Positions 1 through 64,000 of a stretch of DNA of 64,000 nucleotides are shown in pieces. The notes beneath the pieces were generated by a model that was given only the letters and a program-made list of their open reading frames with translations, was not told where the DNA came from and did not search any database. Source of the DNA: Jannaschia pohangensis (GTDB lineage: Bacteria; Pseudomonadota; Alphaproteobacteria; Rhodobacterales; Rhodobacteraceae); NCBI RefSeq assembly GCF_900113875.1, contig NZ_FORA01000001.1:992001-1056000 (forward strand), written 5' to 3'. Every line of letters starts with the position of its first letter. Position 1 is the first letter of the stretch. Position numbers and translations under genes: made by a program.

Positions 1-241
1 CGCCGATGATCAACATGCTCTGGGTGCGCTGCGGCGGACGCAGGGCCACTTCCCACCGGAACCGGTTCAAAAGCAACACAACCTGCCTGCGCCGCTGCAT
101 CCACTGCATCTGGGTGCCGGGCAAGACGGCGTCCTGGCACAGGGCCGAAATGACCTGCAAATCGCCCGCCTCCGTGGCCCAAAGGCGCAGAGGGCGGCCA
201 TCGGCATCGGCGAAACGTGCGTCCTGGGGTCGGTCGGTCAT
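1..241 (-). CDS. DUF2948 family protein (C-terminus beyond the window)
   Basis: The first 80 codons of this gene lie in the window and it runs off the left edge. The start at 241 gives an N-terminus MTDRPQDARFADADGRPLRL, followed by DLQVISALCQDAVLPGTQM and a LLNRFRWE stretch. These are hallmarks of the short DUF2948 proteins of Rhodobacterales, which often sit between murA and hisD; that neighbourhood cannot be checked here. No biochemical function is known. The stop codon of the small gene upstream is 4 bp away, so the two are probably cotranscribed. Confidence 0.85.
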   Translation of the reverse strand, partial: MTDRPQDARFADADGRPLRLWATEAGDLQVISALCQDAVLPGTQMQWMQRRRQVVLLLNRFRWEVALRPPQRTQSMLIIG

Positions 242-245
242 CGGG

Positions 246-404
246 TCAGTCTTCCTTGGTCTTGGCGGTCGGGGTCGGTGCGGGACGGTCGGGCGTTGCA
301 TCTTCGTCTGATCGCGCGCGCTTCTGCGCCTTGCGACGCGACATGTTCGCCTTGAGCGCAGCCTTCAGCCGATCTTCGCGAGTGGATGCCCCTTTTTGCG
401 CCAT
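246..404 (-). CDS. small basic protein, unknown function
   Basis: A 52-residue Lys/Arg-rich protein, MAQKGASTREDRLKAALKAN at the start, then RRKAQKRAR, then an acidic and proline-rich tail ending in KTKED. The start at 404 is preferred over upstream in-frame ATGs because a GGTGAAG-like ribosome site precedes it and because short Rhodobacterales proteins with this N-terminus are familiar. It ends 4 bp before the DUF2948 start. The function is unknown; the charge would suit binding to nucleic acid or ribosomes, which is only a guess. Confidence 0.6.
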   Translation of the reverse strand: MAQKGASTREDRLKAALKANMSRRKAQKRARSDEDATPDRPAPTPTAKTKED

Positions 405-587
405 GCCGTCTTCACCGGGTCTGCGGGCCATCGGCCCTGTTGCCTTGGGTCCACATAGCCGGGGCACCCGCCCTGGTCCAGCGACCGGCGCGCATTGGGG
501 GGTTGCAGCACCGTCCGGTTCGGTCTAATCCGCCCGCCACGAGGCCGGTGCAGTTCGGCCCCGCCGTGACAACACGGAACCAGAGAT

Positions 588-662
588 GCTGTGGTAGCTC
601 AGTGGTAGAGCACACCCTTGGTAAGGGTGAGGTCGAGAGTTCAATCCTCTCTCACAGCACCA
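588..662 (+). tRNA. tRNA-Thr (anticodon GGT)
   Basis: A full cloverleaf can be drawn. The acceptor stem GCTGTGG pairs with TCACAGC, with one G-T pair. The anticodon stem CACCC/GGGTG holds the loop TTGGTAA with anticodon GGT. The T loop TTCAATC is present. The 3' CCA is encoded at 660-662. Confidence 0.97.
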
Positions 663-753
663 TCTCCCCGCCGACAAAACCACAAGCGCCAGCTTGACCG
701 CGGCCCCGGTGCTTCACTATCCCCGGGGTTCAGCGCCGCGCCGGAGAGGGCCG

Positions 754-2019
754 ATGACACAGCTTGGTCCGACCCTTGGCGTCGATTTCGGTACGTCAAA
801 CTCAGCAGCCGGGTATCTGCGCGACGGGCGGCCGCATCTGATCGAGATGTCGCCGGGCAAGACCAGCCTGCCCACCACCTTCTTCTTCGACTTCGACACC
901 CGCCGGACGCTGATCGGCGAGCCTGCCAATCAGGCGATGCTCGACGGGGCGGACGGGCGGTTCATGCGCGCGCTCAAACGGGTTCTGGGCACCCCTTTGA
1001 TGCACGAAAAGCGCCAGATCCTGAACGAACGGGTCACATTCGTCGAGATCATCGCCCGCTTTCTGGCCCAGATCAAAACCCGGGCCGAGGCCGAGACGGG
1101 CCTGACCTTCGACCGCGTCCTGTCGGGCAGGCCCGTCGTCTTTCACGGCCCCGGCGACCCGCGCGAGGCGCAGGCCGAGGCGGACTTGCGGGCCTGCTAC
1201 CTTGCCGCCGGCTTCAAGGCAGTCGAATTCATGGCCGAACCCCAGGCCGCCGCCATCGCCAGCGGGACCACGGATACCTCGGGCGAACTGGGCCTGATCG
1301 TCGATATCGGCGGCGGCACGTCGGATTTCTCGCTCTTCCGCGCGACGGACCGGGGCGTCGACGTGCTGGCCAATCACGGCATCCGCATCGGCGGCACCGA
1401 TTTCGACCGTGCGATCAGCATCGACCGCGTCATGCCGCTACTGGGCAAGGGCACCGAGTTGCGCAAGGAGATCGGCGCGGGCCTGCTGCCGACCCCGAAC
1501 GCCATCCTCAACGATCTGGCCACATGGGAGAAGATCCCCTTCCTCTACACCGCGCAAAACCGACGCGCGGTGCAGGACATGCTCAAACTGTCCGAAGCAC
1601 CGGGTCGCCTTGGCCGCCTCGCCACGGTCCTGACCGACGAGTTGGGGCACGACATCGCCTTTGCCGTCGAACGCGGCAAGATTGCGGCCAACGGCCCGGA
1701 GGCACAGGCCCGCATCGACCTTGGCGACGTGGAGCGCGGGCTGTTCGCCCCCCTGTCGGCCAGCCATCTGCGCGATATCCTGGCCCTGCACGCCGACGAT
1801 CTGCGCCAAGCCGCGCAGGAGACGCTGGCGATGGCGCATGTCACCCCGTCGCAGGTGCAGCGCGTGATCTATGTTGGCGGCTCCAGCCTGATGTCGATGG
1901 TGACGGGCACCATGGCCGACCTCCTCCCGGGCGCGCAGCATGCCATGTCGAATGTCTTTACGGCGGTGACCGACGGCCTTGCCATCGCCGCAGGTCAGGA
2001 CGCCGCCGTCACATCGTGA
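754..2019 (+). CDS. Hsp70-family (YegD-like) ATPase
   Basis: A 421-residue protein with the actin-like ATPase fold of Hsp70. It has the phosphate-1 motif GVDFGTSNSA near the N-terminus, the phosphate-2 motif VDIGGGTSDFSLFR around residue 185, and the adenosine motif YVGGSSLMS near residue 375. It lacks the long substrate-binding and lid domains of DnaK (about 640 residues), so it belongs to the short YegD-like group whose clients are unknown. The start at 754 (MTQLGPTLGVDFG) puts the first strand at the usual place. Its last 25 bp overlap the convergent monooxygenase gene. Confidence 0.88.
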   Translation: MTQLGPTLGVDFGTSNSAAGYLRDGRPHLIEMSPGKTSLPTTFFFDFDTRRTLIGEPANQAMLDGADGRFMRALKRVLGTPLMHEKRQILNERVTFVEIIARFLAQIKTRAEAETGLTFDRVLSGRPVVFHGPGDPREAQAEADLRACYLAAGFKAVEFMAEPQAAAIASGTTDTSGELGLIVDIGGGTSDFSLFRATDRGVDVLANHGIRIGGTDFDRAISIDRVMPLLGKGTELRKEIGAGLLPTPNAILNDLATWEKIPFLYTAQNRRAVQDMLKLSEAPGRLGRLATVLTDELGHDIAFAVERGKIAANGPEAQARIDLGDVERGLFAPLSASHLRDILALHADDLRQAAQETLAMAHVTPSQVQRVIYVGGSSLMSMVTGTMADLLPGAQHAMSNVFTAVTDGLAIAAGQDAAVTS

Positions 2020-3104
2020 TCGTAAAGCCAGCCGAACGCCCGCAGCGGCGCGGTCGGCGCCACACGGCCCAGGGTGCGCAAGGCGCCCTGCCCGACCACC
2101 CGCCGCAGCCCCGACAGGTGATAGTTGCGCGCATTGCCCGCCGCCGCGGCCAGCGCCCGGGTCACCCGGGGCCTGCGCGACCCCTGCCATCCCGCCCCAT
2201 CATCGAGCGACCCGGCCAGCGTGAACGCATCCTCAAGGCCCAGGTTCGCCCCCTGCGCCAGAAACGGCAGCGTCGGATGCGCCGCGTCCCCGATCAACGT
2301 GCAGATACCACGATGCCAGTCGGGCGTCGCCCCATGGTCCATCAATCCCCAGAGGTTGACCGCCGTCACCCGGGCCAAAAGGTCCCGCACAGACGGCGCA
2401 AAACCCGCGAAGGCCGCGCGCAGATGGTCGGGGTCGTCCTGATGGGACCAACCCGCGTCGACCCAGGCCGCGCGCTCCTCGACCGCCACGATGTTCAGGC
2501 TCCGACCGTCGCGAAGCGGATAGCACACCAGATGTCGCCCCGGCCCCATGTGGACCTGCGCCTCGTCCGGCCAATCCTGCACCGGCACGATGGCGCGCCA
2601 GGCAACCTGTCCGGTGAAGGTGCCGCGATGGTCAGGGGCCACGAAGCCGCGCGAGGCGCCCCGCGCCCCATCGGCCCCGATCAGTCGGCGGGCCGCGCAT
2701 TCCCCCCCGCCCGCGAATATGACCGACCGTCCCTCGTCCCTTATCGCCGTCACCCGCTTGCCCAGATGAAGCACCACCCCAAGCTCGGTCGCCCGTGCGG
2801 CCAGCGCCTCGATCAGGTCGGCGCGGTGCATCAGATGGAAGGACGGGCCAAGCGGCATCCGGATCACCGACCGCCCCGTCGGCCCGTCGATCAGATGGAC
2901 GGCGCGGCTTTCCCGCGACCGGGGCATGACGCCAAGGGCCTGCAATACGCGCCAGCCGTTCGGGGCAATCTGCAGTCCGGCGCCGACTTCGGTCAGGCGC
3001 GGGGCCTGTTCGATCACCTCGACCGACCGGCCCCGCTGCGCGCAGGCGATGGCACAGGCCAGCCCGGCGATCCCGGCCCCCAGAACGGTGACATCCGGCC
3101 CCAC
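1995..3104 (-). CDS. FAD-dependent monooxygenase (salicylate hydroxylase-like)
   Basis: A 369-residue group A flavoprotein hydroxylase. The N-terminal Rossmann motif GAGIAGLACA binds the ADP part of FAD, ADGARGASR-type residues lie mid-protein, and the GD motif LIGDAAHPTLPFLAQGAN contacts the ribityl chain. The family uses NAD(P)H and O2 to hydroxylate aromatic rings, as in salicylate or 3-hydroxybenzoate hydroxylases. The substrate cannot be told from sequence, and no ring-cleavage genes are nearby. It lies 4 bp downstream of dksA and may be cotranscribed with it. Confidence 0.87.
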   Translation of the reverse strand: MGPDVTVLGAGIAGLACAIACAQRGRSVEVIEQAPRLTEVGAGLQIAPNGWRVLQALGVMPRSRESRAVHLIDGPTGRSVIRMPLGPSFHLMHRADLIEALAARATELGVVLHLGKRVTAIRDEGRSVIFAGGGECAARRLIGADGARGASRGFVAPDHRGTFTGQVAWRAIVPVQDWPDEAQVHMGPGRHLVCYPLRDGRSLNIVAVEERAAWVDAGWSHQDDPDHLRAAFAGFAPSVRDLLARVTAVNLWGLMDHGATPDWHRGICTLIGDAAHPTLPFLAQGANLGLEDAFTLAGSLDDGAGWQGSRRPRVTRALAAAAGNARNYHLSGLRRVVGQGALRTLGRVAPTAPLRAFGWLYDHDVTAAS

Positions 3105-3108
3105 GGGA

Positions 3109-3531
3109 TCAATCGTCGCGGTGAACCTTTTCGCGCCGCTCGTGACGCTCCTGCGCCTCGACGGTCATCGTGGCGATCGGGCGCGCATCCAGACGCTTGA
3201 GCGAAATCGGCTCTCCGGTCTTTTCGCAGTAACCGTATTCGCCCTCGTCGATCCGGCGCAGCGCCGCCTCGATCTTGGAGATGAGCTTGCGCTGACGATC
3301 CCGGGTCCGCAGTTCCAGCGCCCGGTCGGTCTCCTCCGAGGCGCGGTCGGTGATGTCGGGGATGTTGCGGGCGGCCCCCTGCAGGCCCTCGATCGTGCGT
3401 TCGGTCTCGCCCACGAGTTCGGCCTTCCAGGACAGCAGCTTGCGGCGGAAATACTCCACCTGCCGCTCGTTCATGAAAGGCTCGTCCTCGGCTGGCGTGT
3501 AATCGTTCGGAAGAAAGGTCTCGGCTTTCAT
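3109..3531 (-). CDS. dksA: RNA polymerase-binding transcription factor DksA
   Basis: A 140-residue DksA that enters the RNA polymerase secondary channel and acts with ppGpp in the stringent response. The coiled-coil tip DxxDxA is intact (D59, D62, A64), so it should be functional. The globular domain has only one of the four zinc-binding cysteines: the CxxC...CxxC pattern of E. coli reads C102-x2-T105 and T123-x2-A126. This resembles the zinc-independent DksA2 of Pseudomonas and one-cysteine DksA paralogues of Rhodobacter. It is divergent from moxR; their 190-bp intergenic region must hold both promoters. Confidence 0.93.
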   Translation of the reverse strand: MKAETFLPNDYTPAEDEPFMNERQVEYFRRKLLSWKAELVGETERTIEGLQGAARNIPDITDRASEETDRALELRTRDRQRKLISKIEAALRRIDEGEYGYCEKTGEPISLKRLDARPIATMTVEAQERHERREKVHRDD

Positions 3532-3724
3532 CTTATGCTCCCTCGCCCTTGGTCCCGTGCGACAAATGCCCCAACGGGGGCCGGTCTTCGGGGCCTCTGG
3601 CGCCGCGCTTACATGACGTTATGTAGCTTGTCACGCCCTGCTCACGCGGATTTGCCCGATTGCTTGCGCAACTGCGGACGACTGCTAGGGTGCGGCCCGA
3701 ATTGATGACGAAAGCGAGACGGTA

Positions 3725-4564
3725 ATGCGGTTCGAAGGCACCAGGGACTATGTGGCGACCGACGACCTGTCGGTGGCCGTCAACGCGGCGATCACGCTGC
3801 AACGCCCGCTTTTGGTCAAGGGCGAGCCGGGGACGGGCAAGACCGAACTGGCGCGTCAGGTCTCGCTTGCCCTGGGTGTTCCCATGCTCGAATGGGCGGT
3901 GAAATCGACCACCCGCGCGCAACAGGGTCTCTATGAATACGACGCCGTCTCCCGCCTCCGCGACAGCCAGTTGGGCGACGAGCGTGTCCACGACATCACC
4001 AATTACATCCGCAAGGGCAAGCTCTGGCAGGCCTTCGAGGCCGAGGAGCGCGTCGTCCTGCTGATCGACGAGATCGACAAGGCCGACATCGAATTTCCCA
4101 ACGACCTGCTGCAGGAGTTGGACCGCATGGAATTCCACGTCTACGAGACGGGCGAGACCATTGCGGCAAAACACCGCCCCATCGTCATCATCACCTCGAA
4201 CAACGAAAAGGAGCTGCCGGACGCCTTCCTGCGCCGCTGCTTCTTCCACTACATCCGTTTTCCCGACATGGATACGCTGCGCGCCATCGTCGAGGTCCAC
4301 TTCCCCGGCATCAAGCAGACCCTTCTGGCCGCCGCCCTGACCCAATTCTTCGCCGTCCGCGATCAGCAGGGCCTCAAGAAGAAGCCGTCGACCTCCGAAA
4401 TGCTCGACTGGCTCAAGCTGCTGCTGGCCGAGGATCTGAGCCCCGAAGACCTCGCCGCCGACCCCAAATCCGCCCTCCCCCGCCTGCACGGCGCGCTCCT
4501 GAAGAACGAACAGGACGTCCACCTCTTCGAACGCCTCGCCTTCATGGCCCGCGGCGGGCGGTGA
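3725..4564 (+). CDS. MoxR-family AAA+ ATPase
   Basis: A 279-residue AAA+ ATPase. Walker A is GEPGTGKTELA (about residues 36-46), Walker B is LLIDEIDKAD (about 116-125), and IITSNNEKELPDAF supplies sensor 1. MoxR ATPases act as chaperones that insert cofactors or assemble complexes, usually with a VWA-domain partner encoded next door. Here the VWA/CoxE-type gene starts at 25400, 21 kb away, which suggests that an island separated the pair. The start follows a GAGACGGTA ribosome site. Confidence 0.93.
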   Translation: MRFEGTRDYVATDDLSVAVNAAITLQRPLLVKGEPGTGKTELARQVSLALGVPMLEWAVKSTTRAQQGLYEYDAVSRLRDSQLGDERVHDITNYIRKGKLWQAFEAEERVVLLIDEIDKADIEFPNDLLQELDRMEFHVYETGETIAAKHRPIVIITSNNEKELPDAFLRRCFFHYIRFPDMDTLRAIVEVHFPGIKQTLLAAALTQFFAVRDQQGLKKKPSTSEMLDWLKLLLAEDLSPEDLAADPKSALPRLHGALLKNEQDVHLFERLAFMARGGR

Positions 4565-4896
4565 AGACCGCACAAGACGATATCGCCGCCCTCGTCTGGC
4601 AGCTCCAACGGCGACAGATGATCGAAGTGGCACATTCGGCCCGCTGCTTCACTGCCTACCAAGGGGCACGACAAGTCCCGGCCCTACGATCCCAGCATAG
4701 CGAGGCCGTCGACCGATACCGTGCGTTCTGCGCACGTCCGACGCGGATCGGCGCGCTAATACTGCGCTTCCTGACCGGCGCGACGGTCCGAGACCCAGAC
4801 ATCCGAGCCTTCGCCTTCGCGTGGCTGGCCGCCGACGTCCGCGCCTTGTCGGGGTCGATGACAGACCCCAACCGTCTTTCGCCGCCTGACGCGTGA
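4561..4896 (+). CDS. hypothetical protein, doubtful
   Basis: A 111-codon reading frame starting with GTG that overlaps the moxR stop by 4 bp, an arrangement typical of translational coupling. I recognise no family. Its last 45 bases fall in a repeated element (copy 1 starts at 4853), so the 3' end has probably been replaced by foreign sequence and the frame may be a gene remnant at the island boundary. It could also be a chance frame. Confidence 0.25.
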   Translation: MKTAQDDIAALVWQLQRRQMIEVAHSARCFTAYQGARQVPALRSQHSEAVDRYRAFCARPTRIGALILRFLTGATVRDPDIRAFAFAWLAADVRALSGSMTDPNRLSPPDA

Positions 4897-5148
4897 CGTC
4901 CCTCGACGCCTCGGCAACCCGCCATCCGGGGCCGACCTGTCGCTCCGCAATAGCCTAGACACTGCTTGCCGGATCCAGGCCTGTCCTCCAGCGTGTCACC
5001 GCGAAAATGCCCTGTCGCGCGCCCCGCCTGCCCCGATGCTCTCCAGTCAAGCCGCAGGCCCGGCAAGTCCCGGCTGTCAGATGTCAGCCAAATCGAGCTC
5101 TTGTGACAGAAGAAGAGTGACCCAAATCATGCCCGGATTGGGCCATGC
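4853..5148. repeat. degenerate repeat, copy 1 (left flank of tetR/hydrolase block)
   Basis: This stretch shares two blocks with 6965-7112 in the same order. The first is an exact 17-base match, GGTCGATGACAGACCCC (4853-4869 and 6965-6981). The second is an imperfect match of about 48 bases (5097-5144 and 7063-7110) centred on TGACCCAAATCA and including GATTGGGCCA or GATCGGGCCA. The blocks are 228 bp apart here and 82 bp apart in copy 2. No convincing gene lies between 4897 and 5243. Confidence 0.55.
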
Positions 5149-5243
5149 GACCGGTCGTATTCTGCGCATCAACGGCCCGCAAAGAGCCTCCACACCAGTT
5201 TTGCGAGATGCACGTATATCGGGAATGGACCCGTGCCGGTGGC

Positions 5244-5861
5244 CTAACCGACAGGCCGCGCAGCGAGGGCTGCGGTGATAAGCGCGCAGTGTTGCCTGAC
5301 GACCTCGCCGCGCGGTTGTCCTCTGCTTGCAGGTGAGTTTTGCAGGTCCGAAAGTCCATGAATGGCGGACCATGCAAAGAATTGGTGCTCCGGGCGCGGT
5401 GGTGCAATCACGGCAAAGGTGGCCAGCTCGCCAAGGCACTTTGCCAACCATCCGTAAGTCGTCGGTCTGTTTTCGTTCGAGCCGGGGACAAGTCCCAAAG
5501 GGCCGAACATCAAACGCCACAATTCGGTTCGATCGTGCGCGAAGCCAACATAGGCTTTGGCCAAGGCTTCGAACCTCGCGCGTGCATGGTCTGCGTCGCG
5601 GGCGGTGCTGGCAAAGGGAACGGTCCTTTCGAAGACTTCGGCCAAAGCGTCGAACCCTCGTTCGGCGACGGCACGCATCAGGGCATCCTTGTCTGGAAAG
5701 TGGCGGTAGGCCGCGCCCGGCGAAACCCCAAGATCGCGGGCGGCCTGGCGCACGGAAAGCTCGGCGAGCGCACCACGATCAGCGGCAGCAATCGCATAGG
5801 AAACAAAGGCTTCCTTGAGATTTCCGTGGTGATGGGTGTCGCGGTCTTTAGCCTGGTTCAT
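5244..5861 (-). CDS. TetR/AcrR-family transcriptional regulator
   Basis: A 205-residue repressor-type protein. The N-terminal helix-turn-helix is clear: LSVRQAARDLGVSPGAAYRH followed by FPDKDALM (about residues 35-65). The C-terminal ligand domain resembles the WHG-type TetR C-terminal domain (about residues 85-190). The start at 5861 (MNQAKDRDTHHHGNLKEAFV) gives the standard spacing to the HTH. The gene is divergent from the hydrolase at 5937, and two near-identical palindromes lie between them, so it probably represses both genes. The inducer is unknown. Confidence 0.88.
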   Translation of the reverse strand: MNQAKDRDTHHHGNLKEAFVSYAIAAADRGALAELSVRQAARDLGVSPGAAYRHFPDKDALMRAVAERGFDALAEVFERTVPFASTARDADHARARFEALAKAYVGFAHDRTELWRLMFGPLGLVPGSNENRPTTYGWLAKCLGELATFAVIAPPRPEHQFFAWSAIHGLSDLQNSPASRGQPRGEVVRQHCALITAALAARPVG

Positions 5862-5870
5862 GGCGTTGTT

Positions 5871-5885
5871 GTAATCAGTGTTTAC
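5871..5885. promoter_or_regulatory. candidate TetR operator 1
   Basis: GTAATCAGTGTTTAC is an imperfect 15-bp palindrome 10 bp upstream of the tetR start. Six of seven arm positions pair. It matches operator 2 in its left arm and size. The two centres are 36 bp apart. Confidence 0.6.
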
Positions 5886-5906
5886 ATGCGCCGCAAGGCG
5901 GCGTAA

Positions 5907-5921
5907 GTAATCATTGATTAC
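5907..5921. promoter_or_regulatory. candidate TetR operator 2
   Basis: GTAATCATTGATTAC is a perfect palindrome with 7-bp arms and a single central base, ending 15 bp before the hydrolase start. Between the two operators lies a GC hairpin, CGCCGC-AAG-GCGGCG. Confidence 0.65.
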
Positions 5922-5936
5922 ACGTGGAGACGCTCG

Positions 5937-6791
5937 ATGAGTGCCATGACACAAGCCGCCTTCCAAGCGTCCGCTTCTCATATGGTCGACACCGATCTGG
6001 GGCGGTTGCATGTTGTCGACACCGGGACCGGGTCCGAGACAATCGTTCTTTGGCCGTCCATTTTCACCGATCACCGGATATATCACGGTCTCGTAGCCCA
6101 AATGGGGGATGCGTATCGGTTCCTGTTGATCGACGGCCCCGCCCACGGGCAAAGCGCGGGCGCAGAGCGCGAGTTCACAATGGGAGCCTGCGCAGAAGCG
6201 ATGAAACAGGTTATGGATGACTTCGGGCTGGAACGTGCGATTGTTGGCGGCACGTCCTGGGGTGGGCTTGCGGCCGCACATCTCGCCCTGATCGCTCCCG
6301 ACAGAGCAAAGGCGGTGCTGCTGATGAACACGCCGATGGAGATCGACGGTCGCAGACCTGGACTGAAAGCCCGCTTCATATCAACCGGTGCGCGCTGGAT
6401 GCTTCGGTCAAGCATGTTCCGCAATGGCGTCGCCAGAAGTTTCTTCACACCAACGGTCCTGGATCAGAATCCGGTCTATGCGCAGACTTTTCACACGATG
6501 CTGAAAAGTGCCGATCCATCTCGTCTTGCCAAAGCCATACGGTCCGTGATCCTGCGCGGATCGCCTCTTCTTCCGCGCATGCGAGACATCTCTGCGCCTA
6601 CGCTGGTGATCGCCGGCAAAGGCGACAAGATGTATCCTGTCGCCAGACAGAAGGAAGCTGCCTCACTGGCCCCGAGAGGTCACTTCGCGCCCGTGGATGG
6701 GAAACACATTTCCGTGGTCGAAAACCCTGAGCAGGTTGCTGCAATCGTCCGGGACTTTCTCGCGCGGGAGGTTGCTCACGTCCCTGTCTGA
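5937..6791 (+). CDS. alpha/beta hydrolase
   Basis: A 284-residue single-domain hydrolase. The nucleophile elbow is GGTSWGGLAA (serine near residue 107), the preceding strand carries LLIDGPAHGQS, and the end has DGKHISVVENPEQ with the likely catalytic histidine. Esterases, lactonases and C-C hydrolases share this pattern, so the substrate cannot be assigned. GGAGACGCTCG before the ATG at 5937 is a suitable ribosome site. It is divergent from a TetR regulator, as is common for small inducible detoxification genes. Confidence 0.87.
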   Translation: MSAMTQAAFQASASHMVDTDLGRLHVVDTGTGSETIVLWPSIFTDHRIYHGLVAQMGDAYRFLLIDGPAHGQSAGAEREFTMGACAEAMKQVMDDFGLERAIVGGTSWGGLAAAHLALIAPDRAKAVLLMNTPMEIDGRRPGLKARFISTGARWMLRSSMFRNGVARSFFTPTVLDQNPVYAQTFHTMLKSADPSRLAKAIRSVILRGSPLLPRMRDISAPTLVIAGKGDKMYPVARQKEAASLAPRGHFAPVDGKHISVVENPEQVAAIVRDFLAREVAHVPV

Positions 6792-6964
6792 CCCCTGGCA
6801 CAACCGGTCCGCAAGGCAGCGCAGGTGTCCACGAGAGGCAGGGGGTCCGCTTCGAACATCACGGCCTGCTCGACGTTCGGGCCACGCGTTGCCGCCCGCC
6901 GCGGGTGGCAACGGAAAATGATCGTCTGCCCCTGCCCGCCACTCTGCCGCCCGCCCCTTGTCGC

Positions 6965-7112
6965 GGTCGATGACAGACCCCGTTGCGCGCCCTGTCCGGC
7001 CAGGTGCTCCACAGCCTGTCAAAGAGCAGGTCAACACCCGGCCGGCAGAATCAGCCGTATCTGGCTCTTGTGGCAGAGAACTGACCCAAATCACGCCCAG
7101 ATCGGGCCAAGT
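6965..7112. repeat. degenerate repeat, copy 2 (right flank of tetR/hydrolase block)
   Basis: Second copy of the element at 4853-5148, in the same orientation, with the 146 bp between the two conserved blocks missing. The TGACCCAAATCA block forms an imperfect inverted repeat with the following GATCGGGCCA. Direct copies on both sides of a two-gene block are what a small mobile cassette or a duplication would leave. Confidence 0.55.
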
Positions 7113-7486
7113 GAGCTCTGGCTCAATGCGCAGTGAACGTCCGGCTCGAGCCGACAGGAGACAAACACAATCCGCGCTGCTAGCGCTTGCAGCACGGATT
7201 ATGCTGCAACGGCTAGGAAGTCTGCATTTCGACGCGGCGTGAAGACCGGTCGTTCATACATCGCGCCGCGAGAACGAAACGCTCAAGGTTCAGGTCGCGG
7301 ACAAAGCAGCCCGGGACGGCATCGACACGAATGGCTGATTTCGGCGGCTCGCAACATCGCAAACCTGGGGGACCAAAGTCAGCCGGTCGTTCTCGCGCCT
7401 ACCCTGCAGCACCGCCGAACTGAATGGGCGAGGCATTGCGCAGGGGCCAGGAGGTCCTGCGACAATGCGGCAATGAAGGCGGCCAA
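7113..7486. other. gene-free stretch
   Basis: I see no supported gene here. Open frames on both strands lack recognisable features and a ribosome site. The stretch may be decayed mobile DNA joining the repeat to the decarboxylase gene. Confidence 0.5.
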
Positions 7487-9781
7487 CTACTGTTCCGACA
7501 CGCAATCGGCGAAGTACTCGACGGTACCGTTCTCGCCCGTCTCCTGCACCAGCCCGTGGATATCTGTCTCGAAACCCGGGCATTCCTTCGCAAAGGTTCT
7601 GTTGAACTTGAGATACTCAACGATCGTCTTGTTGAACACCTCGCCGGGGATCAACAGCGGAATACCGGGAGGATATGGCGTGATCAGGCTGGTGGTGATC
7701 CGTCCTTCGAGATCTTCGATCGGCACCCGTTCCGTCGTGCGCGCTGCGATATGCGAGAACGCGTCCGAAGGCTTCATCGCGGGCGTCAGATCGCTCAGGT
7801 ACATTTCGGTCGACAGAACGGCGATGTCGTATTTTGCGTAAAGCGAATGCACATGCTGGCACAGATCCCGCAGTCCGAAATTCTCATAGGCCGGCTGCTT
7901 GGCGCAGAACTCCGGCATGGAACGCCAAAGCGGCTGGTTCTTGTCGTAGTCGTCCTTGAACTGCTGCAGCTCGGTCAGAAGCGAGTTCCACCGACCCTTC
8001 GTGATCCCGATCGTGAACATCACGAAAAAGCTGTAAAGTCCTGTTTTTTCAACAACAACGCCGTGTTCCGCCAAGAATTTGGTGACGATCGATGCGGGGA
8101 TGCCGGTTTCCTCGAAACGTCCATCCATGTTGAGGCCGGGCGTGATGATCGTTGCCTTGATCGGATCAAGCAGGTTGAACCCGCGCGCCATGTCACCAAA
8201 GCCGTGCCAGCTGTCCTTGCCGTCGGCTTCCTGAACGCCTTCGGCATCCGTCCTGCGCAGCACCCAATCCTTGGGGTGATCGACGCCTTCGTCCTCCAGT
8301 TCGTCTGGGCCCCATACCTGAAACCACCAATCCTCGGGGCCGTATTCGTCGTCCACCTTGCGCATCGCGCGACGGAAATCGAGGGATTCGAGGATACTTT
8401 CCTCGACCAGTGCACGACCGCCCGGCGGTTCCATCATCGCCGCTGCCACATCGCAACTTGCGATGATGCTGTACTGTGGACTGGTTGACGTGTGCATCAG
8501 GTAAGCTTCGTTGAACAGGTGCCGGTCCAGTTTCGTGTCCTGACTGTTCTGCACCAGAACGTGGCTTGCCTGGGATATCCCGGCCAGCAGCTTGTGGATG
8601 GATTGGGTCGCGTAGGTGACCGAATGTCTTGGCCGTTCGCGTTTATGACCCATCGCATGAAAGACGCCGTAAAAAGGATGGAACGCAGCATGCGGCAACC
8701 AGGCTTCATCGAAATGCAGGTTGTCCACATGGCCGTCGAGCATCTCCTTGATGGTCTCCGTGTTGTACAGCACACCATCGTATGTCGATTGCGTCAGGGT
8801 GACGATACGCGGTTTGACGGTGTCGGCATCGACATGGCTCAGCAGCGGGTTGGCCCGGATCTTGTCCCGGATCGCATCAATCTCGAACTCCGACTTCTGA
8901 ATGGGTCCGATGATCCCGTAGTGATTGCGCGTCGGCTTGAGAAATACCGGGATGGCCCCGGTCATGATGATGCTGTGCAGGACGGACTTGTGGCAGTTGC
9001 GGTCCACAACGACGACATCGCCGGGGGCGACCGTATGATGCCAGACGATCTTGTTGGAGGTGCTGGTACCGTTGGTTACGAAAAAGCAATGATCGGCATT
9101 GAAAATCCGTGCCGCATTGCGCTCGGAGGCACCGATGGCGCCATTGTGGTCGAGTAGCTGGCCAAGCTCTTCCACCGAGTTGCAGACATCCGCGCGCAGC
9201 ATGTTTTCACCGTAGAACTGGTGATACATCTGGCCGATGGGGCTTTTGAGGAAAGCGACGCCGCCAGAATGTCCGGGGCAGTGCCAGGAGAACGACCCGT
9301 CTTCGGCGTAGTCAAGCAGCGCTTTGAAAAACGGCGGCTGGATGCTTTCAAGATAGGTCTTGGCATCCCGGACAATGTGGCGAGCCACGAAATCCGGGGT
9401 GTCCTCGAACATGTGAATGAAACCATGCAGTTCGCGCAGGATGTCGTTGGGCAGATGGCGACTGGTCTTGGTTTCGCCGTAGATGTAGATCGGAACATCC
9501 TCGTTCTTCCAGCGGACCTCCTCGATGAATTTCCGCAAGTTGAGGACGGCCGGATCAAGGTCGGGACCCGGTGTGAATTCTTCGTCGTCGATCGATAGAA
9601 CAAAGGCACTGGCGCGCGATTGCTGCTGTGCAAACTGCGAAAGGTCACCATAGCTGGTCGTCCCCAGGACCTCGAAACCCTGGTTTTCGATCGCCTCGGC
9701 GACGGCGCGGATCCCCAGGCCAGAGGAGTTCTCTGACTGGAAGTCTTCGTCGATGATGACGATCGGAAAGCGAAACTTCAT
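7487..9781 (-). CDS. Orn/Lys/Arg decarboxylase (PLP-dependent, fold type I)
   Basis: A 764-residue enzyme of the class-I basic amino acid decarboxylases (AdiA, LdcC/CadA, SpeC). The order is an N-terminal receiver-like wing domain (about 1-130), the PLP core, and a C-terminal domain. SWHCPGHSGG is present, and TQSIHKLLAG carries the PLP lysine (K397); HFDEAW supplies the cofactor aspartate. It removes CO2 from arginine, lysine or ornithine, giving a polyamine precursor and consuming a proton. The preferred substrate cannot be told. GGAGTTAGAT precedes the ATG. No antiporter gene is adjacent, which argues against a classic acid-resistance pair. Confidence 0.94.
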   Translation of the reverse strand: MKFRFPIVIIDEDFQSENSSGLGIRAVAEAIENQGFEVLGTTSYGDLSQFAQQQSRASAFVLSIDDEEFTPGPDLDPAVLNLRKFIEEVRWKNEDVPIYIYGETKTSRHLPNDILRELHGFIHMFEDTPDFVARHIVRDAKTYLESIQPPFFKALLDYAEDGSFSWHCPGHSGGVAFLKSPIGQMYHQFYGENMLRADVCNSVEELGQLLDHNGAIGASERNAARIFNADHCFFVTNGTSTSNKIVWHHTVAPGDVVVVDRNCHKSVLHSIIMTGAIPVFLKPTRNHYGIIGPIQKSEFEIDAIRDKIRANPLLSHVDADTVKPRIVTLTQSTYDGVLYNTETIKEMLDGHVDNLHFDEAWLPHAAFHPFYGVFHAMGHKRERPRHSVTYATQSIHKLLAGISQASHVLVQNSQDTKLDRHLFNEAYLMHTSTSPQYSIIASCDVAAAMMEPPGGRALVEESILESLDFRRAMRKVDDEYGPEDWWFQVWGPDELEDEGVDHPKDWVLRRTDAEGVQEADGKDSWHGFGDMARGFNLLDPIKATIITPGLNMDGRFEETGIPASIVTKFLAEHGVVVEKTGLYSFFVMFTIGITKGRWNSLLTELQQFKDDYDKNQPLWRSMPEFCAKQPAYENFGLRDLCQHVHSLYAKYDIAVLSTEMYLSDLTPAMKPSDAFSHIAARTTERVPIEDLEGRITTSLITPYPPGIPLLIPGEVFNKTIVEYLKFNRTFAKECPGFETDIHGLVQETGENGTVEYFADCVSEQ

Positions 9782-10043
9782 ATCTAACTCCGGGAGATGA
9801 CGAAAACGGTTCTCGATGCATCACACCCGCGTGGGCAGAATTGATACCTCTTCGCAGCGAAACCGCTGCGTGCGCTTGTCCATTCTGATGGCATCACCGT
9901 CAAGGGGGGGTCTGTTGCATGACCCGGCAGACGCCGCAGGTTCAGCTTGTTTGCGCTGGCCGCGATTGATGTCGAAACCCCGCACGCGGCAATGACGGCC
10001 CTCAGAAATCGGCGCCTGTCGAACGGGGTTGGACGTCAGGAGA

Positions 10044-10556
10044 TCACTCCCATTCGTAAACCTCGATCGCGTTCGCCGTCATGTCATAGCCGATCTCGGC
10101 AAGGCTGGTGCGGATAGGATTGACCCGGATCGTTCCTGTCACCCACACCGCTTCGAACATCGACTCAGCTGGCCAGGGTCGTGCGGACGTCACGAAAACC
10201 AATTGATTGGGTGGGGGCGGCGGCACGTGGATGCAGGCCCCGACATAGGGCGTCAGGATGAACTCGGTCACGCCGTTGCCGCCGGTTTCGAGTGGCAGCA
10301 TGTAACCGGGCATCTTTATCGTGACGCCATTCAAGGCCTCGGCGAACTTGAAGGCGTTCTGATCGAACTTTGGCAACCAGGTGTCGTTCTGTTCATCATA
10401 CTCGCCTTCGCCGACGATTTCGGAATAGGGAACGCCCGGCGGAATGAGATCATCCCAGGTGATTTCCCGAACCGGAGCGGCAAGGGCCGGATGTGGTGAA
10501 TAGAGGAGCGATGCACTTGCAAGGCCAAGGAGGGCTGTACGGCGGGATGTATGCAT
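10044..10556 (-). CDS. DUF3299 exported protein of the zinc cluster
   Basis: A 170-residue protein with an N-terminal signal, MHTSRRTALLGLASASLL, then an Ala-rich cleavage region; SRRTALLG resembles a twin-arginine motif. The mature part has the DUF3299 features KMPGYMLPLE, FILTPYVGACIHVPPPPPNQ and a C-terminal VYEWE. Such proteins often accompany an FtsX-type ABC pair and ZrgA-like proteins in zinc-regulated loci. The cysteine in GACIHVPPPP may bind metal, an inference. It is the last gene of the minus-strand run that begins with zur. Confidence 0.82.
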   Translation of the reverse strand: MHTSRRTALLGLASASLLYSPHPALAAPVREITWDDLIPPGVPYSEIVGEGEYDEQNDTWLPKFDQNAFKFAEALNGVTIKMPGYMLPLETGGNGVTEFILTPYVGACIHVPPPPPNQLVFVTSARPWPAESMFEAVWVTGTIRVNPIRTSLAEIGYDMTANAIEVYEWE

Positions 10557-10573
10557 GTGGACTCCTCCTTTTT

Positions 10574-11827
10574 TCAGCTTCTGACGATCATACCGTCCGA
10601 CAATGAAAGCCTGTATGCGCGAACTGCGGGGAACAGGCTGGTCACGGCGGCGGCAAGGATCACACCGATTGCAACAAGTCCTTCGCGCGACGACAATGTG
10701 TCTATCGGCAGATATAGACCGAATGCCGCATCGACGTAAGGCCGCAGTGCCCACAAACCCGTGTAGAGCAAGGCGATGCCCAGCAGGACGGCGATCAGCG
10801 CCATCAGGACGGCTTCCAGCATCAATAGCCCCACGATGGTCAGCGGTCGCGCGCCGACCGCGCGCAGGATCGCCATTTCGCGTCGTCTCTCGTTCAGGCC
10901 CGAAAAGATCATCGCCGCCATACCCAGAAGGGCCGTGGCCACCACCATGCCAGAAACGGCGATCAGCGCCGTTTCCGCAATGCCGACAATGCCCCACAAC
11001 TCCTGCAAGGCCACGCCGGGCAGAACGGCCAGGAGGGGCTCTTCGGGGTACTGGTTTATGCTGCGTTGCAGCTCAAAAATCTGGAGACGGGATTTCACGC
11101 CGATCATGGCCGCGGTCACCGCACTGGGGGTCAGGTCCATCTGCCGGATTTCATCCGGCGATGTTGCCTGACCGGGAATCCGCGCTCCGCCCTGCCAATC
11201 CACGTGAATGGCTTCGATCGCCTCAAGGCTGACAATGACGGTGCGGTCGACCGGGGTTCCGGTCTTTGCAAGGATCCCGGCGACGCGGAATGGTTGATTT
11301 TCATGATTGGTGAACGACGCAAGCCCGTGTGCCACGACCAGCGGATCATCGACGGCATAGCCAAGTGCCGCAGCAACGTCCGCCCCGATCACCGCATCGA
11401 ACAGATCATCAAAGGCGCGGCCTTCGGCGAACCCCAATGCCCTTCCACTACGATACTTGTAGCGTTCGAAATATTCCGCCGTCGTGCCCATGACGCGAAA
11501 TTGCCGGTGCGAGTCCCCCAGCGAAATCGGGACGATCCAGTCGACTTCTGGTCGCGCGGCGATGTCCTGATAGCTTTCCCAAGTGACGTTGTTGGTGGCG
11601 TTCCCGATGCGGAACACCGAATAGAGGAGCAGTTGCACCGATCCCGACCGCGCGCCAACAATCAGGTCGGTGTCCGAAATCGTGTCGCCGAAGCTGGCCT
11701 TTGCACCTGTCCGCACCTTTTCCACACCCAGGAACAGCGCAACTGACAGGGCAACGGCAAAGATCGTCAAGCCGACCGTCAGACGGCGCGCGATCAGACT
11801 GCGCAGGGCAAGGCGCAGCAGGATCAT
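10574..11827 (-). CDS. ABC transporter permease, FtsX/MacB type
   Basis: A 417-residue permease with one N-terminal membrane helix (LRSLIARRLTVGLTIFAVAL), a long periplasmic MacB-like domain (about 45-260), and three C-terminal helices of the FtsX domain, including ERRREMAILRAVGARP, the cytoplasmic coupling stretch. MacB/LolE-type permeases move substrates across the periplasm by mechanotransmission, not by channel transport. Its start overlaps the stop of the ATPase gene upstream by 4 bp. The zinc context suggests handling of a metal-binding protein or lipoprotein at the membrane. Confidence 0.9.
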   Translation of the reverse strand: MILLRLALRSLIARRLTVGLTIFAVALSVALFLGVEKVRTGAKASFGDTISDTDLIVGARSGSVQLLLYSVFRIGNATNNVTWESYQDIAARPEVDWIVPISLGDSHRQFRVMGTTAEYFERYKYRSGRALGFAEGRAFDDLFDAVIGADVAAALGYAVDDPLVVAHGLASFTNHENQPFRVAGILAKTGTPVDRTVIVSLEAIEAIHVDWQGGARIPGQATSPDEIRQMDLTPSAVTAAMIGVKSRLQIFELQRSINQYPEEPLLAVLPGVALQELWGIVGIAETALIAVSGMVVATALLGMAAMIFSGLNERRREMAILRAVGARPLTIVGLLMLEAVLMALIAVLLGIALLYTGLWALRPYVDAAFGLYLPIDTLSSREGLVAIGVILAAAVTSLFPAVRAYRLSLSDGMIVRS

Positions 11828-12537
11828 GCGGCCGCCTCGCGCGTCAGGGTGGCGATGTCTTCCATTCGGACGCTGCGATCAAAGCGGGGGGCAAGCCGTT
11901 CGTCGTGGCTGACCATCAAGAGCGTCGAGCCGGCAGCCGAGCATTGCGCGAACAGCAGGTCGAGGAAATTGGCCTGCGATCCGGCATCGAGCGCGGACGT
12001 GGGTTCATCGGCAATGATGAGCGACGGTGCGCCGATCAGGGCGCGGGCCACTGCCACACGCTGCTGCTGGCCGACGCTCAGGCGATCGGCGGTGGGGGAC
12101 GCCATCGTATGACGTGCAAGGCCAAGCGCATCAGTCAGGGCCAGTGCGGCGGTGCGCCCATCCCCCGCGCGCGCCCGGCGGTCAGGCGCGAAACACAGCG
12201 GCAACAGGATGTTGTCCACGGGCGAGGCGTAAGGCAGCAAATTGAATTGCTGGAACACGATCCCGATCTTCTCGGCCCGGAAGCGGTCCCGCGCGGCGGC
12301 GGGCATACTCACCATCTCGGTCCCGTCTACGCGGATCGACCCGCGTGCCGGTGCATTGATCCCACAGATCAGCGAGAGAAGGGTGGACTTGCCCGATCCG
12401 CTTTCGCCCAGCAAAAGGACCCGCTCGCCCCGCCCGATGCGAAAACCGGAAACGCGCAAGCCGAACGCATCGCGCCCGGCCCAGTGAAACTCTACCTGAT
12501 CCAGGGCCAGGGCGAATGGAGTGTCAGTGTCGATCAC
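11824..12537 (-). CDS. ABC transporter ATP-binding protein (LolD/MacB type)
   Basis: A 237-residue ATPase. Walker A is LLGESGSGKSTLL (about residues 39-51), the signature is LSVGQQQRVAVARAL, Walker B is LIIADEPTSALD and the switch histidine lies in LMVSHDERL. It is the partner of the FtsX-type permease, whose start overlaps its stop. The family feeds MacB, LolCDE and FtsEX-like complexes. Confidence 0.9.
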   Translation of the reverse strand: MIDTDTPFALALDQVEFHWAGRDAFGLRVSGFRIGRGERVLLLGESGSGKSTLLSLICGINAPARGSIRVDGTEMVSMPAAARDRFRAEKIGIVFQQFNLLPYASPVDNILLPLCFAPDRRARAGDGRTAALALTDALGLARHTMASPTADRLSVGQQQRVAVARALIGAPSLIIADEPTSALDAGSQANFLDLLFAQCSAAGSTLLMVSHDERLAPRFDRSVRMEDIATLTREAAA

Positions 12538-12548
12538 CAGCGTCCCCG

Positions 12549-13115
12549 TCAGATCAGTCCCGACAGGTCAAGAACGGGGTCTGCACGCTCAACTTCGAAG
12601 GCTTGCGATCCTGTCTCCGAGATCATCTGCACCTCGACCTCCTGTGCATTCGGGAAGACCTCGAAGAAGGCGAATTCGATACGGTCAATGGCGGTCGGAT
12701 CCGCGCAATCCAGCAAGTATTCCGCGTGGAATTCGGTATGTTGCGCGCCCTCTTTTTCCGCGTGATCGTCATGCGCATGGTCTTCGCCTTCTTCATGGTG
12801 CCCGTCGACCAGCCCTGCGCTTGATGAGACGACCGTGCAGCCAGCCGCGTCCGGCAGGACAAACAGCGCCAGCGGCTTTGACAGCTCTGCAACCGCCACG
12901 TCGAGTTTGGCGCGATCCTCGGCGGTTTGTGCCTCATACTCAAAGCCGACGATATCGGCACCGGGCGCTTCCAGCTCCAATGCGATCCGCGTCCCTTCGA
13001 TGGCGATATTCAACGCAGAGTGCCCATGTTGGTGAGCGCCAAGCTCCCGGGCTTCCTGCGCGAAAAGCATGGACGGCATCACAAGTGCCATCACCAAAGC
13101 CGTCTTGTTGATCAT
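12549..13115 (-). CDS. ZrgA-like zinc uptake protein (DUF2796)
   Basis: A 188-residue exported protein. The signal peptide MINKTALVMALVMPSMLFAQ is followed by ELGAHQHGHSALNIA, the conserved DUF2796 start. A histidine and acid-rich loop, HHEEGEDHAHDDHAEKE (about residues 105-121), could bind zinc. The family was named ZrgA from zinc-regulated genes of Vibrio cholerae. Here it sits 34 bp after znuB and 11 bp before the ABC ATPase gene, inside the zur-led run, which supports a role in zinc acquisition. Confidence 0.86.
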   Translation of the reverse strand: MINKTALVMALVMPSMLFAQEARELGAHQHGHSALNIAIEGTRIALELEAPGADIVGFEYEAQTAEDRAKLDVAVAELSKPLALFVLPDAAGCTVVSSSAGLVDGHHEEGEDHAHDDHAEKEGAQHTEFHAEYLLDCADPTAIDRIEFAFFEVFPNAQEVEVQMISETGSQAFEVERADPVLDLSGLI

Positions 13116-13149
13116 GTTGTCTCCGTTTGAAGGGTGCGTTTCGAGGCGA

Positions 13150-13950
13150 TCATGGGCCGGATGTTCGAAGACTTCCCACGATGCTCAGCCCGGCAAAGAT
13201 CAGGGCGGCAACGCAGACAATCGAAGGCCCGGCAGGCGTGTCGAAAATATAGGCCGCCCGCAGCCCTATCAGGGCCGAGACACTCCCGATGCCTGCGGCG
13301 ACCAATGCCATGCTTTCAGGTGTGCGGCTCAGGGGTCTGGCGGCGGCGGCGGGGATGATCAGCATCGCGGCGATCAGCAGGACACCGACGACCTTGATGG
13401 CGACGGCGACGGTTATGGCCAATGCCAGCGTCAGGACCAGTTGTTCGCGCTTGGGGTCGATGCCGCTGGCGTGCGCCAGGTCCTCATTCAGCGTTGCGGT
13501 CAACAGGGCCGACCAGCGCCAGCAGATCAACGCCACGACAAGCGCCGCGCCGCCCCAGATCACCGCAAGATCCATGCGTGACACGGCGAGGATGTCGCCA
13601 AACAGATAAGCCATAAGGTCGATCCGGATGCCGGACAGAAACGACACCGCCACCAGACCGAAAGCCAGCGCAGAGTGAGCCAGCACACCCAGTAGCGTAT
13701 CCATCGCATAGCCCCGCCCCGTGAGCAGGTTCACGGTCAGCGCCATCAGAAGGGCGATTACCATCGCCCCGGCAAAGACCGAGATTGACAAGGCCAGCGA
13801 CAGGGCAACCCCAAGGATCGCGGCATGCGCCGTTGCATCGCCGAAATAGGCCATGCGTCGCCAGACGACAAAGCAACCGAGTGGCGCTGCGGCCAACGCC
13901 ACACCGATCCCGGCAAGGGTTGCCCGCATCATGAAATCATCCAGGATCAT
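13150..13950 (-). CDS. znuB: zinc ABC transporter permease ZnuB
   Basis: A 266-residue ABC-3 family membrane protein with about eight hydrophobic segments. It starts MILDDFMMRATLAGIGVALA and contains the conserved GDATAHAAILGVAL loop near residue 37, typical of metal permeases. It overlaps the znuC stop by 4 bp. With ZnuC and ZnuA it forms the high-affinity zinc importer. Confidence 0.94.
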   Translation of the reverse strand: MILDDFMMRATLAGIGVALAAAPLGCFVVWRRMAYFGDATAHAAILGVALSLALSISVFAGAMVIALLMALTVNLLTGRGYAMDTLLGVLAHSALAFGLVAVSFLSGIRIDLMAYLFGDILAVSRMDLAVIWGGAALVVALICWRWSALLTATLNEDLAHASGIDPKREQLVLTLALAITVAVAIKVVGVLLIAAMLIIPAAAARPLSRTPESMALVAAGIGSVSALIGLRAAYIFDTPAGPSIVCVAALIFAGLSIVGSLRTSGP

Positions 13951-14693
13951 TCGGCGGCTTCCGTATGTTCGTGTCGATGATCGTGGTCATGCGCATGATC
14001 ATGGTCGTGACGATATAGCGCCAAGGCCCCCATCGTGCCCGACCCGAAAAGCGCCCGGTATTCCGGAGCCGACGCGACCACCTCTGGCGTGCCCTCGCAA
14101 CACACATGACCGTTGAGGCAGATCACCCGGTCGGACGCGCTCATGACGACGTGCAACTCGTGGCTTATCATCAGGACGGCACAGCCGGTGTCACGCCGCA
14201 CCGTCTCGATCTGGCGGTAAAAGGCGGCGGAGCCGGGCTGGTCCAATCCCTGCGTCGCCTCATCAAGCAACAGGAGGTTCGGTTTGCCAATGAGAGCGCG
14301 CGCCAGCAGAACGCGCTGAAATTGCCCGCCCGAAAGCTGCGACATCTGCGCGGTCGAAAGGTCCGGCACACCGGCCTGTGTCAGTGCATCGTCAATGCCC
14401 GCTGGTGCGACCCCGCCCGGCAGACGCAGGAACCGTGCCACGGTCATCGGCAGCGTCGGATCGATATGCAGTCGCTGCGGAACGTATCCCACCCGCAAGT
14501 CGGGGCCATGAGTCACCCGGCCCCGTGACGGCTTCACTGCTCCGATGATCGACCGCAGAAGGCTGGTCTTGCCGGAACCGTTGGGGCCCACGATCGTCAC
14601 GATCTCGCCGGGCTCAATGGCAAGCGAGACGTGGGCCAACACCGTTTTCGCGCCGTAGCTGACGCTCAGGTTCTCGACGTTCACAAGGCTCAT
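13947..14693 (-). CDS. znuC: zinc ABC transporter ATP-binding protein ZnuC
   Basis: A 248-residue ATPase with Walker A IVGPNGSGKTSLL (about 34-46), signature LSGGQFQRVLLARAL, Walker B LLLLDEATQGLD and switch MISHELH. The start at 14693 (MSLVNVENLSVSYG) overlaps the zur stop by 4 bp. The C-terminus ends in a run of alternating His and Asp (RHDHDHAHDHDHRHEHTEAA), an unusual tail for a cytoplasmic ATPase that could sense or buffer zinc. Confidence 0.94.
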   Translation of the reverse strand: MSLVNVENLSVSYGAKTVLAHVSLAIEPGEIVTIVGPNGSGKTSLLRSIIGAVKPSRGRVTHGPDLRVGYVPQRLHIDPTLPMTVARFLRLPGGVAPAGIDDALTQAGVPDLSTAQMSQLSGGQFQRVLLARALIGKPNLLLLDEATQGLDQPGSAAFYRQIETVRRDTGCAVLMISHELHVVMSASDRVICLNGHVCCEGTPEVVASAPEYRALFGSGTMGALALYRHDHDHAHDHDHRHEHTEAAE

Positions 14694-15226
14694 GCGGGGA
14701 CCTCCTTGGTCACCTTGTCCGCGCAGGTCGGACAAACACCTTCGGCTTCGACGACCGTGCGCTCGATCCGGAACCCGGTCGCGCGGGCGGCGGCGCCCAA
14801 GGCACCCCGTGCCGGGGCCGATTGCGCCTCGGCCACGCACTCGCACATGCGACAGATCATGAAAGCCGGCGCGTGCTTCTCTCCGGGGTGGGCGCAAGCG
14901 ATGAAAGCGTTCAACCGCTCGATCTTGTGAACGAGACCATGCGCGACAAGAAATTCGAGTGCACGGTAGGCGACGGGCGGTTGTGATCCGAAGCCCTCTT
15001 CGCGCAGGCGATCCAAAATCGAATACGCACCAAGCGCCCGATGCTCCTGCAACAGGATTTCCAGCACCTTGCGGCGCACCGGCGTGAACCGCAGACTGTC
15101 CTCTTCACAACGCGTCTCCGCAGCCGCCAGCCCCTCGGCAACACAGGTGTCGTGATCGTGATGCGCGAACCCTACCGGAGTTGTAGCGCCTTCCAGATCA
15201 TTCGAGGATGAGGACTCACTTGTCAT
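14690..15226 (-). CDS. zur: zinc uptake regulator Zur (Fur family)
   Basis: A 178-residue Fur-family repressor. The winged helix covers LRFTPVRRKVLEILLQEHRA and the following GAYSILDRLR (about 46-75). The structural zinc site is supplied by CRMC (MICRMCECV) and the C-terminal CPTC. His-rich HHDHDTC near the N-terminus may also bind metal. Its place as first gene of zur-znuC-znuB and divergent from znuA identifies it as Zur, not Fur. It would repress these genes when zinc is plentiful. Confidence 0.93.
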   Translation of the reverse strand: MTSESSSSNDLEGATTPVGFAHHDHDTCVAEGLAAAETRCEEDSLRFTPVRRKVLEILLQEHRALGAYSILDRLREEGFGSQPPVAYRALEFLVAHGLVHKIERLNAFIACAHPGEKHAPAFMICRMCECVAEAQSAPARGALGAAARATGFRIERTVVEAEGVCPTCADKVTKEVPA

Positions 15227-15271
15227 GTTATCACGTTTCCGATATGGCGGATGAAACGTTATATAATCACA
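15226..15271. promoter_or_regulatory. candidate Zur operators between zur and znuA
   Basis: Two AT-rich sites stand out from the GC-rich background: TGTTATCACGTTTC (15226-15239), which begins at the first base of the zur start codon, and GAAACGTTATATAATCACA (15253-15271), 11 bp before znuA. Both resemble the alphaproteobacterial Zur box TGTTATAnTATAACA, and together they form a larger inverted arrangement, ACGTTTC versus GAAACGT. They could control both promoters. Confidence 0.6.
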
Positions 15272-15282
15272 CGGAAGACGCG

Positions 15283-16263
15283 ATGTCCAGAATTCTGCTG
15301 TCCCTTTCGATCAACGCCGCACTGATGGGGGGGGCCGCCTTTGCGGAGGTGCCCCGTGTTGCAGTTGACATTGCACCGATCCATTCGCTGGTTGCGCGTG
15401 TCATGGACGGCGTCGGGACACCTGACCTGATCGTCCAGTCCGGTGCCAGTCCGCACGAGTATTCGTTGCGCCCGTCCGAGGCCACCGCCTTGCAGAAGGC
15501 GGATATCGTGTTCTGGATCGGCCCTGATCTGACGCCGTGGCTGGACGACGCGATTGAGACACTGGCGACGGATGCTTCGGTAACAGAGCTGCTGGAAGCC
15601 GACGGGACAATCGAGCTTGAATTCAGGGAAGGTGCACTGTTCGAAGCGCATGACGAACATGGCCAGGATGAGCACGAAGAGGGTGCGCATGAGGACCATG
15701 CCGGAGGCGAGCATGCTGAGGAGAAGGCTGGCCATGAGGACCACGACCACGGCGAACATGACCCGCACGCTTGGCTCTCACCGCAGAATGCTTCGACATG
15801 GCTCAACGTGATCGCCAGTCAGCTTTCCGTCGCCGATCCCGAGAATGCCGGTGCCTACTTCGCAAATGCCGCTGCAGGCCGGGCCGAGATCGATGCACTG
15901 ACCGCTGACGTCAACGCCGTGCTGGACCCTTTGCGTGGTGCGCGGTTTATCGTCTTTCACGACGCTTATCAGTATTTCGAAGCCGCTTTCGACTTTCCCG
16001 CTGCCGGAGCAATTTCGATCAGCGACGCCTCCGACCCTGGCCCGGCCCGGATCGCTGAAATCCGCGCAAGGATTGCGGACGAAGGCATCGATTGCGTTCT
16101 GGCAGAGCCGCAGTTCAACGCTGGTCTAGTGGCAACAGTTCTTGACGGAACCGAAGCCGGAACCGGTATTCTCGACCCTCTCGGTTCCGACCTGGAGCCT
16201 GGCCCTGCGCTCTATCCCCAACTTATCCGCAATCTCGCTACAAACCTTGCGGAGTGCCTGTGA
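15283..16263 (+). CDS. znuA: zinc ABC transporter substrate-binding protein ZnuA
   Basis: A 326-residue periplasmic protein of the cluster A-I family. The start at 15283 gives the signal MSRILLSLSINAALMGGAAF. Metal ligands expected in the family can be placed: a histidine in IAPIHSL, one in DPHAWLSPQN and one in VFHDAYQYF. Between the first two is a long His/Glu/Asp loop (about residues 122-162), the zinc chaperone loop of ZnuA proteins. It captures zinc for ZnuBC and is divergent from zur. Confidence 0.94.
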   Translation: MSRILLSLSINAALMGGAAFAEVPRVAVDIAPIHSLVARVMDGVGTPDLIVQSGASPHEYSLRPSEATALQKADIVFWIGPDLTPWLDDAIETLATDASVTELLEADGTIELEFREGALFEAHDEHGQDEHEEGAHEDHAGGEHAEEKAGHEDHDHGEHDPHAWLSPQNASTWLNVIASQLSVADPENAGAYFANAAAGRAEIDALTADVNAVLDPLRGARFIVFHDAYQYFEAAFDFPAAGAISISDASDPGPARIAEIRARIADEGIDCVLAEPQFNAGLVATVLDGTEAGTGILDPLGSDLEPGPALYPQLIRNLATNLAECL

Positions 16264-16287
16264 CAGCGAAACCAGCAAGTGCATTTG

Positions 16288-17133
16288 TGAGGTGCCCCAA
16301 GATTGGTAGACGCTTTGCTCCCTTACCATGAGGCAAGGAGGCCGAGATGGGGACAAGCGGTTACAGCGATGAGTTCAAGCGGGACGCGGTGCATCCACTG
16401 CCCGGCAGGGCATCACGCAGTGGTGTCCCGTAAGGGAGATCACGGCACGGGGCTATCCGGTGCGGGAGGTTTCCCGGCGTTTGGGGGTCAGCACGCATTC
16501 ACTGTACAAATGGTTGAAGCTGTTCGGGGAGCCGTTGCCGAAGCCTGGCACGGCGGCAAGCCTGCCATCGTGGCTGAGAACAGGCTGGAACAGCAGTTCC
16601 AGGCGTCTGCACCGGATCAGGTCTGGGTGACCGACATCACCTACATCAAGACCCATGAGGGCTGGCTGAACCTGTGCGTCGTCATCGACCTGTTCTCGCG
16701 CCGGGTGGTCGGATGGTCCGCCCAGTCACGGATGACGACCGACCTCGCCCTGCAAGCTTTGCCAATGGCCGTCTGGCGTCGAAAACCTGATGGAAAGATC
16801 ATGGTACATTCCGATCAAGGTTCCCAATTCACCAGCCGGGAACGGCAGACGTTTCTCCGCCAGCACGATCTCGAACCCAGCATGAACCGACGTGGCAATT
16901 GTCACGATAACGCCGTCGCCGAAAGCTTCTTCCAGCTTCTGAAACGCGAACGGATCAGGCGGCGCACCTACCCGACGCGCAACGATGCCAGGCGGGACGT
17001 GGTCGAATATATCGAGCTGTTCTACAACCCAAAACGCAAGCACACGAACAATGGCATGCTGTCGCCCGTTGACGATGAGAACAGACAGCGCAAACTGAAC
17101 CAGGCAGGTGTCTCGTAAACTAGGGGCACCTCA
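16288..17133 (+). mobile_element. IS3-family element, internally deleted
   Basis: The left end starts TGAGGTGCCCCAAGATTGG and the right end, read inward on the opposite strand, starts TGAGGTGCCCCTAGTTTAC; the first 11 bases are identical, so both termini survive. The element is 846 bp, while intact members are about 1.2-1.3 kb. The end of orfA and the start of orfB are missing. No target duplication is visible at the flanks. Confidence 0.8.
16347..17118 (+). pseudogene. IS3-family transposase remnant (orfA/orfB)
   Basis: The orfA start [15 protein letters not shown] stops after 28 codons. After a frame change its HTH part reads [21 protein letters not shown] deletion near 16560 joins this to the integrase core of orfB in another frame, [15 protein letters not shown], then [11 protein letters not shown], and the last acidic residue region [12 protein letters not shown]. 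The C-terminus is complete (stop 17118). It cannot make an active transposase. Confidence 0.85.
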
Positions 17134-17830
17134 GTCGGTGAAACGAAGGCGCGGGCGCAAGCGGGCCCGAGGGTCACGCAAGCCGATGCCGGACGCGGCG
17201 CATCGCAATGCCCGCTGGTCGCTCGACTTCCTGGCCGACAGCTTCGGCACCGCGCGCAAGTTCCGCATCCTGGCGGTGATCGACGATTGCTGCCGGGAGA
17301 ACCTCTGCCTGACCGCCGACACCAGCATCTCGGGCGCCGTCGCCATTGTCGCTTGGACCAATGGCGCGATCAATGGCGACCGCCCGCGAGCTGGATGCGC
17401 TAGTGCGGATTTACGGAAAGCCCGCTTGCATCATCAGCGACAACCGCACCGAGTTCACCAGCCGCGCCATCCTGAAGTGGGCCGACAAGAACGGGGTGCC
17501 CTGGCATTACATCGACCCGGGCAAGCCCCAGCAGAACGCCTTCATCGAAAGCTTCAAGGGTAGCCTGCGCGACGAGCTCTTGAACGAGGAGTCTTCGACG
17601 ACCTGGACGACGCCCGGCGCAAGCTGGCGCTCTGGCGCTACGACTACGACGCCTTCAGACCGCACTCGTCGCTGGGAAGCCAGACACCGCTCGAAGCGCG
17701 CCGGACGCTTGAGCAACTTGAGGGCTCCGGACCCGGCGCGCTTGCCCAGAGCGACCGCTCAGCCTACCAATCTCAAACCCGCAGACTCTCACATGATCGA
17801 GGGACCCGAAGGGGGGCAGGTCACTTCATG
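17134..17830 (+). pseudogene. IS3-family (IS407-like) transposase orfB remnant
   Basis: The reading starts inside orfB with RNARWSLDFLADSFG and VIDDCCRENL, is broken by an insertion of about 45 bp and a frame change near 17345-17385, continues as [19 protein letters not shown] and [16 protein letters not shown], and shifts frame once more near 17590. These are the DDE motifs of IS407-type transposases. Its 5' part is cut by the neighbouring IS remnant. Confidence 0.78.
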
Positions 17831-17835
17831 CTCGG

Positions 17836-18020
17836 TTCCGGGATGAACGTCTCAAGGGAGAGCAGTTCTATACCCTACGCGAGGCCCAAATCCTGATCGA
17901 GCAATGTCGCGTTCACGACAACACCGTCAAGCCGCATAGCGCTTTGGGCTGCCGTCCACCCGCGCCGGAAACCATCGTCCCGATGGACCAGATGCCGACG
18001 ATGCACGTGAACTTGAACCA
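17836..18020 (+). pseudogene. third IS3-family transposase fragment (C-terminus only)
   Basis: One open stretch encodes [20 protein letters not shown], then IEQCRVHDNTVKPHSALGCR and PPAPETIV, the C-terminal end of another IS3-family orfB. It is fused directly to the previous remnant. No terminal repeat or start is left. Confidence 0.72.
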
Positions 18021-18121
18021 GACCACTCCATGGCAGGATGCCACGGGACTTTGCGCCAGCGCAACGTGCGAAACGGATCGCGCGGGCATGAACGGCTCAT
18101 CCCGGATCGGAGCCGTCCCCC

Positions 18122-18355
18122 GTGAGACCGCAACTTGAAAACCCCGACCTCGCGATCGGCGACATCATGGACATCTGGCCTGCGACGATTCCGGTCTTCC
18201 TGCGTCACCGGATGCTCTGTGTCGGATGTCTCATCCGTCCGTTCCACAGTCTGTCGGATGCCTGTGCGGAATACGGTCTGGACGAAGAGACGTTTCTGCG
18301 GGCGCTGCGGGAGGCGGTGCAAGACGACGATCCGTCCGCGCCCCGCCCGACCTAG
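18122..18355 (+). CDS. DUF1858 domain protein
   Basis: A 77-residue protein starting with GTG at 18122. It matches DUF1858: GDIMDIWPATIPVFLRHRML then CVGCLIRPFHSLSDACAEYG, with the CxxC pair and a redox- or metal-capable cysteine further on. Small DUF1858 proteins often occur beside nitrite or nitric oxide reductase genes and hybrid cluster proteins. Its last 4 bp overlap the stop of the convergent regulator gene. It directly follows the IS debris, so its original promoter may be lost. Confidence 0.75.
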   Translation: MRPQLENPDLAIGDIMDIWPATIPVFLRHRMLCVGCLIRPFHSLSDACAEYGLDEETFLRALREAVQDDDPSAPRPT

Positions 18356-19101
18356 CGCGGGGGCGTGACGGTGTCGTCCGGAGCCGCGCTGCCCTGCGAC
18401 CGCAAGACCAGCGCATGTGCATCGGTCACGGTGATCCGCTTTCGGGCGCTGCGGACAAGGCCATCCCGCTCCCATGCGCTCAGAAGGCGGCTGACCGTGT
18501 GCAGCGTCGTGCCCGTCATCTCCGACAGGTCCTGGCGCGTGATCGGAAAGTCGATCTCGATCCCGTCGTCGACCCGGCGACCCGTCTGGTTGACCAATCG
18601 CAACAGGGCATTGGCGACCCGCTGCTCCACCGCCTGCGTCGCCATTTCGACCAGTCGCGTATTCATCTCGCCGATCCGGTTGCCGACTGTCGCATAGGTT
18701 TCGCTGGCGAACCCGTCGTATTCGGAAACGAACGGCGTCCAGAGCCGCATGGGCCAGGACAGGGTCAGCGCTTCGGCCGCGGTGATCGCCGTCGCCGGAT
18801 AGCGGTCCCGCCCGAGCGCCTGCGCGATGCCGAACAACTGACCCGGCGGGATATGCAGCGCCACGACCTGATCGCCGGTCGGGGTGATCCGCACCACGCG
18901 GATATAGCCGTCGAGCAGCAGGTAGAAGCGGTCGGCCTCTGCCCCCTCGTCGAAGATATGAACCCCGACGTCGTGCCGCCGCGACGTCGCCTGATCCAGG
19001 ATCGCGCGGATCTGGTGCCGCTCCAGCCGCGAGAACGGCGGCAGATGCGTCAGCAGGCTCTCATCGAGCCCGGGGCTCCGTTTGCGCATGGCGTCCATCA
19101 T
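18352..19101 (-). CDS. Crp/Fnr-family regulator, NnrR-like
   Basis: A 249-residue regulator with an N-terminal cyclic nucleotide-binding fold (about 20-135), a long dimer helix, and a C-terminal winged HTH, ITRQDLSEMTGTTLHTVSRL. The recognition helix (HTVSR) fits the NnrR/Nnr group, not FNR; no FNR-type cysteine cluster is present. NnrR proteins activate nitrite and nitric oxide reductase genes in response to NO. It is divergent from pseudoazurin and nirK, with a TTG-N8-CAA site between them, so control of nirK is likely. Confidence 0.82.
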   Translation of the reverse strand: MMDAMRKRSPGLDESLLTHLPPFSRLERHQIRAILDQATSRRHDVGVHIFDEGAEADRFYLLLDGYIRVVRITPTGDQVVALHIPPGQLFGIAQALGRDRYPATAITAAEALTLSWPMRLWTPFVSEYDGFASETYATVGNRIGEMNTRLVEMATQAVEQRVANALLRLVNQTGRRVDDGIEIDFPITRQDLSEMTGTTLHTVSRLLSAWERDGLVRSARKRITVTDAHALVLRSQGSAAPDDTVTPPR

Positions 19102-19163
19102 TCAGCCGTTGAAGCACGAATGCAGGCGTCCCGCCATGCCAACCGCAGGAACCGCCCCGAAGT

Positions 19164-19177
19164 TTGCCCGGGCGCAA
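19164..19177. promoter_or_regulatory. candidate NnrR/FNR-type box upstream of the pseudoazurin gene
   Basis: TTGCCCGGGCGCAA fits the TTG-N8-CAA form of the Crp/Fnr family and is close to the Rhodobacter NnrR site TTGCG-N4-CACAA. The flanking bases extend the arms to TTTGC and GCAAA. It lies 63 bp before the pseudoazurin ATG, a fit for an activator at about -41.5. Confidence 0.55.
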
Positions 19178-19240
19178 AGTCGCGAGGCGGCCCCTGTGTC
19201 CATACCGACGCATCACCGAAGTCGAGAAAGGACATCCCGG

Positions 19241-19672
19241 ATGTTTCGCACACTTATCACGGCAACCGTCCTCGCAACCGCCCTCGCGGCACCGGCCCTG
19301 GCCGACATCCTGGAGGTCCGGATGCTCAACCGTGGCGACGCGGGCAACATGGTGTTCGAGCCTGCCTTCCTGCGCGTGGCCCCCGGTGACACCGTCAAGT
19401 TCATCGCCACCGACCGGGGTCACAACGCCGAGGCGATCGACGGCATGGTCCCGGACGGGGCCACGCTCTTCAAGGGCAAGATCAACGAAGAGATCGAGGT
19501 GACGCTGGATGTGGACGGCCTCTACGCCGTCAAATGCACCCCGCATTTCGCCATGGGCATGGTGATGATCATAGCCGTGGGTGACGTCGCAGAGGTGCCT
19601 GATGGCTTTCTCGAAGGGCGTGTGCCGCCCCGGGCCAAGGATCGCTTCGCCGATCAGCTCGCCGGTCTCTGA
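19241..19672 (+). CDS. pseudoazurin (type 1 copper electron carrier)
   Basis: A 143-residue periplasmic cupredoxin. The signal peptide ends around ALAAPALA (residue 21). The copper ligands are H61 (RGHNAE), C99, H102 and M107 (KCTPHFAMGM). Pseudoazurin passes electrons to the copper nitrite reductase, encoded 73 bp downstream; the two are likely cotranscribed under the NnrR-type box. Length and motif spacing are normal. Confidence 0.93.
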   Translation: MFRTLITATVLATALAAPALADILEVRMLNRGDAGNMVFEPAFLRVAPGDTVKFIATDRGHNAEAIDGMVPDGATLFKGKINEEIEVTLDVDGLYAVKCTPHFAMGMVMIIAVGDVAEVPDGFLEGRVPPRAKDRFADQLAGL

Positions 19673-19745
19673 CCCGAATTTCCGCGCGACCGCCCAGCCC
19701 GGTCGGCGACACCGCCGCAAGGCTCGATGACCAAGGAGAACTTCC

Positions 19746-20969
19746 ATGACCCGCTTCGTGAACCCGGGCCTCGTGCCTACCAGCCGCCGCAACGTCCTGC
19801 GCGGCTCTGTCCTGGCCGGTGCGGCCGCCGTTACCGGGGGCTTTGCCACCAGCGCCGCCGCCATGCCCAAGCATGTGCCCGCGCCAACCCCGCGGATGCC
19901 GGGCGCGCAGATCATCCAGGCGCAGGCCGACGCCCAGGCCCGCGCGCCGTCGCCCGACCTGTCCGGCTATGTCCGCGTCAAGCAGGAGATGGTCGCCCCA
20001 CCCTTCGCCCCCGTCCACGAACAGGTGGCGACCGGCGACCCCAAGATCGTCGAAGTCACGCTCGAGACGCAGGAACGCCTGATGGTCGTCGACGAGGACA
20101 CGGGCGCAAGCGTCTGGGCCCTGACCTACAACGGATCGGTTCCCGGTCCCCTGATCATCGTGCACCAGGGTGATTACGTCGAGATCACGCTGCGCAATCC
20201 GCAAGACAGCGTGATGGAGCACAACGTCGATTTCCACGCCTCGACCGGGGCGCTCGGCGGCGGCGGCCTGACCCATGTCTTCCCCGGCGAAGAGGCGGTG
20301 CTGCGCTGGAAGGCCACCAAACCCGGCGTCTTCACCTATCACTGCGCCCCCGGCGGCGCGATGATCCCCTATCACGTCTGCCACGGCATGAACGGCACGG
20401 TCATGGTGCTGCCCCGCGACGGGCTGAAGGACGGACAGGGCAACCCGCTGACCTATGACAGCATCGCCTATATCGGCGAGCAGGATTACTACCTGCCCCG
20501 CGACGAGAATGGCGACTTCAAGACCTATGAGGCGGCGGGCGACGACTATCCCGACAGTCTCGACGCGATGCGCACCCTCACCCCGACCCATTCGGTGTTC
20601 AACGGTGCCGTCGGCGCCTTGACGGGCGATGCCGCCCTGCGCGCCAATGTCGGGGAGACCGTGCTGATGATCCACAATCAGGCGAACCGCGACACGCGGC
20701 CCCACCTGATCGGCGGGCACGGCAACTTCGTCTGGGAGGCGGGGTCGTTCAGCGACGCGCCGCAGACCGGGCTTGAATCCTGGTTCATTCGCGGGGGCAG
20801 CGCCGGGGCGGCGATGTATACCTTCGAGCAGCCGGGCGTCTATGCCTACGTCAACCACAACCTGATCGAGGCGGCCCTGCTTGGCGCCACGGCCCACTTC
20901 GTCGTCGAGGGCGATTGGGACAATGCCCTGATGGAGCAGGTCGTGGCCCCCCGGACGTTCGAAATCTAG
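19746..20969 (+). CDS. nirK: copper-containing nitrite reductase NirK
   Basis: A 407-residue enzyme reducing nitrite to nitric oxide in the periplasm. The twin-arginine signal is [17 protein letters not shown]. Type 1 copper ligands are H159, C200, H210 and M215; type 2 ligands are H164, H199 and the histidine of [11 protein letters not shown]. Catalytic Asp162 and the histidine in [10 protein letters not shown] are present. The loop from C200 to H210 has one residue more than Alcaligenes NirK, as I recall for Rhodobacter sphaeroides. Unusually, H210 is preceded by Tyr, not Trp, and followed by Val-Cys-His. AAGGAGAA precedes the ATG. No nitric oxide reductase gene is in the window. Confidence 0.95.
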
Positions 20970-20986
20970 GCCCGGAAACCGATGCC

Positions 20987-21721
20987 ATGGCCCTTGCCGC
21001 CGCCAATCCCAGACTGCCGACCCGGACGATCCTCGGGGCGATACTCGGGCTGGCGGCGGCGCTCGGCATCGGGGTCGCGCTGACGTGGCGCGGGCCGGAC
21101 AGGCTGCCGCGTCCCGACATGGTCGCAGTGTCCTTCACCGGGCCGCTTTGGGTCCAACGCCATGAGGTGACGGTCGCAGACTGGAACCGCTGCGCCAAGG
21201 CCGGGGCCTGCGACCGCGCGCTGAACGCACCCAGAGGCATGGACGCGGTCAGCACGCCCGCCACCGGGGTCAACCACCCCGAGGCGATGCAATACGTGGA
21301 ATGGATCTCTGCGCGGACCCACCACCCCTACCTCCTGCCCGACATGGCCGAATGGTCCGCCATGGCGCGCGATGTCGTCAGATTTGGCGCGGACCCGATT
21401 TTCGATCAGCCCGAGCTGGACTGGGCCTCCGCCTATCTTCTGGATGCCCGGAAATCCCGGGCCCTCATGCCCTCGGGCGCCTTCTCGGTCTCGCCCGAAG
21501 GGGTGGCCGATCTGGACGGGTCCGTCTGGGAATGGACGCGCGATTGCCATGCGGGGACGGCGGGGCCCGCCTCCCTCGATCGCTGCTCTGCCTATGTCGT
21601 GGGGGGCGCGCATTTCGCCGTCATGGCCTGGCTTGAACGCGACCCGGCGCGCGGCGGATGTGCGGTCGGCACGCCGCCGGCGCATTTGGGCCTGCGCCTC
21701 GTCACCCACGTCGAACCTTGA
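20987..21721 (+). CDS. nirV: NirV-like protein (formylglycine-generating enzyme fold)
   Basis: A 244-residue protein with an N-terminal membrane anchor (about 14-32) and a SUMF1-type domain: VQRHEVTVADWNRC at the start, then PYLLPDMAEW, SVWEWTRDC and LGLRLV at the end. Proteins of this kind follow nirK in many rhodobacters and are called NirV; their role in making active NirK is not settled. The start at 20987 is 17 bp after the nirK stop. Confidence 0.82.
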   Translation: MALAAANPRLPTRTILGAILGLAAALGIGVALTWRGPDRLPRPDMVAVSFTGPLWVQRHEVTVADWNRCAKAGACDRALNAPRGMDAVSTPATGVNHPEAMQYVEWISARTHHPYLLPDMAEWSAMARDVVRFGADPIFDQPELDWASAYLLDARKSRALMPSGAFSVSPEGVADLDGSVWEWTRDCHAGTAGPASLDRCSAYVVGGAHFAVMAWLERDPARGGCAVGTPPAHLGLRLVTHVEP

Positions 21722-21728
21722 TCCTGGC

Positions 21729-22676
21729 TCAGCGCGGGGCCGCAAGGCCGAACCGGGTGCGATAATCCCCCGGTGTCGTGCCCGTGACCGACTTGAACAC
21801 CCGTCCGAAGGCCGAGATGTCCTGATAGCCCACGCTCCACCCGATATCCTGGATCGTGCGGCCAGATTGCTCCAGCAGGCTGCGCGCCGTCTCGATGCGC
21901 AGCGTCTGCACATAGCGGTTCGGCGGCAGGCCGGTCGCGGCCTTGAAGCGGCGGATGAACGTGCGCTCCGAACATCCGGCCCGCAGCGCCAGCGCGCGCA
22001 CCGACAGATCGGCGTCCACATGCCCCTCCATCCAGTGCTGCAGGGTCAGGACGGCCGCGTCGTCGTGGGCGACCGCCGGGCGGAAAGTGCGGTAATTCGA
22101 CTGCTGCCGACCGCGCGGATCGACCAGAAGGTGGCGCGCGACGAAGGTCATCGCCTCGGGTCCGCCGAACCGCTCCACGACGAAAAGGCCCAGGTCGATC
22201 CAGGCCATCATGCCGCCCGCCGTCACGATATCGTCGTCGTCGATCAGGATGCGGTCGGTCTGCAATGCGGCCTCGGGGCAGCGCGCGGCGAACTCCGCCT
22301 CCAAGGCCCAATGCGTCGTGACCTCGCGTCCGCGCAGAAGACCCGCCCCGGCAAGCCAGAAGATCCCCGCACAGGCCGAACAGATCGTCGCCCCCGCCCG
22401 ATGCTCTGCCCGCAGGAAGGCGTGAACCTGCGCATCGCCGTCGCCCCGGGCGCCGCTCAGGTTCGGCGGCACGATGACCACGGCGAAGGTCCCCCGCAGC
22501 TGGTCCGCCGCCAGTGTCTCGACCCGCAGGAGGACCGATCCGGTCCGCGCCGCATGGCGGTTGGCGATGAGAAACAGGTCCTCCAGCCCCAGGACCGCGG
22601 ACATCTGGACCCCTTCGTAGGCGAGGATCGCGATGGAGACGCTGGCGTTTGGCAGATTCTGCAGATGATTTGTCAT
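21729..22676 (-). CDS. GlxA-family (DJ-1/PfpI plus AraC) transcriptional regulator
   Basis: A 315-residue regulator. The N-terminal DJ-1/PfpI-like domain (about 10-175) has the nucleophile-elbow region TICSACAGIFWLAGAGLL. The C-terminal AraC domain carries two HTHs, VRALALRAGCSERTFIRRFK and IQDIGWSVGYQDISAFGRVF. GlxA-type regulators control small catabolic operons. It is divergent from the isochorismatase-like gene, a common pairing, and probably regulates it. The start at 22676 (MTNHLQN) is chosen over one 24 bp upstream. Confidence 0.88.
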   Translation of the reverse strand: MTNHLQNLPNASVSIAILAYEGVQMSAVLGLEDLFLIANRHAARTGSVLLRVETLAADQLRGTFAVVIVPPNLSGARGDGDAQVHAFLRAEHRAGATICSACAGIFWLAGAGLLRGREVTTHWALEAEFAARCPEAALQTDRILIDDDDIVTAGGMMAWIDLGLFVVERFGGPEAMTFVARHLLVDPRGRQQSNYRTFRPAVAHDDAAVLTLQHWMEGHVDADLSVRALALRAGCSERTFIRRFKAATGLPPNRYVQTLRIETARSLLEQSGRTIQDIGWSVGYQDISAFGRVFKSVTGTTPGDYRTRFGLAAPR

Positions 22677-22747
22677 ATCTGCCGGTGTGGCACGCGGCAC
22701 ACCCGATTTAAAGACAGGTCATCCGCATCTCCAAGACAGGCAGACCC

Positions 22748-23308
22748 ATGACACAGACCGCGCTCATCCTGATCGATATCCAGAACGACTACTTCGAAGG
22801 CGGCCTCTGGCCGGTCGCGGGGATGGCCGGGGCCACCCGCATCGCCGCGAGCCTGCTGCATCGCGCCCGGGCGACCGGGCAGGCCATTTTGCACGTTCGC
22901 CACGAAATCCTGGCACCCGACGCGCCCTTCTTTCGGCCCGGCAGCACCGGGGCCGACATCCATGCGGAGGTGGCCCCGATCACGGGCGAGGCCGTCATTC
23001 TCAAGCACCGGCCCAACAGCTTTCTGGGCACCGACCTTGGCGCACGGCTGGAGGCGGCGGGCATCACCGACGTCACGCTTGCCGGTGCCATGTCGCAGAT
23101 GTGTATCGACGCGACCGCCCGCGCGGCCAGCGACAGGGGCCTGACCGTGACCGTCGTTCAGGACGCCTGCGCCGCCCGCGCCGCGACCTTCCGGGGCCGC
23201 GACGTCAGCGCGGCGGACGTCCATGCCACGATCATGGCCGCCCTGTCGGGCAGCTATGCCCGGGTGGTCGATTTTGCCGACCTCGACGGGGACACGGCCC
23301 GGGGATGA
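22748..23308 (+). CDS. isochorismatase-family cysteine hydrolase
   Basis: A 186-residue hydrolase. The catalytic triad of the family can be placed: Asp in LILIDIQNDYF (about residue 10), Lys in VILKHRPNSF (about 86), and Cys in AGAMSQMCIDATARA (about 118). Members cleave amides or isochorismate-like bonds. The divergent GlxA regulator suggests an inducible amide or nicotinamide-type substrate, which is an inference. Confidence 0.88.
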   Translation: MTQTALILIDIQNDYFEGGLWPVAGMAGATRIAASLLHRARATGQAILHVRHEILAPDAPFFRPGSTGADIHAEVAPITGEAVILKHRPNSFLGTDLGARLEAAGITDVTLAGAMSQMCIDATARAASDRGLTVTVVQDACAARAATFRGRDVSAADVHATIMAALSGSYARVVDFADLDGDTARG

Positions 23309-23408
23309 CCTGTGGCACATCTGCATGGCCGCCGCCGCACGCTGCCCCATTTCGGCCCCATTGCCTGTCTAGCCTCGCCACAAAGACCGAGAAACGGCGC
23401 GGGCAGAC

Positions 23409-23864
23409 ATGGCATTGGAAACACTTACCCTCCGGGCGATCGGGGCAGACGATCGCACCGCCTGGGACGCGCTCTGGACCGGATATCTCGAGTTCTATGG
23501 CACATCGGTCGAGGGCGCGGCGCGCGAAATCGCGTTCGAGCGTCTCTTGTCCGACGCGCCCGGCACCTTTCAGGGGCTGATCGCCTGGGACAACCAGACA
23601 CCGCTCGGCCTTGTCCATTGGGTGCATCATCCGCACATGTGGCGGCCCGAAGGCGTCCTCTACCTTCAGGATCTGTTCACCGCCCCGACGGCGCGCGGCA
23701 AGGGTGTCGCACGCAAACTGATCGAGGCGGTCTATGCCGATGGCGACGCGCGCGGCACGCCCCGCGTCTATTGGCTGACCCACGAGGAAAACTACGCGGG
23801 CCGGATGCTCTATGACCGCATCGCGCGCAAATCCCCTTTCATCCGCTATGATCGGGTCCTCTGA
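23409..23864 (+). CDS. GNAT-family N-acetyltransferase
   Basis: A 151-residue acetyltransferase. The acetyl-CoA loop is VLYLQDLFTAPTARGKGVAR (about 83-102), followed by VYWLTHEENYAGRMLYDRIA. The acceptor substrate is unknown. Its stop overlaps the start of the DUF2927 gene. Confidence 0.87.
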   Translation: MALETLTLRAIGADDRTAWDALWTGYLEFYGTSVEGAAREIAFERLLSDAPGTFQGLIAWDNQTPLGLVHWVHHPHMWRPEGVLYLQDLFTAPTARGKGVARKLIEAVYADGDARGTPRVYWLTHEENYAGRMLYDRIARKSPFIRYDRVL

Positions 23865-25228
23865 TGTTCAAGACAATCGCCGCCCTGTCCATCATGACCC
23901 TTGCCGCCTGCGCCCCCGCGGGGATGAGCCCGCAGGCCACGCGCGCCACCGTCGCGTCCATCCCCGAAGCCCTGCCGCCCCTGCGCCGTTTTACCGGCGC
24001 GCCCCGGATCGCCGTTCCGGTGCAGCCGAACGGGCAATTGGCGCGCGACTTCATGGCGCTCAGCTTCCAGTTGGAAACCGGGCGCGGCATCGACACCTTC
24101 ACCCGCTTCGAGGGGCCGATCACCGTCGCCGTCGAAGGTGACATGCCACCGACCCTCGGCCCCGACCTCGACGATCTGATCACGCGCCTGCGGGACGAGG
24201 CGGGCATCGACATCAGCCGCGCGGGCCGAGGCGAGATGGGATCGATCACCATCACCGCCCTGCCCCGTGCGACCCTACAACGAGTGGTGCCCGGTGCCGC
24301 CTGTTTCGTCGTCCCGCGCGTCAGCGGCTGGCAGGACTACCTGGCCAAGCGGTTCGGCCCCGCGACCGACTGGACGACCCTGACGACCCGCAGCCGGGCC
24401 AGCGTCTTCCTTCCGTCGGACGTGAGCCCGCAGGAAATCCGCGATTGCCTGCACGAGGAAGTGGCCCAGGCCCTGGGACCGCTCAACGATCTCTACCGGC
24501 TGCCGTATTCGGTCTTCAACGACGACAACACCCACGCCGTCCTGACGTCCTATGACATGCTGATCCTGCGCGCGACCTATCACGACGGCCTGAAATCGGG
24601 GATGACGCAGCAGCAGGTCGCGGAACGCCTTCCGGCCATCTTTGCCAATATCAATCCACGGGGCCGCCGCGCCGACCGCGCCCCGGTGCGCGAATCCTCG
24701 CTGCGCTGGTCGCGGTCGCTTCAGGGCGCGCTCGACCCGCGTGGGTCCGACGAGGTGCGGCTGACCCATGCCAAGAACGCCGTCACGCTGGCCCAGGCCG
24801 AGGGGCTGACCGATGCACGGCTGGCCCTGTCGCATCTGGCCCTGGGCCGTGCCGCACTGGCCGTCGACGGCGACCTTGCCATCGCGGCCTTCCTCGAGTC
24901 GGCGTCGATCTATCGCAGGCTCGACGGCGACGGGGTGCAGACGGCGCAGATCACGGTGCAACTGGCCGCGCTGGCCCTGTCGTCCGGACAGGCCGAGGGG
25001 GCGATCACCCTGCTCGACCGGGCCATTCCGGCGGCCGACGGGGCGCAGAACGCATCCCTTCTGGCCACGCTCCTGCTGTTGCGGGCCGAGGCGACCCAAT
25101 TGCGCGGTGCCGACGCCGAAGCCGGACGCATTCGCCGCGAAGCGCTGGCCTGGGGCCGCTATGCCTGGGGCGACCGGGTTTTGGCCTTGCGGTCGGCGGA
25201 GGTTGCGGGTTTGCGTCCGGGAGCGTAA
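23864..25228 (+). CDS. DUF2927 domain lipoprotein
   Basis: A 454-residue protein with a lipoprotein signal, lipobox LAAC (Cys15). The DUF2927 core lies at about 50-260, with CLHEEVAQALGPLNDLYRLP, a His-Glu-Glu motif like that of inactive or unusual metallopeptidases. The C-terminal 170 residues are Ala/Leu-rich helices that look like TPR-type repeats. It probably acts at the inner face of the outer membrane. It is translationally coupled to the GNAT gene and followed by a small membrane gene and the VWA gene. Confidence 0.82.
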   Translation: MFKTIAALSIMTLAACAPAGMSPQATRATVASIPEALPPLRRFTGAPRIAVPVQPNGQLARDFMALSFQLETGRGIDTFTRFEGPITVAVEGDMPPTLGPDLDDLITRLRDEAGIDISRAGRGEMGSITITALPRATLQRVVPGAACFVVPRVSGWQDYLAKRFGPATDWTTLTTRSRASVFLPSDVSPQEIRDCLHEEVAQALGPLNDLYRLPYSVFNDDNTHAVLTSYDMLILRATYHDGLKSGMTQQQVAERLPAIFANINPRGRRADRAPVRESSLRWSRSLQGALDPRGSDEVRLTHAKNAVTLAQAEGLTDARLALSHLALGRAALAVDGDLAIAAFLESASIYRRLDGDGVQTAQITVQLAALALSSGQAEGAITLLDRAIPAADGAQNASLLATLLLLRAEATQLRGADAEAGRIRREALAWGRYAWGDRVLALRSAEVAGLRPGA

Positions 25229-25237
25229 AGCCCGGAC

Positions 25238-25399
25238 ATGCTTCCGATCTTCACCGCCATCGCCGGGGCCGCGCTCGGTGCCTTCACCGCCTACCGCCGC
25301 AAGGGGAACGGTTTCGACGTCGCGCAATGGGCGGCGGTCTGGGCCGTCATGGGCGGGCTTGTGGGTGTCCTGGCGATCATCGTCCTGACGCGGCTCTAG
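25238..25399 (+). CDS. small membrane protein between the DUF2927 and VWA genes
   Basis: A 53-residue protein: MLPIFTAIAGAALGAFTAYR, a short basic loop (RRKGNG), and a second membrane segment WAAVWAVMGGLVGVLAIIVL. Two hydrophobic segments with a cytoplasmic loop form a hairpin. Similar small genes occupy this position in other Rhodobacterales and have sometimes been mislabelled as apolipoprotein acyltransferase. Its stop codon ends at the base before the VWA start. Confidence 0.7.
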   Translation: MLPIFTAIAGAALGAFTAYRRKGNGFDVAQWAAVWAVMGGLVGVLAIIVLTRL

Positions 25400-26584
25400 A
25401 TGCTGCTGCGCTTCTTCGAGACGCTCCGGCAGGCTGGCGTCCCGGTATCGCTGCGCGAACATCTGGCCCTTCTCGAAGGGCTGTCGGCGGGTCTGGTGAC
25501 CCATGATGTCGAAGCGTTCTATTATCTGGCCCGCACCGCGCTGGTGAAAGACGAGCGGCATATCGACCGCTTCGACCGCGCCTTCGCCCAGGCCTTTCAG
25601 GGCCTTTCGGGCATCAGCACGCAGGACGTGCTGGAGGCGATCGACCTGCCCGCCGACTGGCTGGAAAAGCAGGCCGAGAAATTCCTGACACCCGAAGAAC
25701 GCGCCGAGATCGAGGCCCTGGGCGGCTTCGACAAGCTGATGGAAACCCTCAAGGAACGTCTGCGCGAACAGCAGGGCCGCCATCAGGGCGGGTCCAAGTG
25801 GATCGGCACCGCCGGGACCAGCCCCTTCGGTGCCTATGGCTACAACCCCGAAGGCGTGCGCATCGGCCAGGACGAAAGCCGCCATCAGCGCGCGGTCAAG
25901 GTCTGGGACAAGCGCGAATTCCGCAACCTCGACGACAGCGTCGAACTGGGTACCCGCAACATCAAGGTCGCCCTGAAACGCCTGCGGTCCTGGGCCCGCG
26001 ACGGCGCGCACGAGGAGCTGGATCTGGATGGCACGATCCGCTCCACGGCCAAGGCGGGATACCTTGACGTGAAGACCCGGCCCGAGCGGCGCAATGCGGT
26101 CAAGGTCCTGCTGTTCCTCGACGTCGGCGGCTCCATGGACCCGCATGTGAAGGTGGTGGAGGAACTATTCTCGGCGGCGCGGTCCGAATTGCGCACGCTG
26201 GAGCATTTCTACTTCCACAACTGCCTTTACGAAGGGGTCTGGAAGGACAATCGCCGCCGCTGGAACGCCGTGACGCCGACGATGGAGGTGCTCAATACCT
26301 ATGGGCCCGACTATCGCTGCATCTTCGTGGGCGATGCGTCGATGTCGCCCTATGAGATCGCCTATGCCGGGGGCGCCAACGAACATTGGAACGAAGAGCC
26401 GGGGCAGGTCTGGCTGGAGCGGGCGCGTGCCAAATGGACATCGAACCTCTGGATCAATCCCCTGCCCCGAAGTCATTGGGATCACACGCATTCGGTGCGC
26501 CTGATCCGTGACATCTTCGAAGACCGGATGGTGCCGATGACCCTTGAGGGGCTGTCGGCGGGGATGAAGCTGCTGACCCGGTGA
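25400..26584 (+). CDS. VWA domain-containing CoxE-like protein
   Basis: A 394-residue protein of the CoxE/DUF58-related VWA group. The N-terminal helical part starts MLLRFFETLRQAGVPVSL. The VWA domain begins near 228 with LLFLDVGGSMDPHVKVVEEL, whose DVGGS is the family form of the MIDAS metal motif. ERRNAVKVLLF precedes it. These proteins work with MoxR ATPases to load cofactors into enzymes. The likely partner is the MoxR gene that ends at 4564, which is no longer adjacent. Confidence 0.9.
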   Translation: MLLRFFETLRQAGVPVSLREHLALLEGLSAGLVTHDVEAFYYLARTALVKDERHIDRFDRAFAQAFQGLSGISTQDVLEAIDLPADWLEKQAEKFLTPEERAEIEALGGFDKLMETLKERLREQQGRHQGGSKWIGTAGTSPFGAYGYNPEGVRIGQDESRHQRAVKVWDKREFRNLDDSVELGTRNIKVALKRLRSWARDGAHEELDLDGTIRSTAKAGYLDVKTRPERRNAVKVLLFLDVGGSMDPHVKVVEELFSAARSELRTLEHFYFHNCLYEGVWKDNRRRWNAVTPTMEVLNTYGPDYRCIFVGDASMSPYEIAYAGGANEHWNEEPGQVWLERARAKWTSNLWINPLPRSHWDHTHSVRLIRDIFEDRMVPMTLEGLSAGMKLLTR

Positions 26585-26600
26585 CGTCGATCGGCTGATG

Positions 26601-27095
26601 TCAGGGCGTTGTCGAGACGCCGTCCAGAAGACCTTCGTCCAGGTCTGTCCCGTGCAGAACGCTGACGTCGCCCGTGGTCTCCAGGACGACGGCGCGCACC
26701 TCCGAGAAATCCATGACATTCGCCTCGCGCAGCTTGGCCACAAGATCGCTTCGCGCAACGCCCGTCGCCGCCATGTTCGCCTCCAGGATCTGGCCGTCCC
26801 GCATCAGCAGGATCGGCGCATTGTCCGACAGAGCCTTCACCGGCGCAAACCGGGCACGGGCCGTCCCGATCGCCCATTGCACGGCGAACAGGGCCACAAG
26901 GGCCAGGATGCCCTGAACCACCGTCGTTGACGGGCTGAGGACCGTCGCTGCGAGGACCGAGCCAAACGATACGGTCACCGCAAAATCGAACGACGTCATC
27001 TTGGAGAAGGCGCGCAGTCCCGCCAGTCGCACCAAAAGGACCATCACCGGCACCAGAACGGCCGCATCCACGAAATATGTCATCCAGTCCGGCAT
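26601..27095 (-). CDS. DUF421 (YetF-like) membrane protein
   Basis: A 164-residue protein with three N-terminal membrane segments (LVPVMVLLVRLAGLRAFSKM, then VTVSFGSVLAATVLS, then ILALVALFAVQWAIG) and a soluble domain with the DUF421 pattern PILLMRDGQILEANMAATGV. The role is unknown; Bacillus homologues contribute to spore or envelope properties. The start at 27095 (MPDWMTYFVD) gives the usual family N-terminus. It is divergent from the M48 peptidase. Confidence 0.83.
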   Translation of the reverse strand: MPDWMTYFVDAAVLVPVMVLLVRLAGLRAFSKMTSFDFAVTVSFGSVLAATVLSPSTTVVQGILALVALFAVQWAIGTARARFAPVKALSDNAPILLMRDGQILEANMAATGVARSDLVAKLREANVMDFSEVRAVVLETTGDVSVLHGTDLDEGLLDGVSTTP

Positions 27096-27168
27096 CGGCA
27101 CCCCGCCGGACAACGCAGACGACGAGTCGCAGTTCCCTTTCTTACCTGGTCGCCCCATATCAAGGGCC

Positions 27169-27855
27169 ATGATCAAGGCGCCCGCACTCCTTCTCGCCAT
27201 CGGCTACGGCCTCGTCGTGTGGCTGTTCTCGTCCTGGCGGCTCAAGCGGCAGATGGACGCGACGGCGACACCGCTGGATGTCCCGGCGCTTGATCCGGCG
27301 TTGGCCGCCATGGCGACGGCGCTCGATGTCGAACGGATCAAGGTCCATGTCCACGAGGTGGAGCCGATCAACGGCATGGCCATGGCGGACGGGCGCATCT
27401 TCCTGACACGCGGGTTCCTGAACAAGCTGGACGCGGGCGAGGTGACGCCCGACGAATTGGCCAGCGTCATCGCCCATGAGTTGGGTCATGTCGCCCTGGG
27501 CCATGCGCGCCGGCGGCTGATCGACTTTTCGGGCCAGAACGCGATCCGCGTAGTGCTGGCCGGGGTTTTGGGGCGGTTCCTGCCGGGCGTCGGACCCTAT
27601 GTGGCGAACATGCTGGCATCCATCGTGGCCGCGAGGCTGTCACGTCAGGACGAGTACGAGGCCGACGCCTATGCCAGCGCGCTGATGGTCAAGGCGGGCC
27701 TCGGGACCGCGCCGCAAAAGGACCTGTTCCGCAAGTTGGCCAAGCTGTCGGGGATGAAGGGACGCGGCGCGCCCGCCTGGCTGATGAGCCACCCGAGCAC
27801 CGACGACCGCATCACCGCGATCGAGGCGAACGAGGCGAAATGGCGCATCACCTGA
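27169..27855 (+). CDS. M48-family metallopeptidase
   Basis: A 228-residue peptidase with an N-terminal membrane segment (LLLAIGYGLVVWLFSSWRL). The zinc site is VIAHELGHVALGHA (HExxH near residue 106) and the third ligand glutamate is in QDEYEADAYA. A second hydrophobic segment lies around 122-150. MSHPSTDDRI is typical of the HtpX/Ste24-like end. It probably clears damaged membrane proteins. Confidence 0.9.
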   Translation: MIKAPALLLAIGYGLVVWLFSSWRLKRQMDATATPLDVPALDPALAAMATALDVERIKVHVHEVEPINGMAMADGRIFLTRGFLNKLDAGEVTPDELASVIAHELGHVALGHARRRLIDFSGQNAIRVVLAGVLGRFLPGVGPYVANMLASIVAARLSRQDEYEADAYASALMVKAGLGTAPQKDLFRKLAKLSGMKGRGAPAWLMSHPSTDDRITAIEANEAKWRIT

Positions 27856-27908
27856 GCCTTGCCCCGAAGGGCGCGAACCGGCACCGTACCCCGTGACCGG
27901 AGGCGCCC

Positions 27909-28841
27909 TTGACCCTGACCACCACAGACCGCGTGACCCCGCGCCCTGACAGTAGCGCGACCGACGCCGCCATCGTGTGGTCCGCTCCCAAATCCGCGTG
28001 GTTCACGGCAATGGCCCTGGGCGGGATTGTCGGCGTGGTCTTCTTCGCCAGCTGGACCAACCTGATCGTCACGCTGGTGCTGATGTTTCTGACCCTCTGG
28101 CTTGGGCATTCGGTCGGGATGCACCGTCTGCTGATCCATCGGTCGTTCGAGACGCCGCGCTGGCTGGAATACCTGCTGGTCTGGTTGGGAACGCTGGTCG
28201 GCATGGCCGGGCCCATCGGCATGTTCCACATCCACGAGATCCGCGACTGGCAGCAGCAGCAGCCCGATTGCCATTCCTTCGCCAAGCATGACCGTGGCTT
28301 CTGGCGCGATGCCCTCTGGCAGATGCACTACGAGCAGGTGCTGACCCATCCCCCAGATCTGACCATAGAGGCGCGGGTGACCGGGGACCCTTTCTATCGC
28401 TGGCTGGAGGCCACGTGGCGATGGCAGCAACTGCCCCTCGCCCTGCTTCTTCTTGCCTCGGGCGGCATCGGTCTTGTCCTCTGGGGCGTCTGCCTGCGGG
28501 TGGCCGTGTCGCTCGCCGGTCATTGGATCACCGTCCATTTCGCGCATACCGTGGGGCAACGCCCATTCGCGCAACCCGGTCTGGCCGTCGACGGGCGCAA
28601 TCTGCCGGCGCCCTTCGGCCTGCTGACGTGCGGCGAAAGCTGGCACAACAATCACCACGCCTTCCCCCGCTCGGCCCGGATGGGGCATGACGCGAGCCAG
28701 ATCGACCCGGGGTGGTGGCTGATCCGGGGTCTGGCCGCCCTGAACCTCGCCTGGGATATTCGCGTGCCGGGCGGGAACGACACCGTCCATCTGGCTTTAC
28801 CCGCCGCTGCCGATCCGGCACAGACGCGGTATGAAAGCTGA
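27909..28841 (+). CDS. fatty acid desaturase (acyl-CoA desaturase type)
   Basis: A 310-residue membrane di-iron enzyme. The first histidine box is HRLLIHRS (about 79) and the last is HNNHHAFP (about 251), between which are two pairs of membrane helices. The gene begins with TTG at 27909, supported by GGAGG five bases upstream. It would introduce a double bond in acyl chains. The last 11 bp overlap the kinase gene. Confidence 0.85.
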   Translation: MTLTTTDRVTPRPDSSATDAAIVWSAPKSAWFTAMALGGIVGVVFFASWTNLIVTLVLMFLTLWLGHSVGMHRLLIHRSFETPRWLEYLLVWLGTLVGMAGPIGMFHIHEIRDWQQQQPDCHSFAKHDRGFWRDALWQMHYEQVLTHPPDLTIEARVTGDPFYRWLEATWRWQQLPLALLLLASGGIGLVLWGVCLRVAVSLAGHWITVHFAHTVGQRPFAQPGLAVDGRNLPAPFGLLTCGESWHNNHHAFPRSARMGHDASQIDPGWWLIRGLAALNLAWDIRVPGGNDTVHLALPAAADPAQTRYES

Positions 28842-29697
28842 CATCCTCTGCATCGGCGCGGTCCTGTGGGACATCATCGGCCGGTCGAACTCTCACATGG
28901 AGCGCGGGTCGGACGTGCCGGGCCACATCGTGCGCATTCCGGGCGGCGTGGCGTTGAACATCGCCATGGCGGCCAAGGCATATGGCATGACGCCCGCCCT
29001 CCTGTCGGTCGTCGGCCGCGATGCCGAGGGGGACGAGTTGATCGCCGCCTGTGACCGTCTGGGGCTGGTGACCGAGACGGTCTATCGGTCGGACGACCTG
29101 CGCACCGACGTCTACATGGCGGTCGAGGGGGGCAACGGCCTGATCGCGGCGATTGCCGATGCGCATTCGCTGGAAAAGGCGGGGGACAAGATTTTGGCCC
29201 CACTGGCGGAGATGCCCGACTGGTCAGGGCCGATCGCACTCGATGGAAATCTTACGCTGGACCTGCTGTCGCAGATTGCCGCCGATACGGCCTTTGCCAG
29301 TGCCGACCTGCGGATCGCCCCCGCTTCGCCCGGCAAGGCCGAGCGTCTGATCCCGTTCCTGACCCACCCGTCGGCCACGCTCTATGTGAACCTGGAAGAG
29401 GCGGGTCTGATCCTGCATGCCGCGCAACCCGATGCCGCCAGCGCGGCCAACGCGCTTCGGTCCCGCGGCCTGCACCGTGCCGTGGTCACCGACGGCCCGC
29501 GGGCGGCGGCCTGCGCACATCCAGGCGGTGTCGTCACCTGCGCGCCGCGTCAAGTCATGGTGACCCGGGTCACCGGCGCGGGCGACACTTTCATGGCCGC
29601 CCATATCGCCGCCGAAGTCGAGGGCGCCGACCCCGATACCGCCTTGACCCGCGCGTCCGAGGCGGCGGCGACCTATGTCTCGGGGGATACCTACTAG
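28831..29697 (+). CDS. PfkB-family carbohydrate kinase (pseudouridine kinase-like)
   Basis: A 288-residue ribokinase-fold kinase. The first PfkB signature region is IPGGVALNIAMAAKAYGM, and the catalytic second signature is VTRVTGAGDTFMAAH (Asp near residue 250). The overall pattern is closest in my reading to pseudouridine kinases, which in many bacteria are followed by a pseudouridine-5'-phosphate glycosidase gene. None follows here, so the substrate remains open. Confidence 0.82.
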   Translation: MKADILCIGAVLWDIIGRSNSHMERGSDVPGHIVRIPGGVALNIAMAAKAYGMTPALLSVVGRDAEGDELIAACDRLGLVTETVYRSDDLRTDVYMAVEGGNGLIAAIADAHSLEKAGDKILAPLAEMPDWSGPIALDGNLTLDLLSQIAADTAFASADLRIAPASPGKAERLIPFLTHPSATLYVNLEEAGLILHAAQPDAASAANALRSRGLHRAVVTDGPRAAACAHPGGVVTCAPRQVMVTRVTGAGDTFMAAHIAAEVEGADPDTALTRASEAAATYVSGDTY

Positions 29698-29907
29698 CCC
29701 CGCATCCAGCCGTGCGGCGTCGGTCTTTCGCCGACCCGAATGGCAACTTCGCCATTCGTAAGATCACCGATTTGGCAGACTGACGCCAAGGGTCGGAGAC
29801 GGTTGCCCGGACAGGGAGGCAAATGGTCGCGGCGGTGCAGAAAAACCCTTCACATCTGCATTATTTCGCCACGTTCCTCTGGGAATATACCATCATATCA
29901 AGTGACC

Positions 29908-29927
29908 TTTGCCCGACCACGGGCAAA
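29908..29927. other. palindrome upstream of the BLUF gene
   Basis: TTTGCCCGACCACGGGCAAA has perfect 8-bp arms around ACCA and ends 21 bp before the BLUF start. It may be an operator or a leader hairpin near the ribosome site. A second 8-bp hairpin, CGAATGGC-AACTTC-GCCATTCG, lies at 29737-29758. Confidence 0.45.
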
Positions 29928-29948
29928 AACCGACATGGGATTCCGAAC

Positions 29949-30362
29949 ATGAACCTTACGCGCCTCGTGTACTACAGCCAGCGTAACCCGTCGCTCAGCC
30001 TCAAGATGCCCGAACTGATGGAGACATGTCATCGCAACAACTCCGCGATGAACGTGACCGGCATCCTGCACTACAACGGGAACGCCTTTCTTCAGGTGCT
30101 GGAGGGGGGCCGCGCCGAAGTCAGCTCCATCTATCACCGCATCGCCGCCGACCCCCGGCACATCAACATCATCCTGATCCATTGCTCCGACGTGCGCGAG
30201 CGGATGTTCCCGACCTGGTCCATGGGCCTGCACGAGGGCATGGACGAGAAGACCAAGAACATCTTCCTGCGCTACTTCGCCAGCAATATCGTGAACCCGG
30301 AAACGGTCAGTCAGGAAAGCCTGCTGGACGTCCTTCAGGATCTGTCGGCCGAACTGGGCTGA
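29949..30362 (+). CDS. BLUF-domain blue-light sensor
   Basis: A 137-residue stand-alone BLUF protein. Residues needed for the flavin photocycle can be placed: Tyr8 (LTRLVYYS), Asn31 (RNNSAM), Gln49 (FLQVLEGG) and Trp90 (MFPTWSMG). The region after 100 forms a short helical C-terminus, with no output enzyme, so it must signal through a partner protein. The ATG at 29949 gives the usual N-terminus. Confidence 0.92.
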   Translation: MNLTRLVYYSQRNPSLSLKMPELMETCHRNNSAMNVTGILHYNGNAFLQVLEGGRAEVSSIYHRIAADPRHINIILIHCSDVRERMFPTWSMGLHEGMDEKTKNIFLRYFASNIVNPETVSQESLLDVLQDLSAELG

Positions 30363-30394
30363 CCCCCGGCCCTGCGGGGTCACCGGCACAAGAA

Positions 30395-30428
30395 AACGCC
30401 CCGTCCCGATCATCTCGGGCGGGGCGTT
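30395..30428. terminator. intrinsic terminator hairpin after the BLUF gene
   Basis: AACGCCCCG and CGGGGCGTT pair, followed inward by a CCCGA/TCGGG stem with loop TCATC. A CTTCT tail follows on the plus strand and AAAA lies on the other side, so it may work for both converging genes. Confidence 0.75.
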
Positions 30429-30473
30429 CTTCTGTCCGAATGTCTGATCTTTCGAGGAGTGTCCCCCGCCGGG

Positions 30474-30755
30474 TCAGGCGCGAGCGGGGCTGCGGCTGCG
30501 ACGGCGGGCGCGCTCAAGCTCGGAACGGGCGCGGGCCAGCTTGGCCTCGGCGGCGTTGCGCTGGCGGTTGGACCTGGCCAGCTCTGCGACATAGGCGTCC
30601 GATACGTTTTCGACGGCCTTGCGCTGCCGATTGCTGTCGACCATTCGCACCAGGAGGACCGCTGCAACCGCGGCCAGAACCAACCCCGCATCGGGGATCG
30701 GAAGGGAGACGTTCGCCAAATCCGAGGCGAAATCGAGAACGAGTGTCATGGTCAT
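30474..30755 (-). CDS. small membrane-anchored coiled-coil protein
   Basis: A 93-residue protein of unknown function. An N-terminal hydrophobic segment (PDAGLVLAAVAAVLLVRMV, about 21-39) is followed by a charged helix with heptad character (RQRNAAEAKLARARSELERA). NRQRKAVE and NRQRNAAE are a short internal repeat. It follows the 263-residue gene by 15 bp. Confidence 0.6.
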   Translation of the reverse strand: MTMTLVLDFASDLANVSLPIPDAGLVLAAVAAVLLVRMVDSNRQRKAVENVSDAYVAELARSNRQRNAAEAKLARARSELERARRRSRSPARA

Positions 30756-30770
30756 GTCCGAAGCCTTTCG

Positions 30771-31562
30771 TTAGCGCATCGTAAAGTTGGTCCAGGGCAG
30801 CGCATCGGCGTCGGCCCCGGTTTCGGCTGGATCCTGCGTCGGTCGCGCCGGATCGAGAGAGGCCCGCGCGACGGTCCTGAGTTCGAGTTGTGCGGTGTCA
30901 CGGTCCCAGATCACTTCCAGATCGGCCAGACCGACCTCGAGCAATTGCAGGCTTCCGACAACCTGGAACCCGGCTTGCGGGCAATCGAGGACCTTCTGGA
31001 CCAGATCGGTGACCTGCTGTTGCCGCGACGACCAATCCGCCGAGACCGTGGCGGTGCTGCGCCCCCGCTCCATCGCCATCAGGTTGAATTCGACCGCAGC
31101 GACACAGGCGATGGTCGACGTGGTGAAATTGCGCAGCGGCGCGGCCTCCGGCGTCGCTTCGGTCACGCTTGCCGTTGCGACAACTTCGACCGGATCGTCG
31201 CTTGCCGCAGGCGTGTCGGGGGATGCCTCGATCAAGGCCACGTCCTGCGTCGGCGCCTCGATCTCGATTTCAGCGACGGGGGACGGTGTGGCATCCAGGG
31301 CCGGTGTCTCGATGGACACGGCGGCAATGGGCGTATCTGCGGCGCTATCGACCGCCGGGTCGGAGCGGAGCGAAAGGAAGGACACTGCGCCGATGGCCAC
31401 GATCACGGCGCCCAGGCTCAGGGGGACCGCGCCAAACCCCTTGGAGCCGCTGTTCTGTTCGACCCGATCCGACAAGCGTCGCGCGCGCGACGAATGGACA
31501 CCACCACGGGCGCTTACACCAACGCCTTCTTCTGTGTTGTTCTTCTTAGGCATAGCTAACAC
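30771..31562 (-). CDS. single-pass membrane protein, unknown
   Basis: Up to 263 residues; the start is either GTG at 31562 or ATG at 31553 (MPKKNNTEEG). A basic cytoplasmic N-terminus (SSRARRLSDR) leads to one membrane helix (VPLSLGAVIVAIGAVSFLSL, about 46-65), an Ala/Pro/Glu-rich linker (about 70-140), and a compact C-terminal part with two cysteines (STIACVAAVEF and KVLDCPQAG) that could form a disulphide in the periplasm. I recognise no family. It lies between two other unknown small genes on the same strand. Confidence 0.65.
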   Translation of the reverse strand: MLAMPKKNNTEEGVGVSARGGVHSSRARRLSDRVEQNSGSKGFGAVPLSLGAVIVAIGAVSFLSLRSDPAVDSAADTPIAAVSIETPALDATPSPVAEIEIEAPTQDVALIEASPDTPAASDDPVEVVATASVTEATPEAAPLRNFTTSTIACVAAVEFNLMAMERGRSTATVSADWSSRQQQVTDLVQKVLDCPQAGFQVVGSLQLLEVGLADLEVIWDRDTAQLELRTVARASLDPARPTQDPAETGADADALPWTNFTMR

Positions 31563-31593
31563 TCACACTTTGCTACTCGTTCTGTACTCACCG

Positions 31594-31803
31594 CTAAGCT
31601 TTCTTTGCAAACCTGAAGTGCTGGACGCCGTCGACGACGCCCTTGCTGAGGTTGATGTTCATCATGGCCGACAGGTCGGTCAGCATCTGCTCATTGTCCG
31701 CAAGCGATACGGGAGAGTTCGCATCCGACAGCGTCAGGGTGAGCCCAAGCTCGATCACGACCTGCTGAAGGACACCTTGGAACCGGTGTGAATAGACAAT
31801 CAT
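31594..31803 (-). CDS. small soluble protein, unknown
   Basis: A 69-residue protein starting MIVYSHRFQGVLQQVVIELG with AGAGG before the ATG. It has no membrane segment and no recognised domain. It is first in a run of three unknown minus-strand genes. The GC content around its start drops, as at a promoter. Confidence 0.55.
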   Translation of the reverse strand: MIVYSHRFQGVLQQVVIELGLTLTLSDANSPVSLADNEQMLTDLSAMMNINLSKGVVDGVQHFRFAKKA

Positions 31804-32061
31804 TCGCCTCTAACCATATCGAATTTAAGATCTTCACCCGTTGTATTGTCAGAAAGATTGGCGAAAATATGGTGGATGGCGGCAGTTTTCTCTGTTTGTG
31901 AGAATTGGTCAGTCGGCGATCACCAAAGCCGCGCAGTTGGCAGATTTTCCGGCAGAAGACGAATGACGCAGCCGGGCTCCGGGCCCCTCAGCGGTCGGTC
32001 GCTTGTTCCTGTCGACGCCTCGGCCTATGTGAAGGGAAGAAACAAGGAACAGGCGCGCTTG

Positions 32062-32772
32062 ATGCAACTTGGCGACGACATTCCACCGCGCCCGGCGCGC
32101 CCAGGGCTGCTGGCACGGCTGAGGAACAATTTTCTGACCGGTCTGATCGTGATCGCCCCGATCGGTCTCACGTTCTGGCTGATCTGGTCGGTGATCGGCT
32201 GGTTCGATGGATGGGTGCTGCCCTTCATCCCGCTCAGCTATCGGCCCGACATCTGGCTGTTGCAACGTTTCGGCCTTGATCTCGACATTCGCGGGATCGG
32301 CGTGGGCATCTTCCTGCTGTTCACCCTGCTCGTGGGTATGCTTGCCAAGGGTCTGATCGGGCGGTCGATTCTGCGTTATGCGGAAAATCTGGTTCAGACG
32401 ATGCCGGTCGTTCGCTCGGTCTACAGCGGCCTCAAGCAGATCGCGGAAACCATTCTGGCGCAGGATCAATCCAGCTTCGAGACGGCCTGCCTGATCGAAT
32501 ACCCGCGCAAGGGGATCTGGGCGCTCGGCTTCGTGTCGACCAGTGCCAAGGGCGAGGTTGCGGCCCGGGCCGGCATCCCGATGGTGTCCGTCTTCCTTCC
32601 GACCACGCCCAACCCGACATCCGGGTTCCTTCTGTTCCTGCCCGAAGATGATGTCATCATCCTCGACATGTCGGTGGAGGATGCGGCCAAGCTCGTCATC
32701 TCGGCGGGTCTGGTCTATCCCGGCTCCAAGGATCCCGAGAACGCGCCCCAGGGTGCGACCGTCGTGGAATAA
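32062..32772 (+). CDS. DUF502 family membrane protein
   Basis: A 236-residue protein with two membrane helices (FLTGLIVIAPIGLTFWLIWS, about 25-44, and GIGVGIFLLFTLLVGMLAKG, about 78-97), then the DUF502 core with SVYSGLKQIAETIL and PTTPNPTSGFLLFLPEDDVI. Homologues are widespread in proteobacteria, and plant relatives (LIKE COV) influence vesicle traffic; the bacterial role is unknown. In-frame starts exist further upstream. Confidence 0.87.
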   Translation: MQLGDDIPPRPARPGLLARLRNNFLTGLIVIAPIGLTFWLIWSVIGWFDGWVLPFIPLSYRPDIWLLQRFGLDLDIRGIGVGIFLLFTLLVGMLAKGLIGRSILRYAENLVQTMPVVRSVYSGLKQIAETILAQDQSSFETACLIEYPRKGIWALGFVSTSAKGEVAARAGIPMVSVFLPTTPNPTSGFLLFLPEDDVIILDMSVEDAAKLVISAGLVYPGSKDPENAPQGATVVE

Positions 32773-32868
32773 CGAAAGTCGCCCCGACTTCTTCCGATTT
32801 GCGCCACTTCGGTGCCAGAACCGCCCGTGATGCTGACCCGAACGCCGTTGATGCGGGAAGGACAGCAC

Positions 32869-33321
32869 ATGGACGAAACATTCGCCGCCCGGATCGCCCG
32901 GATCGAAGCCGCGTCCCAGCAGAACATGCAGCAAGAGGAACCCGCGCAGCACCGTCAGGCCGTGGCCGCGTCCCATTCGGATGAGGAGTCTCCGGTCTGG
33001 ACCTTGCTGGCCATTCCGATCTGCTTTGCCCTGGGGTTCCTCAGCATCCTGATCGGCAAGGGTATCGACGTCTATGTCCTTGGCAACCCTGACATAACCT
33101 TTGACGGCTGGATCACGCTGAGCAAGGGCGGCTTTGGCGCGGCCCTCGTCCTGTCGTTTGCATTGGACCGATTGTTGCCGTCCTCCCAACTGGGCGTTTA
33201 CGCCACGACGGCCGGTTTCATTGTCGGCGCGCAGTTTCACGCAGAGATCGCGAACTATGCCCCGGTGCTGTGGGACTGGATGTTCGCCAACCCGATGCTG
33301 CTGGAACTGGCCGGGCGCTGA
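32869..33321 (+). CDS. hypothetical membrane protein
   Basis: A 150-residue protein. AAGGACAGCAC precedes the ATG at 32869. The first 45 residues are polar with a Gln/Glu-rich helix, followed by membrane segments LLAIPICFALGFLSILIGKG, GGFGAALVLSFALDRLL and VYATTAGFIVGAQFH. No family is recognised. It converges on murD with a 9-bp gap. Confidence 0.65.
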   Translation: MDETFAARIARIEAASQQNMQQEEPAQHRQAVAASHSDEESPVWTLLAIPICFALGFLSILIGKGIDVYVLGNPDITFDGWITLSKGGFGAALVLSFALDRLLPSSQLGVYATTAGFIVGAQFHAEIANYAPVLWDWMFANPMLLELAGR

Positions 33322-33330
33322 CCGCTCCGG

Positions 33331-34716
33331 TCAGATGTCGAGCGCGGTGACACAGGCGGCGAAATCCTCGCCCCGCTTTTCGAAGTTGTCGTATTGATCG
33401 AAGCTGGCCGCCGCCGGGGCCAGCAGAACGACGTCCCCCGCCTCCGCTTCGGAGGCCGCGCGGGCCACCGCGACGGCCATGTCGGTGCAGACCTCCGCCT
33501 CGATATCGGGGCCAAGCGCCACGGCAAAGGCCGCCGCTTCGCGCCCGATAACATAGGCTTTGGCGACAGTGCCGAAATGCGGCTGCAAGGACTCCAGCCC
33601 GCCCTCCTTCATCAGCCCGCCACAGATCCAGCGGATGCGCTTGAAGGCCTGCAAGGCCTGTGCGGCGGCATCCACGTTCGTCGCCTTGCTGTCGTTGACG
33701 AAGGTCACGCCCGCCCGCTCCGCAATCCGCTGCGAGCGGTGCGGCAGGCCCGGATAGCTGCGCAGCCCCGCCTCGATCTCGCGCGGGGCAAGGCCAAGGG
33801 TCCGCGCGGCGGCCCAGGCACAACAGGCGTTCTGATGGTTGTGCCGACCGGGCAGGCCGGGAATGTCGCGCAGATCGACGCTGGCGACCTGCCGTCCCTT
33901 GCGCATCTCGGCCAGCCAACCCTTGCGCGCCGTCACCTGCCAGCCCGGCCCGCTGAGCTTGCCAAGGGAGACGCGGATGACGCGATCATCGCCGGGCGCT
34001 TCGGACATCTGATTGGCCAGATAACGCCCCTCGTTCTCGTCCACGCCGATCACCGCCCGCTCCGGCCCGCCCTCGGCGAACAGCCGACGCTTCGCCGCGA
34101 AATAGCCGCCCGGGCCGCCGTGCCGGTCCAGATGGTCGGGCGACAGATTGGTGAAGACGCAGACGTCCGGCGTCAGGCTGCGTGCGAGATCGGTCTGATA
34201 GCTGCTGAGTTCCAGAACCACGATATCCGCCTCGCCCAGGGGATCGAGGTCGAGGACACCGCGCCCGATATTCCCGGCCAGATGGGCCTGCCGCCCGGCC
34301 TGCGCCAGCACGTGATGAAGCAGCGCCGAGGTCGTGGATTTGCCGTTCGATCCGGTGATGCAGACGACGCGCGGCGCCTCGCCATCATGGCCGAGCGAGC
34401 GGAAGAACAGGCCGATGTCGTTGTCCACCGCGACACCCGCCTCCCAGGCGGCGCGGATCGCGGGGTGCGGCGCGGGGTAGAGGTGCGGAATGCCGGGTGA
34501 CGTGACCAGCGTGGCAACACCGTCAAGCGCGCCCTCGCGCGTCAGGTCCCGCACCTCGAACCCCTCGGCCTCGCCCCCCTCGCGCCCCTTTGCCCCGTCG
34601 TCCCAGACCACCACATGCGCGCCCCCGGCGTGCAGGGCCCGCGCCGCCGTCAGGCCAGAGCGGCCAAGCCCCAGAACGGCGACGGTCGCATTTTCGAAAC
34701 CACGGACGGGGATCAT
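33331..34716 (-). CDS. murD: UDP-N-acetylmuramoylalanine--D-glutamate ligase MurD
   Basis: A 461-residue Mur ligase that adds D-glutamate to UDP-MurNAc-L-Ala in the cytoplasm. The N-terminal Rossmann motif is [17 protein letters not shown], the ATP loop is [15 protein letters not shown] (about residue 119), and [20 protein letters not shown] marks the C-terminal domain. The start at 34716 ([14 protein letters not shown]) matches family length. It ends the dcw run here: no ftsW follows; instead a convergent gene abuts its end. Confidence 0.96.
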
Positions 34717-34747
34717 CTTGAAACCTCGAAATCTGAGACGGCGGCGG

Positions 34748-34954
34748 TCACCGCGTCTCTTCCTGCACCAATTGCCAGCCGAAGACCTGCAATTCTTCCC
34801 AAGGGGTCCCGGCCCGCGGCTCCGGCGCGCCCGCACGGGCGGCCTCCATCCCCTGCCAGACCGGCCAGACCAGGATCGCAGCCCCGACCAGCAGGGCCAC
34901 TGCACCATAGCGCGCCGCCTTCGTCGACAGGGCCAATGGATTGCGGGGCGTCAT
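34748..34954 (-). CDS. small membrane protein of the dcw cluster
   Basis: A 68-residue protein with one membrane helix ([20 protein letters not shown], about 16-35) and a polar tail rich in Glu. Genes of this kind sit just before murD in other Rhodobacterales. Its 3' end lies 31 bp before the murD start. The function is unknown. Confidence 0.7.
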
Positions 34955-35055
34955 GATCCAAGCCGCACAAGTAAGGTTTCTGACACTAGGGCACGGGCGT
35001 GCCGGGGCGTATCGTGACCGGACTTTTCCATAATATCATTTGATTGGAGACCCTC

Positions 35056-35523
35056 ATGATTGCCGACTTTGCCAAACAGGCTGCGCGCGACATTCTCGCG
35101 TCCTATCCCGGAGCGGATGCCGCCCGCCAGAAGGAGATCATCGCCGCCTTCTGGGATCTGCAGTACATGGCGCGTTTCGGCGCGCCCGAGATCAAGCTGA
35201 CACCGAACCCGGACGGGCCGTTCCCGCCCTGGCCGATCCCGTTTCCCTGGCCACGCCCCTTCCCGCGTCCCTGGCCGCTGCCGTTCCCCTGGCCCCTTCC
35301 CTGGCCACAGCCCGGACCCGATCCGCTGCCTTATGACCGCGGATTTGCCGAAGACCTCGTCCTCGAGATGATCGACGTGAACCTGGGCGACCCCTCGCCG
35401 CAGCCAAGCCTCATGACCGCGCTCAAGGACATCAAGCCGCGCCGCGCCGCCGCCAAGGCCGCCCTGGCCCGGCACCTCGACGCCGCCAAGCAGCTGGAGC
35501 GGGCCATCGAGAAGATGGGCTGA
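35056..35523 (+). CDS. Pro/Trp-rich repeat protein inserted in the dcw cluster
   Basis: A 155-residue protein. Helical N-terminal (1-50) and C-terminal (about 95-155) parts flank a run of about 32 residues built almost only from Pro, Trp, Phe, Arg and Leu (about 55-86), with short units such as PWPIPFPWP and PRPWPLPFPWP. TTGGAGACCCTC precedes the ATG at 35056; a TTG start 12 bp upstream is possible. It lies on the opposite strand to mraY and murD and has its own terminator, so it is an independent unit. The repeat would form an extended polyproline-like rod. I know no characterised homologue. Confidence 0.72.
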   Translation: MIADFAKQAARDILASYPGADAARQKEIIAAFWDLQYMARFGAPEIKLTPNPDGPFPPWPIPFPWPRPFPRPWPLPFPWPLPWPQPGPDPLPYDRGFAEDLVLEMIDVNLGDPSPQPSLMTALKDIKPRRAAAKAALARHLDAAKQLERAIEKMG

Positions 35524-35539
35524 CCCCGACGGCACAGCA

Positions 35540-35574
35540 AAGGGGCGCTTCGGCACATTTGCCGAGGCGCCCTT
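35540..35574. terminator. terminator hairpin between the Pro/Trp gene and mraY
   Basis: AAGGGGCGCTTCGGC pairs with GCCGAGGCGCCCTT with one bulge and one G-T pair, around the loop ACATTT. It lies between two convergent genes and may serve both. Confidence 0.7.
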
Positions 35575-35600
35575 CCTCGTCACGGCTCGGGCCCGGGTCA

Positions 35601-36683
35601 TCACCGCACCTTCAACGTCGCCAGCCCGATCAGCGCGAGGATCAGCGCGATGATCCAGAAGCGGATCACGACCTGCGGTTCGGCCCATCCCTTCTTTTCG
35701 AAGTGGTGATGGATCGGGGCCATCAGGAAGACGCGCTTGCCCGTCGCCTTGAAGTAGAGGACCTGGATGATGACGCTCAGCGCCTCGACCACGAAGAGGC
35801 CGCCGATGATCGCCCAGACCAGTTCGTGCTTGGTGACGACGGCGATGGTGCCCAATGCGCCGCCCAGGGCCAGCGAGCCGGTGTCGCCCATGAAGACGGC
35901 CGCCGGGGGCGCGTTGTACCACAGAAAGCCAAGGCCCCCGCCGATCAACCCGGCGGCAAAGATGAGCAACTCTCCGGTGCCCGGCACGTAATGCACATCC
36001 AGGTAGTCGGTGAAATCGACCCGTCCCACGGCATAGGCGATGACACCCAGGGTGCCCGCCGCGATCATCACCGGCATGATGGCCAGCCCGTCCAGACCAT
36101 CGGTCAGGTTCACCGCATTGGCGGACCCCACGATCACCAGCATCACGAAGGGCAGGTAGAGCAGCCCCATGTTCCACAGCACGTCCTTGAACACCGGGAA
36201 GGCCATCTGGCTTTGAAGCTCCTCCGGGTGGGCCCAGACCGCGACCAGACCCGCGATCAGGGCAATGGCGAAGCCGAGGGCCAGACGCACGCGGCCCGGC
36301 ACGCCCTTGGTGTTGCCCGCGCTGACCTTGGCGTAGTCGTCCACGAACCCGATGGCCCCGAAGCTGATCGTGACGCCCAGAACCAGCCAGACATAGGGAT
36401 TGTCGAGCCGTCCAAAGAGCAGGGTCGCGACCGTGACGGCCCCCAGGATCAGGACCCCGCCCATGGTGGGCGTGCCCGCCTTGGCGAAATGCGTCGCTGG
36501 ACCGTCTTCGCGGATCGGCTGGCCCTTGCCCTGACGACGGCGAAGCAGGTTGATGAGAGGTCGCCCGAAGATGAACCCGAAGATCAGCGCGGTGAAGAAC
36601 GCCCCGCCCGCGCGCACGGTGATATAGCTGAACAGGTTGAAGACGTCGCCGCCATCCGAGAATTTGGTAAGCCAATACAGCAT
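35601..36683 (-). CDS. mraY: phospho-N-acetylmuramoyl-pentapeptide-transferase MraY
   Basis: A 360-residue membrane enzyme that moves phospho-MurNAc-pentapeptide to undecaprenyl phosphate, making lipid I. About ten membrane helices are visible. Catalytic signatures are [22 protein letters not shown] and [13 protein letters not shown]. It follows murF by 8 bp on the minus strand. Confidence 0.97.
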
Positions 36684-36691
36684 CTTCGTTC

Positions 36692-38080
36692 CTATTCCTT
36701 CGGCCCGGTTTCGCCGAGCGCCTTGAGGCCGTCCACCAGCCGGGCCATTTTCATCGAGAGGGAGCCTTTGACCAGAACCGCGTCACCGGGCCGGATCATG
36801 TCGCGTAGATGCGCCGACATGGCCTCGCTGTCGTCCGTGTGTTCTCCGCGCCGGTCGGCGGGCAACGCGTCGTGCAGCGACGCCATGAGGGGGCCAACCG
36901 TATGGACCAGGTGGATGTCTGCCATGGCCGGATGCGCCGCAAGGCCCGCGTGCAGGTCGGGGCCGGTCGGTCCCAGTTCCTTCATGTCGCCCAGGATCGC
37001 GATGCGGCGCCCCTTGCCGGGCACCTCGGTCGCCGCCAGCAGGGCCAGCGCCGCGCCGACCGAAGAAGGGTTCGCATTATAGGCATCGTCGATCAGGTCG
37101 ACCGGCGGCCCATCGGGATGCAACCGGACCCGGTGCCGCGCCCCGCGCCCGTCGGGCGGTGTCCAGTCGGCAAGCGACAGGGCCGCACGGGCGACATCGC
37201 CGCCCAGGGCATGGGTCGCGGCCAGAACCGCCAGCGCGTTCATCGCGAAATGCACCCCCGGCGCGCCGATGCGGAACAGGACCGGGCCCATCGGCGTCGT
37301 CGCAGCACAGGTCGTGCTGTCGCCCCCGGCCCGCACCTCGGTCAGATGCCAGTCGGCGCCTTCGGTCTGTCCGAATGACGTGGTGCCATGGGTCGCCAGA
37401 ATGTCCGACACGTCGAGGTCGGCGTTCCAGATCGCCGCCCCGCCCGACTCTAGCCCCCTGAAGATCGACGCCTTTTCGCGGGCGATCCCCGGCACGCCGT
37501 CGTCGAAGGCCTCCAGATGCACGGGGCCGACGTTCGTCACCATGGCCACATGGGGTCGGGCCATGGCCGCAAGAGGGGCGATTTCGCCGGGATGGTTCAT
37601 CCCGATCTCGATCACCGCGAAATCCGCGTCCGGCGGTATCGCGGCCAGCGTCAGCGGCACGCCCCAGTGGTTGTTATAGGATTTGATCGCCGCATGGGTC
37701 TTGCCCTGTGCCGACAGGACGTGACGCAGCATTTCCTTGGTGGAGGTCTTGCCGACGCTGCCGGTCACCCCGACGACGCGCGCGCGCGTCCGCGCCCGAC
37801 CGGCGCGGCCCAAGGCCTCGAGCGCGGTCTGCACGTCGTCGACCAGCAACAGGGCGCGCCCGTCGCACCCGTCGGGTATGCGGCTGACCAGTGCGGCTCC
37901 TGCCCCGGCGTCCAGTGCCGCGGCGACGAAGTCATGCCCGTCGCGCGCGGCCTTCAGGGCGACGAACATCTGCCCCGGAACGATCCCGCGGCTGTCGATG
38001 CCGAAGCCGGTCACCGACCAGTCGCCGATGGCCCGCCCGCCCGTCGCGGCGGCAGCGTCGGAGGCGGTCCAGAGCGTCAT
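36692..38080 (-). CDS. murF: UDP-MurNAc-tripeptide--D-alanyl-D-alanine ligase MurF
   Basis: A 462-residue Mur ligase that completes the pentapeptide precursor. The ATP loop is [17 protein letters not shown] (about residue 105), with [11 protein letters not shown] and [14 protein letters not shown] typical of MurF. It overlaps the murE stop by 4 bp. Confidence 0.97.
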
Positions 38081-39543
38081 GCCTCGCGACCCTCGAGCGC
38101 GGCCACCGACATCGACGCCTGTTCCACATCGTCGAAGGGCAGGACCATGTCGCCGACCGTCTGCCCGCTCTCATGTCCCTTACCCATCACCAGCAGGGCA
38201 TCGCCAGCCTCGAGGAGGCTTGCCCCGCGCAGGATCGCCTCGGCCCGGTCACCGACTTCCATCGCGGCTGGCGCGCCCTCGAGCACGGCGGCGCGGATCG
38301 TTGCGGGCACTTCGGAGCGGGGGTTGTCGTCGGTCACGATCACCACGTCCGCATGAGCGGCGGCGGCCTGCCCCATCAGGGGGCGCTTGCCCCGGTCACG
38401 GTCGCCGCCGGCGCCGATCAGCGCGATGATCCGGCCCATGACATGGGGGCGCAGCGCCTGAATGGCGGTGGCGATGGCATCAGGGGTATGGGCGTAGTCG
38501 ACGAAGACCGACGCACCGTTGTCGCGCGTCGCGGCCAACTCCATCCGCCCGCGCACGCCCACCAGTTTGGGAAGGGCGGCAAAGACCGCCTCGGGCTCTT
38601 CGCCCCCGCCGATGACCAGACCCGCCGCCAAAAGGGCATTGGCCGCCTGAAAGCCGCCGATAAGCCCGAGGCGCACCGATGTGGCACGGCCCTGCCATTG
38701 AAACAGCACCTCCTGGCCCGTGGCATCGAAGCGTTGCCCGGTCAGGCGCAGTCGCGCGGCGACGTTGCGGCCCACGCCGATGACCTCCTGCCCCCGCGCT
38801 TCGCAGGCGGCCGCAAGCTCCGGCCCCGCGGGGTCGTCGAGGTTGATGACCGCCACGCCGTCGCCGGGCAGCAGCCGGTCGAAAAGACCTGCCTTCGCCG
38901 CGAGATAGGCCTCCATCGTGCCGTGGTAGTCGAGGTGATCCTGGGTCAGGTTCGTGAACCCCGCCGCCGACAGGCGCACCGCCTCCAGTCGCCGCTGATC
39001 CAGACCGTGGCTCGACGCTTCCATGGCGGCATGGGTCACGCCGAAAGCCGCCATTTCGGCCAGCAATTGGTGCAGGGTGATCGGCTCGGGCGTGGTGTGG
39101 GCAGAGGGCGCGTGGAAGGCCCCCTCGACCCCCGTGGTCCCGATGTTGGCCGCCGTCAGGCCAAGCGCATCCCAAAGCTGGCGGGCAAAGCTGGCCACGC
39201 TGGTCTTGCCGTTGGTGCCGGTCACCGCGACCATCGTTTCGGGCTGGCTTCCGGCAAAGAGGGCGGCGGCAAAGGCAAGGGCCGCACGCGGGTCTTCGGT
39301 CACGACCGAGGGCGCCCCTTCGGGCAAAAGCGCCGCGCCCGCCGGATCGGTCAGCACGACCACGGCCCCGCGCGACAGGGCATCGCCCGCGAACCGCGCG
39401 CCATGGGTGGTAGCGCCGGGCAGCGCCGCAAACAGATCGCCGGGCCGCACCTTGCGGTTGTCGACGGCAAGGCCGCTGACCGACAGCCCCGCCGGCACCT
39501 GCGTCAGGCCCGTCAAACCCAGTTCCGAAAGTGTCTTCTGCAT
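38077..39543 (-). CDS. murE: UDP-MurNAc-L-Ala-D-Glu:meso-diaminopimelate ligase MurE
   Basis: A 488-residue Mur ligase adding the third peptide residue. The ATP loop is VAVTGTNGKTSVASF (about residue 108). VTDDNPRSE contains the DNPR motif that selects meso-diaminopimelate, so the wall is of the usual Gram-negative type. The gene starts 61 bp after ftsI. Confidence 0.97.
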   Translation of the reverse strand: MQKTLSELGLTGLTQVPAGLSVSGLAVDNRKVRPGDLFAALPGATTHGARFAGDALSRGAVVVLTDPAGAALLPEGAPSVVTEDPRAALAFAAALFAGSQPETMVAVTGTNGKTSVASFARQLWDALGLTAANIGTTGVEGAFHAPSAHTTPEPITLHQLLAEMAAFGVTHAAMEASSHGLDQRRLEAVRLSAAGFTNLTQDHLDYHGTMEAYLAAKAGLFDRLLPGDGVAVINLDDPAGPELAAACEARGQEVIGVGRNVAARLRLTGQRFDATGQEVLFQWQGRATSVRLGLIGGFQAANALLAAGLVIGGGEEPEAVFAALPKLVGVRGRMELAATRDNGASVFVDYAHTPDAIATAIQALRPHVMGRIIALIGAGGDRDRGKRPLMGQAAAAHADVVIVTDDNPRSEVPATIRAAVLEGAPAAMEVGDRAEAILRGASLLEAGDALLVMGKGHESGQTVGDMVLPFDDVEQASMSVAALEGREA

Positions 39544-39604
39544 CGTGCCTACCCCCGACGCCCTTGCCCTAGCGCGGGCGGCCCGCGCCGTCCATCGGGC
39601 GCGA

Positions 39605-41422
39605 TCACGGCCGCGCGTTGGCCTGTGTCAGATATGCACCGAAGGTATCGACCTCGGCCCGGAAATCCGGGCGCATCCCCAAAAGCGGCGCAGCCCTGCG
39701 CACGATTTCGGCGGCAATCGGCACAGCTGTCCAGCCGGCGGTGCGGCGATCTTCCCCGGCGGCCTCGACCTGCGGTTCGTCCAGGGTGACGATGATCACG
39801 TAACGCGGGTCCTGCGAGGGAAACACGCCAGAGAAGGTGGTGATGGTCTTGTCATCGAAATAGCCGCCCGTGGGCGACGGCTTGTCCGCCGTGCCGGTCT
39901 TGCCGCCCAGTTGATAGCCTTCGACTTCGGCCAGCGACGCGGTGCCGCGCGTGACGACCTGGCGCAGCATGTGGCGGGCTTCGGCAGAGACGCGCGCACT
40001 GACGACGCGCGGGCCGGGCGGGGTGCCCCCCTGACGCGCCAGAAGGGTCGGCGTGACGCGGGTGCCCCCGTTCAGAAGCGACGCATAGGCCGTCGCCAGA
40101 TGCAGCGGCGAGGCCGACAATCCGTGGCCATAGCTGATCGTCATGGTGGAGATTTCGGTCCAGCGGGCCGGGACGATGGGGCGTGCGCCCGGCGCTTCGG
40201 TCAACTCGACCGGCGTCGGCTCGAAGAAGCCGAGCGAGCCCAGGAAGGCCTTCTGCCGCGCGCCGCCGATCTCGATCGCCATGCGCGCCGTGCCCACGTT
40301 GGACGATTTCACGATCACATCTGTCACCGACAGGCGCGGCCCGTAGTTGTGGAAGTCGCGGATCCGGTGCCGCCCGAAGCGCAGCGGCCCCTGGGTGTCG
40401 ATCATCGTTCCGGCGTTGGTCAGGCCGAGGTCGAGGCTCTGCGCCACCGTGAAAATCTTGAAGGTCGAGCCAAGCTCATAGACCCCCTGCACCGCCCGGT
40501 TGAACAGCGGGCTATCCGCCTGATCGCCGGACACGGCCACGCGGGGCCGGTCGTTCGGGTCGAAATCGGGCAAGGACGCCATCGATACGATTTCGCCGGT
40601 GTGGACATCCATCAGGATCGCGGCGGCCCCCTTGGCCCCCATCAACCGCATGCCGGAGTCGAGCACACGTTCAACCGTGGTCTGCACCGACAGGTCGAGC
40701 GACAGGCGCAGCGGCGCGCCTTCGTGAACCGGGTCCGAGAGGAAGTCGTTGAACACCGCCTCGATGCCCGCGATGCCCTTGATCTCGGCGGCGCGAACGT
40801 CCTGCGCGCCGTATTGCGCCCCGCCCAGGACATGCGCCCCGATGGGCCCGTTGGGATAGACCCGCATCTCGCGCTGACCGAACAGCAGACCGGGTTCACC
40901 CAGATCGAAAACCGCCTGCTGCTGCTCGGGAGAGATATTTCCCTTGAGCCAGAAGAACTTGGAGCCAGATTTGAAGCGGCGCTTCCAGGTTTCGGCCTCC
41001 ATGTCCGGAAAGATCCGGGCCAGCCCTTCGGCGGCGGCATCGGAATCGACCATCAGGTGCGGCTGCGCATAGAGCGCGGTCGCCATGACGTTGGTCGCCA
41101 GTACGCGACCTTCGCGGTCGGTGATGTCGGCGCGGGCCGATACGATACTGGCCCCCGACAGGCCGCCGGTCACCGGCTCCCGCGCCTCAGAGGCCGAAAT
41201 CGCGCCCATCTTCACGCCGACCAGAGCGAACCCGAAGACGAAACAGGCCGCCGTGACCTTGAGCCGCCGTTCGGCCCGCAGGCGCACCTTTTCGGGATTC
41301 TCGCGCGGCATGACCATCACCGGCGCCTGCACGGGCGGACGGGGCTCCGTCGAGCGGACCGGAACGAAAGGATCGGTCGGCACGGTTTTGCGGCGGCGCG
41401 GAGACCGGAGCCAGGCCATCAT
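39605..41422 (-). CDS. ftsI: septal peptidoglycan transpeptidase FtsI (PBP3)
   Basis: A 605-residue class B penicillin-binding protein. A short cytoplasmic N-terminus leads to a membrane helix (VTAACFVFGFALVGVKMG). The active-site motifs are SxxK in ELGSTFKIF, SxN in VKSSNVGTA and KTG in LGGKTGTADKP. It cross-links septal wall at division. The start overlaps the ftsL stop by 4 bp (ATGA). Confidence 0.96.
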   Translation of the reverse strand: MMAWLRSPRRRKTVPTDPFVPVRSTEPRPPVQAPVMVMPRENPEKVRLRAERRLKVTAACFVFGFALVGVKMGAISASEAREPVTGGLSGASIVSARADITDREGRVLATNVMATALYAQPHLMVDSDAAAEGLARIFPDMEAETWKRRFKSGSKFFWLKGNISPEQQQAVFDLGEPGLLFGQREMRVYPNGPIGAHVLGGAQYGAQDVRAAEIKGIAGIEAVFNDFLSDPVHEGAPLRLSLDLSVQTTVERVLDSGMRLMGAKGAAAILMDVHTGEIVSMASLPDFDPNDRPRVAVSGDQADSPLFNRAVQGVYELGSTFKIFTVAQSLDLGLTNAGTMIDTQGPLRFGRHRIRDFHNYGPRLSVTDVIVKSSNVGTARMAIEIGGARQKAFLGSLGFFEPTPVELTEAPGARPIVPARWTEISTMTISYGHGLSASPLHLATAYASLLNGGTRVTPTLLARQGGTPPGPRVVSARVSAEARHMLRQVVTRGTASLAEVEGYQLGGKTGTADKPSPTGGYFDDKTITTFSGVFPSQDPRYVIIVTLDEPQVEAAGEDRRTAGWTAVPIAAEIVRRAAPLLGMRPDFRAEVDTFGAYLTQANARP

Positions 41423-41865
41423 GGCAATTGCTCCCCGTCGTCGGCCAAGGTGGGCGGGGCGATCATGCGCGGCTCGGCATCGGCGCCGAAGACGTGGTTC
41501 ATGACGACAATGCCGTCGATTTCCTGCTCCAGCACCTCGGCATTCACCCGGGGCCGGATCGGCAGGACGATCTGCGGCGGCGGATAGGCGACCTGATCGG
41601 CCAGCGCGAAATGGTCGGGGGCCAAGGGCATCAGGCCCAGACGCTCGAAATTCATCTCGGCCAGCGCGTGCAGGCGGTCGGGGCGGTTGAGATAGGCCCA
41701 TTCCGCGCGCAACATCGACAGCTCCTGATGGCGCGCGCCGATTTCGCGCTCAAGCTGCGCGACCTCGCGTTCGGTCGCGCGCGTCTCATAGCCCTCGCCG
41801 TAGGCCCAGAAGGCCAGGCCGACCACGGCCGCGATGCAGAGGGCATAGACGAGACTGCGCATCAT
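41419..41865 (-). CDS. ftsL: cell division protein FtsL
   Basis: A 148-residue bitopic protein: a membrane helix at the start ([19 protein letters not shown]) and a periplasmic coiled coil ([20 protein letters not shown]), then a Pro-rich tail longer than in E. coli FtsL (121 residues). Position between rsmH and ftsI confirms the identity. It overlaps both neighbours by 4 bp. Confidence 0.9.
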
Positions 41866-42863
41866 CGTTTCCCCAGGTTGACGGCCTCGGGGAGGCCAAG
41901 GGCGCGACGGTCGACCCGACCCGCAGGCGCGTCGGTGCGTTGTGCCAGCCGAAGACGCGCGGACCGGGCCCTCGGGTTCTGCGCCACCTCTTCGTCGGTC
42001 GGAGAGATCGCCTTGTGCTTGACGGTAAAGGCCGGCTCGCGATCTTCGCGGGCAGGCGCATGGCGACTGCCGCCGCCGCCTGTGTCGGAGCGGTCGGCCA
42101 GGAAGCGCTTGACGGCCCGGTCCTCGACCGAATGGAAACTGACCACGGCCAGCCAGCCGCCCGGCTGCAACGCCCGCTCGGCGGCTTGCAGACCCTCGGC
42201 CAGCTCCCCGAATTCGTCGTTCACCGCGATGCGGATGGCCTGAAAACTGCGCGTGGCCGGGTGGCTTTGCCCGGGACGCTGACGCGGCAGGTTGGCCGAA
42301 ACCGTTTCGGCCAGGTCCAGCGTCGTCTCGAACGGGGCCTCGTCGCGCCGCGCCACGATGGATTTGGCGATCCGGCGCGAGGCGCGCTCTTCGCCGTAAC
42401 GATAGAGGATGTCGGCCAGCGTGCCTTCGGGAAGTTCGTTCACCAGGTCGGCCGCCGTCGGCCCTTCGTCCCCCATGCGCATATCAAGCGGCCCGTCGCG
42501 CATGAACGAAAAGCCCCGGTCGGCGCGGTCCAGCTGCATCGAACTGACCCCGAGGTCGAGCACGATGCCATCCAGGTCGACGCCAAGCTCCGCTGCCGCC
42601 TCATCCATCTTGGAGAACACGTTCTTTACCAAAGTCACTCGCCCGTCTGCCCAGTCTTGCGCCATTTGGTGAGCCAAGGGATCGCGGTCCAGACCGATTA
42701 CCCGGTCCGCGCCCGCCTCCAGCAGCCCCCGGGTGTATCCCCCGGCGCCCATGGTGCCATCCAACCACACGCCCCTGACGGGGGCCAGATTTTCGAGAAT
42801 CGCGCCAAGAAGAACGGGAACGTGTGGCGCGGAAGACTCAGATTTCGCCGGACGTTTGGCCAT
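41862..42863 (-). CDS. rsmH: 16S rRNA (cytosine1402-N4)-methyltransferase RsmH
   Basis: A 333-residue SAM-dependent enzyme. [15 protein letters not shown] opens the protein, the SAM loop is [16 protein letters not shown] (about 35-50), and [16 protein letters not shown] and [13 protein letters not shown] are family signatures. It methylates C1402 in the ribosomal P site. The start is 9 bp after mraZ. Confidence 0.96.
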
Positions 42864-42872
42864 GACCCACCT

Positions 42873-43379
42873 TCATTCCGCCGCTCGGCGCTTGCGCGGC
42901 AGAAGGCTTGTGACGGGCGTGCCCTCGGGCAGATCGGACAGGACGGCGCGCAGACGGCTTGTCGCCGTGACGGGCGCCTCGGGCGAATGCACGCGGAACG
43001 TCTTGCCCTTGCCCGCAAAGACCAACGTATCGGTGACGCCGATCTGGGCGCGCAGTGCCGCATTGAGAAGCAGGCGACCGGAATCATCGACCGAGATGGT
43101 TTCGGCGAAGGTATAGAAGTAATCCTCCAGCGCCTCGCGCTGCGGATCGCCCTCGTCCATGTCCTCGATCATCTCGCCCATCTCGGCCACGCCATCCATC
43201 GTGTAGCACGTGAAGAAGGGCACGCGGTCATCGCCGAAGCACAGCGTGACGCGGGGGTTTGTGCCGGGTTCGCGGTCGGGATCGCAGGCGTCGAGCACGC
43301 GACGAAAATCGGCCGGGATCGAGACCCTGCCCTTCGCGTCCACCTTGTGGGTGCCGGTGCCCCGGAAGCGTTGCTCCAA
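42873..43379 (-). CDS. mraZ: transcriptional regulator MraZ
   Basis: A 168-residue protein with two AbrB-like MraZ domains, the first with KVDAKGRVSIPADFR and the second with VDDSGRLLLNAALR. MraZ binds repeated TGGGN boxes upstream of its own operon. The start is TTG at 43379, which gives the usual MraZ N-terminus (EQRFRGTGTHKVD); no in-frame ATG lies close upstream. It is the first gene of the dcw run, and a box array lies 336 bp upstream. Confidence 0.93.
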   Translation of the reverse strand: MEQRFRGTGTHKVDAKGRVSIPADFRRVLDACDPDREPGTNPRVTLCFGDDRVPFFTCYTMDGVAEMGEMIEDMDEGDPQREALEDYFYTFAETISVDDSGRLLLNAALRAQIGVTDTLVFAGKGKTFRVHSPEAPVTATSRLRAVLSDLPEGTPVTSLLPRKRRAAE

Positions 43380-43443
43380 CCCGCCTGTCCTAAATACCTG
43401 GGCGATTTCAACCGCCAGTTGTGTTATCCCCTGAAACTGAAGC

Positions 43444-43700
43444 GGGCGGATCGGGTGTCTGCCAAAACCCGATCCGCCCTATGTTCCCCGTGCCGGACCC
43501 AATGGAGGGCCTGGTCAGGGCGTCGTCGGCGCGCTGTCACCTGGGGGGATGTCTGCTCACGGCGCGCGTCGGATCTTTCGTAGTCCAGAGACTATCTTTG
43601 GGGGGTTGCCTGTTTTTGACCTGCCTCGTTTTGGTTTTTAGGGGTCTGAGATCTTCGTCTCTTTCCTCCCCGTGCTCTGTGGAAGCTTGATGCCATGCGG
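43444..43700 (-). ncRNA. candidate UpsM-like sRNA / mraZ 5' leader
   Basis: The mraZ leader between the MraZ boxes and the gene is about 335 bases. It contains a perfect 13-bp hairpin (43444-43479, arms GGGCGGATCGGGT and ACCCGATCCGCCC, loop of 10). In Rhodobacter sphaeroides the 5' leader of mraZ produces the abundant sRNA UpsM by partial termination at a hairpin. Position and hairpin fit; the 5' end given is approximate, and the tail after the stem is only weakly U-rich. Confidence 0.5.
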
Positions 43701-43714
43701 GCTTCTGCCTGTCA

Positions 43715-43739
43715 CCCCACTTTTTCCCACCTCATGCCA
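43715..43739 (-). promoter_or_regulatory. MraZ box (three repeats, 10-bp period)
   Basis: Read on the minus strand, TGGCA, TGGGA and TGGGG occur with exactly five bases between each (units at 43735-43739, 43725-43729 and 43715-43719). This is the TGGGN-N5 array bound by MraZ in E. coli. It lies upstream of mraZ in the right orientation. Confidence 0.8.
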
Positions 43740-43745
43740 CTTTTA

Positions 43746-43766
43746 TTATCCACACCCTGTGGGTAA
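43746..43766. promoter_or_regulatory. inverted pair of DnaA-box-like sites
   Basis: TTATCCACA, a perfect consensus DnaA box, is followed after CCC by TGTGGGTAA, whose complement TTACCCACA differs at one position. A weaker AAATCCACA occurs at 43784-43792. They lie 7 bp upstream of the MraZ box. Confidence 0.5.
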
Positions 43767-44119
43767 AAGCTGCAACTTGACCGAAATCCACAACATATTG
43801 TGTTTCAGAATTGATACAGAGGAAGGTCTTGTTGCCCTTCAAGTGGCCGAAAAACGGCCTGACTTCGGCGGAGCGTTGCCAAATCTACACAAAGTGAGCG
43901 CCCATCCTCTCATGGAAAAAATGGGCATTTACAGACAACCCCAGAATGGCGCAGGCATCCATTCACGTCTCATTTCATTGATTTCAAGGTGTTAACGGGA
44001 AATTAATACTTTTGCCGAATCGTAAGGTCCGAGTCGGCCGAATGTCACCGATTTCGAATCCGATTCGAGTCGGACGTTTGGGGCATGAAGTGGGATGGAT
44101 GCCCCGCTCTACGTTGAGC
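43767..44119. other. AT-rich gene-free region upstream of mraZ and downstream of apbC
   Basis: No gene is supported. The composition is clearly more AT-rich than the neighbours and includes CACAACATATTGTG (a palindrome with 5-bp arms) near 43789 and GTTAACGGGAAATTAATA near 43992. The stretch probably holds distal promoter elements for the dcw operon. Confidence 0.5.
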
Positions 44120-45199
44120 CTATGCGAGGCCGTCGCCGATCAACCTGAGGGCGAGTTCGGTGAACGCATCGGCCATCGGACCCTCGCCCGCTGCGATCGG
44201 CACCCCGCCGTCGCCCGCCAGACGGGTGTCCAGATCAATCGGCAAGGCGCCCAGGAACGGCAGGCCAAGACGCGACGCTTCCGCTGCCACGCCACCATGG
44301 CCGAAGATATGCGCCTCATGCCCGCAGTTGGGGCAATGGAACGTCGACATGTTCTCGATCAGGCCGATCACCGGCGTCTTGAGCGTGGCGAACATGTCGA
44401 GGGCCTTGCGCGCATCCAGAAGGGCCACATCCTGTGGGGTGCAAACCACGATGGCCCCCGCAAGCAGCGTCTTGGTGCAAAGTGTCAGCTGCACATCCCC
44501 CGTCCCTGGAGGCAGATCGACGATCAGCACGTCGAGCGGGCCGCCCGCGTGATGGGTCCAGTCGACCTGGCCCAACATCTGCTGCAAGGCGCCCATGAGC
44601 ATCGGGCCGCGCCAGACCACGGCCTTGTCCTCGGCCAGCATCAGACCGATCGACATGACGGTGACGCCATGCGCCTGAAGCGGCAGGATCGTCTTGCCGT
44701 CGGGCGACGCGGGCCGCTTGTTCACGCCCATCATCCGCGGCTGGCTCGGCCCATAGATGTCGGCGTCGAGCAGGCCGACCTTCTTGCCCTGACGCGCCAG
44801 GGCGACGGCCAGGTTGGCCGACACGGTGGATTTGCCCACGCCGCCCTTGCCCGATGCGATGGCGATGACCTGCCGCACGCCCGGCACGCGCATCGGCCCC
44901 TCCTGCGGTTTGGGATGCCCGCCGATCTTGAGAGACGGCGGCGCCTTGTCCACCGTGGGCGCGGTCAGGACGGCCTGCACCCGGGCCACGCCGGGCAGGG
45001 CCGCGACGGCGGCCTCGGCGGCGGCGCGCATCGGCTCCATCACCTTGGCGATCTCGGTCGACGGGGCTTCGAGCACGAAGCGCACGCTGTCGCCCTCGAC
45101 CATCAGGGCGCGCACCATGTCACGGCTGACGATATTGCCGTCGTCCGGTGTCCGGATTTCGGCGAGCGCGGCGGTAACGGCGTCTTTGGTGATCGGCAT
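44120..45199 (-). CDS. apbC: Mrp/ApbC-type iron-sulfur cluster carrier ATPase
   Basis: A 359-residue P-loop ATPase. An N-terminal MIP18/DUF59 domain (about 1-85) is followed by the deviant Walker [17 protein letters not shown] (G117-T125). The CxxC in [18 protein letters not shown] would bridge an Fe-S cluster in the dimer. It carries clusters to apo-enzymes. It is followed by no obvious partner and preceded by an MFS gene 24 bp upstream. Confidence 0.93.
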
Positions 45200-45223
45200 G
45201 TCGGTCCCTTTCGAGCGTTGCCT

Positions 45224-46414
45224 TCACCTGATGGCTTGCGCGCGCGAAGGCAAGACCAGGATGGCGGCAACCAATGTGCCGCCAAGGCCCGACCAGAACA
45301 GAACCTTGGGCAGATCGACCAGAGCGGCCCCCCACCCCAGAAGGCCGGACCCGAAGGCGACCGCGCCGATCCCCACCACGACCCAGAGCGACATGACCCG
45401 GCCGCGCAGATCGTCCGGCAGCACTTCCTGCATCGCGGCCTGGAGGCTGACGCCGCAGAAGGTGGACGCAAAGCCGAGGACCGCCGTCCAGCACAGGGCC
45501 GCGATCCAGCCCGAGGACAGCCCAAGCGCCGCCAGCGCCGCGATGCCCGCGACCAGGATGACGCGCGTCAGGGTGGGAATGCCGCCCTGCCCCGCGCCCG
45601 CCGCCTTGGCCAGTGCAGCGACCAGGGCCCCGCCGCCCGCCGTCGCCGTCAGCAGGCCCAGACCCTCTGCCCCGCGCCCGTGCACGCCTTCGGCCATCAC
45701 CGGCAACAGCTCCAGATAGCCGCGCACCAGGATCGCCATCACCGCCGTCAGCCCCATGGCCTGCCGCGCCATGGGCGTGCTCAGGATATAGGAGACGCCT
45801 TGACGAATGCCGCCCAGGATCGAGGTGCGCGCCGACCCCGGCAAGGCCCGAGGATCCATCCAGCGCACGGCAAAGAGCATCGGCAGATAGAGCAGTGCCG
45901 AAAGCCACAGCGTCGCGACCGCCCCGACCGAGGCAAGGGCCAGACCGGTCAGCACCGGGGCAATCATCCGCGCCAGATTGAAATTCAGCGCGGAAAGGGC
46001 GACGACGTTTGGAACATCCGAGTTCGGCACAAGGCGCGGGCCGAGCGACATGCGCACCGGATGATGCGCCGCCGTGACCAGACCGATGGCCAGCGACAGC
46101 ACGATCAATGCGCCTTTGCCGAGGCCCGGGCCACCCGCGATCAAGGCCGCGACCGCCAGCAGTACCGCCATCGTGGCCGAGGTCGAGAAAATGGCCCGGC
46201 GGATATCGGCGCGGTCCACCAGAACCCCGAACACGGGGCCCGCGAAAATCATCGGCGCCAGCCCCAGGGCGGCGATCAACCCCACGAAGGCCGGCGAGGC
46301 CGATACCTCCCAGGCGAGCCACCCAAGGGTGACCCGTTGCGCCCAGAGTGCCTGCACAAGTGGGACCGCCGCAAAGAAGTAGGCACGGAAGCCGATATGG
46401 GAGAGCGCGCTCAT
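45224..46414 (-). CDS. MFS transporter (EntS-like)
   Basis: A 396-residue major facilitator with about twelve membrane helices. The N-terminal FRAYFFAAVPLVQALWAQ and the loop GVLVDRADIRRAIFS are typical, and the layout resembles the EntS/MFS_3 exporters. The substrate is unknown. Confidence 0.87.
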   Translation of the reverse strand: MSALSHIGFRAYFFAAVPLVQALWAQRVTLGWLAWEVSASPAFVGLIAALGLAPMIFAGPVFGVLVDRADIRRAIFSTSATMAVLLAVAALIAGGPGLGKGALIVLSLAIGLVTAAHHPVRMSLGPRLVPNSDVPNVVALSALNFNLARMIAPVLTGLALASVGAVATLWLSALLYLPMLFAVRWMDPRALPGSARTSILGGIRQGVSYILSTPMARQAMGLTAVMAILVRGYLELLPVMAEGVHGRGAEGLGLLTATAGGGALVAALAKAAGAGQGGIPTLTRVILVAGIAALAALGLSSGWIAALCWTAVLGFASTFCGVSLQAAMQEVLPDDLRGRVMSLWVVVGIGAVAFGSGLLGWGAALVDLPKVLFWSGLGGTLVAAILVLPSRAQAIR

Positions 46415-46549
46415 GCTGTCATGAAACCATTACAAAAATGCCCCGAAAAAGAGCGACTTGACCCAAAATTCGCCGCTTTCAACCCGTGGAGCCGTTTCAA
46501 CCCCCCTGGCCATGCAAATGCTGCATAGCGGCATTGAATGTCCCGGGGA

Positions 46550-46578
46550 TTGTGCGGGTGCAGCATCGTTGTCATCTT
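46550..46578 (+). promoter_or_regulatory. candidate heat-shock-type (RpoH) promoter of the DUF1127/sRNA unit
   Basis: TTGTGC at 46550-46555 and CATCTT at 46573-46578 are separated by 17 bases. The pair resembles the RpoHI/RpoHII-type promoters of Rhodobacter (TTG box, CCATnTT-like -10), which drive the homologous locus there. It lies 81 bp before the DUF1127 start. Confidence 0.4.
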
Positions 46579-46658
46579 CCTCTCAACGAAACACGGCGTC
46601 GAACGGCAATGGGGCCGGGACGCATAGGGCCAGAAGGCCCGCATCAAAGGAAATGACA

Positions 46659-46880
46659 ATGGCTTACACAACCTATGGCAATTCGGCCGCAGCCTCCACC
46701 TCCCTGCGGGACCGCATCGCGGCACGCTTTGACGCAATCCGCGAGGCAGCAGCCAAGCGCCGGATCTACCGCACCACCCTGAGCGAACTTTCCGCTCTGT
46801 CCAACCGCGATCTCAACGACCTCGGCCTGAGCCGGTCGATGATCCGTTCGGTCGCCCTGGAAGCCGCGTACGGCAAGTAA
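46659..46880 (+). CDS. DUF1127 protein, CcaF1-like
   Basis: A 73-residue protein. AAAGGA seven bases before the ATG at 46659 sets the start. The DUF1127 signature is ELSALSNRDLNDLGLSRSMI near the C-terminus, after an Arg/Ala-rich helix. In Rhodobacter sphaeroides the DUF1127 protein RSP_6037 (CcaF1, 71 residues) is cotranscribed with the CcsR1-4 sRNAs, binds RNA and affects sRNA processing. The same arrangement here makes this its likely counterpart. Confidence 0.88.
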   Translation: MAYTTYGNSAAASTSLRDRIAARFDAIREAAAKRRIYRTTLSELSALSNRDLNDLGLSRSMIRSVALEAAYGK

Positions 46881-46892
46881 GGAATTCCCGTC

Positions 46893-47260
46893 CTGCCATC
46901 TCCTCCCTTTGGCAGTAGGGTAAATGCGACGGGAGCCTCCTCCTCCCTTGGTTGTCGTCGCAACTTTTTCCCGGCCCTCCTCCTCCCTTTGGGCCCGGGG
47001 ATCGCCTGACCCTCTCCTCCTCCCCTGAGGGTCGGGCACCGTGAAGGACCGGTCGCGCTCTCCTCCTCCCTTGGGCGCGACCGGGGCCCTTCGACAAATC
47101 TCGGGAACCGTTCGGCCTTTCCGGCGTTCCCAACTGAATTCGATGCGTGGCCCTCCTCCCGATCAGCCACGCTCGGACCGGAAGACCGCCCTCCTCCCTC
47201 CCTTGGGTCGGCCTTCCAAAGACAGAGACGGCGGTGCCCATCCTCCCTTGGGCACCGCCG
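46893..47260 (+). ncRNA. tandem CcsR-like sRNA array (CCTCCTCCC-loop hairpins)
   Basis: Eight hairpins carry a pyrimidine loop with CCTCCTCCC or a near match: 46893-46915, 46926-46961, 46970-47000, 47005-47036, 47049-47084, 47145-47172, 47180-47217 and the terminator 47228-47260. Six loops hold the exact nonamer. Stems are unrelated to each other (for example CCGGTCGCGC/GCGCGACCGG and GCGTGGC/GCCACGC), so structure is kept while sequence is not. A ninth hairpin without the motif lies at 47103-47131. CcsR RNAs have two such hairpins each, so this equals four CcsR units. Confidence 0.85.
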
Positions 47261-47266
47261 TTTTTT
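47228..47266 (+). terminator. Rho-independent terminator of the CcsR-like array
   Basis: ACGGCGGTGCCC pairs perfectly with GGGCACCGCCGT, with loop ATCCTCCCTT, and is followed by a run of six T. The loop itself keeps the CCTCCC motif, so the terminator doubles as the last sRNA hairpin. Confidence 0.92.
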
Positions 47267-47315
47267 GTTTGAGCATCGAAAATCATCCTCGCGCCGCAAC
47301 GGACCGCAAGGCGGT

Positions 47316-47987
47316 TCAGCGCCCAGTGCGCTCGCGCAGGACCGCTCCAACCCGCCGCAGTCCGAGTTCGACGCCACTGTCCACGTTCACGCGCTGCGCG
47401 ATGAAGATGATGAGATCACTTCCAACGGATACAAACGAAACTTCGGTCAGGATGGGAGAGGTCGTCACGTCGGGCATGACGAAGGCCGTGCTCATGATCA
47501 CCCCGCGCGTCCCGGCTGCATTCGCCGTGACATCCACACTCTGTGCGACCTCGGCGCCGGATCGCGTCAAAAGGAAATGAAACACTGGCCTCAGGACCAG
47601 GGCGTCGGTCAGGCGGATGTCCCGGCCATCGCGGCTGGCTCCGGCGGCGTCGACCGAAAGGTCGAACAAGGCCGATGCCCGCGCGTCGAGATCGGCAGGG
47701 TCGGTGAAATCCGTCTGCATCGCAACGGCGAGGATTTCCTGATAGACTTCACTCGCCTGCTCCCAAGGCTCTACACGCGCCGTTTCAATCACCAGAACAT
47801 GGGGCGGCTGACCACTGTCGCGCGCCTTGACGAAATGCCCATCCGGAACCGGCAGGGTATGTGTCCGGTGCCCAGATCTGATCTCGGATGTCTGTTGCGC
47901 AAGGGCGGGCACGGCCGCCGACGTCAGCATCAGACAACAGAAATACCTTGAATGTATCCGCGTCTCTTTCCGCTGCGCCCCGCACAT
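47316..47987 (-). CDS. exported protein, unknown
   Basis: A 223-residue protein with a probable signal peptide (YFCCLMLTSAAVPALAQ, cleavage after about residue 31). The mature part is a mixed alpha/beta protein with no recognised domain; VLIIETARVEP-like strands and FIAQRVNVDSGVELGLRRVG near the end suggest a stable fold. It converges on the sRNA array terminator and lies 17 bp upstream of the 3' end of uvrD-side sequence. Confidence 0.6.
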   Translation of the reverse strand: MCGAQRKETRIHSRYFCCLMLTSAAVPALAQQTSEIRSGHRTHTLPVPDGHFVKARDSGQPPHVLVIETARVEPWEQASEVYQEILAVAMQTDFTDPADLDARASALFDLSVDAAGASRDGRDIRLTDALVLRPVFHFLLTRSGAEVAQSVDVTANAAGTRGVIMSTAFVMPDVTTSPILTEVSFVSVGSDLIIFIAQRVNVDSGVELGLRRVGAVLRERTGR

Positions 47988-48004
47988 CGGACTTGGTCCG
48001 GTGC

Positions 48005-50434
48005 CTAGAAGGGCACGTCTCCCGCCTGCTCCGCAGGCAGCAGAAACCGGCCCACGATCTTCTTGGACCCGGCCTTGTCGAATTCCACATCCAGCTTGTC
48101 GCCCTCGATGGCGATGACCTCGCCATAGCCGAACTTGGTGTGGAACACCCGATCACCTTCGGTGAAGGCCGACACCGCCGTGGCGTCGATGGTCAGGTTG
48201 CGCGCCTCGCTCGGCTGGCGCAGGGGGCGCGTGGCGTTCGATTGCAGCCGTCGCCAGCCGGGGGAGTTGTAGACATCCGCCTTGGCGGCCTGTTCCTGAA
48301 GGTTGGACGTGACGCCACCCGACATCGCCGCATGTTGCGCCGCCGCCATCCCGATCGCGCCGAACCCGCCACCATAAAGGCCGGGCGGGGTCAGAACCTC
48401 CACATGCGCCTCGGGCAATTCATCGATGAACCGCGACGGCAGGGCCGACTGCCACTGGCCGTAGACCCGCCGGTTGGCCGCGAAACTGATGGTGCAGATT
48501 TCCTCGGCGCGGGTGATGCCGACATAGGCCAGCCGCCGCTCCTCCTCGAGGCCCTTGACGCCGCTCTCGTCCATCGACCGCTGCGACGGGAACAGGCCGT
48601 CCTCCCATCCGGGCAGGAAGACCACCGGAAACTCCAGCCCCTTGGCCCCGTGCAGCGTCATCAGGGTGACCATGGGTTCGTCCTGCGACTGCTCGTTGTC
48701 CATGATGAGCGAGACATGTTCGAGGAAACCCTGAAGGTTCTCGAACCCCTCCAGCGCCTTGACCAGTTCCTTGAGGTTTTCCAGCCGACCCGGCGCCTCG
48801 GGCGTCTTTTCGTTCTGCCAGAAGGTCGTGTAGCCGGATTCGTCCAGGATTTCCTCGGCCAAGCGGATATGATCGCGCCCATCCAGCAATTCCGCCCGCC
48901 AGCGGTCGAACCCGTCGCAGAGTTCCTTGAGCGCCGCGCCGCCCTTGCCGCCGATCGTCTTGGTCGCGACACAGAGCTTGGCCCCTTCCAGCAGGGAAAT
49001 GCCGTTCGACCGGGCCATGACCTGAATGGTCTGCTGCGCCTTGTCGCCAAGACCGCGCTTGGGTGTGTTCACGATCCGCTCGAAGGCCAGATCGTCGTCG
49101 GGGCTGACCACGACGCGGAAATAGGCCATGGCGTCGCGGATTTCCAAACGCTCATAGAAGCGCGGCCCCCCGATCACGCGGTACGGCAGCCCGATGGTCA
49201 GGAACCGATCCTCGAAGGCGCGCATCTGATGCGAGGCGCGGACGAGGATGGCCATGTCATCTAGCGATTTCGGGTCGAGGCCACGGGTCCCGCGTTGCAG
49301 GCTCTCGGCCTCTTCGCCGATCCAGCGCGCTTCCTCGTCACCGTCCCAATGACCGATCAGGCGGACTTTCTCGCCCTCCTCGGCCTCGGTCCACAGGGTC
49401 TTGCCCAGACGTCCCTTGTTGCCCGCGATCACTGCGGATGCGGCGGCCAGGATGTGCGGGGTGGAGCGGTAATTCTGCTCCAGCCGGATGATCTCCGCCC
49501 CCTCGAAATCCTTCTCGAAGCGCAGGATGTTGCCCACCTCGGCCCCGCGCCAGCCGTAGATCGACTGATCGTCGTCGCCCACGCAGCAGATGTTGCGATG
49601 CCCGCCCGCCAACAGTCGCAGCCAGAGATATTGGGCGACGTTGGTATCCTGGTATTCGTCCACCAGGATATAGCGGAACCAATTGCGGTACTTTTGCAGG
49701 ATGTCGTCATGGGTCTGGAAGATGCCGATGACATGCATCAACAGGTCCCCGAAATCGACCGCGTTCAGCGTCAGAAGCCGGTCCTGATACTGACGATAGA
49801 GCGCCACCCCCTGCCCGTCGAAGGCCTGCGCCTCGGCCGCTGGGATCTTGTCGGGGGTCCAGGCGCGGTTCTTCCAGTGGTCGATGATGCCCGCCAGCAT
49901 CCGGGGCGGCCACTTCTTCTCGTCCATGTCGGCGGCGACGATCAACTGCCGAAGAAGGCGGTTCTGGTCGTCGGTATCGAGGATGGTGAAGTTGGATTTG
50001 AGGAACAGCTCGCGGCTCCCGCCTTCCAGAAGCGGGTCGGGCACCGTGCGGCCCACCAGTTCGGCGTGACGGCGCAGCAGTTTCACGCAGACCGAATGGA
50101 AGGTGCCGAGCCAGGGCATCCCCTCGGCCACCTCGCCCATCATGGCCCCCACACGGTCGCGCATTTCGCGCGCGGCCTTGTTGGTGAAGGTCACGGCCAG
50201 AATTTCGTTCGGACGCGCCTTGCCCTGCGCCATCAGATGCGCGATCCGGGCGGTCAGGGCGCGGGTCTTGCCGGTCCCCGCCCCCGCCAGCATCAGGACC
50301 GGCCCGTCCACCGTCTGGACGGCCTGCAACTGCGCCGGGTTCAACCCGTCGAGATAGGGCGCGGGCCGGGCGGACATGGCGCGGGCCGACAGGCTGGCCC
50401 CCTCGAAGGCGTCGGATTCGTCGAACTGAGTCAT
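48005..50434 (-). CDS. uvrD: DNA helicase II (UvrD/PcrA)
   Basis: An 809-residue superfamily 1 helicase that unwinds DNA 3' to 5' in excision and mismatch repair. Motif I is LAGAGTGKTRAL (about 50-61), motif II ILVDEYQDTNVAQ, motif III GDDDQSIYGWRGA, and VTLMTLHGAKGLEFP and ERRLAYVGITRA are motifs V and VI. The C-terminus has a Tudor-like domain (GDRVFHTKFGYGEVIAIEGD) that binds RNA polymerase in PcrA/UvrD. Length is normal. Confidence 0.96.
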   Translation of the reverse strand: MTQFDESDAFEGASLSARAMSARPAPYLDGLNPAQLQAVQTVDGPVLMLAGAGTGKTRALTARIAHLMAQGKARPNEILAVTFTNKAAREMRDRVGAMMGEVAEGMPWLGTFHSVCVKLLRRHAELVGRTVPDPLLEGGSRELFLKSNFTILDTDDQNRLLRQLIVAADMDEKKWPPRMLAGIIDHWKNRAWTPDKIPAAEAQAFDGQGVALYRQYQDRLLTLNAVDFGDLLMHVIGIFQTHDDILQKYRNWFRYILVDEYQDTNVAQYLWLRLLAGGHRNICCVGDDDQSIYGWRGAEVGNILRFEKDFEGAEIIRLEQNYRSTPHILAAASAVIAGNKGRLGKTLWTEAEEGEKVRLIGHWDGDEEARWIGEEAESLQRGTRGLDPKSLDDMAILVRASHQMRAFEDRFLTIGLPYRVIGGPRFYERLEIRDAMAYFRVVVSPDDDLAFERIVNTPKRGLGDKAQQTIQVMARSNGISLLEGAKLCVATKTIGGKGGAALKELCDGFDRWRAELLDGRDHIRLAEEILDESGYTTFWQNEKTPEAPGRLENLKELVKALEGFENLQGFLEHVSLIMDNEQSQDEPMVTLMTLHGAKGLEFPVVFLPGWEDGLFPSQRSMDESGVKGLEEERRLAYVGITRAEEICTISFAANRRVYGQWQSALPSRFIDELPEAHVEVLTPPGLYGGGFGAIGMAAAQHAAMSGGVTSNLQEQAAKADVYNSPGWRRLQSNATRPLRQPSEARNLTIDATAVSAFTEGDRVFHTKFGYGEVIAIEGDKLDVEFDKAGSKKIVGRFLLPAEQAGDVPF

Positions 50435-50557
50435 GCATGACAGATAGAACGACCCGGCCCGCGAGGAAAGAGCGTGTTCATGATCTGTTCATAAGTTGGT
50501 GAACCCGAGGAATGCGCCGGTCATAAATCCGCCAAGGTGGCCCGGCATCGCAAGGCA

Positions 50558-51142
50558 ATGAGCACGTTCGACGCGATCCTTGAATTCGTAGCATCCATCC
50601 TGTTTTCGTGGGAGCTTGTCAGGGCGGCCGCGGTCGCGATCGTGACGACGGGCCTGGGCCAGCTCTGCGCATCGGTCCTGCGCCGATCCGCGCCGATCGA
50701 CCTCGGGGCGTTGACCTGCATGTCGCGGCCTCACGGCGGTGTCTGCCTCGGCGTTGCGTTCGCTCTGATGGTGTCCGGCTCTGCCATGATGTGGTGGGGA
50801 TGGCGCAGTCCCGACCTGACCGGCACCATTTTCTGCTACGTCACGGCCTCCATGTTCCTCGTGCCGGCCATCTTCCTGGGACAGGCGACCGACGACCGCT
50901 ACAGCGTGGTCTGGGACGACACGTCCGTCGAAGGGCCCGAGCGATTGCTGACCCTGTGGCCCAATCGGCATCGCATCCCCGTCGACAAGATTTGCCATGT
51001 GACGCGGGCGTCGCCGCACCACTGGGTCGCCGTGACCCGTGACGGGCGACAGATCTCGTGGTCGACGCTGCACTGCGGGGCGCGGTTCCTGATGCTGACG
51101 CTCCTTGTCCATTCACAACAGGACCTCGATCCTAGCGGTTGA
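50558..51142 (+). CDS. hypothetical membrane protein
   Basis: A 194-residue protein with three hydrophobic segments (LVRAAAVAIVTTGLGQLCA, GVCLGVAFALMVSGSAMMWW, GTIFCYVTASMFLVPAIFLG) and a C-terminal part with SVVWDDTSVEGPERLLTLWP, which resembles the PH-like domains of bacterial membrane proteins. No family can be named. A GTG start at 50537 is also possible. Confidence 0.6.
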   Translation: MSTFDAILEFVASILFSWELVRAAAVAIVTTGLGQLCASVLRRSAPIDLGALTCMSRPHGGVCLGVAFALMVSGSAMMWWGWRSPDLTGTIFCYVTASMFLVPAIFLGQATDDRYSVVWDDTSVEGPERLLTLWPNRHRIPVDKICHVTRASPHHWVAVTRDGRQISWSTLHCGARFLMLTLLVHSQQDLDPSG

Positions 51143-51198
51143 GAGGCCCGGCAACGGCCCCGAGTGTCCGGAACACACAAGGCGAAAGGACCGATACG

Positions 51199-51867
51199 AT
51201 GCGCGATGATGCAGGGCTGCCATCCAAAGACTGGGCGCGCGGATTGCGGATGCTCGGATACATCCTTGGGGTGATCGGCGCGCTGCTCCTCGTGGTCCCG
51301 ATCCTCGGTCTTGTCGGCAGCCCAGACACCTTTGCCGCCGACGCCGTGACCGAGGATGATTTTACCAACCGCGACCGTCAGGCGATGCTGATGGGCATGG
51401 TGCACGGGGCGGCGACGTCGATCTATCTCCTGCCCATCGGCAATGCGACCCTGGAAGGGCGACTTGGCCGCAGCGGCGTTTTCTTCACGCCGATCACAAA
51501 TTCCGACACGTCGCCCGACGGCGACGTCGCGGTCTTCATCGCCTCGCCCACCGTGACCGGTCTGACGCGCGAGACGGTCAATCCCGCGGTGCGCACCTAT
51601 CTGGACGAGCTGGCGGATCAGCCGGACCCGGATGCGATGCTGGTGACCCTGCTGCCGCAGGGGGACCACGACATATTTCGGTCTTTGGGGACCCAACTGC
51701 CGGGTGTGACCGCAACCACGCTCTTCGTCTGGCCAGATCACGTGGTGGCGACCGAATTCGGCGGCCCGTCCGACCCACCCGGCTTCTGGCAGGCGGGGCT
51801 GACGTTGCTGGCATCGGCCCTGGCCTTCGGCGCGGCGGCGGTCCTGCGTCGACGCCAAGGCAGTTGA
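51199..51867 (+). CDS. hypothetical membrane protein
   Basis: A 222-residue protein. AAAGGA precedes the ATG at 51199. Membrane helices lie at both ends (LGYILGVIGALLLVVPILGL and GLTLLASALAFGAAAVLR), enclosing a soluble domain of about 150 residues with DVAVFIASPTVTGLTRETV. I recognise no domain. It follows the previous membrane gene by 56 bp and may be its partner. Confidence 0.62.
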   Translation: MRDDAGLPSKDWARGLRMLGYILGVIGALLLVVPILGLVGSPDTFAADAVTEDDFTNRDRQAMLMGMVHGAATSIYLLPIGNATLEGRLGRSGVFFTPITNSDTSPDGDVAVFIASPTVTGLTRETVNPAVRTYLDELADQPDPDAMLVTLLPQGDHDIFRSLGTQLPGVTATTLFVWPDHVVATEFGGPSDPPGFWQAGLTLLASALAFGAAAVLRRRQGS

Positions 51868-51960
51868 TGCGCCCGCAGGTCTACCCACTAACCCGGTGTT
51901 GCCGCGCTGCGGCGTTGTCGTTACCAAATCGTTACGTGCAACGCCCCGGGGGACGAACCA

Positions 51961-54900
51961 ATGGCCGACTTCAACAAGATCCTGATCGCCAATCGGGGTG
52001 AAATCGCCATCCGCGTGATGCGCGCGGCCAACGAGATGGGCAAGAAGACGGTCGCCGTCTATGCCGAAGAGGACAAACTGGGCCTGCACCGCTTCAAGGC
52101 GGACGAGGCCTACCGCATCGGCGAGGGCCTGGGCCCGGTCGCGGCCTATCTGTCCATCCCCGAGATCATCCGCGTCGCCAAGGCCAGCGGCGCCGACGCC
52201 ATTCACCCGGGCTATGGCCTGCTGTCCGAAAACCCCGAGTTCGTCGATGCCTGCGAGGAAGCCGGGATCAAGTTCATCGGCCCGCGCGCCGAAACGATGC
52301 GCAAGCTCGGCGACAAGGCGAGCGCCCGAAGAGTGGCGATCGAGGCGGGCGTGCCTGTCATCCCCGCGACCGAAGTCCTCGGCGACGACATGAAGGCCAT
52401 CAAGAAGGAAGCGGCCGAGGTCGGCTATCCCCTGATGCTCAAGGCGTCCTGGGGCGGCGGCGGGCGCGGCATGCGGCCGATCTTTTCCGAGGACGAGCTG
52501 GAGGAGAAGGTGCTGGAGGGCCGCCGCGAGGCCGAGGCCGCCTTCGGCAACGGAGAGGGCTATCTGGAAAAGATGATCCAGCGCGCCCGTCACGTCGAGG
52601 TGCAGATCCTGGGCGACAGCCACGGCAACATCTATCACCTCTACGAGCGCGACTGCTCGGTCCAGCGCCGCAACCAGAAGGTCGTGGAGCGCGCGCCTGC
52701 CCCCTATCTGTCGGGCACGCAACGCGAACAGATCTGCGCGCTCGGCAAGAAGATCTGCGCCCATGTGAACTATGAATGCGCGGGCACGGTCGAATTCCTG
52801 ATGGATATGGATTCGGGCAAATTCTACTTCATCGAGGTGAACCCCCGCGTTCAGGTCGAGCATACCGTCACCGAGGAAGTCACCGGCATCGACATCGTCC
52901 GCGCCCAGATCCTGATCGCCGAAGGCAAGAGCCTGATGGAAGCGACCGGCACCGCCAGCCAATACGACGTCAAGCTGGATGGCCATGCGCTCCAGACCCG
53001 CGTGACGACCGAGGATCCGCAGAACAACTTCATCCCCGACTACGGCCGCATCACCACCTACCGCGCCGCGACCGGTATGGGCCTGCGCCTGGACGAAGGC
53101 ACCGCCTATTCCGGCGCCGTCATCACCCGCTATTACGACAGCCTGCTGACCAAGGTGACCGCCTGGGCCCCGACGCCCGAGGCCGCGATCGCCCGCATGG
53201 ACCGCGCGTTGCGTGAATTCCGCATCCGGGGGGTCAGCACCAATATCGCCTTCGTGGAAAATCTGCTCAAGCACCCGACGTTCCTGTCGAACGAATACAC
53301 AACCAAGTTCATCGACAACACGCCGGGCCTGTTCGACTTCAAGGCGCGGCGCGACCGGGCCACCAAGATCCTGACCTATATCGCCGACATCAGCGTCAAC
53401 GGGCACCCCGAGACCGAGGGCCGCCCCCGCCCCGCCGCCGACATCCGCGCCCCCCGCGCGCCGGAACGGTTGCTGGAAGTCGCGCCCGACGGCACCCGGC
53501 AGATCCTGGAGCGCGAGGGGGCCAAGGGCCTCGCCGATTGGATGCTGGCGCAGAAACAGCTTCTGCTGACCGACACGACCATGCGCGACGGGCATCAATC
53601 GCTTCTGGCGACGCGGATGCGGTCCATCGACATGGTGCGCGCGGCCCCGGCCTATTCCACCAACCTGCATCAGCTGTTTTCGGTGGAATGTTGGGGTGGG
53701 GCGACCTTCGACGTCGCCTACCGCTTCCTGCAGGAATGCCCGTGGCAGCGCCTGCGCGACCTGCGCGCGGCCATGCCGAACCTTCTGACCCAGATGCTGC
53801 TGCGCGCGTCGAACGGTGTCGGCTATACCAACTATCCCGACAACGTCGTGCAGGCCTTCGTCAAGCAGGCCGCCGAGACGGGCATCGACGTCTTCCGCGT
53901 CTTCGACAGCCTCAACTGGGTCGAGAACATGCGCGTCGCCATGGATGCGGTGATCGACAGCGGCAAGGTCTGCGAAGGCACCGTCTGCTATACCGGCGAC
54001 CTGCTGGACCCGGCGCGGTCCAAGTATGACCTGAAGTATTACGTCGGCATGGCCAAGGAGCTGGAGGCGGCGGGCGCGCATGTCCTGGGCCTCAAGGACA
54101 TGGCAGGCCTTCTGAAACCCGCCGCCGCCCGCGTTCTCATCAAGGCCCTGAAGGAGGAGGTCGGTATTCCGGTCCACTTCCACACCCATGACACCGCCGG
54201 CATCGCCTGCGCCACAATCCTGGCCGCGACCGAAGCGGGCGTGGATGCTGCCGATGTGGCCATGGACAGCTTTTCGGGCAACACCAGCCAGGCGACCTTC
54301 GGCACCATCGTCTCGGCGCTCAAGGGCGACAAGCGCGATACCGGCATCGACATGGCCGCCGTGCGCCGCATCGACGACTACTGGGATGCGGTGCGTGCGC
54401 AATACCTCGCCTTCGAGAGCGGGATGCAGGCGCCGTCGTCCGAGGTCTATCTGCACGAGATGCCCGGCGGCCAGTTCACCAACCTCAAGGCCCAGGCCCG
54501 GTCCATGGGGCTGGAGGAGCGCTGGCACGAAGTGGCGCAGATGTATGCGGACGTGAACCAGATGTTCGGCGATATCGTCAAGGTGACGCCGTCGTCCAAG
54601 GTCGTGGGCGACATGGCCCTGATGATGGTGGCCCAGGGCCTGACCGTCGAACAGGTTCTGGACCCGAAGTCCGAGGTCTCCTTCCCCGACAGCGTCGTCG
54701 ACATGATGCGCGGCAATCTGGGCCAACCCCCGGGCGGCTGGCCCAAGGCCGTGCAGAAGAAGGTCCTCAAGGGCGAGAAGGCCAGCTCCGAACGTCCGGG
54801 CAAGCATCTGCCCGCGGTCGACCTTGAGGCGGTGCGCGCGGATGTGTCGGCGCAGCTGGACGGGATGACCGTGGATGACGAGGATCTGAATGGCTACCTG

Positions 54901-55407
54901 ATGTATCCCAAGGTCTTCATGGATTACATGGGCCGCCATCAGACCTATGGCCCCGTGCGCACCCTGCCGACGCCCGTCTTCTTCTACGGGATGGAGCCGG
55001 GGGACGAGATCGAGGCCGAGATCGACCCGGGCAAGACCCTGGAAATCCGTTTCGTCGCCCGCGGCGAGACGAACGAGGACGGCGAGGCGCGGATCTTCTT
55101 CGAACTCAATGGCCAGCCCCGGACCGTCAGGGTTCCGGACCGTCGCGTCGTGGGAATCTCGGCCAAGATGGCCAAGGCCGAGGCCGGGAACGCAAACCAC
55201 ATCGGAGCGCCCATGCCCGGCGTCGTGGCCAGCGTCGCGGTTCAGACCGGTGCCGCGGTCAAGAAAGGCGATCTGCTGCTCACGATCGAGGCAATGAAGA
55301 TGGAAACCGGGCTACATGCGGACCGCGATGCCACAATTGCGGCAATTCATGTGACACCGGGGGCCCAAATTGACGCCAAGGACCTGCTGGTCGAACTGGC
55401 GGAATGA
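51961..55407 (+). CDS. pyc: pyruvate carboxylase
   Basis: A 1148-residue biotin enzyme making oxaloacetate from pyruvate, bicarbonate and ATP. The order is biotin carboxylase (about 1-460; LKASWGGGGRGM is the ATP grasp loop and FIEVNPRVQVEHTVTEE is catalytic), carboxyltransferase (about 535-810; TDTTMRDGHQSL at its start and HFHTHDTAGIA as metal site), the linker domain, and a C-terminal biotinyl domain with the biotin lysine in IEAMKMETGL. It is a full single-chain enzyme, as expected for Rhodobacterales. Confidence 0.97.
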   Translation: MADFNKILIANRGEIAIRVMRAANEMGKKTVAVYAEEDKLGLHRFKADEAYRIGEGLGPVAAYLSIPEIIRVAKASGADAIHPGYGLLSENPEFVDACEEAGIKFIGPRAETMRKLGDKASARRVAIEAGVPVIPATEVLGDDMKAIKKEAAEVGYPLMLKASWGGGGRGMRPIFSEDELEEKVLEGRREAEAAFGNGEGYLEKMIQRARHVEVQILGDSHGNIYHLYERDCSVQRRNQKVVERAPAPYLSGTQREQICALGKKICAHVNYECAGTVEFLMDMDSGKFYFIEVNPRVQVEHTVTEEVTGIDIVRAQILIAEGKSLMEATGTASQYDVKLDGHALQTRVTTEDPQNNFIPDYGRITTYRAATGMGLRLDEGTAYSGAVITRYYDSLLTKVTAWAPTPEAAIARMDRALREFRIRGVSTNIAFVENLLKHPTFLSNEYTTKFIDNTPGLFDFKARRDRATKILTYIADISVNGHPETEGRPRPAADIRAPRAPERLLEVAPDGTRQILEREGAKGLADWMLAQKQLLLTDTTMRDGHQSLLATRMRSIDMVRAAPAYSTNLHQLFSVECWGGATFDVAYRFLQECPWQRLRDLRAAMPNLLTQMLLRASNGVGYTNYPDNVVQAFVKQAAETGIDVFRVFDSLNWVENMRVAMDAVIDSGKVCEGTVCYTGDLLDPARSKYDLKYYVGMAKELEAAGAHVLGLKDMAGLLKPAAARVLIKALKEEVGIPVHFHTHDTAGIACATILAATEAGVDAADVAMDSFSGNTSQATFGTIVSALKGDKRDTGIDMAAVRRIDDYWDAVRAQYLAFESGMQAPSSEVYLHEMPGGQFTNLKAQARSMGLEERWHEVAQMYADVNQMFGDIVKVTPSSKVVGDMALMMVAQGLTVEQVLDPKSEVSFPDSVVDMMRGNLGQPPGGWPKAVQKKVLKGEKASSERPGKHLPAVDLEAVRADVSAQLDGMTVDDEDLNGYLMYPKVFMDYMGRHQTYGPVRTLPTPVFFYGMEPGDEIEAEIDPGKTLEIRFVARGETNEDGEARIFFELNGQPRTVRVPDRRVVGISAKMAKAEAGNANHIGAPMPGVVASVAVQTGAAVKKGDLLLTIEAMKMETGLHADRDATIAAIHVTPGAQIDAKDLLVELAE

Positions 55408-55565
55408 CAAGAATCGGGGGCTTGTGGAAACAGTCGCACGCACGCCCCCGATCTGTTGGCTAAAACAACGGCAATTGGCCCCATTGGAGCCTTGAAATCT
55501 TCCTGAGTTTGCCAGAAGCGAAAGGTAACCATGGTGAAACTGTCCTTTGGATAACAGGTGCCGCC

Positions 55566-56321
55566 ATGTTCGCTTTCGAGAAAAAATTTAAGAAATTCCG
55601 CGAGGATGAAGCCGGGGCCACGACCGTTGAATGGGTCATGCTCGCCAGTCTCGTGACCATGGTCGGGCTCGCCTCGACCGGGGTTATCGAACGCGGTTTC
55701 CTCGCCCTCGCCGGAACGGTTCAGGGCGAGCTTCGCGGCGATCCGGTGGAGCAGGTTGCCGGTCTCACATATTCGGACGGGTTTGATCATGGATCGAACG
55801 GCTGGAGCGGCGCGAGCGTCACCGAGATCAACGGTGTCGGCAATGTTCTGGGGCCGCTTGGTGGAACCGGCGGCTATCCCGGGATCACGCGTGACTTCGA
55901 CATCGATCCCGACGCGGACCAGGTGCAGTTCGAATTCGACTTGCTGAGCCTCGACAGCTGGGACGGTGAATCCGGCATCGTGTTCCTGAATGGTTACGAA
56001 GTCGGCCGCGTCACCAGCGATCACCGCGGCAGCACGACCTTTACCGCCGCCGAAGGCCTCGCAAATAGCGGCATCACGATCCGTGGCTCGGTTGTCGACA
56101 ACAACGTTGATCTGGGCGGCGTCAGCACGAACGCGGGCTTTACCGACAGCCGGACAACGATCCAGATCGCCGTGGATCGACCCGCCGAAGGCGATTTCGA
56201 CACCATCAGCTTCGGCATCGGTTCGACGACGGATCAGGGTGTGAACGACGAAAGCCTCGCGCTGGACAACTTCACAGTGCGCGGTCTGCGCGATTCGTCC
56301 CGTAGCGCGACCGCCGGCTGA
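55566..56321 (+). CDS. Flp-type pilin with large C-terminal extracellular domain
   Basis: A 251-residue protein. Residues 1-45 look like a Flp/type IVb prepilin: a charged leader (FEKKFKKFREDEAG), cleavage after Gly, Glu at mature position 5 (ATTVEW) and a hydrophobic segment VMLASLVTMVGLASTGV. Flp pilins are normally 50-70 residues. This one continues for about 200 residues of acidic beta-rich sequence, starting DGFDHGSNGWSGASVTEING, like a jelly-roll or LamG-type domain. It may be a minor pilin carrying an adhesin. No tad assembly gene is in the window. Confidence 0.75.
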   Translation: MFAFEKKFKKFREDEAGATTVEWVMLASLVTMVGLASTGVIERGFLALAGTVQGELRGDPVEQVAGLTYSDGFDHGSNGWSGASVTEINGVGNVLGPLGGTGGYPGITRDFDIDPDADQVQFEFDLLSLDSWDGESGIVFLNGYEVGRVTSDHRGSTTFTAAEGLANSGITIRGSVVDNNVDLGGVSTNAGFTDSRTTIQIAVDRPAEGDFDTISFGIGSTTDQGVNDESLALDNFTVRGLRDSSRSATAG

Positions 56322-56402
56322 CACGTAAAAAAACCGCTGCCCGGGCCGGTTTTTCCCTTGCGCCCGGACACGGCTTTTCCTATCTCACCGACACCGAAAC
56401 GG

Positions 56403-56477
56403 GCGGGCGTAGCTCAGGGGTAGAGCATAACCTTGCCAAGGTTAGGGTCGGGCGTTCGAATCGCCTCGCCCGCTCCA
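56403..56477 (+). tRNA. tRNA-Gly (anticodon GCC)
   Basis: The acceptor stem GCGGGCG pairs with CGCCCGC, the anticodon loop TTGCCAA has anticodon GCC, and the T loop TTCGAAT is present. CCA is encoded at 56475-56477. Its 3' end borders the accessory region and is the probable integration site. Confidence 0.97.
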
Positions 56478-56506
56478 ATTTGGTCCTGCAAACCCAGCAG
56501 GTTAGC

Positions 56507-56530
56507 AAAGGCCACCTTCGGGTGGCCTTT
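56507..56530 (+). terminator. terminator of tRNA-Gly
   Basis: AAAGGCCACC pairs with GGTGGCCTTT around TTCG, followed by TTT and CTGCTTT. It stands 30 bp after the tRNA. Confidence 0.85.
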
Positions 56531-56554
56531 CTGCTTTGTGGGCTTGGGGTAACA

Positions 56555-56579
56555 ACCGGGTAACAGAACGCTACCCGGT
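56555..56579. repeat. inverted repeat at the element junction
   Basis: ACCGGGTA and TACCCGGT form a perfect 8-bp inverted repeat with nine bases between. It is preceded by another copy of GGGTAACA (56547-56554) and followed by two near-identical units, TCGGGCTTGCCGG and TCGGGCTTTGCCGG (56579-56607). Such repeats beside a tRNA can be integrase arm sites. Confidence 0.5.
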
Positions 56580-56752
56580 CGGGCTTGCCGGAATCGGGCT
56601 TTGCCGGTAAGAACGAATTAAGAACATGCGTGCAAAGTGAATCCTAACTTGATTTGAAAAACCACAACGGGTTGTATGAAGGAAAAAAGGGCGGACAAGA
56701 TGCAGAGTCGGAGCAGAACTGTCGAAGGCAATGATCAACCGGGTGCGCCGTT

Positions 56753-57892
56753 GTGAGTCGGCCAACCGTTATCGATTTGTTTTGTGGCGCGGGCGGACTG
56801 TCAGAGGGCCTGCGCCAAGCCGGTTTCGATATTCGTGCAGGCAATGACATCGACCTCCACGCTGGCGCGACCTTCGCAGCCACCCACCCCGATGCAAAGT
56901 TTCTCCCCGGTTCGATCTACGAACTGACACCGCAAGACTTCCTTGATGCAACCGGCCTGGAAAAGGGTCAGCTCGACTGTCTTGCAGGCGGACCTCCCTG
57001 TCAGGGATATTCAGTTTATAACCACCAGCGGGGTATGCACGACGAGCGCAGCCATTTGTTCAAAGAGTATTTGCGCATCGTTAAGGGCCTCATGCCCAAG
57101 TGGCTGGTGATGGAAAATGTGACGGGCATCATGTCCGCTGGAGAAGGCGAAGCGTTCCAAGCGGTATTGGCCGGTATCAGAGGGCTTGGGTACAAAGTCG
57201 AAGCCAAGATCCTGCGGGCTGAGGACTACGGTGTCCCGCAAGAGCGTCGCCGTGTAGTGTTCATCGGCAACCGCATTGGTGCGCCTATCATCTGGCCCGC
57301 CAAGACCCATGGCGATGGTCTTTTGCCTTTCACAACTATTAGAGATGCCCTGAGCGATCTTCCTGCGCTCGCCAATGGTGAGGACAAGGGCATAACGACC
57401 TACCGGACGTCGCCTGCTTCTGATTTCCAGCGCGAACTGCGGCAAGGGTCCAAGTCAGTCCACAATCATTCCGCCTCGAAGCTAGGAGCAATAAACATCG
57501 CGCGTATGCAGCACATTCCGCAGGGCGGAAGCTGGCGCGACGTACCGCATGATCTACTCCCCGCAGGCATGAAGCGCGCGAAACGTAGCGATCACACCAA
57601 GCGATACGGTCGGATGCGGTGGGACGGGTTGTCCTGCACTGTCTTGACCAAGTGCGACATTCACTGGGGTGCGTATATTCATCCCGAGCAGGATCGCAGC
57701 ATCACGGTTCGGGAAGCCGCGCGCATCCAGTCCTTTCCGGACTGGTTCCACTTCACCGGGCCTCGGACCGAACAGTTTGTGCAGGTCGGGAATGCCGTCC
57801 CACCCATGCTTGGAAAGTGCATTGGCCTCGCGCTGCTAAGTGCTGTCGAGGAGCAAGACCACGAGCCCCAGTTGGCAGTCGCCACCGCCTAA
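56753..57892 (+). CDS. DNA (cytosine-5)-methyltransferase
   Basis: A 379-residue C5 methyltransferase starting with GTG. Motif I is IDLFCGAGGLSEGL, the catalytic motif IV is AGGPPCQGYS (C83), motif VI is LVMENVTGI, motif VIII PQERRRVVFIG, and motif X is VQVGNAVPPMLGK. It protects host DNA at the site cut by the neighbouring endonuclease. The target-recognition region between VIII and IX does not tell the site. It converges with the endonuclease gene, 21 bp apart. Confidence 0.94.
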   Translation: MSRPTVIDLFCGAGGLSEGLRQAGFDIRAGNDIDLHAGATFAATHPDAKFLPGSIYELTPQDFLDATGLEKGQLDCLAGGPPCQGYSVYNHQRGMHDERSHLFKEYLRIVKGLMPKWLVMENVTGIMSAGEGEAFQAVLAGIRGLGYKVEAKILRAEDYGVPQERRRVVFIGNRIGAPIIWPAKTHGDGLLPFTTIRDALSDLPALANGEDKGITTYRTSPASDFQRELRQGSKSVHNHSASKLGAINIARMQHIPQGGSWRDVPHDLLPAGMKRAKRSDHTKRYGRMRWDGLSCTVLTKCDIHWGAYIHPEQDRSITVREAARIQSFPDWFHFTGPRTEQFVQVGNAVPPMLGKCIGLALLSAVEEQDHEPQLAVATA

Positions 57893-57913
57893 CAACAATT
57901 TTCGCGAAATGGC

Positions 57914-58843
57914 CTAGAGGTTTTTCTTGCGGCTCAATGCGCCTAGTTTGGCGGTGAGCGTGTCCTGATAGATACCCAACGGCGGCAAATTTTGCGGTGA
58001 GACAAACGCAAATGCGATCTGCTCTACCGTCGTCGTGAACTCCGTCACAGGCACCAGCGGTCTTTCTGCACCCTCCCATTCGTCAGCGAGTTGATACGAG
58101 TGGAAGGTTATCGTGCCCGGTCCTTTGGGATATTCCAAAAGTGCGCTGCCAATCCTAGTCCTGATCTTCTGCAACACAGGATCGGGCAAGACAAAGAACA
58201 GCCCGTGCATCGCCAGCTTTTCACGGCGCAGTGCGTGCCCTTTATAGATGATTTGAGGAAGGATGCGCTTGGTGACGTTCTCCCAGTTAAACCCGGCGTT
58301 CGTGCCGCCCTCGCCCCACTGGCTAGGGTGTGGTTTCTCGGCATAGTAGCTGGTGGACGCCTTCTTGTAGCTGTTCGTCGTGTCGATTGTCTGCACCTCA
58401 ACCGCCACGATAGACAACGGCTCCAAGTCAGGACCAACCTGCGACAGCAAAAAATCAACCTTGAACGATCCGGTCTCACCGTCGGCGGCAGGGGCTTTGA
58501 TTCCCACCTCTCCGCTGTACCCCTGCCCGAACACGACGACCTCGCGCCCATTCAGTGATCCGTCACGTCGCCGTGTCTCGGCTTCCACGTCTGTGACCAA
58601 GTCGCAGTCGTCACCGAAGGTTTCGCGAGCGATCCTCCCGATCACTGCAAACTCATTTCCATAGAGGCGGTTCGGGCAGATTATGACTGGCGACGTGGTC
58701 GGGGCCTGCAATGCGCAAGCACCACCGCTCTGCGCCTTCTTGCACTTCTGGTCCACAAACGGGCACCACTTGCGCGCTGCGAAAGCCTTGCTTTCTGCGG
58801 ACAATGGCGGGAAACCGTGAAACTCTAGTACCTTGGTCGGCAT
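57914..58843 (-). CDS. NotI-like type II restriction endonuclease
   Basis: A 309-residue protein of the NotI family. Four cysteines near the N-terminus (C27, C34, C43, C56) match the iron-binding Cys4 site of NotI. The PD-(D/E)xK core shows KVDFLL (D130) and VEVQTID (E149, Q151), the same D...ExQ variant as NotI (D160, E182, Q184). NotI cuts an 8-bp GC-only site; the site of this enzyme is not predictable. The start at 58843 (MPTKVLEFHG) follows AGGATCACAACTG. The adjacent methyltransferase completes the system. Confidence 0.83.
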   Translation of the reverse strand: MPTKVLEFHGFPPLSAESKAFAARKWCPFVDQKCKKAQSGGACALQAPTTSPVIICPNRLYGNEFAVIGRIARETFGDDCDLVTDVEAETRRRDGSLNGREVVVFGQGYSGEVGIKAPAADGETGSFKVDFLLSQVGPDLEPLSIVAVEVQTIDTTNSYKKASTSYYAEKPHPSQWGEGGTNAGFNWENVTKRILPQIIYKGHALRREKLAMHGLFFVLPDPVLQKIRTRIGSALLEYPKGPGTITFHSYQLADEWEGAERPLVPVTEFTTTVEQIAFAFVSPQNLPPLGIYQDTLTAKLGALSRKKNL

Positions 58844-59007
58844 CAGTTGTGATCCTTGTTTCAGGAACAAGACCTGTCTTTCCAAGATTCTTCAACTGGT
58901 AAGCCGCTGCGTGGAACGCGCCTAGCGCACGCTAACCGCCATATTCGGTTGATTTGAATGGGGCAACTACCATATCCTGAGTACGTCCCGTAGGAGTTAA
59001 GCCACAA

Positions 59008-60969
59008 ATGAAACTGCTTACCGCACACGTTACTAATTTCCGCAGCGTTTTAGATTCAAATCCCGTGGCAATAGGCGGATCAACTTGCCTCGTGGGAAAA
59101 AATGAAGCTGGCAAAACGGCTTTTCTCAAGGCCCTTGAGGGACTGAACTCGGTTGATCCAGATTATACGAAATACGGCAAAACTGAAAACTATCCCCGCC
59201 GTTTTTTAGCTGATTATGCTGAAAAGCACGAAGGTGATGAAGCGTTAGTAATCGAAACGGTATGGGAATTAGACCCAGTTGATGTCGAATTACTTTCAGA
59301 GGAATTTGGTGATGGCGTGGTTTCTGGGACGTCCCTCACGATAAAAAAGTCGTATGAACAGGAAAGCACGAGTTGGATACTTCCAATAGATGATGCTGCT
59401 CTTCTGAAAAAGCTGATTGATCGCTTTGCTTTATCGGATTCCGACAAGGTGCCATTGGAAAATTGCCGAAGCACTTGGCTGGCAGGCCATAGACTTGAAA
59501 AGCTGGAAGAAAAGTCAGAATCGCAACAAGAGTTGCTTGCCGCCCTTTCCAAGTATCCTAAGAATAATGCCTGCACCAAGGCCCGAGCGTTACTAGAACC
59601 TCACGTACCAAAGTTTTTGTACTTCTCACACTATGACCGAATGGCGGGTGAGATTTCGATCAATCAACTCGCCAAGGACAAGGCGCAGGGCGGCATCAAA
59701 GACGGCGATCAGGTTTTTCTAGACTTCCTTGAGTACGCCGGGACCACTCTCGAAGACTTAACTGGCGCAACGCGGTTCGAGGAGATGAACGCCAAATGTG
59801 AGGCGGCGGCCAACCGCATCACCGATCAGATATTCGAGTATTGGACTCAAAACGATCAGCTCGAAATTGAGGTCCGTCTGGATGAAGGCAAGCCAGAAGA
59901 CAAGCCGCCATTCAACTCTGGGCCGGTCGCCCGCGCCCGAGTAAAGAACAACCTGCACCGGGTCACTGTGCCGTTTTCGGAGCGATCCGCCGGTTTCATC
60001 TGGTTCTTTTCTTTCTTGGTCAAATTTGCCCAAATCAAGAAACGCCAAGGTAATGTAATCATTCTCTTAGACGAACCGGGCCTGACGTTGCACGGCACTG
60101 CACAGAAAGACTTGCTAAGATATTTCCGGGAACAGCTAGAACCGAAGCATCAACTCATCTTTTCGACCCACTCGCCCTTCATGGTACCGGCTGACGATTT
60201 GGCCAGCGTGCGTACTGTGGAAGATGTTGTGAAGCGCGACAAACGCGACCGTGCATATTCAGAAGGCACTAAAATTCGGCCCGATGTTCTAACCACCGAT
60301 CCGCAGACTAACTTCCCGATTTTCGGCGCTATGGGTTTCGAGGTAACGCAGGGACTCATCATCGCCCCTGATACCTTGTTAGTAGAGGGGCCGAGTGACA
60401 TTCTTTATCTACAGGCTGTTTCCAAAAAATTGCAGATGCTCGGACGAACCCATTTGGACCTAAAGTGGGCCATCTGTCCTTCTGGTGGGATCGACAAGGT
60501 TCTGCCATTCGTAAAGCTGTTCTACGGCAACAAACTTAACGTCGTAGTATTGACCGACTTTGATAGAGGGCAGAAGCGCAAACTCGATGATCTTTATAAA
60601 GCGGAATTGCTCGAAGATGAGCGGATCATTCTAGCCACGGAAATAGCCGACCAAGACGAAGCCGACATTGAAGATTTTTTTACGACCGAGTTCTTCGCAG
60701 ATTTGGTTAATCACGCCTACAGTTTGGCAGGTAAAAACAAGTTGACCGCCAAGAAGCTCGCCGATGCGGAGGAAGGTACTGCTCGTTTGGTCAAGAAGGC
60801 AGAAGCGTACTTCCGCGTTCTACCTGACACCGTACCAATGTTTAGTCACTATGACCCTGCTTACCACCTTTTGACCCATCCCGAATTATTGGATGCAAAT
60901 ACGAAGGCCGTGAACGATACGCTTGACCGTTTTGAAGCGGCTTTCGCTAGGATCGCAAAATACGTTTAG
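59008..60969 (+). CDS. OLD-family ATPase with TOPRIM nuclease domain
   Basis: A 653-residue protein. The ABC-type ATPase has FRSV near the start, Walker A GKNEAGKT (30-37) and Walker B VIILLDEPGLTLHG (about 351-364), with FSTHSPFM after it. The TOPRIM nuclease follows, with E460 (LLVEGPSD) and D517/D519 (LTDFDRG). Such OLD proteins act in phage defence alone (class 1) or with a UvrD-like partner (class 2, Gabija GajA). No partner helicase lies beside it. Its base composition is markedly richer in AT than the flanks, a sign of separate transfer. Confidence 0.88.
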   Translation: MKLLTAHVTNFRSVLDSNPVAIGGSTCLVGKNEAGKTAFLKALEGLNSVDPDYTKYGKTENYPRRFLADYAEKHEGDEALVIETVWELDPVDVELLSEEFGDGVVSGTSLTIKKSYEQESTSWILPIDDAALLKKLIDRFALSDSDKVPLENCRSTWLAGHRLEKLEEKSESQQELLAALSKYPKNNACTKARALLEPHVPKFLYFSHYDRMAGEISINQLAKDKAQGGIKDGDQVFLDFLEYAGTTLEDLTGATRFEEMNAKCEAAANRITDQIFEYWTQNDQLEIEVRLDEGKPEDKPPFNSGPVARARVKNNLHRVTVPFSERSAGFIWFFSFLVKFAQIKKRQGNVIILLDEPGLTLHGTAQKDLLRYFREQLEPKHQLIFSTHSPFMVPADDLASVRTVEDVVKRDKRDRAYSEGTKIRPDVLTTDPQTNFPIFGAMGFEVTQGLIIAPDTLLVEGPSDILYLQAVSKKLQMLGRTHLDLKWAICPSGGIDKVLPFVKLFYGNKLNVVVLTDFDRGQKRKLDDLYKAELLEDERIILATEIADQDEADIEDFFTTEFFADLVNHAYSLAGKNKLTAKKLADAEEGTARLVKKAEAYFRVLPDTVPMFSHYDPAYHLLTHPELLDANTKAVNDTLDRFEAAFARIAKYV

Positions 60970-61986
60970 CGATATGCCCCCAACCTTAGCAGCGGACTAT
61001 CCTCAAAGCTGCGTTCCAACCGCACATAAGTCGCCAGCGTGCCCAGCGACTTGTGGCCCGACTGCACCTGAATATCCGGCAGGCTCAGGCCGTCCTTGGC
61101 CAGCGACGTGATGCCCCCGGCGCGCAGGGAGTGGCCGCCCATGCAGGCCGGGTCCATGCCCAGTTCCGTCGCCGCGCGCTTCACCACCCGGCCCACGGCA
61201 CCGCCGCGCAGGCGGCCCGCGCGCACGTTGCCGTGGCGGTCCACGCCCCGGAACAGGGCCTCGCCCTGCGCGATGCCAGCGGCGGCGATCCACCGTTCCA
61301 CCGCCAGCACGGGGCAGAAGCGCGGGGCGCTGCGCCGGTACGGGATCGCGTAGGGCAATTCCTCGTCGCCCGCGCGGCTGGTCTTGGACCTGCGCAGCTT
61401 GATCAATAAGCCTTCGTTAGTGATCGTCGCGTAGCCGGACCCCGATCCGCCGGGGCCGAAGTCCAGCCCCACGATTTCCGACCGGCGGCGGCACCCGTAC
61501 ACGCCGACGCAGAGGATCGCGGCGTCGCGGATCGCCCTCACCGTTTCCGGCGAGGCCGCGATGTAGGTGTCGAGGCTGGCGATCAGCAGGGGCCGCTTGC
61601 GCACCGGCTCCGCCCCGTGTTCGGCCCGGATGCCGCGCAACACGCGCTGCACCTCTGGGTGGCGGGCGGGGCTGGGCCTAGTGCCAAGCCCCGGCTCGCC
61701 ATGCGCGTTGCCCTTCCCCAGCGTCTCGAACGTGGCGGTCAGGGCGGCGCAGGCCACCTCGACCGATTGCGGCTTCACCGTCTGCGCGAGGAAGACGAAC
61801 CAGCGGCGCACGTCGCGGTGGTCCGCCTTCCACACATCGGCGGGGGCGCAGAAGTCCGTGAAGCGGCGGAACCAGCGGGTATATTCTCGCAGGGTCTTGG
61901 GGGGCGTAGCCGCTGGTCGTGCGATAGCGACGGGCGGCCTCGTCCAGCGCGACGACGTCGCCGCCGGGGCGTGCGAGGGCGTTCAT
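60966..61986 (-). pseudogene. tyrosine recombinase/integrase with a one-base frameshift
   Basis: The catalytic part is open from 61835 to 60966: Arg in YGCRRRSEIVGL, HxxR in GGHSLRAGG, His in QSGHKSLG and Tyr in LATYVRLE. The N-terminal part starts at 61986 (MNALARPGGDVVALDEAARR) and reaches SGYAP, where a run of six G on the plus strand (61899-61904) shifts the frame. Removing one base restores SGYAPKTLREYTRWF. Either the gene has decayed, or the run is miscounted, or it is read by slippage. Its 3' end overlaps the OLD stop by 4 bp. Confidence 0.8.
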
Positions 61987-62312
61987 GCCGCTTTGTACTT
62001 CAAGCACTGCATCGTGCGGCTGCGCCGCGCCACCACCTTGCCCGCCTCTTTCAGACCGTCCAGCATCGTCTGCACCGCCTCCACGGGCGCGGCGTGGGCG
62101 TCGGCCACCTGCGCGGCGCTGCGATACTTGCCCAGCGACAGGGCCTGCATCACGTCCGCCTCGGTGGGTTCGGGCAGGTCTGCGCGCAACTCGTTCAGGG
62201 TGGCGATCAGCTTGGCCTTGGCGACGCCGGGGTATTCGACCGGCTCCATGCCCTTGATCTTGCGGACGGCGTTGATGCGCTCGACCAGTTGCGCGGCGGA
62301 AATGTTGTCCAT
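61983..62312 (-). CDS. hypothetical protein of the element
   Basis: A 109-residue protein starting MDNISAAQLVERINAVRKIK. The C-terminal half (AAQVADAHAAPVEAVQTMLD then GLKEAGKVVARRSR) looks like a winged helix, so it may be a small regulator. Its stop overlaps the integrase start by 4 bp. Confidence 0.65.
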   Translation of the reverse strand: MDNISAAQLVERINAVRKIKGMEPVEYPGVAKAKLIATLNELRADLPEPTEADVMQALSLGKYRSAAQVADAHAAPVEAVQTMLDGLKEAGKVVARRSRTMQCLKYKAA

Positions 62313-62393
62313 CTGTTGTTCTCCTGTGTGCTGGGGCACTGCGCCCCGGTGCATTCAAGTTGGCAGGAGGTCTCTCGCGGCGAAATGAGCGTT

Positions 62394-62849
62394 CTAGAGA
62401 AAGTCCTGAAACATCAGATTTTTGTTCACTCCGTCTGCGTTCCACTCGATGAATATCCCGCGCATCAGATCGGGAGTCATCAGCAGCGCCTTGCCTTCGC
62501 TGGCGGCGTCGAGCGCGGCGAAGCCGAAAGCCTCGGTCAGAGGGAACGGCAGATCGTTTAGCATGGCCAGCGCCTTGCCGACGAAGACGTACATCGCGGC
62601 GAACTGCATGTATCGGAAGTTGCGATACCACGCCCGCCGGTGCATCGCCTTCTCGCCGTCCAGAATGGCAGTCATACTATCGAAGGTGCGATAGAACCTG
62701 AGTGCAGTATCGGCCTCGGGCAGGTCGCGGATGCGGTGGGCCAGATGATCGACCCACAGAACCACGTCTTCGTGCATCGCGCCGAAGGGCACGCGGTTCG
62801 TGTAGGTCACATCGTCCTTAAGGACGAACTCGCAGTCGTCGGCGTTCAT
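62394..62849 (-). CDS. hypothetical protein of the element
   Basis: A 151-residue soluble protein with no recognised domain (MNADDCEFVLKDDVTYTNRV at the start; aromatic-rich RRAWYRNFRYMQFAAMYVF in the middle). Its first 32 bp overlap the end of the next gene upstream on the same strand. Phage-type gene packing is evident. Confidence 0.65.
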   Translation of the reverse strand: MNADDCEFVLKDDVTYTNRVPFGAMHEDVVLWVDHLAHRIRDLPEADTALRFYRTFDSMTAILDGEKAMHRRAWYRNFRYMQFAAMYVFVGKALAMLNDLPFPLTEAFGFAALDAASEGKALLMTPDLMRGIFIEWNADGVNKNLMFQDFL

Positions 62850-63036
62850 ATTCTTCCTCCAATGCGGGGTCGTCGGGCGGCCCCATGATCGCCCCCAGCT
62901 TCACCAGCCGTCCCGGCGGAGGCGCGGGGCACCGCTGGCCGAACCGATAGGCTGGTGCCCAAACCACGGGGCGCGCCGGGGGCGTTATGCGCGCGGCGGC
63001 CCGCCGCAACTGGCGGGCCATCGAACGGATGCTCAT
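62818..63036 (-). CDS. small basic protein of the element
   Basis: A 72-residue Arg/Pro-rich protein, MSIRSMARQLRRAAARITPP at the start and a charged tail EEEYERRRLRVRP. The start at 63036 overlaps the stop of the upstream gene by 4 bp. No family is recognised. Confidence 0.55.
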   Translation of the reverse strand: MSIRSMARQLRRAAARITPPARPVVWAPAYRFGQRCPAPPPGRLVKLGAIMGPPDDPALEEEYERRRLRVRP

Positions 63037-63791
63037 GCAGGCACGCGGATGCGCAGATTGTCGGCCAGGATCATGCTGTCGCCCGCCTGCTTGCGCGTCA
63101 TGGCAAGCGACAGGACGTGGCTGGGTTTCTCCACATCGGGGGCGGCCATCCGCTCGGTCAGCGGCAACACCTGTTCCAGCGCGCGGTTCAGCAGGCGGTG
63201 CATGTCCCGCCCGTTGGCGATGCGCCCCCATTCCTCGGGCCGGTGGGCCTTGGCATAGGCCCGCAGAGCGCCAGAAACGACCTCTGGGTCGGCACCCGCC
63301 AGCATCCCGACGCCGGGGTCGGCGGCGGCTTGCAGGGGCAGCAGGTTGCCCGCCTTCGCCTGTTCGGTCAGGAAGTCGCGCCGATCGTTCTCGGGCAGGC
63401 TGCGCATGTAGGCCCGCACCTCGCCCGCCTTCACCGCCGTGGCGGCGTCGTCGGGCATGGCGGGGAACAGGGCGCGCTCGCTCCGGTCCATCGCGGCGGC
63501 CTCGGCGTCGGCGTCGGCCAGCATCGCCTTGGCGTCGGAGTGCAGCGCCTTGGCCATACCGGCGATCTTGCGCTTGCGGGCCTCGTTGTTCAGGTCGGGG
63601 TTGGCGGCGACTTCCACCGCCTTGGCGTCGGCCACGGTCAGGGCGTCATGCAGTCCCGACAGGATGGTGCCCAGCTTGTAGGCCGGGGTGCTGGCCACGC
63701 CCCCGTGCGGGATCGCGGCGGCCTTGCCGAGGAAGATGCTGGCCCCGAGAAAGTTCACGGTCAGCGGGATTGTGTCGAATGTGTCTGCCAT
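63033..63791 (-). CDS. hypothetical phage-like protein
   Basis: A 252-residue mostly helical protein (MADTFDTIPLTVNFLGASIF at the start), rich in Ala and Asp, with no catalytic motif that I recognise. Helical Ala-rich proteins of this size occur among phage and gene-transfer structural or scaffold genes, but that is only a guess. Confidence 0.65.
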   Translation of the reverse strand: MADTFDTIPLTVNFLGASIFLGKAAAIPHGGVASTPAYKLGTILSGLHDALTVADAKAVEVAANPDLNNEARKRKIAGMAKALHSDAKAMLADADAEAAAMDRSERALFPAMPDDAATAVKAGEVRAYMRSLPENDRRDFLTEQAKAGNLLPLQAAADPGVGMLAGADPEVVSGALRAYAKAHRPEEWGRIANGRDMHRLLNRALEQVLPLTERMAAPDVEKPSHVLSLAMTRKQAGDSMILADNLRIRVPA

Positions 63792-63842
63792 CTGGTTCGT
63801 CCTTTGTAGGTTAAGCGATCGCCAGAACCGGAGGCAGGCGAC

Positions 63843-64000
63843 CTAGTGGGTTGTGCGGGCCTCGTCGGGAAAGGGTTCGTCCATGGCCGGTTCCAGACCG
63901 GCGCGCTCCATGATGCGCCGCTGATTCCGTTCCAGCACGTCCTGCTCGTAGAGCGCGGACCAAGCCTTGAGGCCGTGGATGCCCGCGTAGTAGGTCTTCT
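63843..64000 (-). CDS. hypothetical protein (5' end beyond the window)
   Basis: The last 51 codons are visible, beginning KTYYAGIHGLKAWSALYEQD and ending PDEARTTH with stop at 63843. No family is recognised. It is on the same strand as the preceding element genes, 51 bp upstream of the 252-residue gene. Confidence 0.6.
   Translation of the reverse strand, partial: KTYYAGIHGLKAWSALYEQDVLERNQRRIMERAGLEPAMDEPFPDEARTTH

Follow-up and report, generated by a model that had tools for sequence, protein, structure and literature searches.

The window, that is, the whole stretch of 64,000 nucleotides of Jannaschia pohangensis analysed here, carries on its forward strand a gene for a 73-amino-acid DUF1127 protein (46659..46880; PF06568, E 2.8e-12), an orthologue of CcaF1, followed by eight hairpins with CCTCC-type loops in tandem (46893-47264). 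As the preliminary description had proposed, the DUF1127 gene lies ahead of the hairpins: the array starts 12 nt past its stop codon and runs to a terminator. Six of the loops contain CCTCCTCCC exactly, and two come near it, namely those of the first hairpin (TCTCCTCCC) and the last (ATCCTCCC). The hairpins, all on the forward strand, are H1 (46893..46915, loop TCTCCTCCCTT), H2 (46925..46962, loop TCCTCCTCCCTT), H3 (46968..47001, loop TCCTCCTCCCTTT), H4 (47004..47037, loop TCCTCCTCCCCT), H5 (47046..47088, loop TCCTCCTCCCTT), H6 (47139..47177, loop CCTCCTCCCGATCA), H7 (47180..47217, loop TCCTCCCTCCCTT) and H8, an intrinsic terminator which together with its T run occupies 47225..47266 (hairpin proper 47225-47264, loop TCCTCCCT). 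A further hairpin, Hx, without the motif, stands between H5 and H6 (47103..47131, forward strand). The strong terminator with the motif in its loop had also been described beforehand; being the last motif hairpin, it is itself one of the eight, and the count of eight includes it.

Both strands of the 64 kb window together hold seven exact matches to CCTCCTCCC, six of them inside the array, against a mean of 0.93 in dinucleotide shuffles. Shuffling of 46881-47268 with dinucleotides preserved gave 0.20 motif hairpins on average (maximum 2), and shuffling with the motif blocks fixed gave 2.07 (maximum 7). The earlier count of eight motif-loop hairpins, six exact and two near, holds; eight were reached in 0 of 500 shuffles under either null. 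The minimum free energy of the array region is −189.3, versus −144.9 (s.d. 5.7) in 100 shuffles.

Random loop motifs in close relatives would have spoken against this description. Such motifs are not random in the genus: a DUF1127 orthologue with a downstream array of four to nine motif hairpins is present in all 20 Jannaschia genomes searched, that of the window included (18 of the 20 proteins entered the genus protein alignment). Pairs were counted on the 13 closest arrays, the seven more divergent ones being excluded from the counts though also aligned. When the structure of the array in the window is applied to these 13 arrays, 75.5% of cells pair, and 59 of the 103 pairs are changed on both sides, versus 36.5 in shuffles. 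Cells with a change on both sides number 115, versus 54.3 in shuffles (0 of 500 reaching that value) and 30-54 when partners were slid by 1-3 columns. The claim that stems share no sequence while loop and fold are kept is therefore confirmed across the 13 arrays, in which stem changes are compensated and loops constant; motif-loop hairpins (CCUCCUCCC) with stems not conserved in sequence are also what defines a cuckoo RNA. Covarying pairs occur in H2 and H4. Support is uneven, as more than 94% of cells pair in H5 (95.6%) and the terminator (94.2%), and 38-64% in H3 (58%), H6 (57.7%), H7 (38-64%) and Hx (60-64%). The low values of these last four are perhaps in part alignment error, because single sequences there mostly form their own hairpin.

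The motif-free hairpin at 47103-47131 had been presented as a unit either decayed or specialised. It is indeed there, and the first of these readings is rejected for the closest relatives, since a foldable segment occupies this place in 13 of 13 aligned arrays. This segment lacks CCTCC, CTCCC and CCTCT in 12 of the 13 (L084 has CCTCT), and GGAAC...GTTC arms are common to several of its copies. A more distant congener (L095) has no segment at this position, so that it is not universal. Among the nearest relatives within the genus, the ninth hairpin looks like a kept, specialised spacer.

Taken together, loops, stems and gene order support the assignment of the locus as a new member of the CcaF1-CcsR group (CIN1, cuckoo RNA), a kind of RNA family already known and common. 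The cuckoo RNA family and the CIN1 locus were reportedly described by Reinkensmeier and Giegerich 2015. In Rhodobacter sphaeroides, according to the parts of the sources available to us, ccaF1 and CcsR1-4 are co-transcribed from an RpoHI/RpoHII promoter and the precursor is cut by RNase E with the involvement of CcaF1 (PMC10253847; PMC8625941), PNPase degrades the CcsR products (PMC7866481), and flhR is a CcsR target, with pyruvate dehydrogenase affected as well (PMC8307010). The same partial sources give the names CIN1 for the ccaF1/CcsR association (PMC10253847) and cuckoo RNA for the RNA family (PMC4504443), and report two stem loops per RNA, with loops recognised as anti-Shine-Dalgarno (PMC3927594). 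The likeness to ccaF1 (RSP_6037)-CcsR1-4 put forward from the first is sustained by the order of a DUF1127 gene, variable-stem hairpins with CCUCCUCCC loops and a 3' terminator, to which a putative stress-type promoter may be added. The anti-Shine-Dalgarno character of the CCUCCU loops, proposed for this locus independently, is already in print for the RNA family (PMC3927594, PMC10746234, as far as their accessible text goes).

The covariance search with CcsR that had been suggested was made with Rfam (46000-48000, E-value mode), in which ar14, ar7 and CcsR1 all matched on the same strand and all below their gathering scores: 28.7, 27.1 and 19.5 bits versus 65.3 for CcsR1 (RF02791), and 49.8, the best Rfam score in the window, and 39.0 bits versus 58.8 for ar14 (RF02344). 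The locus differs from the CcsR1-4 operon in this low score (28.7 versus 65.3 bits), in its less regular pairs and in the additional hairpin without the motif that separates H5 from H6. It resembles ar14/NfeR1 of Sinorhizobium meliloti (RF02344) in its repeated CCUCCUCCC loops, but NfeR1 is a three-hairpin RNA with its own promoter, for which no mention of DUF1127 was seen in the available part of PMC10746234. With cuckoo RNA and CIN1, as known via citing papers, it shares the conserved loop motif, the unconserved stems and the DUF1127 neighbour; cuckoo RNA is described in the accessible portion of PMC4504443 as having 2-4 hairpins, whereas here there are eight in what appears to be one transcription unit, and 25 in one relative.

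Upstream of the gene, a block is strongly conserved in an alignment of 20 genus promoters, from which the likely −35 and −10 were placed. On the forward strand it comprises a conserved palindrome, U (ATGC-N7-GCAT, 46512..46526); a site of the CTGC-N3-GCAG type with one mismatch, P1 (CTGCATAGCGG, 46521..46531), which overlaps U; a likely RpoH-like −35, TTGTGC (46550..46555); a site of the GTGC-N4-GCAG type, P2 (GTGCGGGTGCAG, 46552..46563), lying over the −35 and into the spacer; and a probable −10, TCATCT (46572..46577), which is CCATCT-like in most of the genus. The TTG at −35 and a CCAT-T-like −10 are conserved in the genus, and TTG is reported as conserved at −35 of RpoHI/RpoHII promoters in the available part of PMC3441632. 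The locus start first proposed, 46550, coincides with the likely −35. Another RpoH candidate, a CTTG roughly 200 nt ahead of the start codon, was rejected as not conserved in the genus. Between promoter and gene, the 5' UTR (46580-46655) contains stretches conserved in most of the genus, TCAACGAAAC and CGGCAAT-GGG-CGG, which are perhaps a further RNA element.

Across the family, CTGC-N3/4-GCAG is found within one mismatch in 66 of 67 promoters (40 of them exact), compared with 19.6% and 1.1% of shuffled ones; these promoters, chosen for their arrays, are what deduplication by protein left of the 71 found. Reading was extended to the promoters of the ten genomes without PhaR and of 20 further genomes in which the strict paired pattern is missing (locus L128 serving for G166). 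P1 and/or P2 are present within one mismatch in all 78 PhaR-positive promoters (P1 in 74, P2 in 74), versus 96 and 68 occurrences, respectively, in 780 shuffles. At the same tolerance, U is present in 20/20 genus promoters, 77/78 PhaR-positive family promoters and 63/780 shuffles. The starts of P1 and P2, in family and genus together, are 31 bp apart in 58 promoters, 30 bp in 20, 22 bp in six and 23 bp in one (three being scattered), spacings of about three or two helical turns which set the sites upstream of and over the −35. A pairing of this kind, in which a CTGC-N3-GCAG and a GTGC-N4-GCAG site accompany an RpoH-like −35, was not found in the literature searched. The form GTGC-N4-GCAG is a consensus derived in the present analysis. 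An N4 form is reportedly a PhaR site in work on Paracoccus.

The P1 type, from which the copy in the window deviates by one mismatch, is the published site of the PHB sensor PhaR in R. sphaeroides, CTGCNNNGCAG. In the accessible part of PMC12542648, this sequence is reported as bound by PhaR, the −35 of phaP1 and of phaP2 in S. meliloti lies between two PhaR palindromes, and the S. meliloti sRNA MmgR is repressed by PhaR. With its CTGCNNNGCAG-type palindromes the promoter of the window may be of the kind of the PhaR-controlled phasin promoters and of MmgR, but PhaR control of CcaF1/CcsR was not found in the literature searched; the parts of PMC4344238 and PMC9230146 searched by term gave no such link, and the primary CcsR, CcaF1 and cuckoo papers could contain one. 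The exact CTGCNNNGCAG site occurs in 5/20 genus promoters and in 48/78 of the PhaR-positive family promoters.

PhaR is encoded in the genome of the window (PF07879 at G000:C8:37581-37763, E 1.2e-27) and in 285 of 295 family genomes. With up to three mismatches, the promoter element has 29 matches in its own genome versus one in the reversed control, the locus being the only exact one; a single-mismatch site stands before a phasin-like open reading frame about 0.7 kb from phaR (PF09361, E 1.5e-4, 22.3 bits, below the cut-off of 24.9). The paired pattern is present in 213 of 285 PhaR-positive and in 3 of 10 PhaR-less genomes, with 10 of 295 in the reversed control. Among the near-complete genomes without PhaR, DUF1127 is not matched at E 1e-6 in two, G090 and G136; in the other three (G003, G150 and G281), P1 and P2 are absent within one mismatch in 3/3 and U is kept, with three hairpins in G003, eight in G150 and none in G281. 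G150, a complete genome, is also where the single siteless promoter of the 67 comes from. In a second set (the best 80 of 119 loci, partly overlapping the first), 69 loci have at least two hairpins, and U is present in 69/69 and P1 or P2 in 63/69 of these; P1 or P2 is also present in 10 of the 11 array-less loci among these best 80, so that the sites go with the gene and not with the array as such. Both P1 and P2 are missing from the promoters of Ascidiaceihabitans sp. AH-578-E10 and ANT-1, Rhodobacteraceae UBA7436 and Silicimonas SS_bin_25.

From this pattern of sites, the chances seem to us evenly balanced that PhaR controls, throughout the family, the stress promoter from which the DUF1127-cuckoo operon is read, with accumulation of PHB triggering a burst of anti-Shine-Dalgarno RNA that would retune nitrogen and carbon genes. 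PhaR would repress the promoter until PHB accumulates and leave the DNA as PHB granules form; stress sigma factors and PHB accumulation would then jointly release the promoter, and protein and RNAs would appear together. The small number of losses weighs against this reading, as do, if truly PhaR-less, four incomplete genomes that bear sites. It is a serious though somewhat less favoured possibility that a regulator other than PhaR binds the P1 and P2 palindromes: of five incomplete genomes (71-89%) without detected PhaR, four retain P1 or P2 (G098, G166, G223 and G264, not G033), and U, which overlaps P1, survives also in genomes without phaR, so that a further protein, or more than one, probably binds this promoter. 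Control by PhaR itself is favoured over such a regulator by the identity of the P1 type with the published site (PMC12542648, from the part available), by the closest other match in the genome, which is the promoter of the phasin-like gene near phaR, and by the three near-complete PhaR-less genomes, from which P1 and P2, but not U, are missing. If the PhaR-operator reading is true, carbon storage is tied in a concrete way to a regulator that acts broadly on translation, in a family of bacteria that is common. The literature, in the parts consulted, names as inputs the RpoHI/RpoHII stress promoters and as outputs C1 metabolism and pyruvate dehydrogenase, without a matching carbon signal. U is the most conserved promoter element upstream of ccaF1, and genomes that have lost PhaR together with its sites retain it. 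Elsewhere in the genome of the window, a near-perfect ATGCTGC...GCAGCAT palindrome (L154, G000:C15:336931-336951) lies just before an open reading frame whose start resembles, by eye, that of a ParA-type ATPase.

Beyond the genus, 218 of 295 family genera (one genome each) have CcsR1-like matches with an E-value of at most 1e-5, ten of them over the gathering score, and in none of 14 control genomes; in this family-wide scan, the genome of the window itself gave no CcsR1 match at E 1e-5. A triple CCTCCTCC pattern is present in 84 of 295 genera (one genome each), for which the reversed control is uninformative as CCTCCTCC reads the same both ways; the strict, asymmetric triple pattern occurs in 3 of 387 genomes of the class, two of them in the family, with none in the reversed control among the matches listed. 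Sixty-one arrays, 59 from the family and two from one outside genome, were chosen for repeated motifs and have 2-25 hairpins (median 8), with a DUF1127 open reading frame upstream in 48 and none in 13 by regular expression. Eight hairpins are not special, because four CcsR RNAs of two hairpins each also make eight, which is the median of these arrays as well. Stem energies alternate, with autocorrelations of −0.43, +0.13, −0.25 and +0.21 at lags 1-4, compared with about −0.12 (s.d. 0.05-0.06) after shuffling; this two-hairpin period fits RNAs released as pairs, as in R. sphaeroides. The parallel first drawn with the two-hairpin CcsR RNAs is apt, since an array over the CcsR1 cut-off (L123 in G111, best unit 104.1 bits) consists of eight hairpins in four pairs. 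Through its positions, its covariation, the kept-looking motif-free hairpin and the two-hairpin period across the family, the array is a well-resolved example at the level of a genus.

The gene order, the loops and their fold, the position of each part and the promoter sites are read from the DNA itself, and we consider it very probable that, from a stress-type promoter, one transcript would be made which encodes the CcaF1-like protein and whose 3' UTR is formed by eight cuckoo-type anti-Shine-Dalgarno hairpins in tandem, to be processed and to lower translation. If R. sphaeroides is a guide, RNase E would cut the precursor in the A/U-rich linkers, the small RNA-binding protein CcaF1 contacting the RNA and affecting its maturation; the CCUCC loops of the released small RNAs would pair with GGAGG-rich, purine-rich ribosome sites and so reduce translation. 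A search for GGGAGGAG-N3-11-ATG gave 16 matches versus seven for the reversed pattern, about twice the control and a weak signal, and eight of the 14 loci listed (of 15) have an open frame of at least 60 amino acids. Seven of the predicted N-termini were searched and five match a family: P-II, glutamate synthase small subunit, IolD, Na+/H+ antiporter E and PufQ. By near-perfect complementarity, P-II, glutamate synthase small subunit, IolD and PufQ are candidate targets.

It is improbable, though worth weighing, that the array acts instead as one long decoy, with CCUCC loops that mimic the anti-Shine-Dalgarno tail of 16S rRNA and titrate in bulk either ribosome-recruiting mRNAs or some RNA-binding protein, be it CcaF1, Hfq or another, in which case the copy number of hairpins would matter more than cutting into single RNAs. 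Kept loops and free stems in arrays of 2-25 hairpins are what dosage, rather than specific targets, would lead one to expect, but CcsR1-4 of R. sphaeroides are cut into separate RNAs (PMC10253847; PMC7866481), the two-hairpin period of stem strength suggests processed pairs, and the related NfeR1 silences ntrB by pairing through its anti-Shine-Dalgarno loops (PMC10746234), each as given in the available parts of these papers. That the array is a mere structured 3' UTR stabilising the DUF1127 mRNA, with loops devoid of any role in trans, agrees with its extent from 12 nt after the stop codon through to the terminator but is very hard to credit, as a non-specific stabiliser has no need of the same unpaired CCTCC loop at eight positions genus-wide.

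Several other loci show further arrangements of these elements. In G165, an array of 25 hairpins (L012, G165:C1:334950-335467 and beyond) is organised in larger repeats of some 140 bp, each containing three hairpins, a pattern suggestive of growth by tandem duplication. In G007, some 2 kb of sequence contain four DUF1127 matches, all on one strand (C6:20599-22682), and motif hairpins follow each DUF1127 gene in the two loci read (L196 and L210), as if the gene-array unit had been duplicated whole. The genome of the window contains a second CCTCCTCC pair (L039, G000:C6:782002-782080), one of whose two motifs folds as a motif hairpin. Finally, a genome from another family of the class (G674; L114, L120 and L121) carries triple CCTCCTCCC patterns on three contigs.
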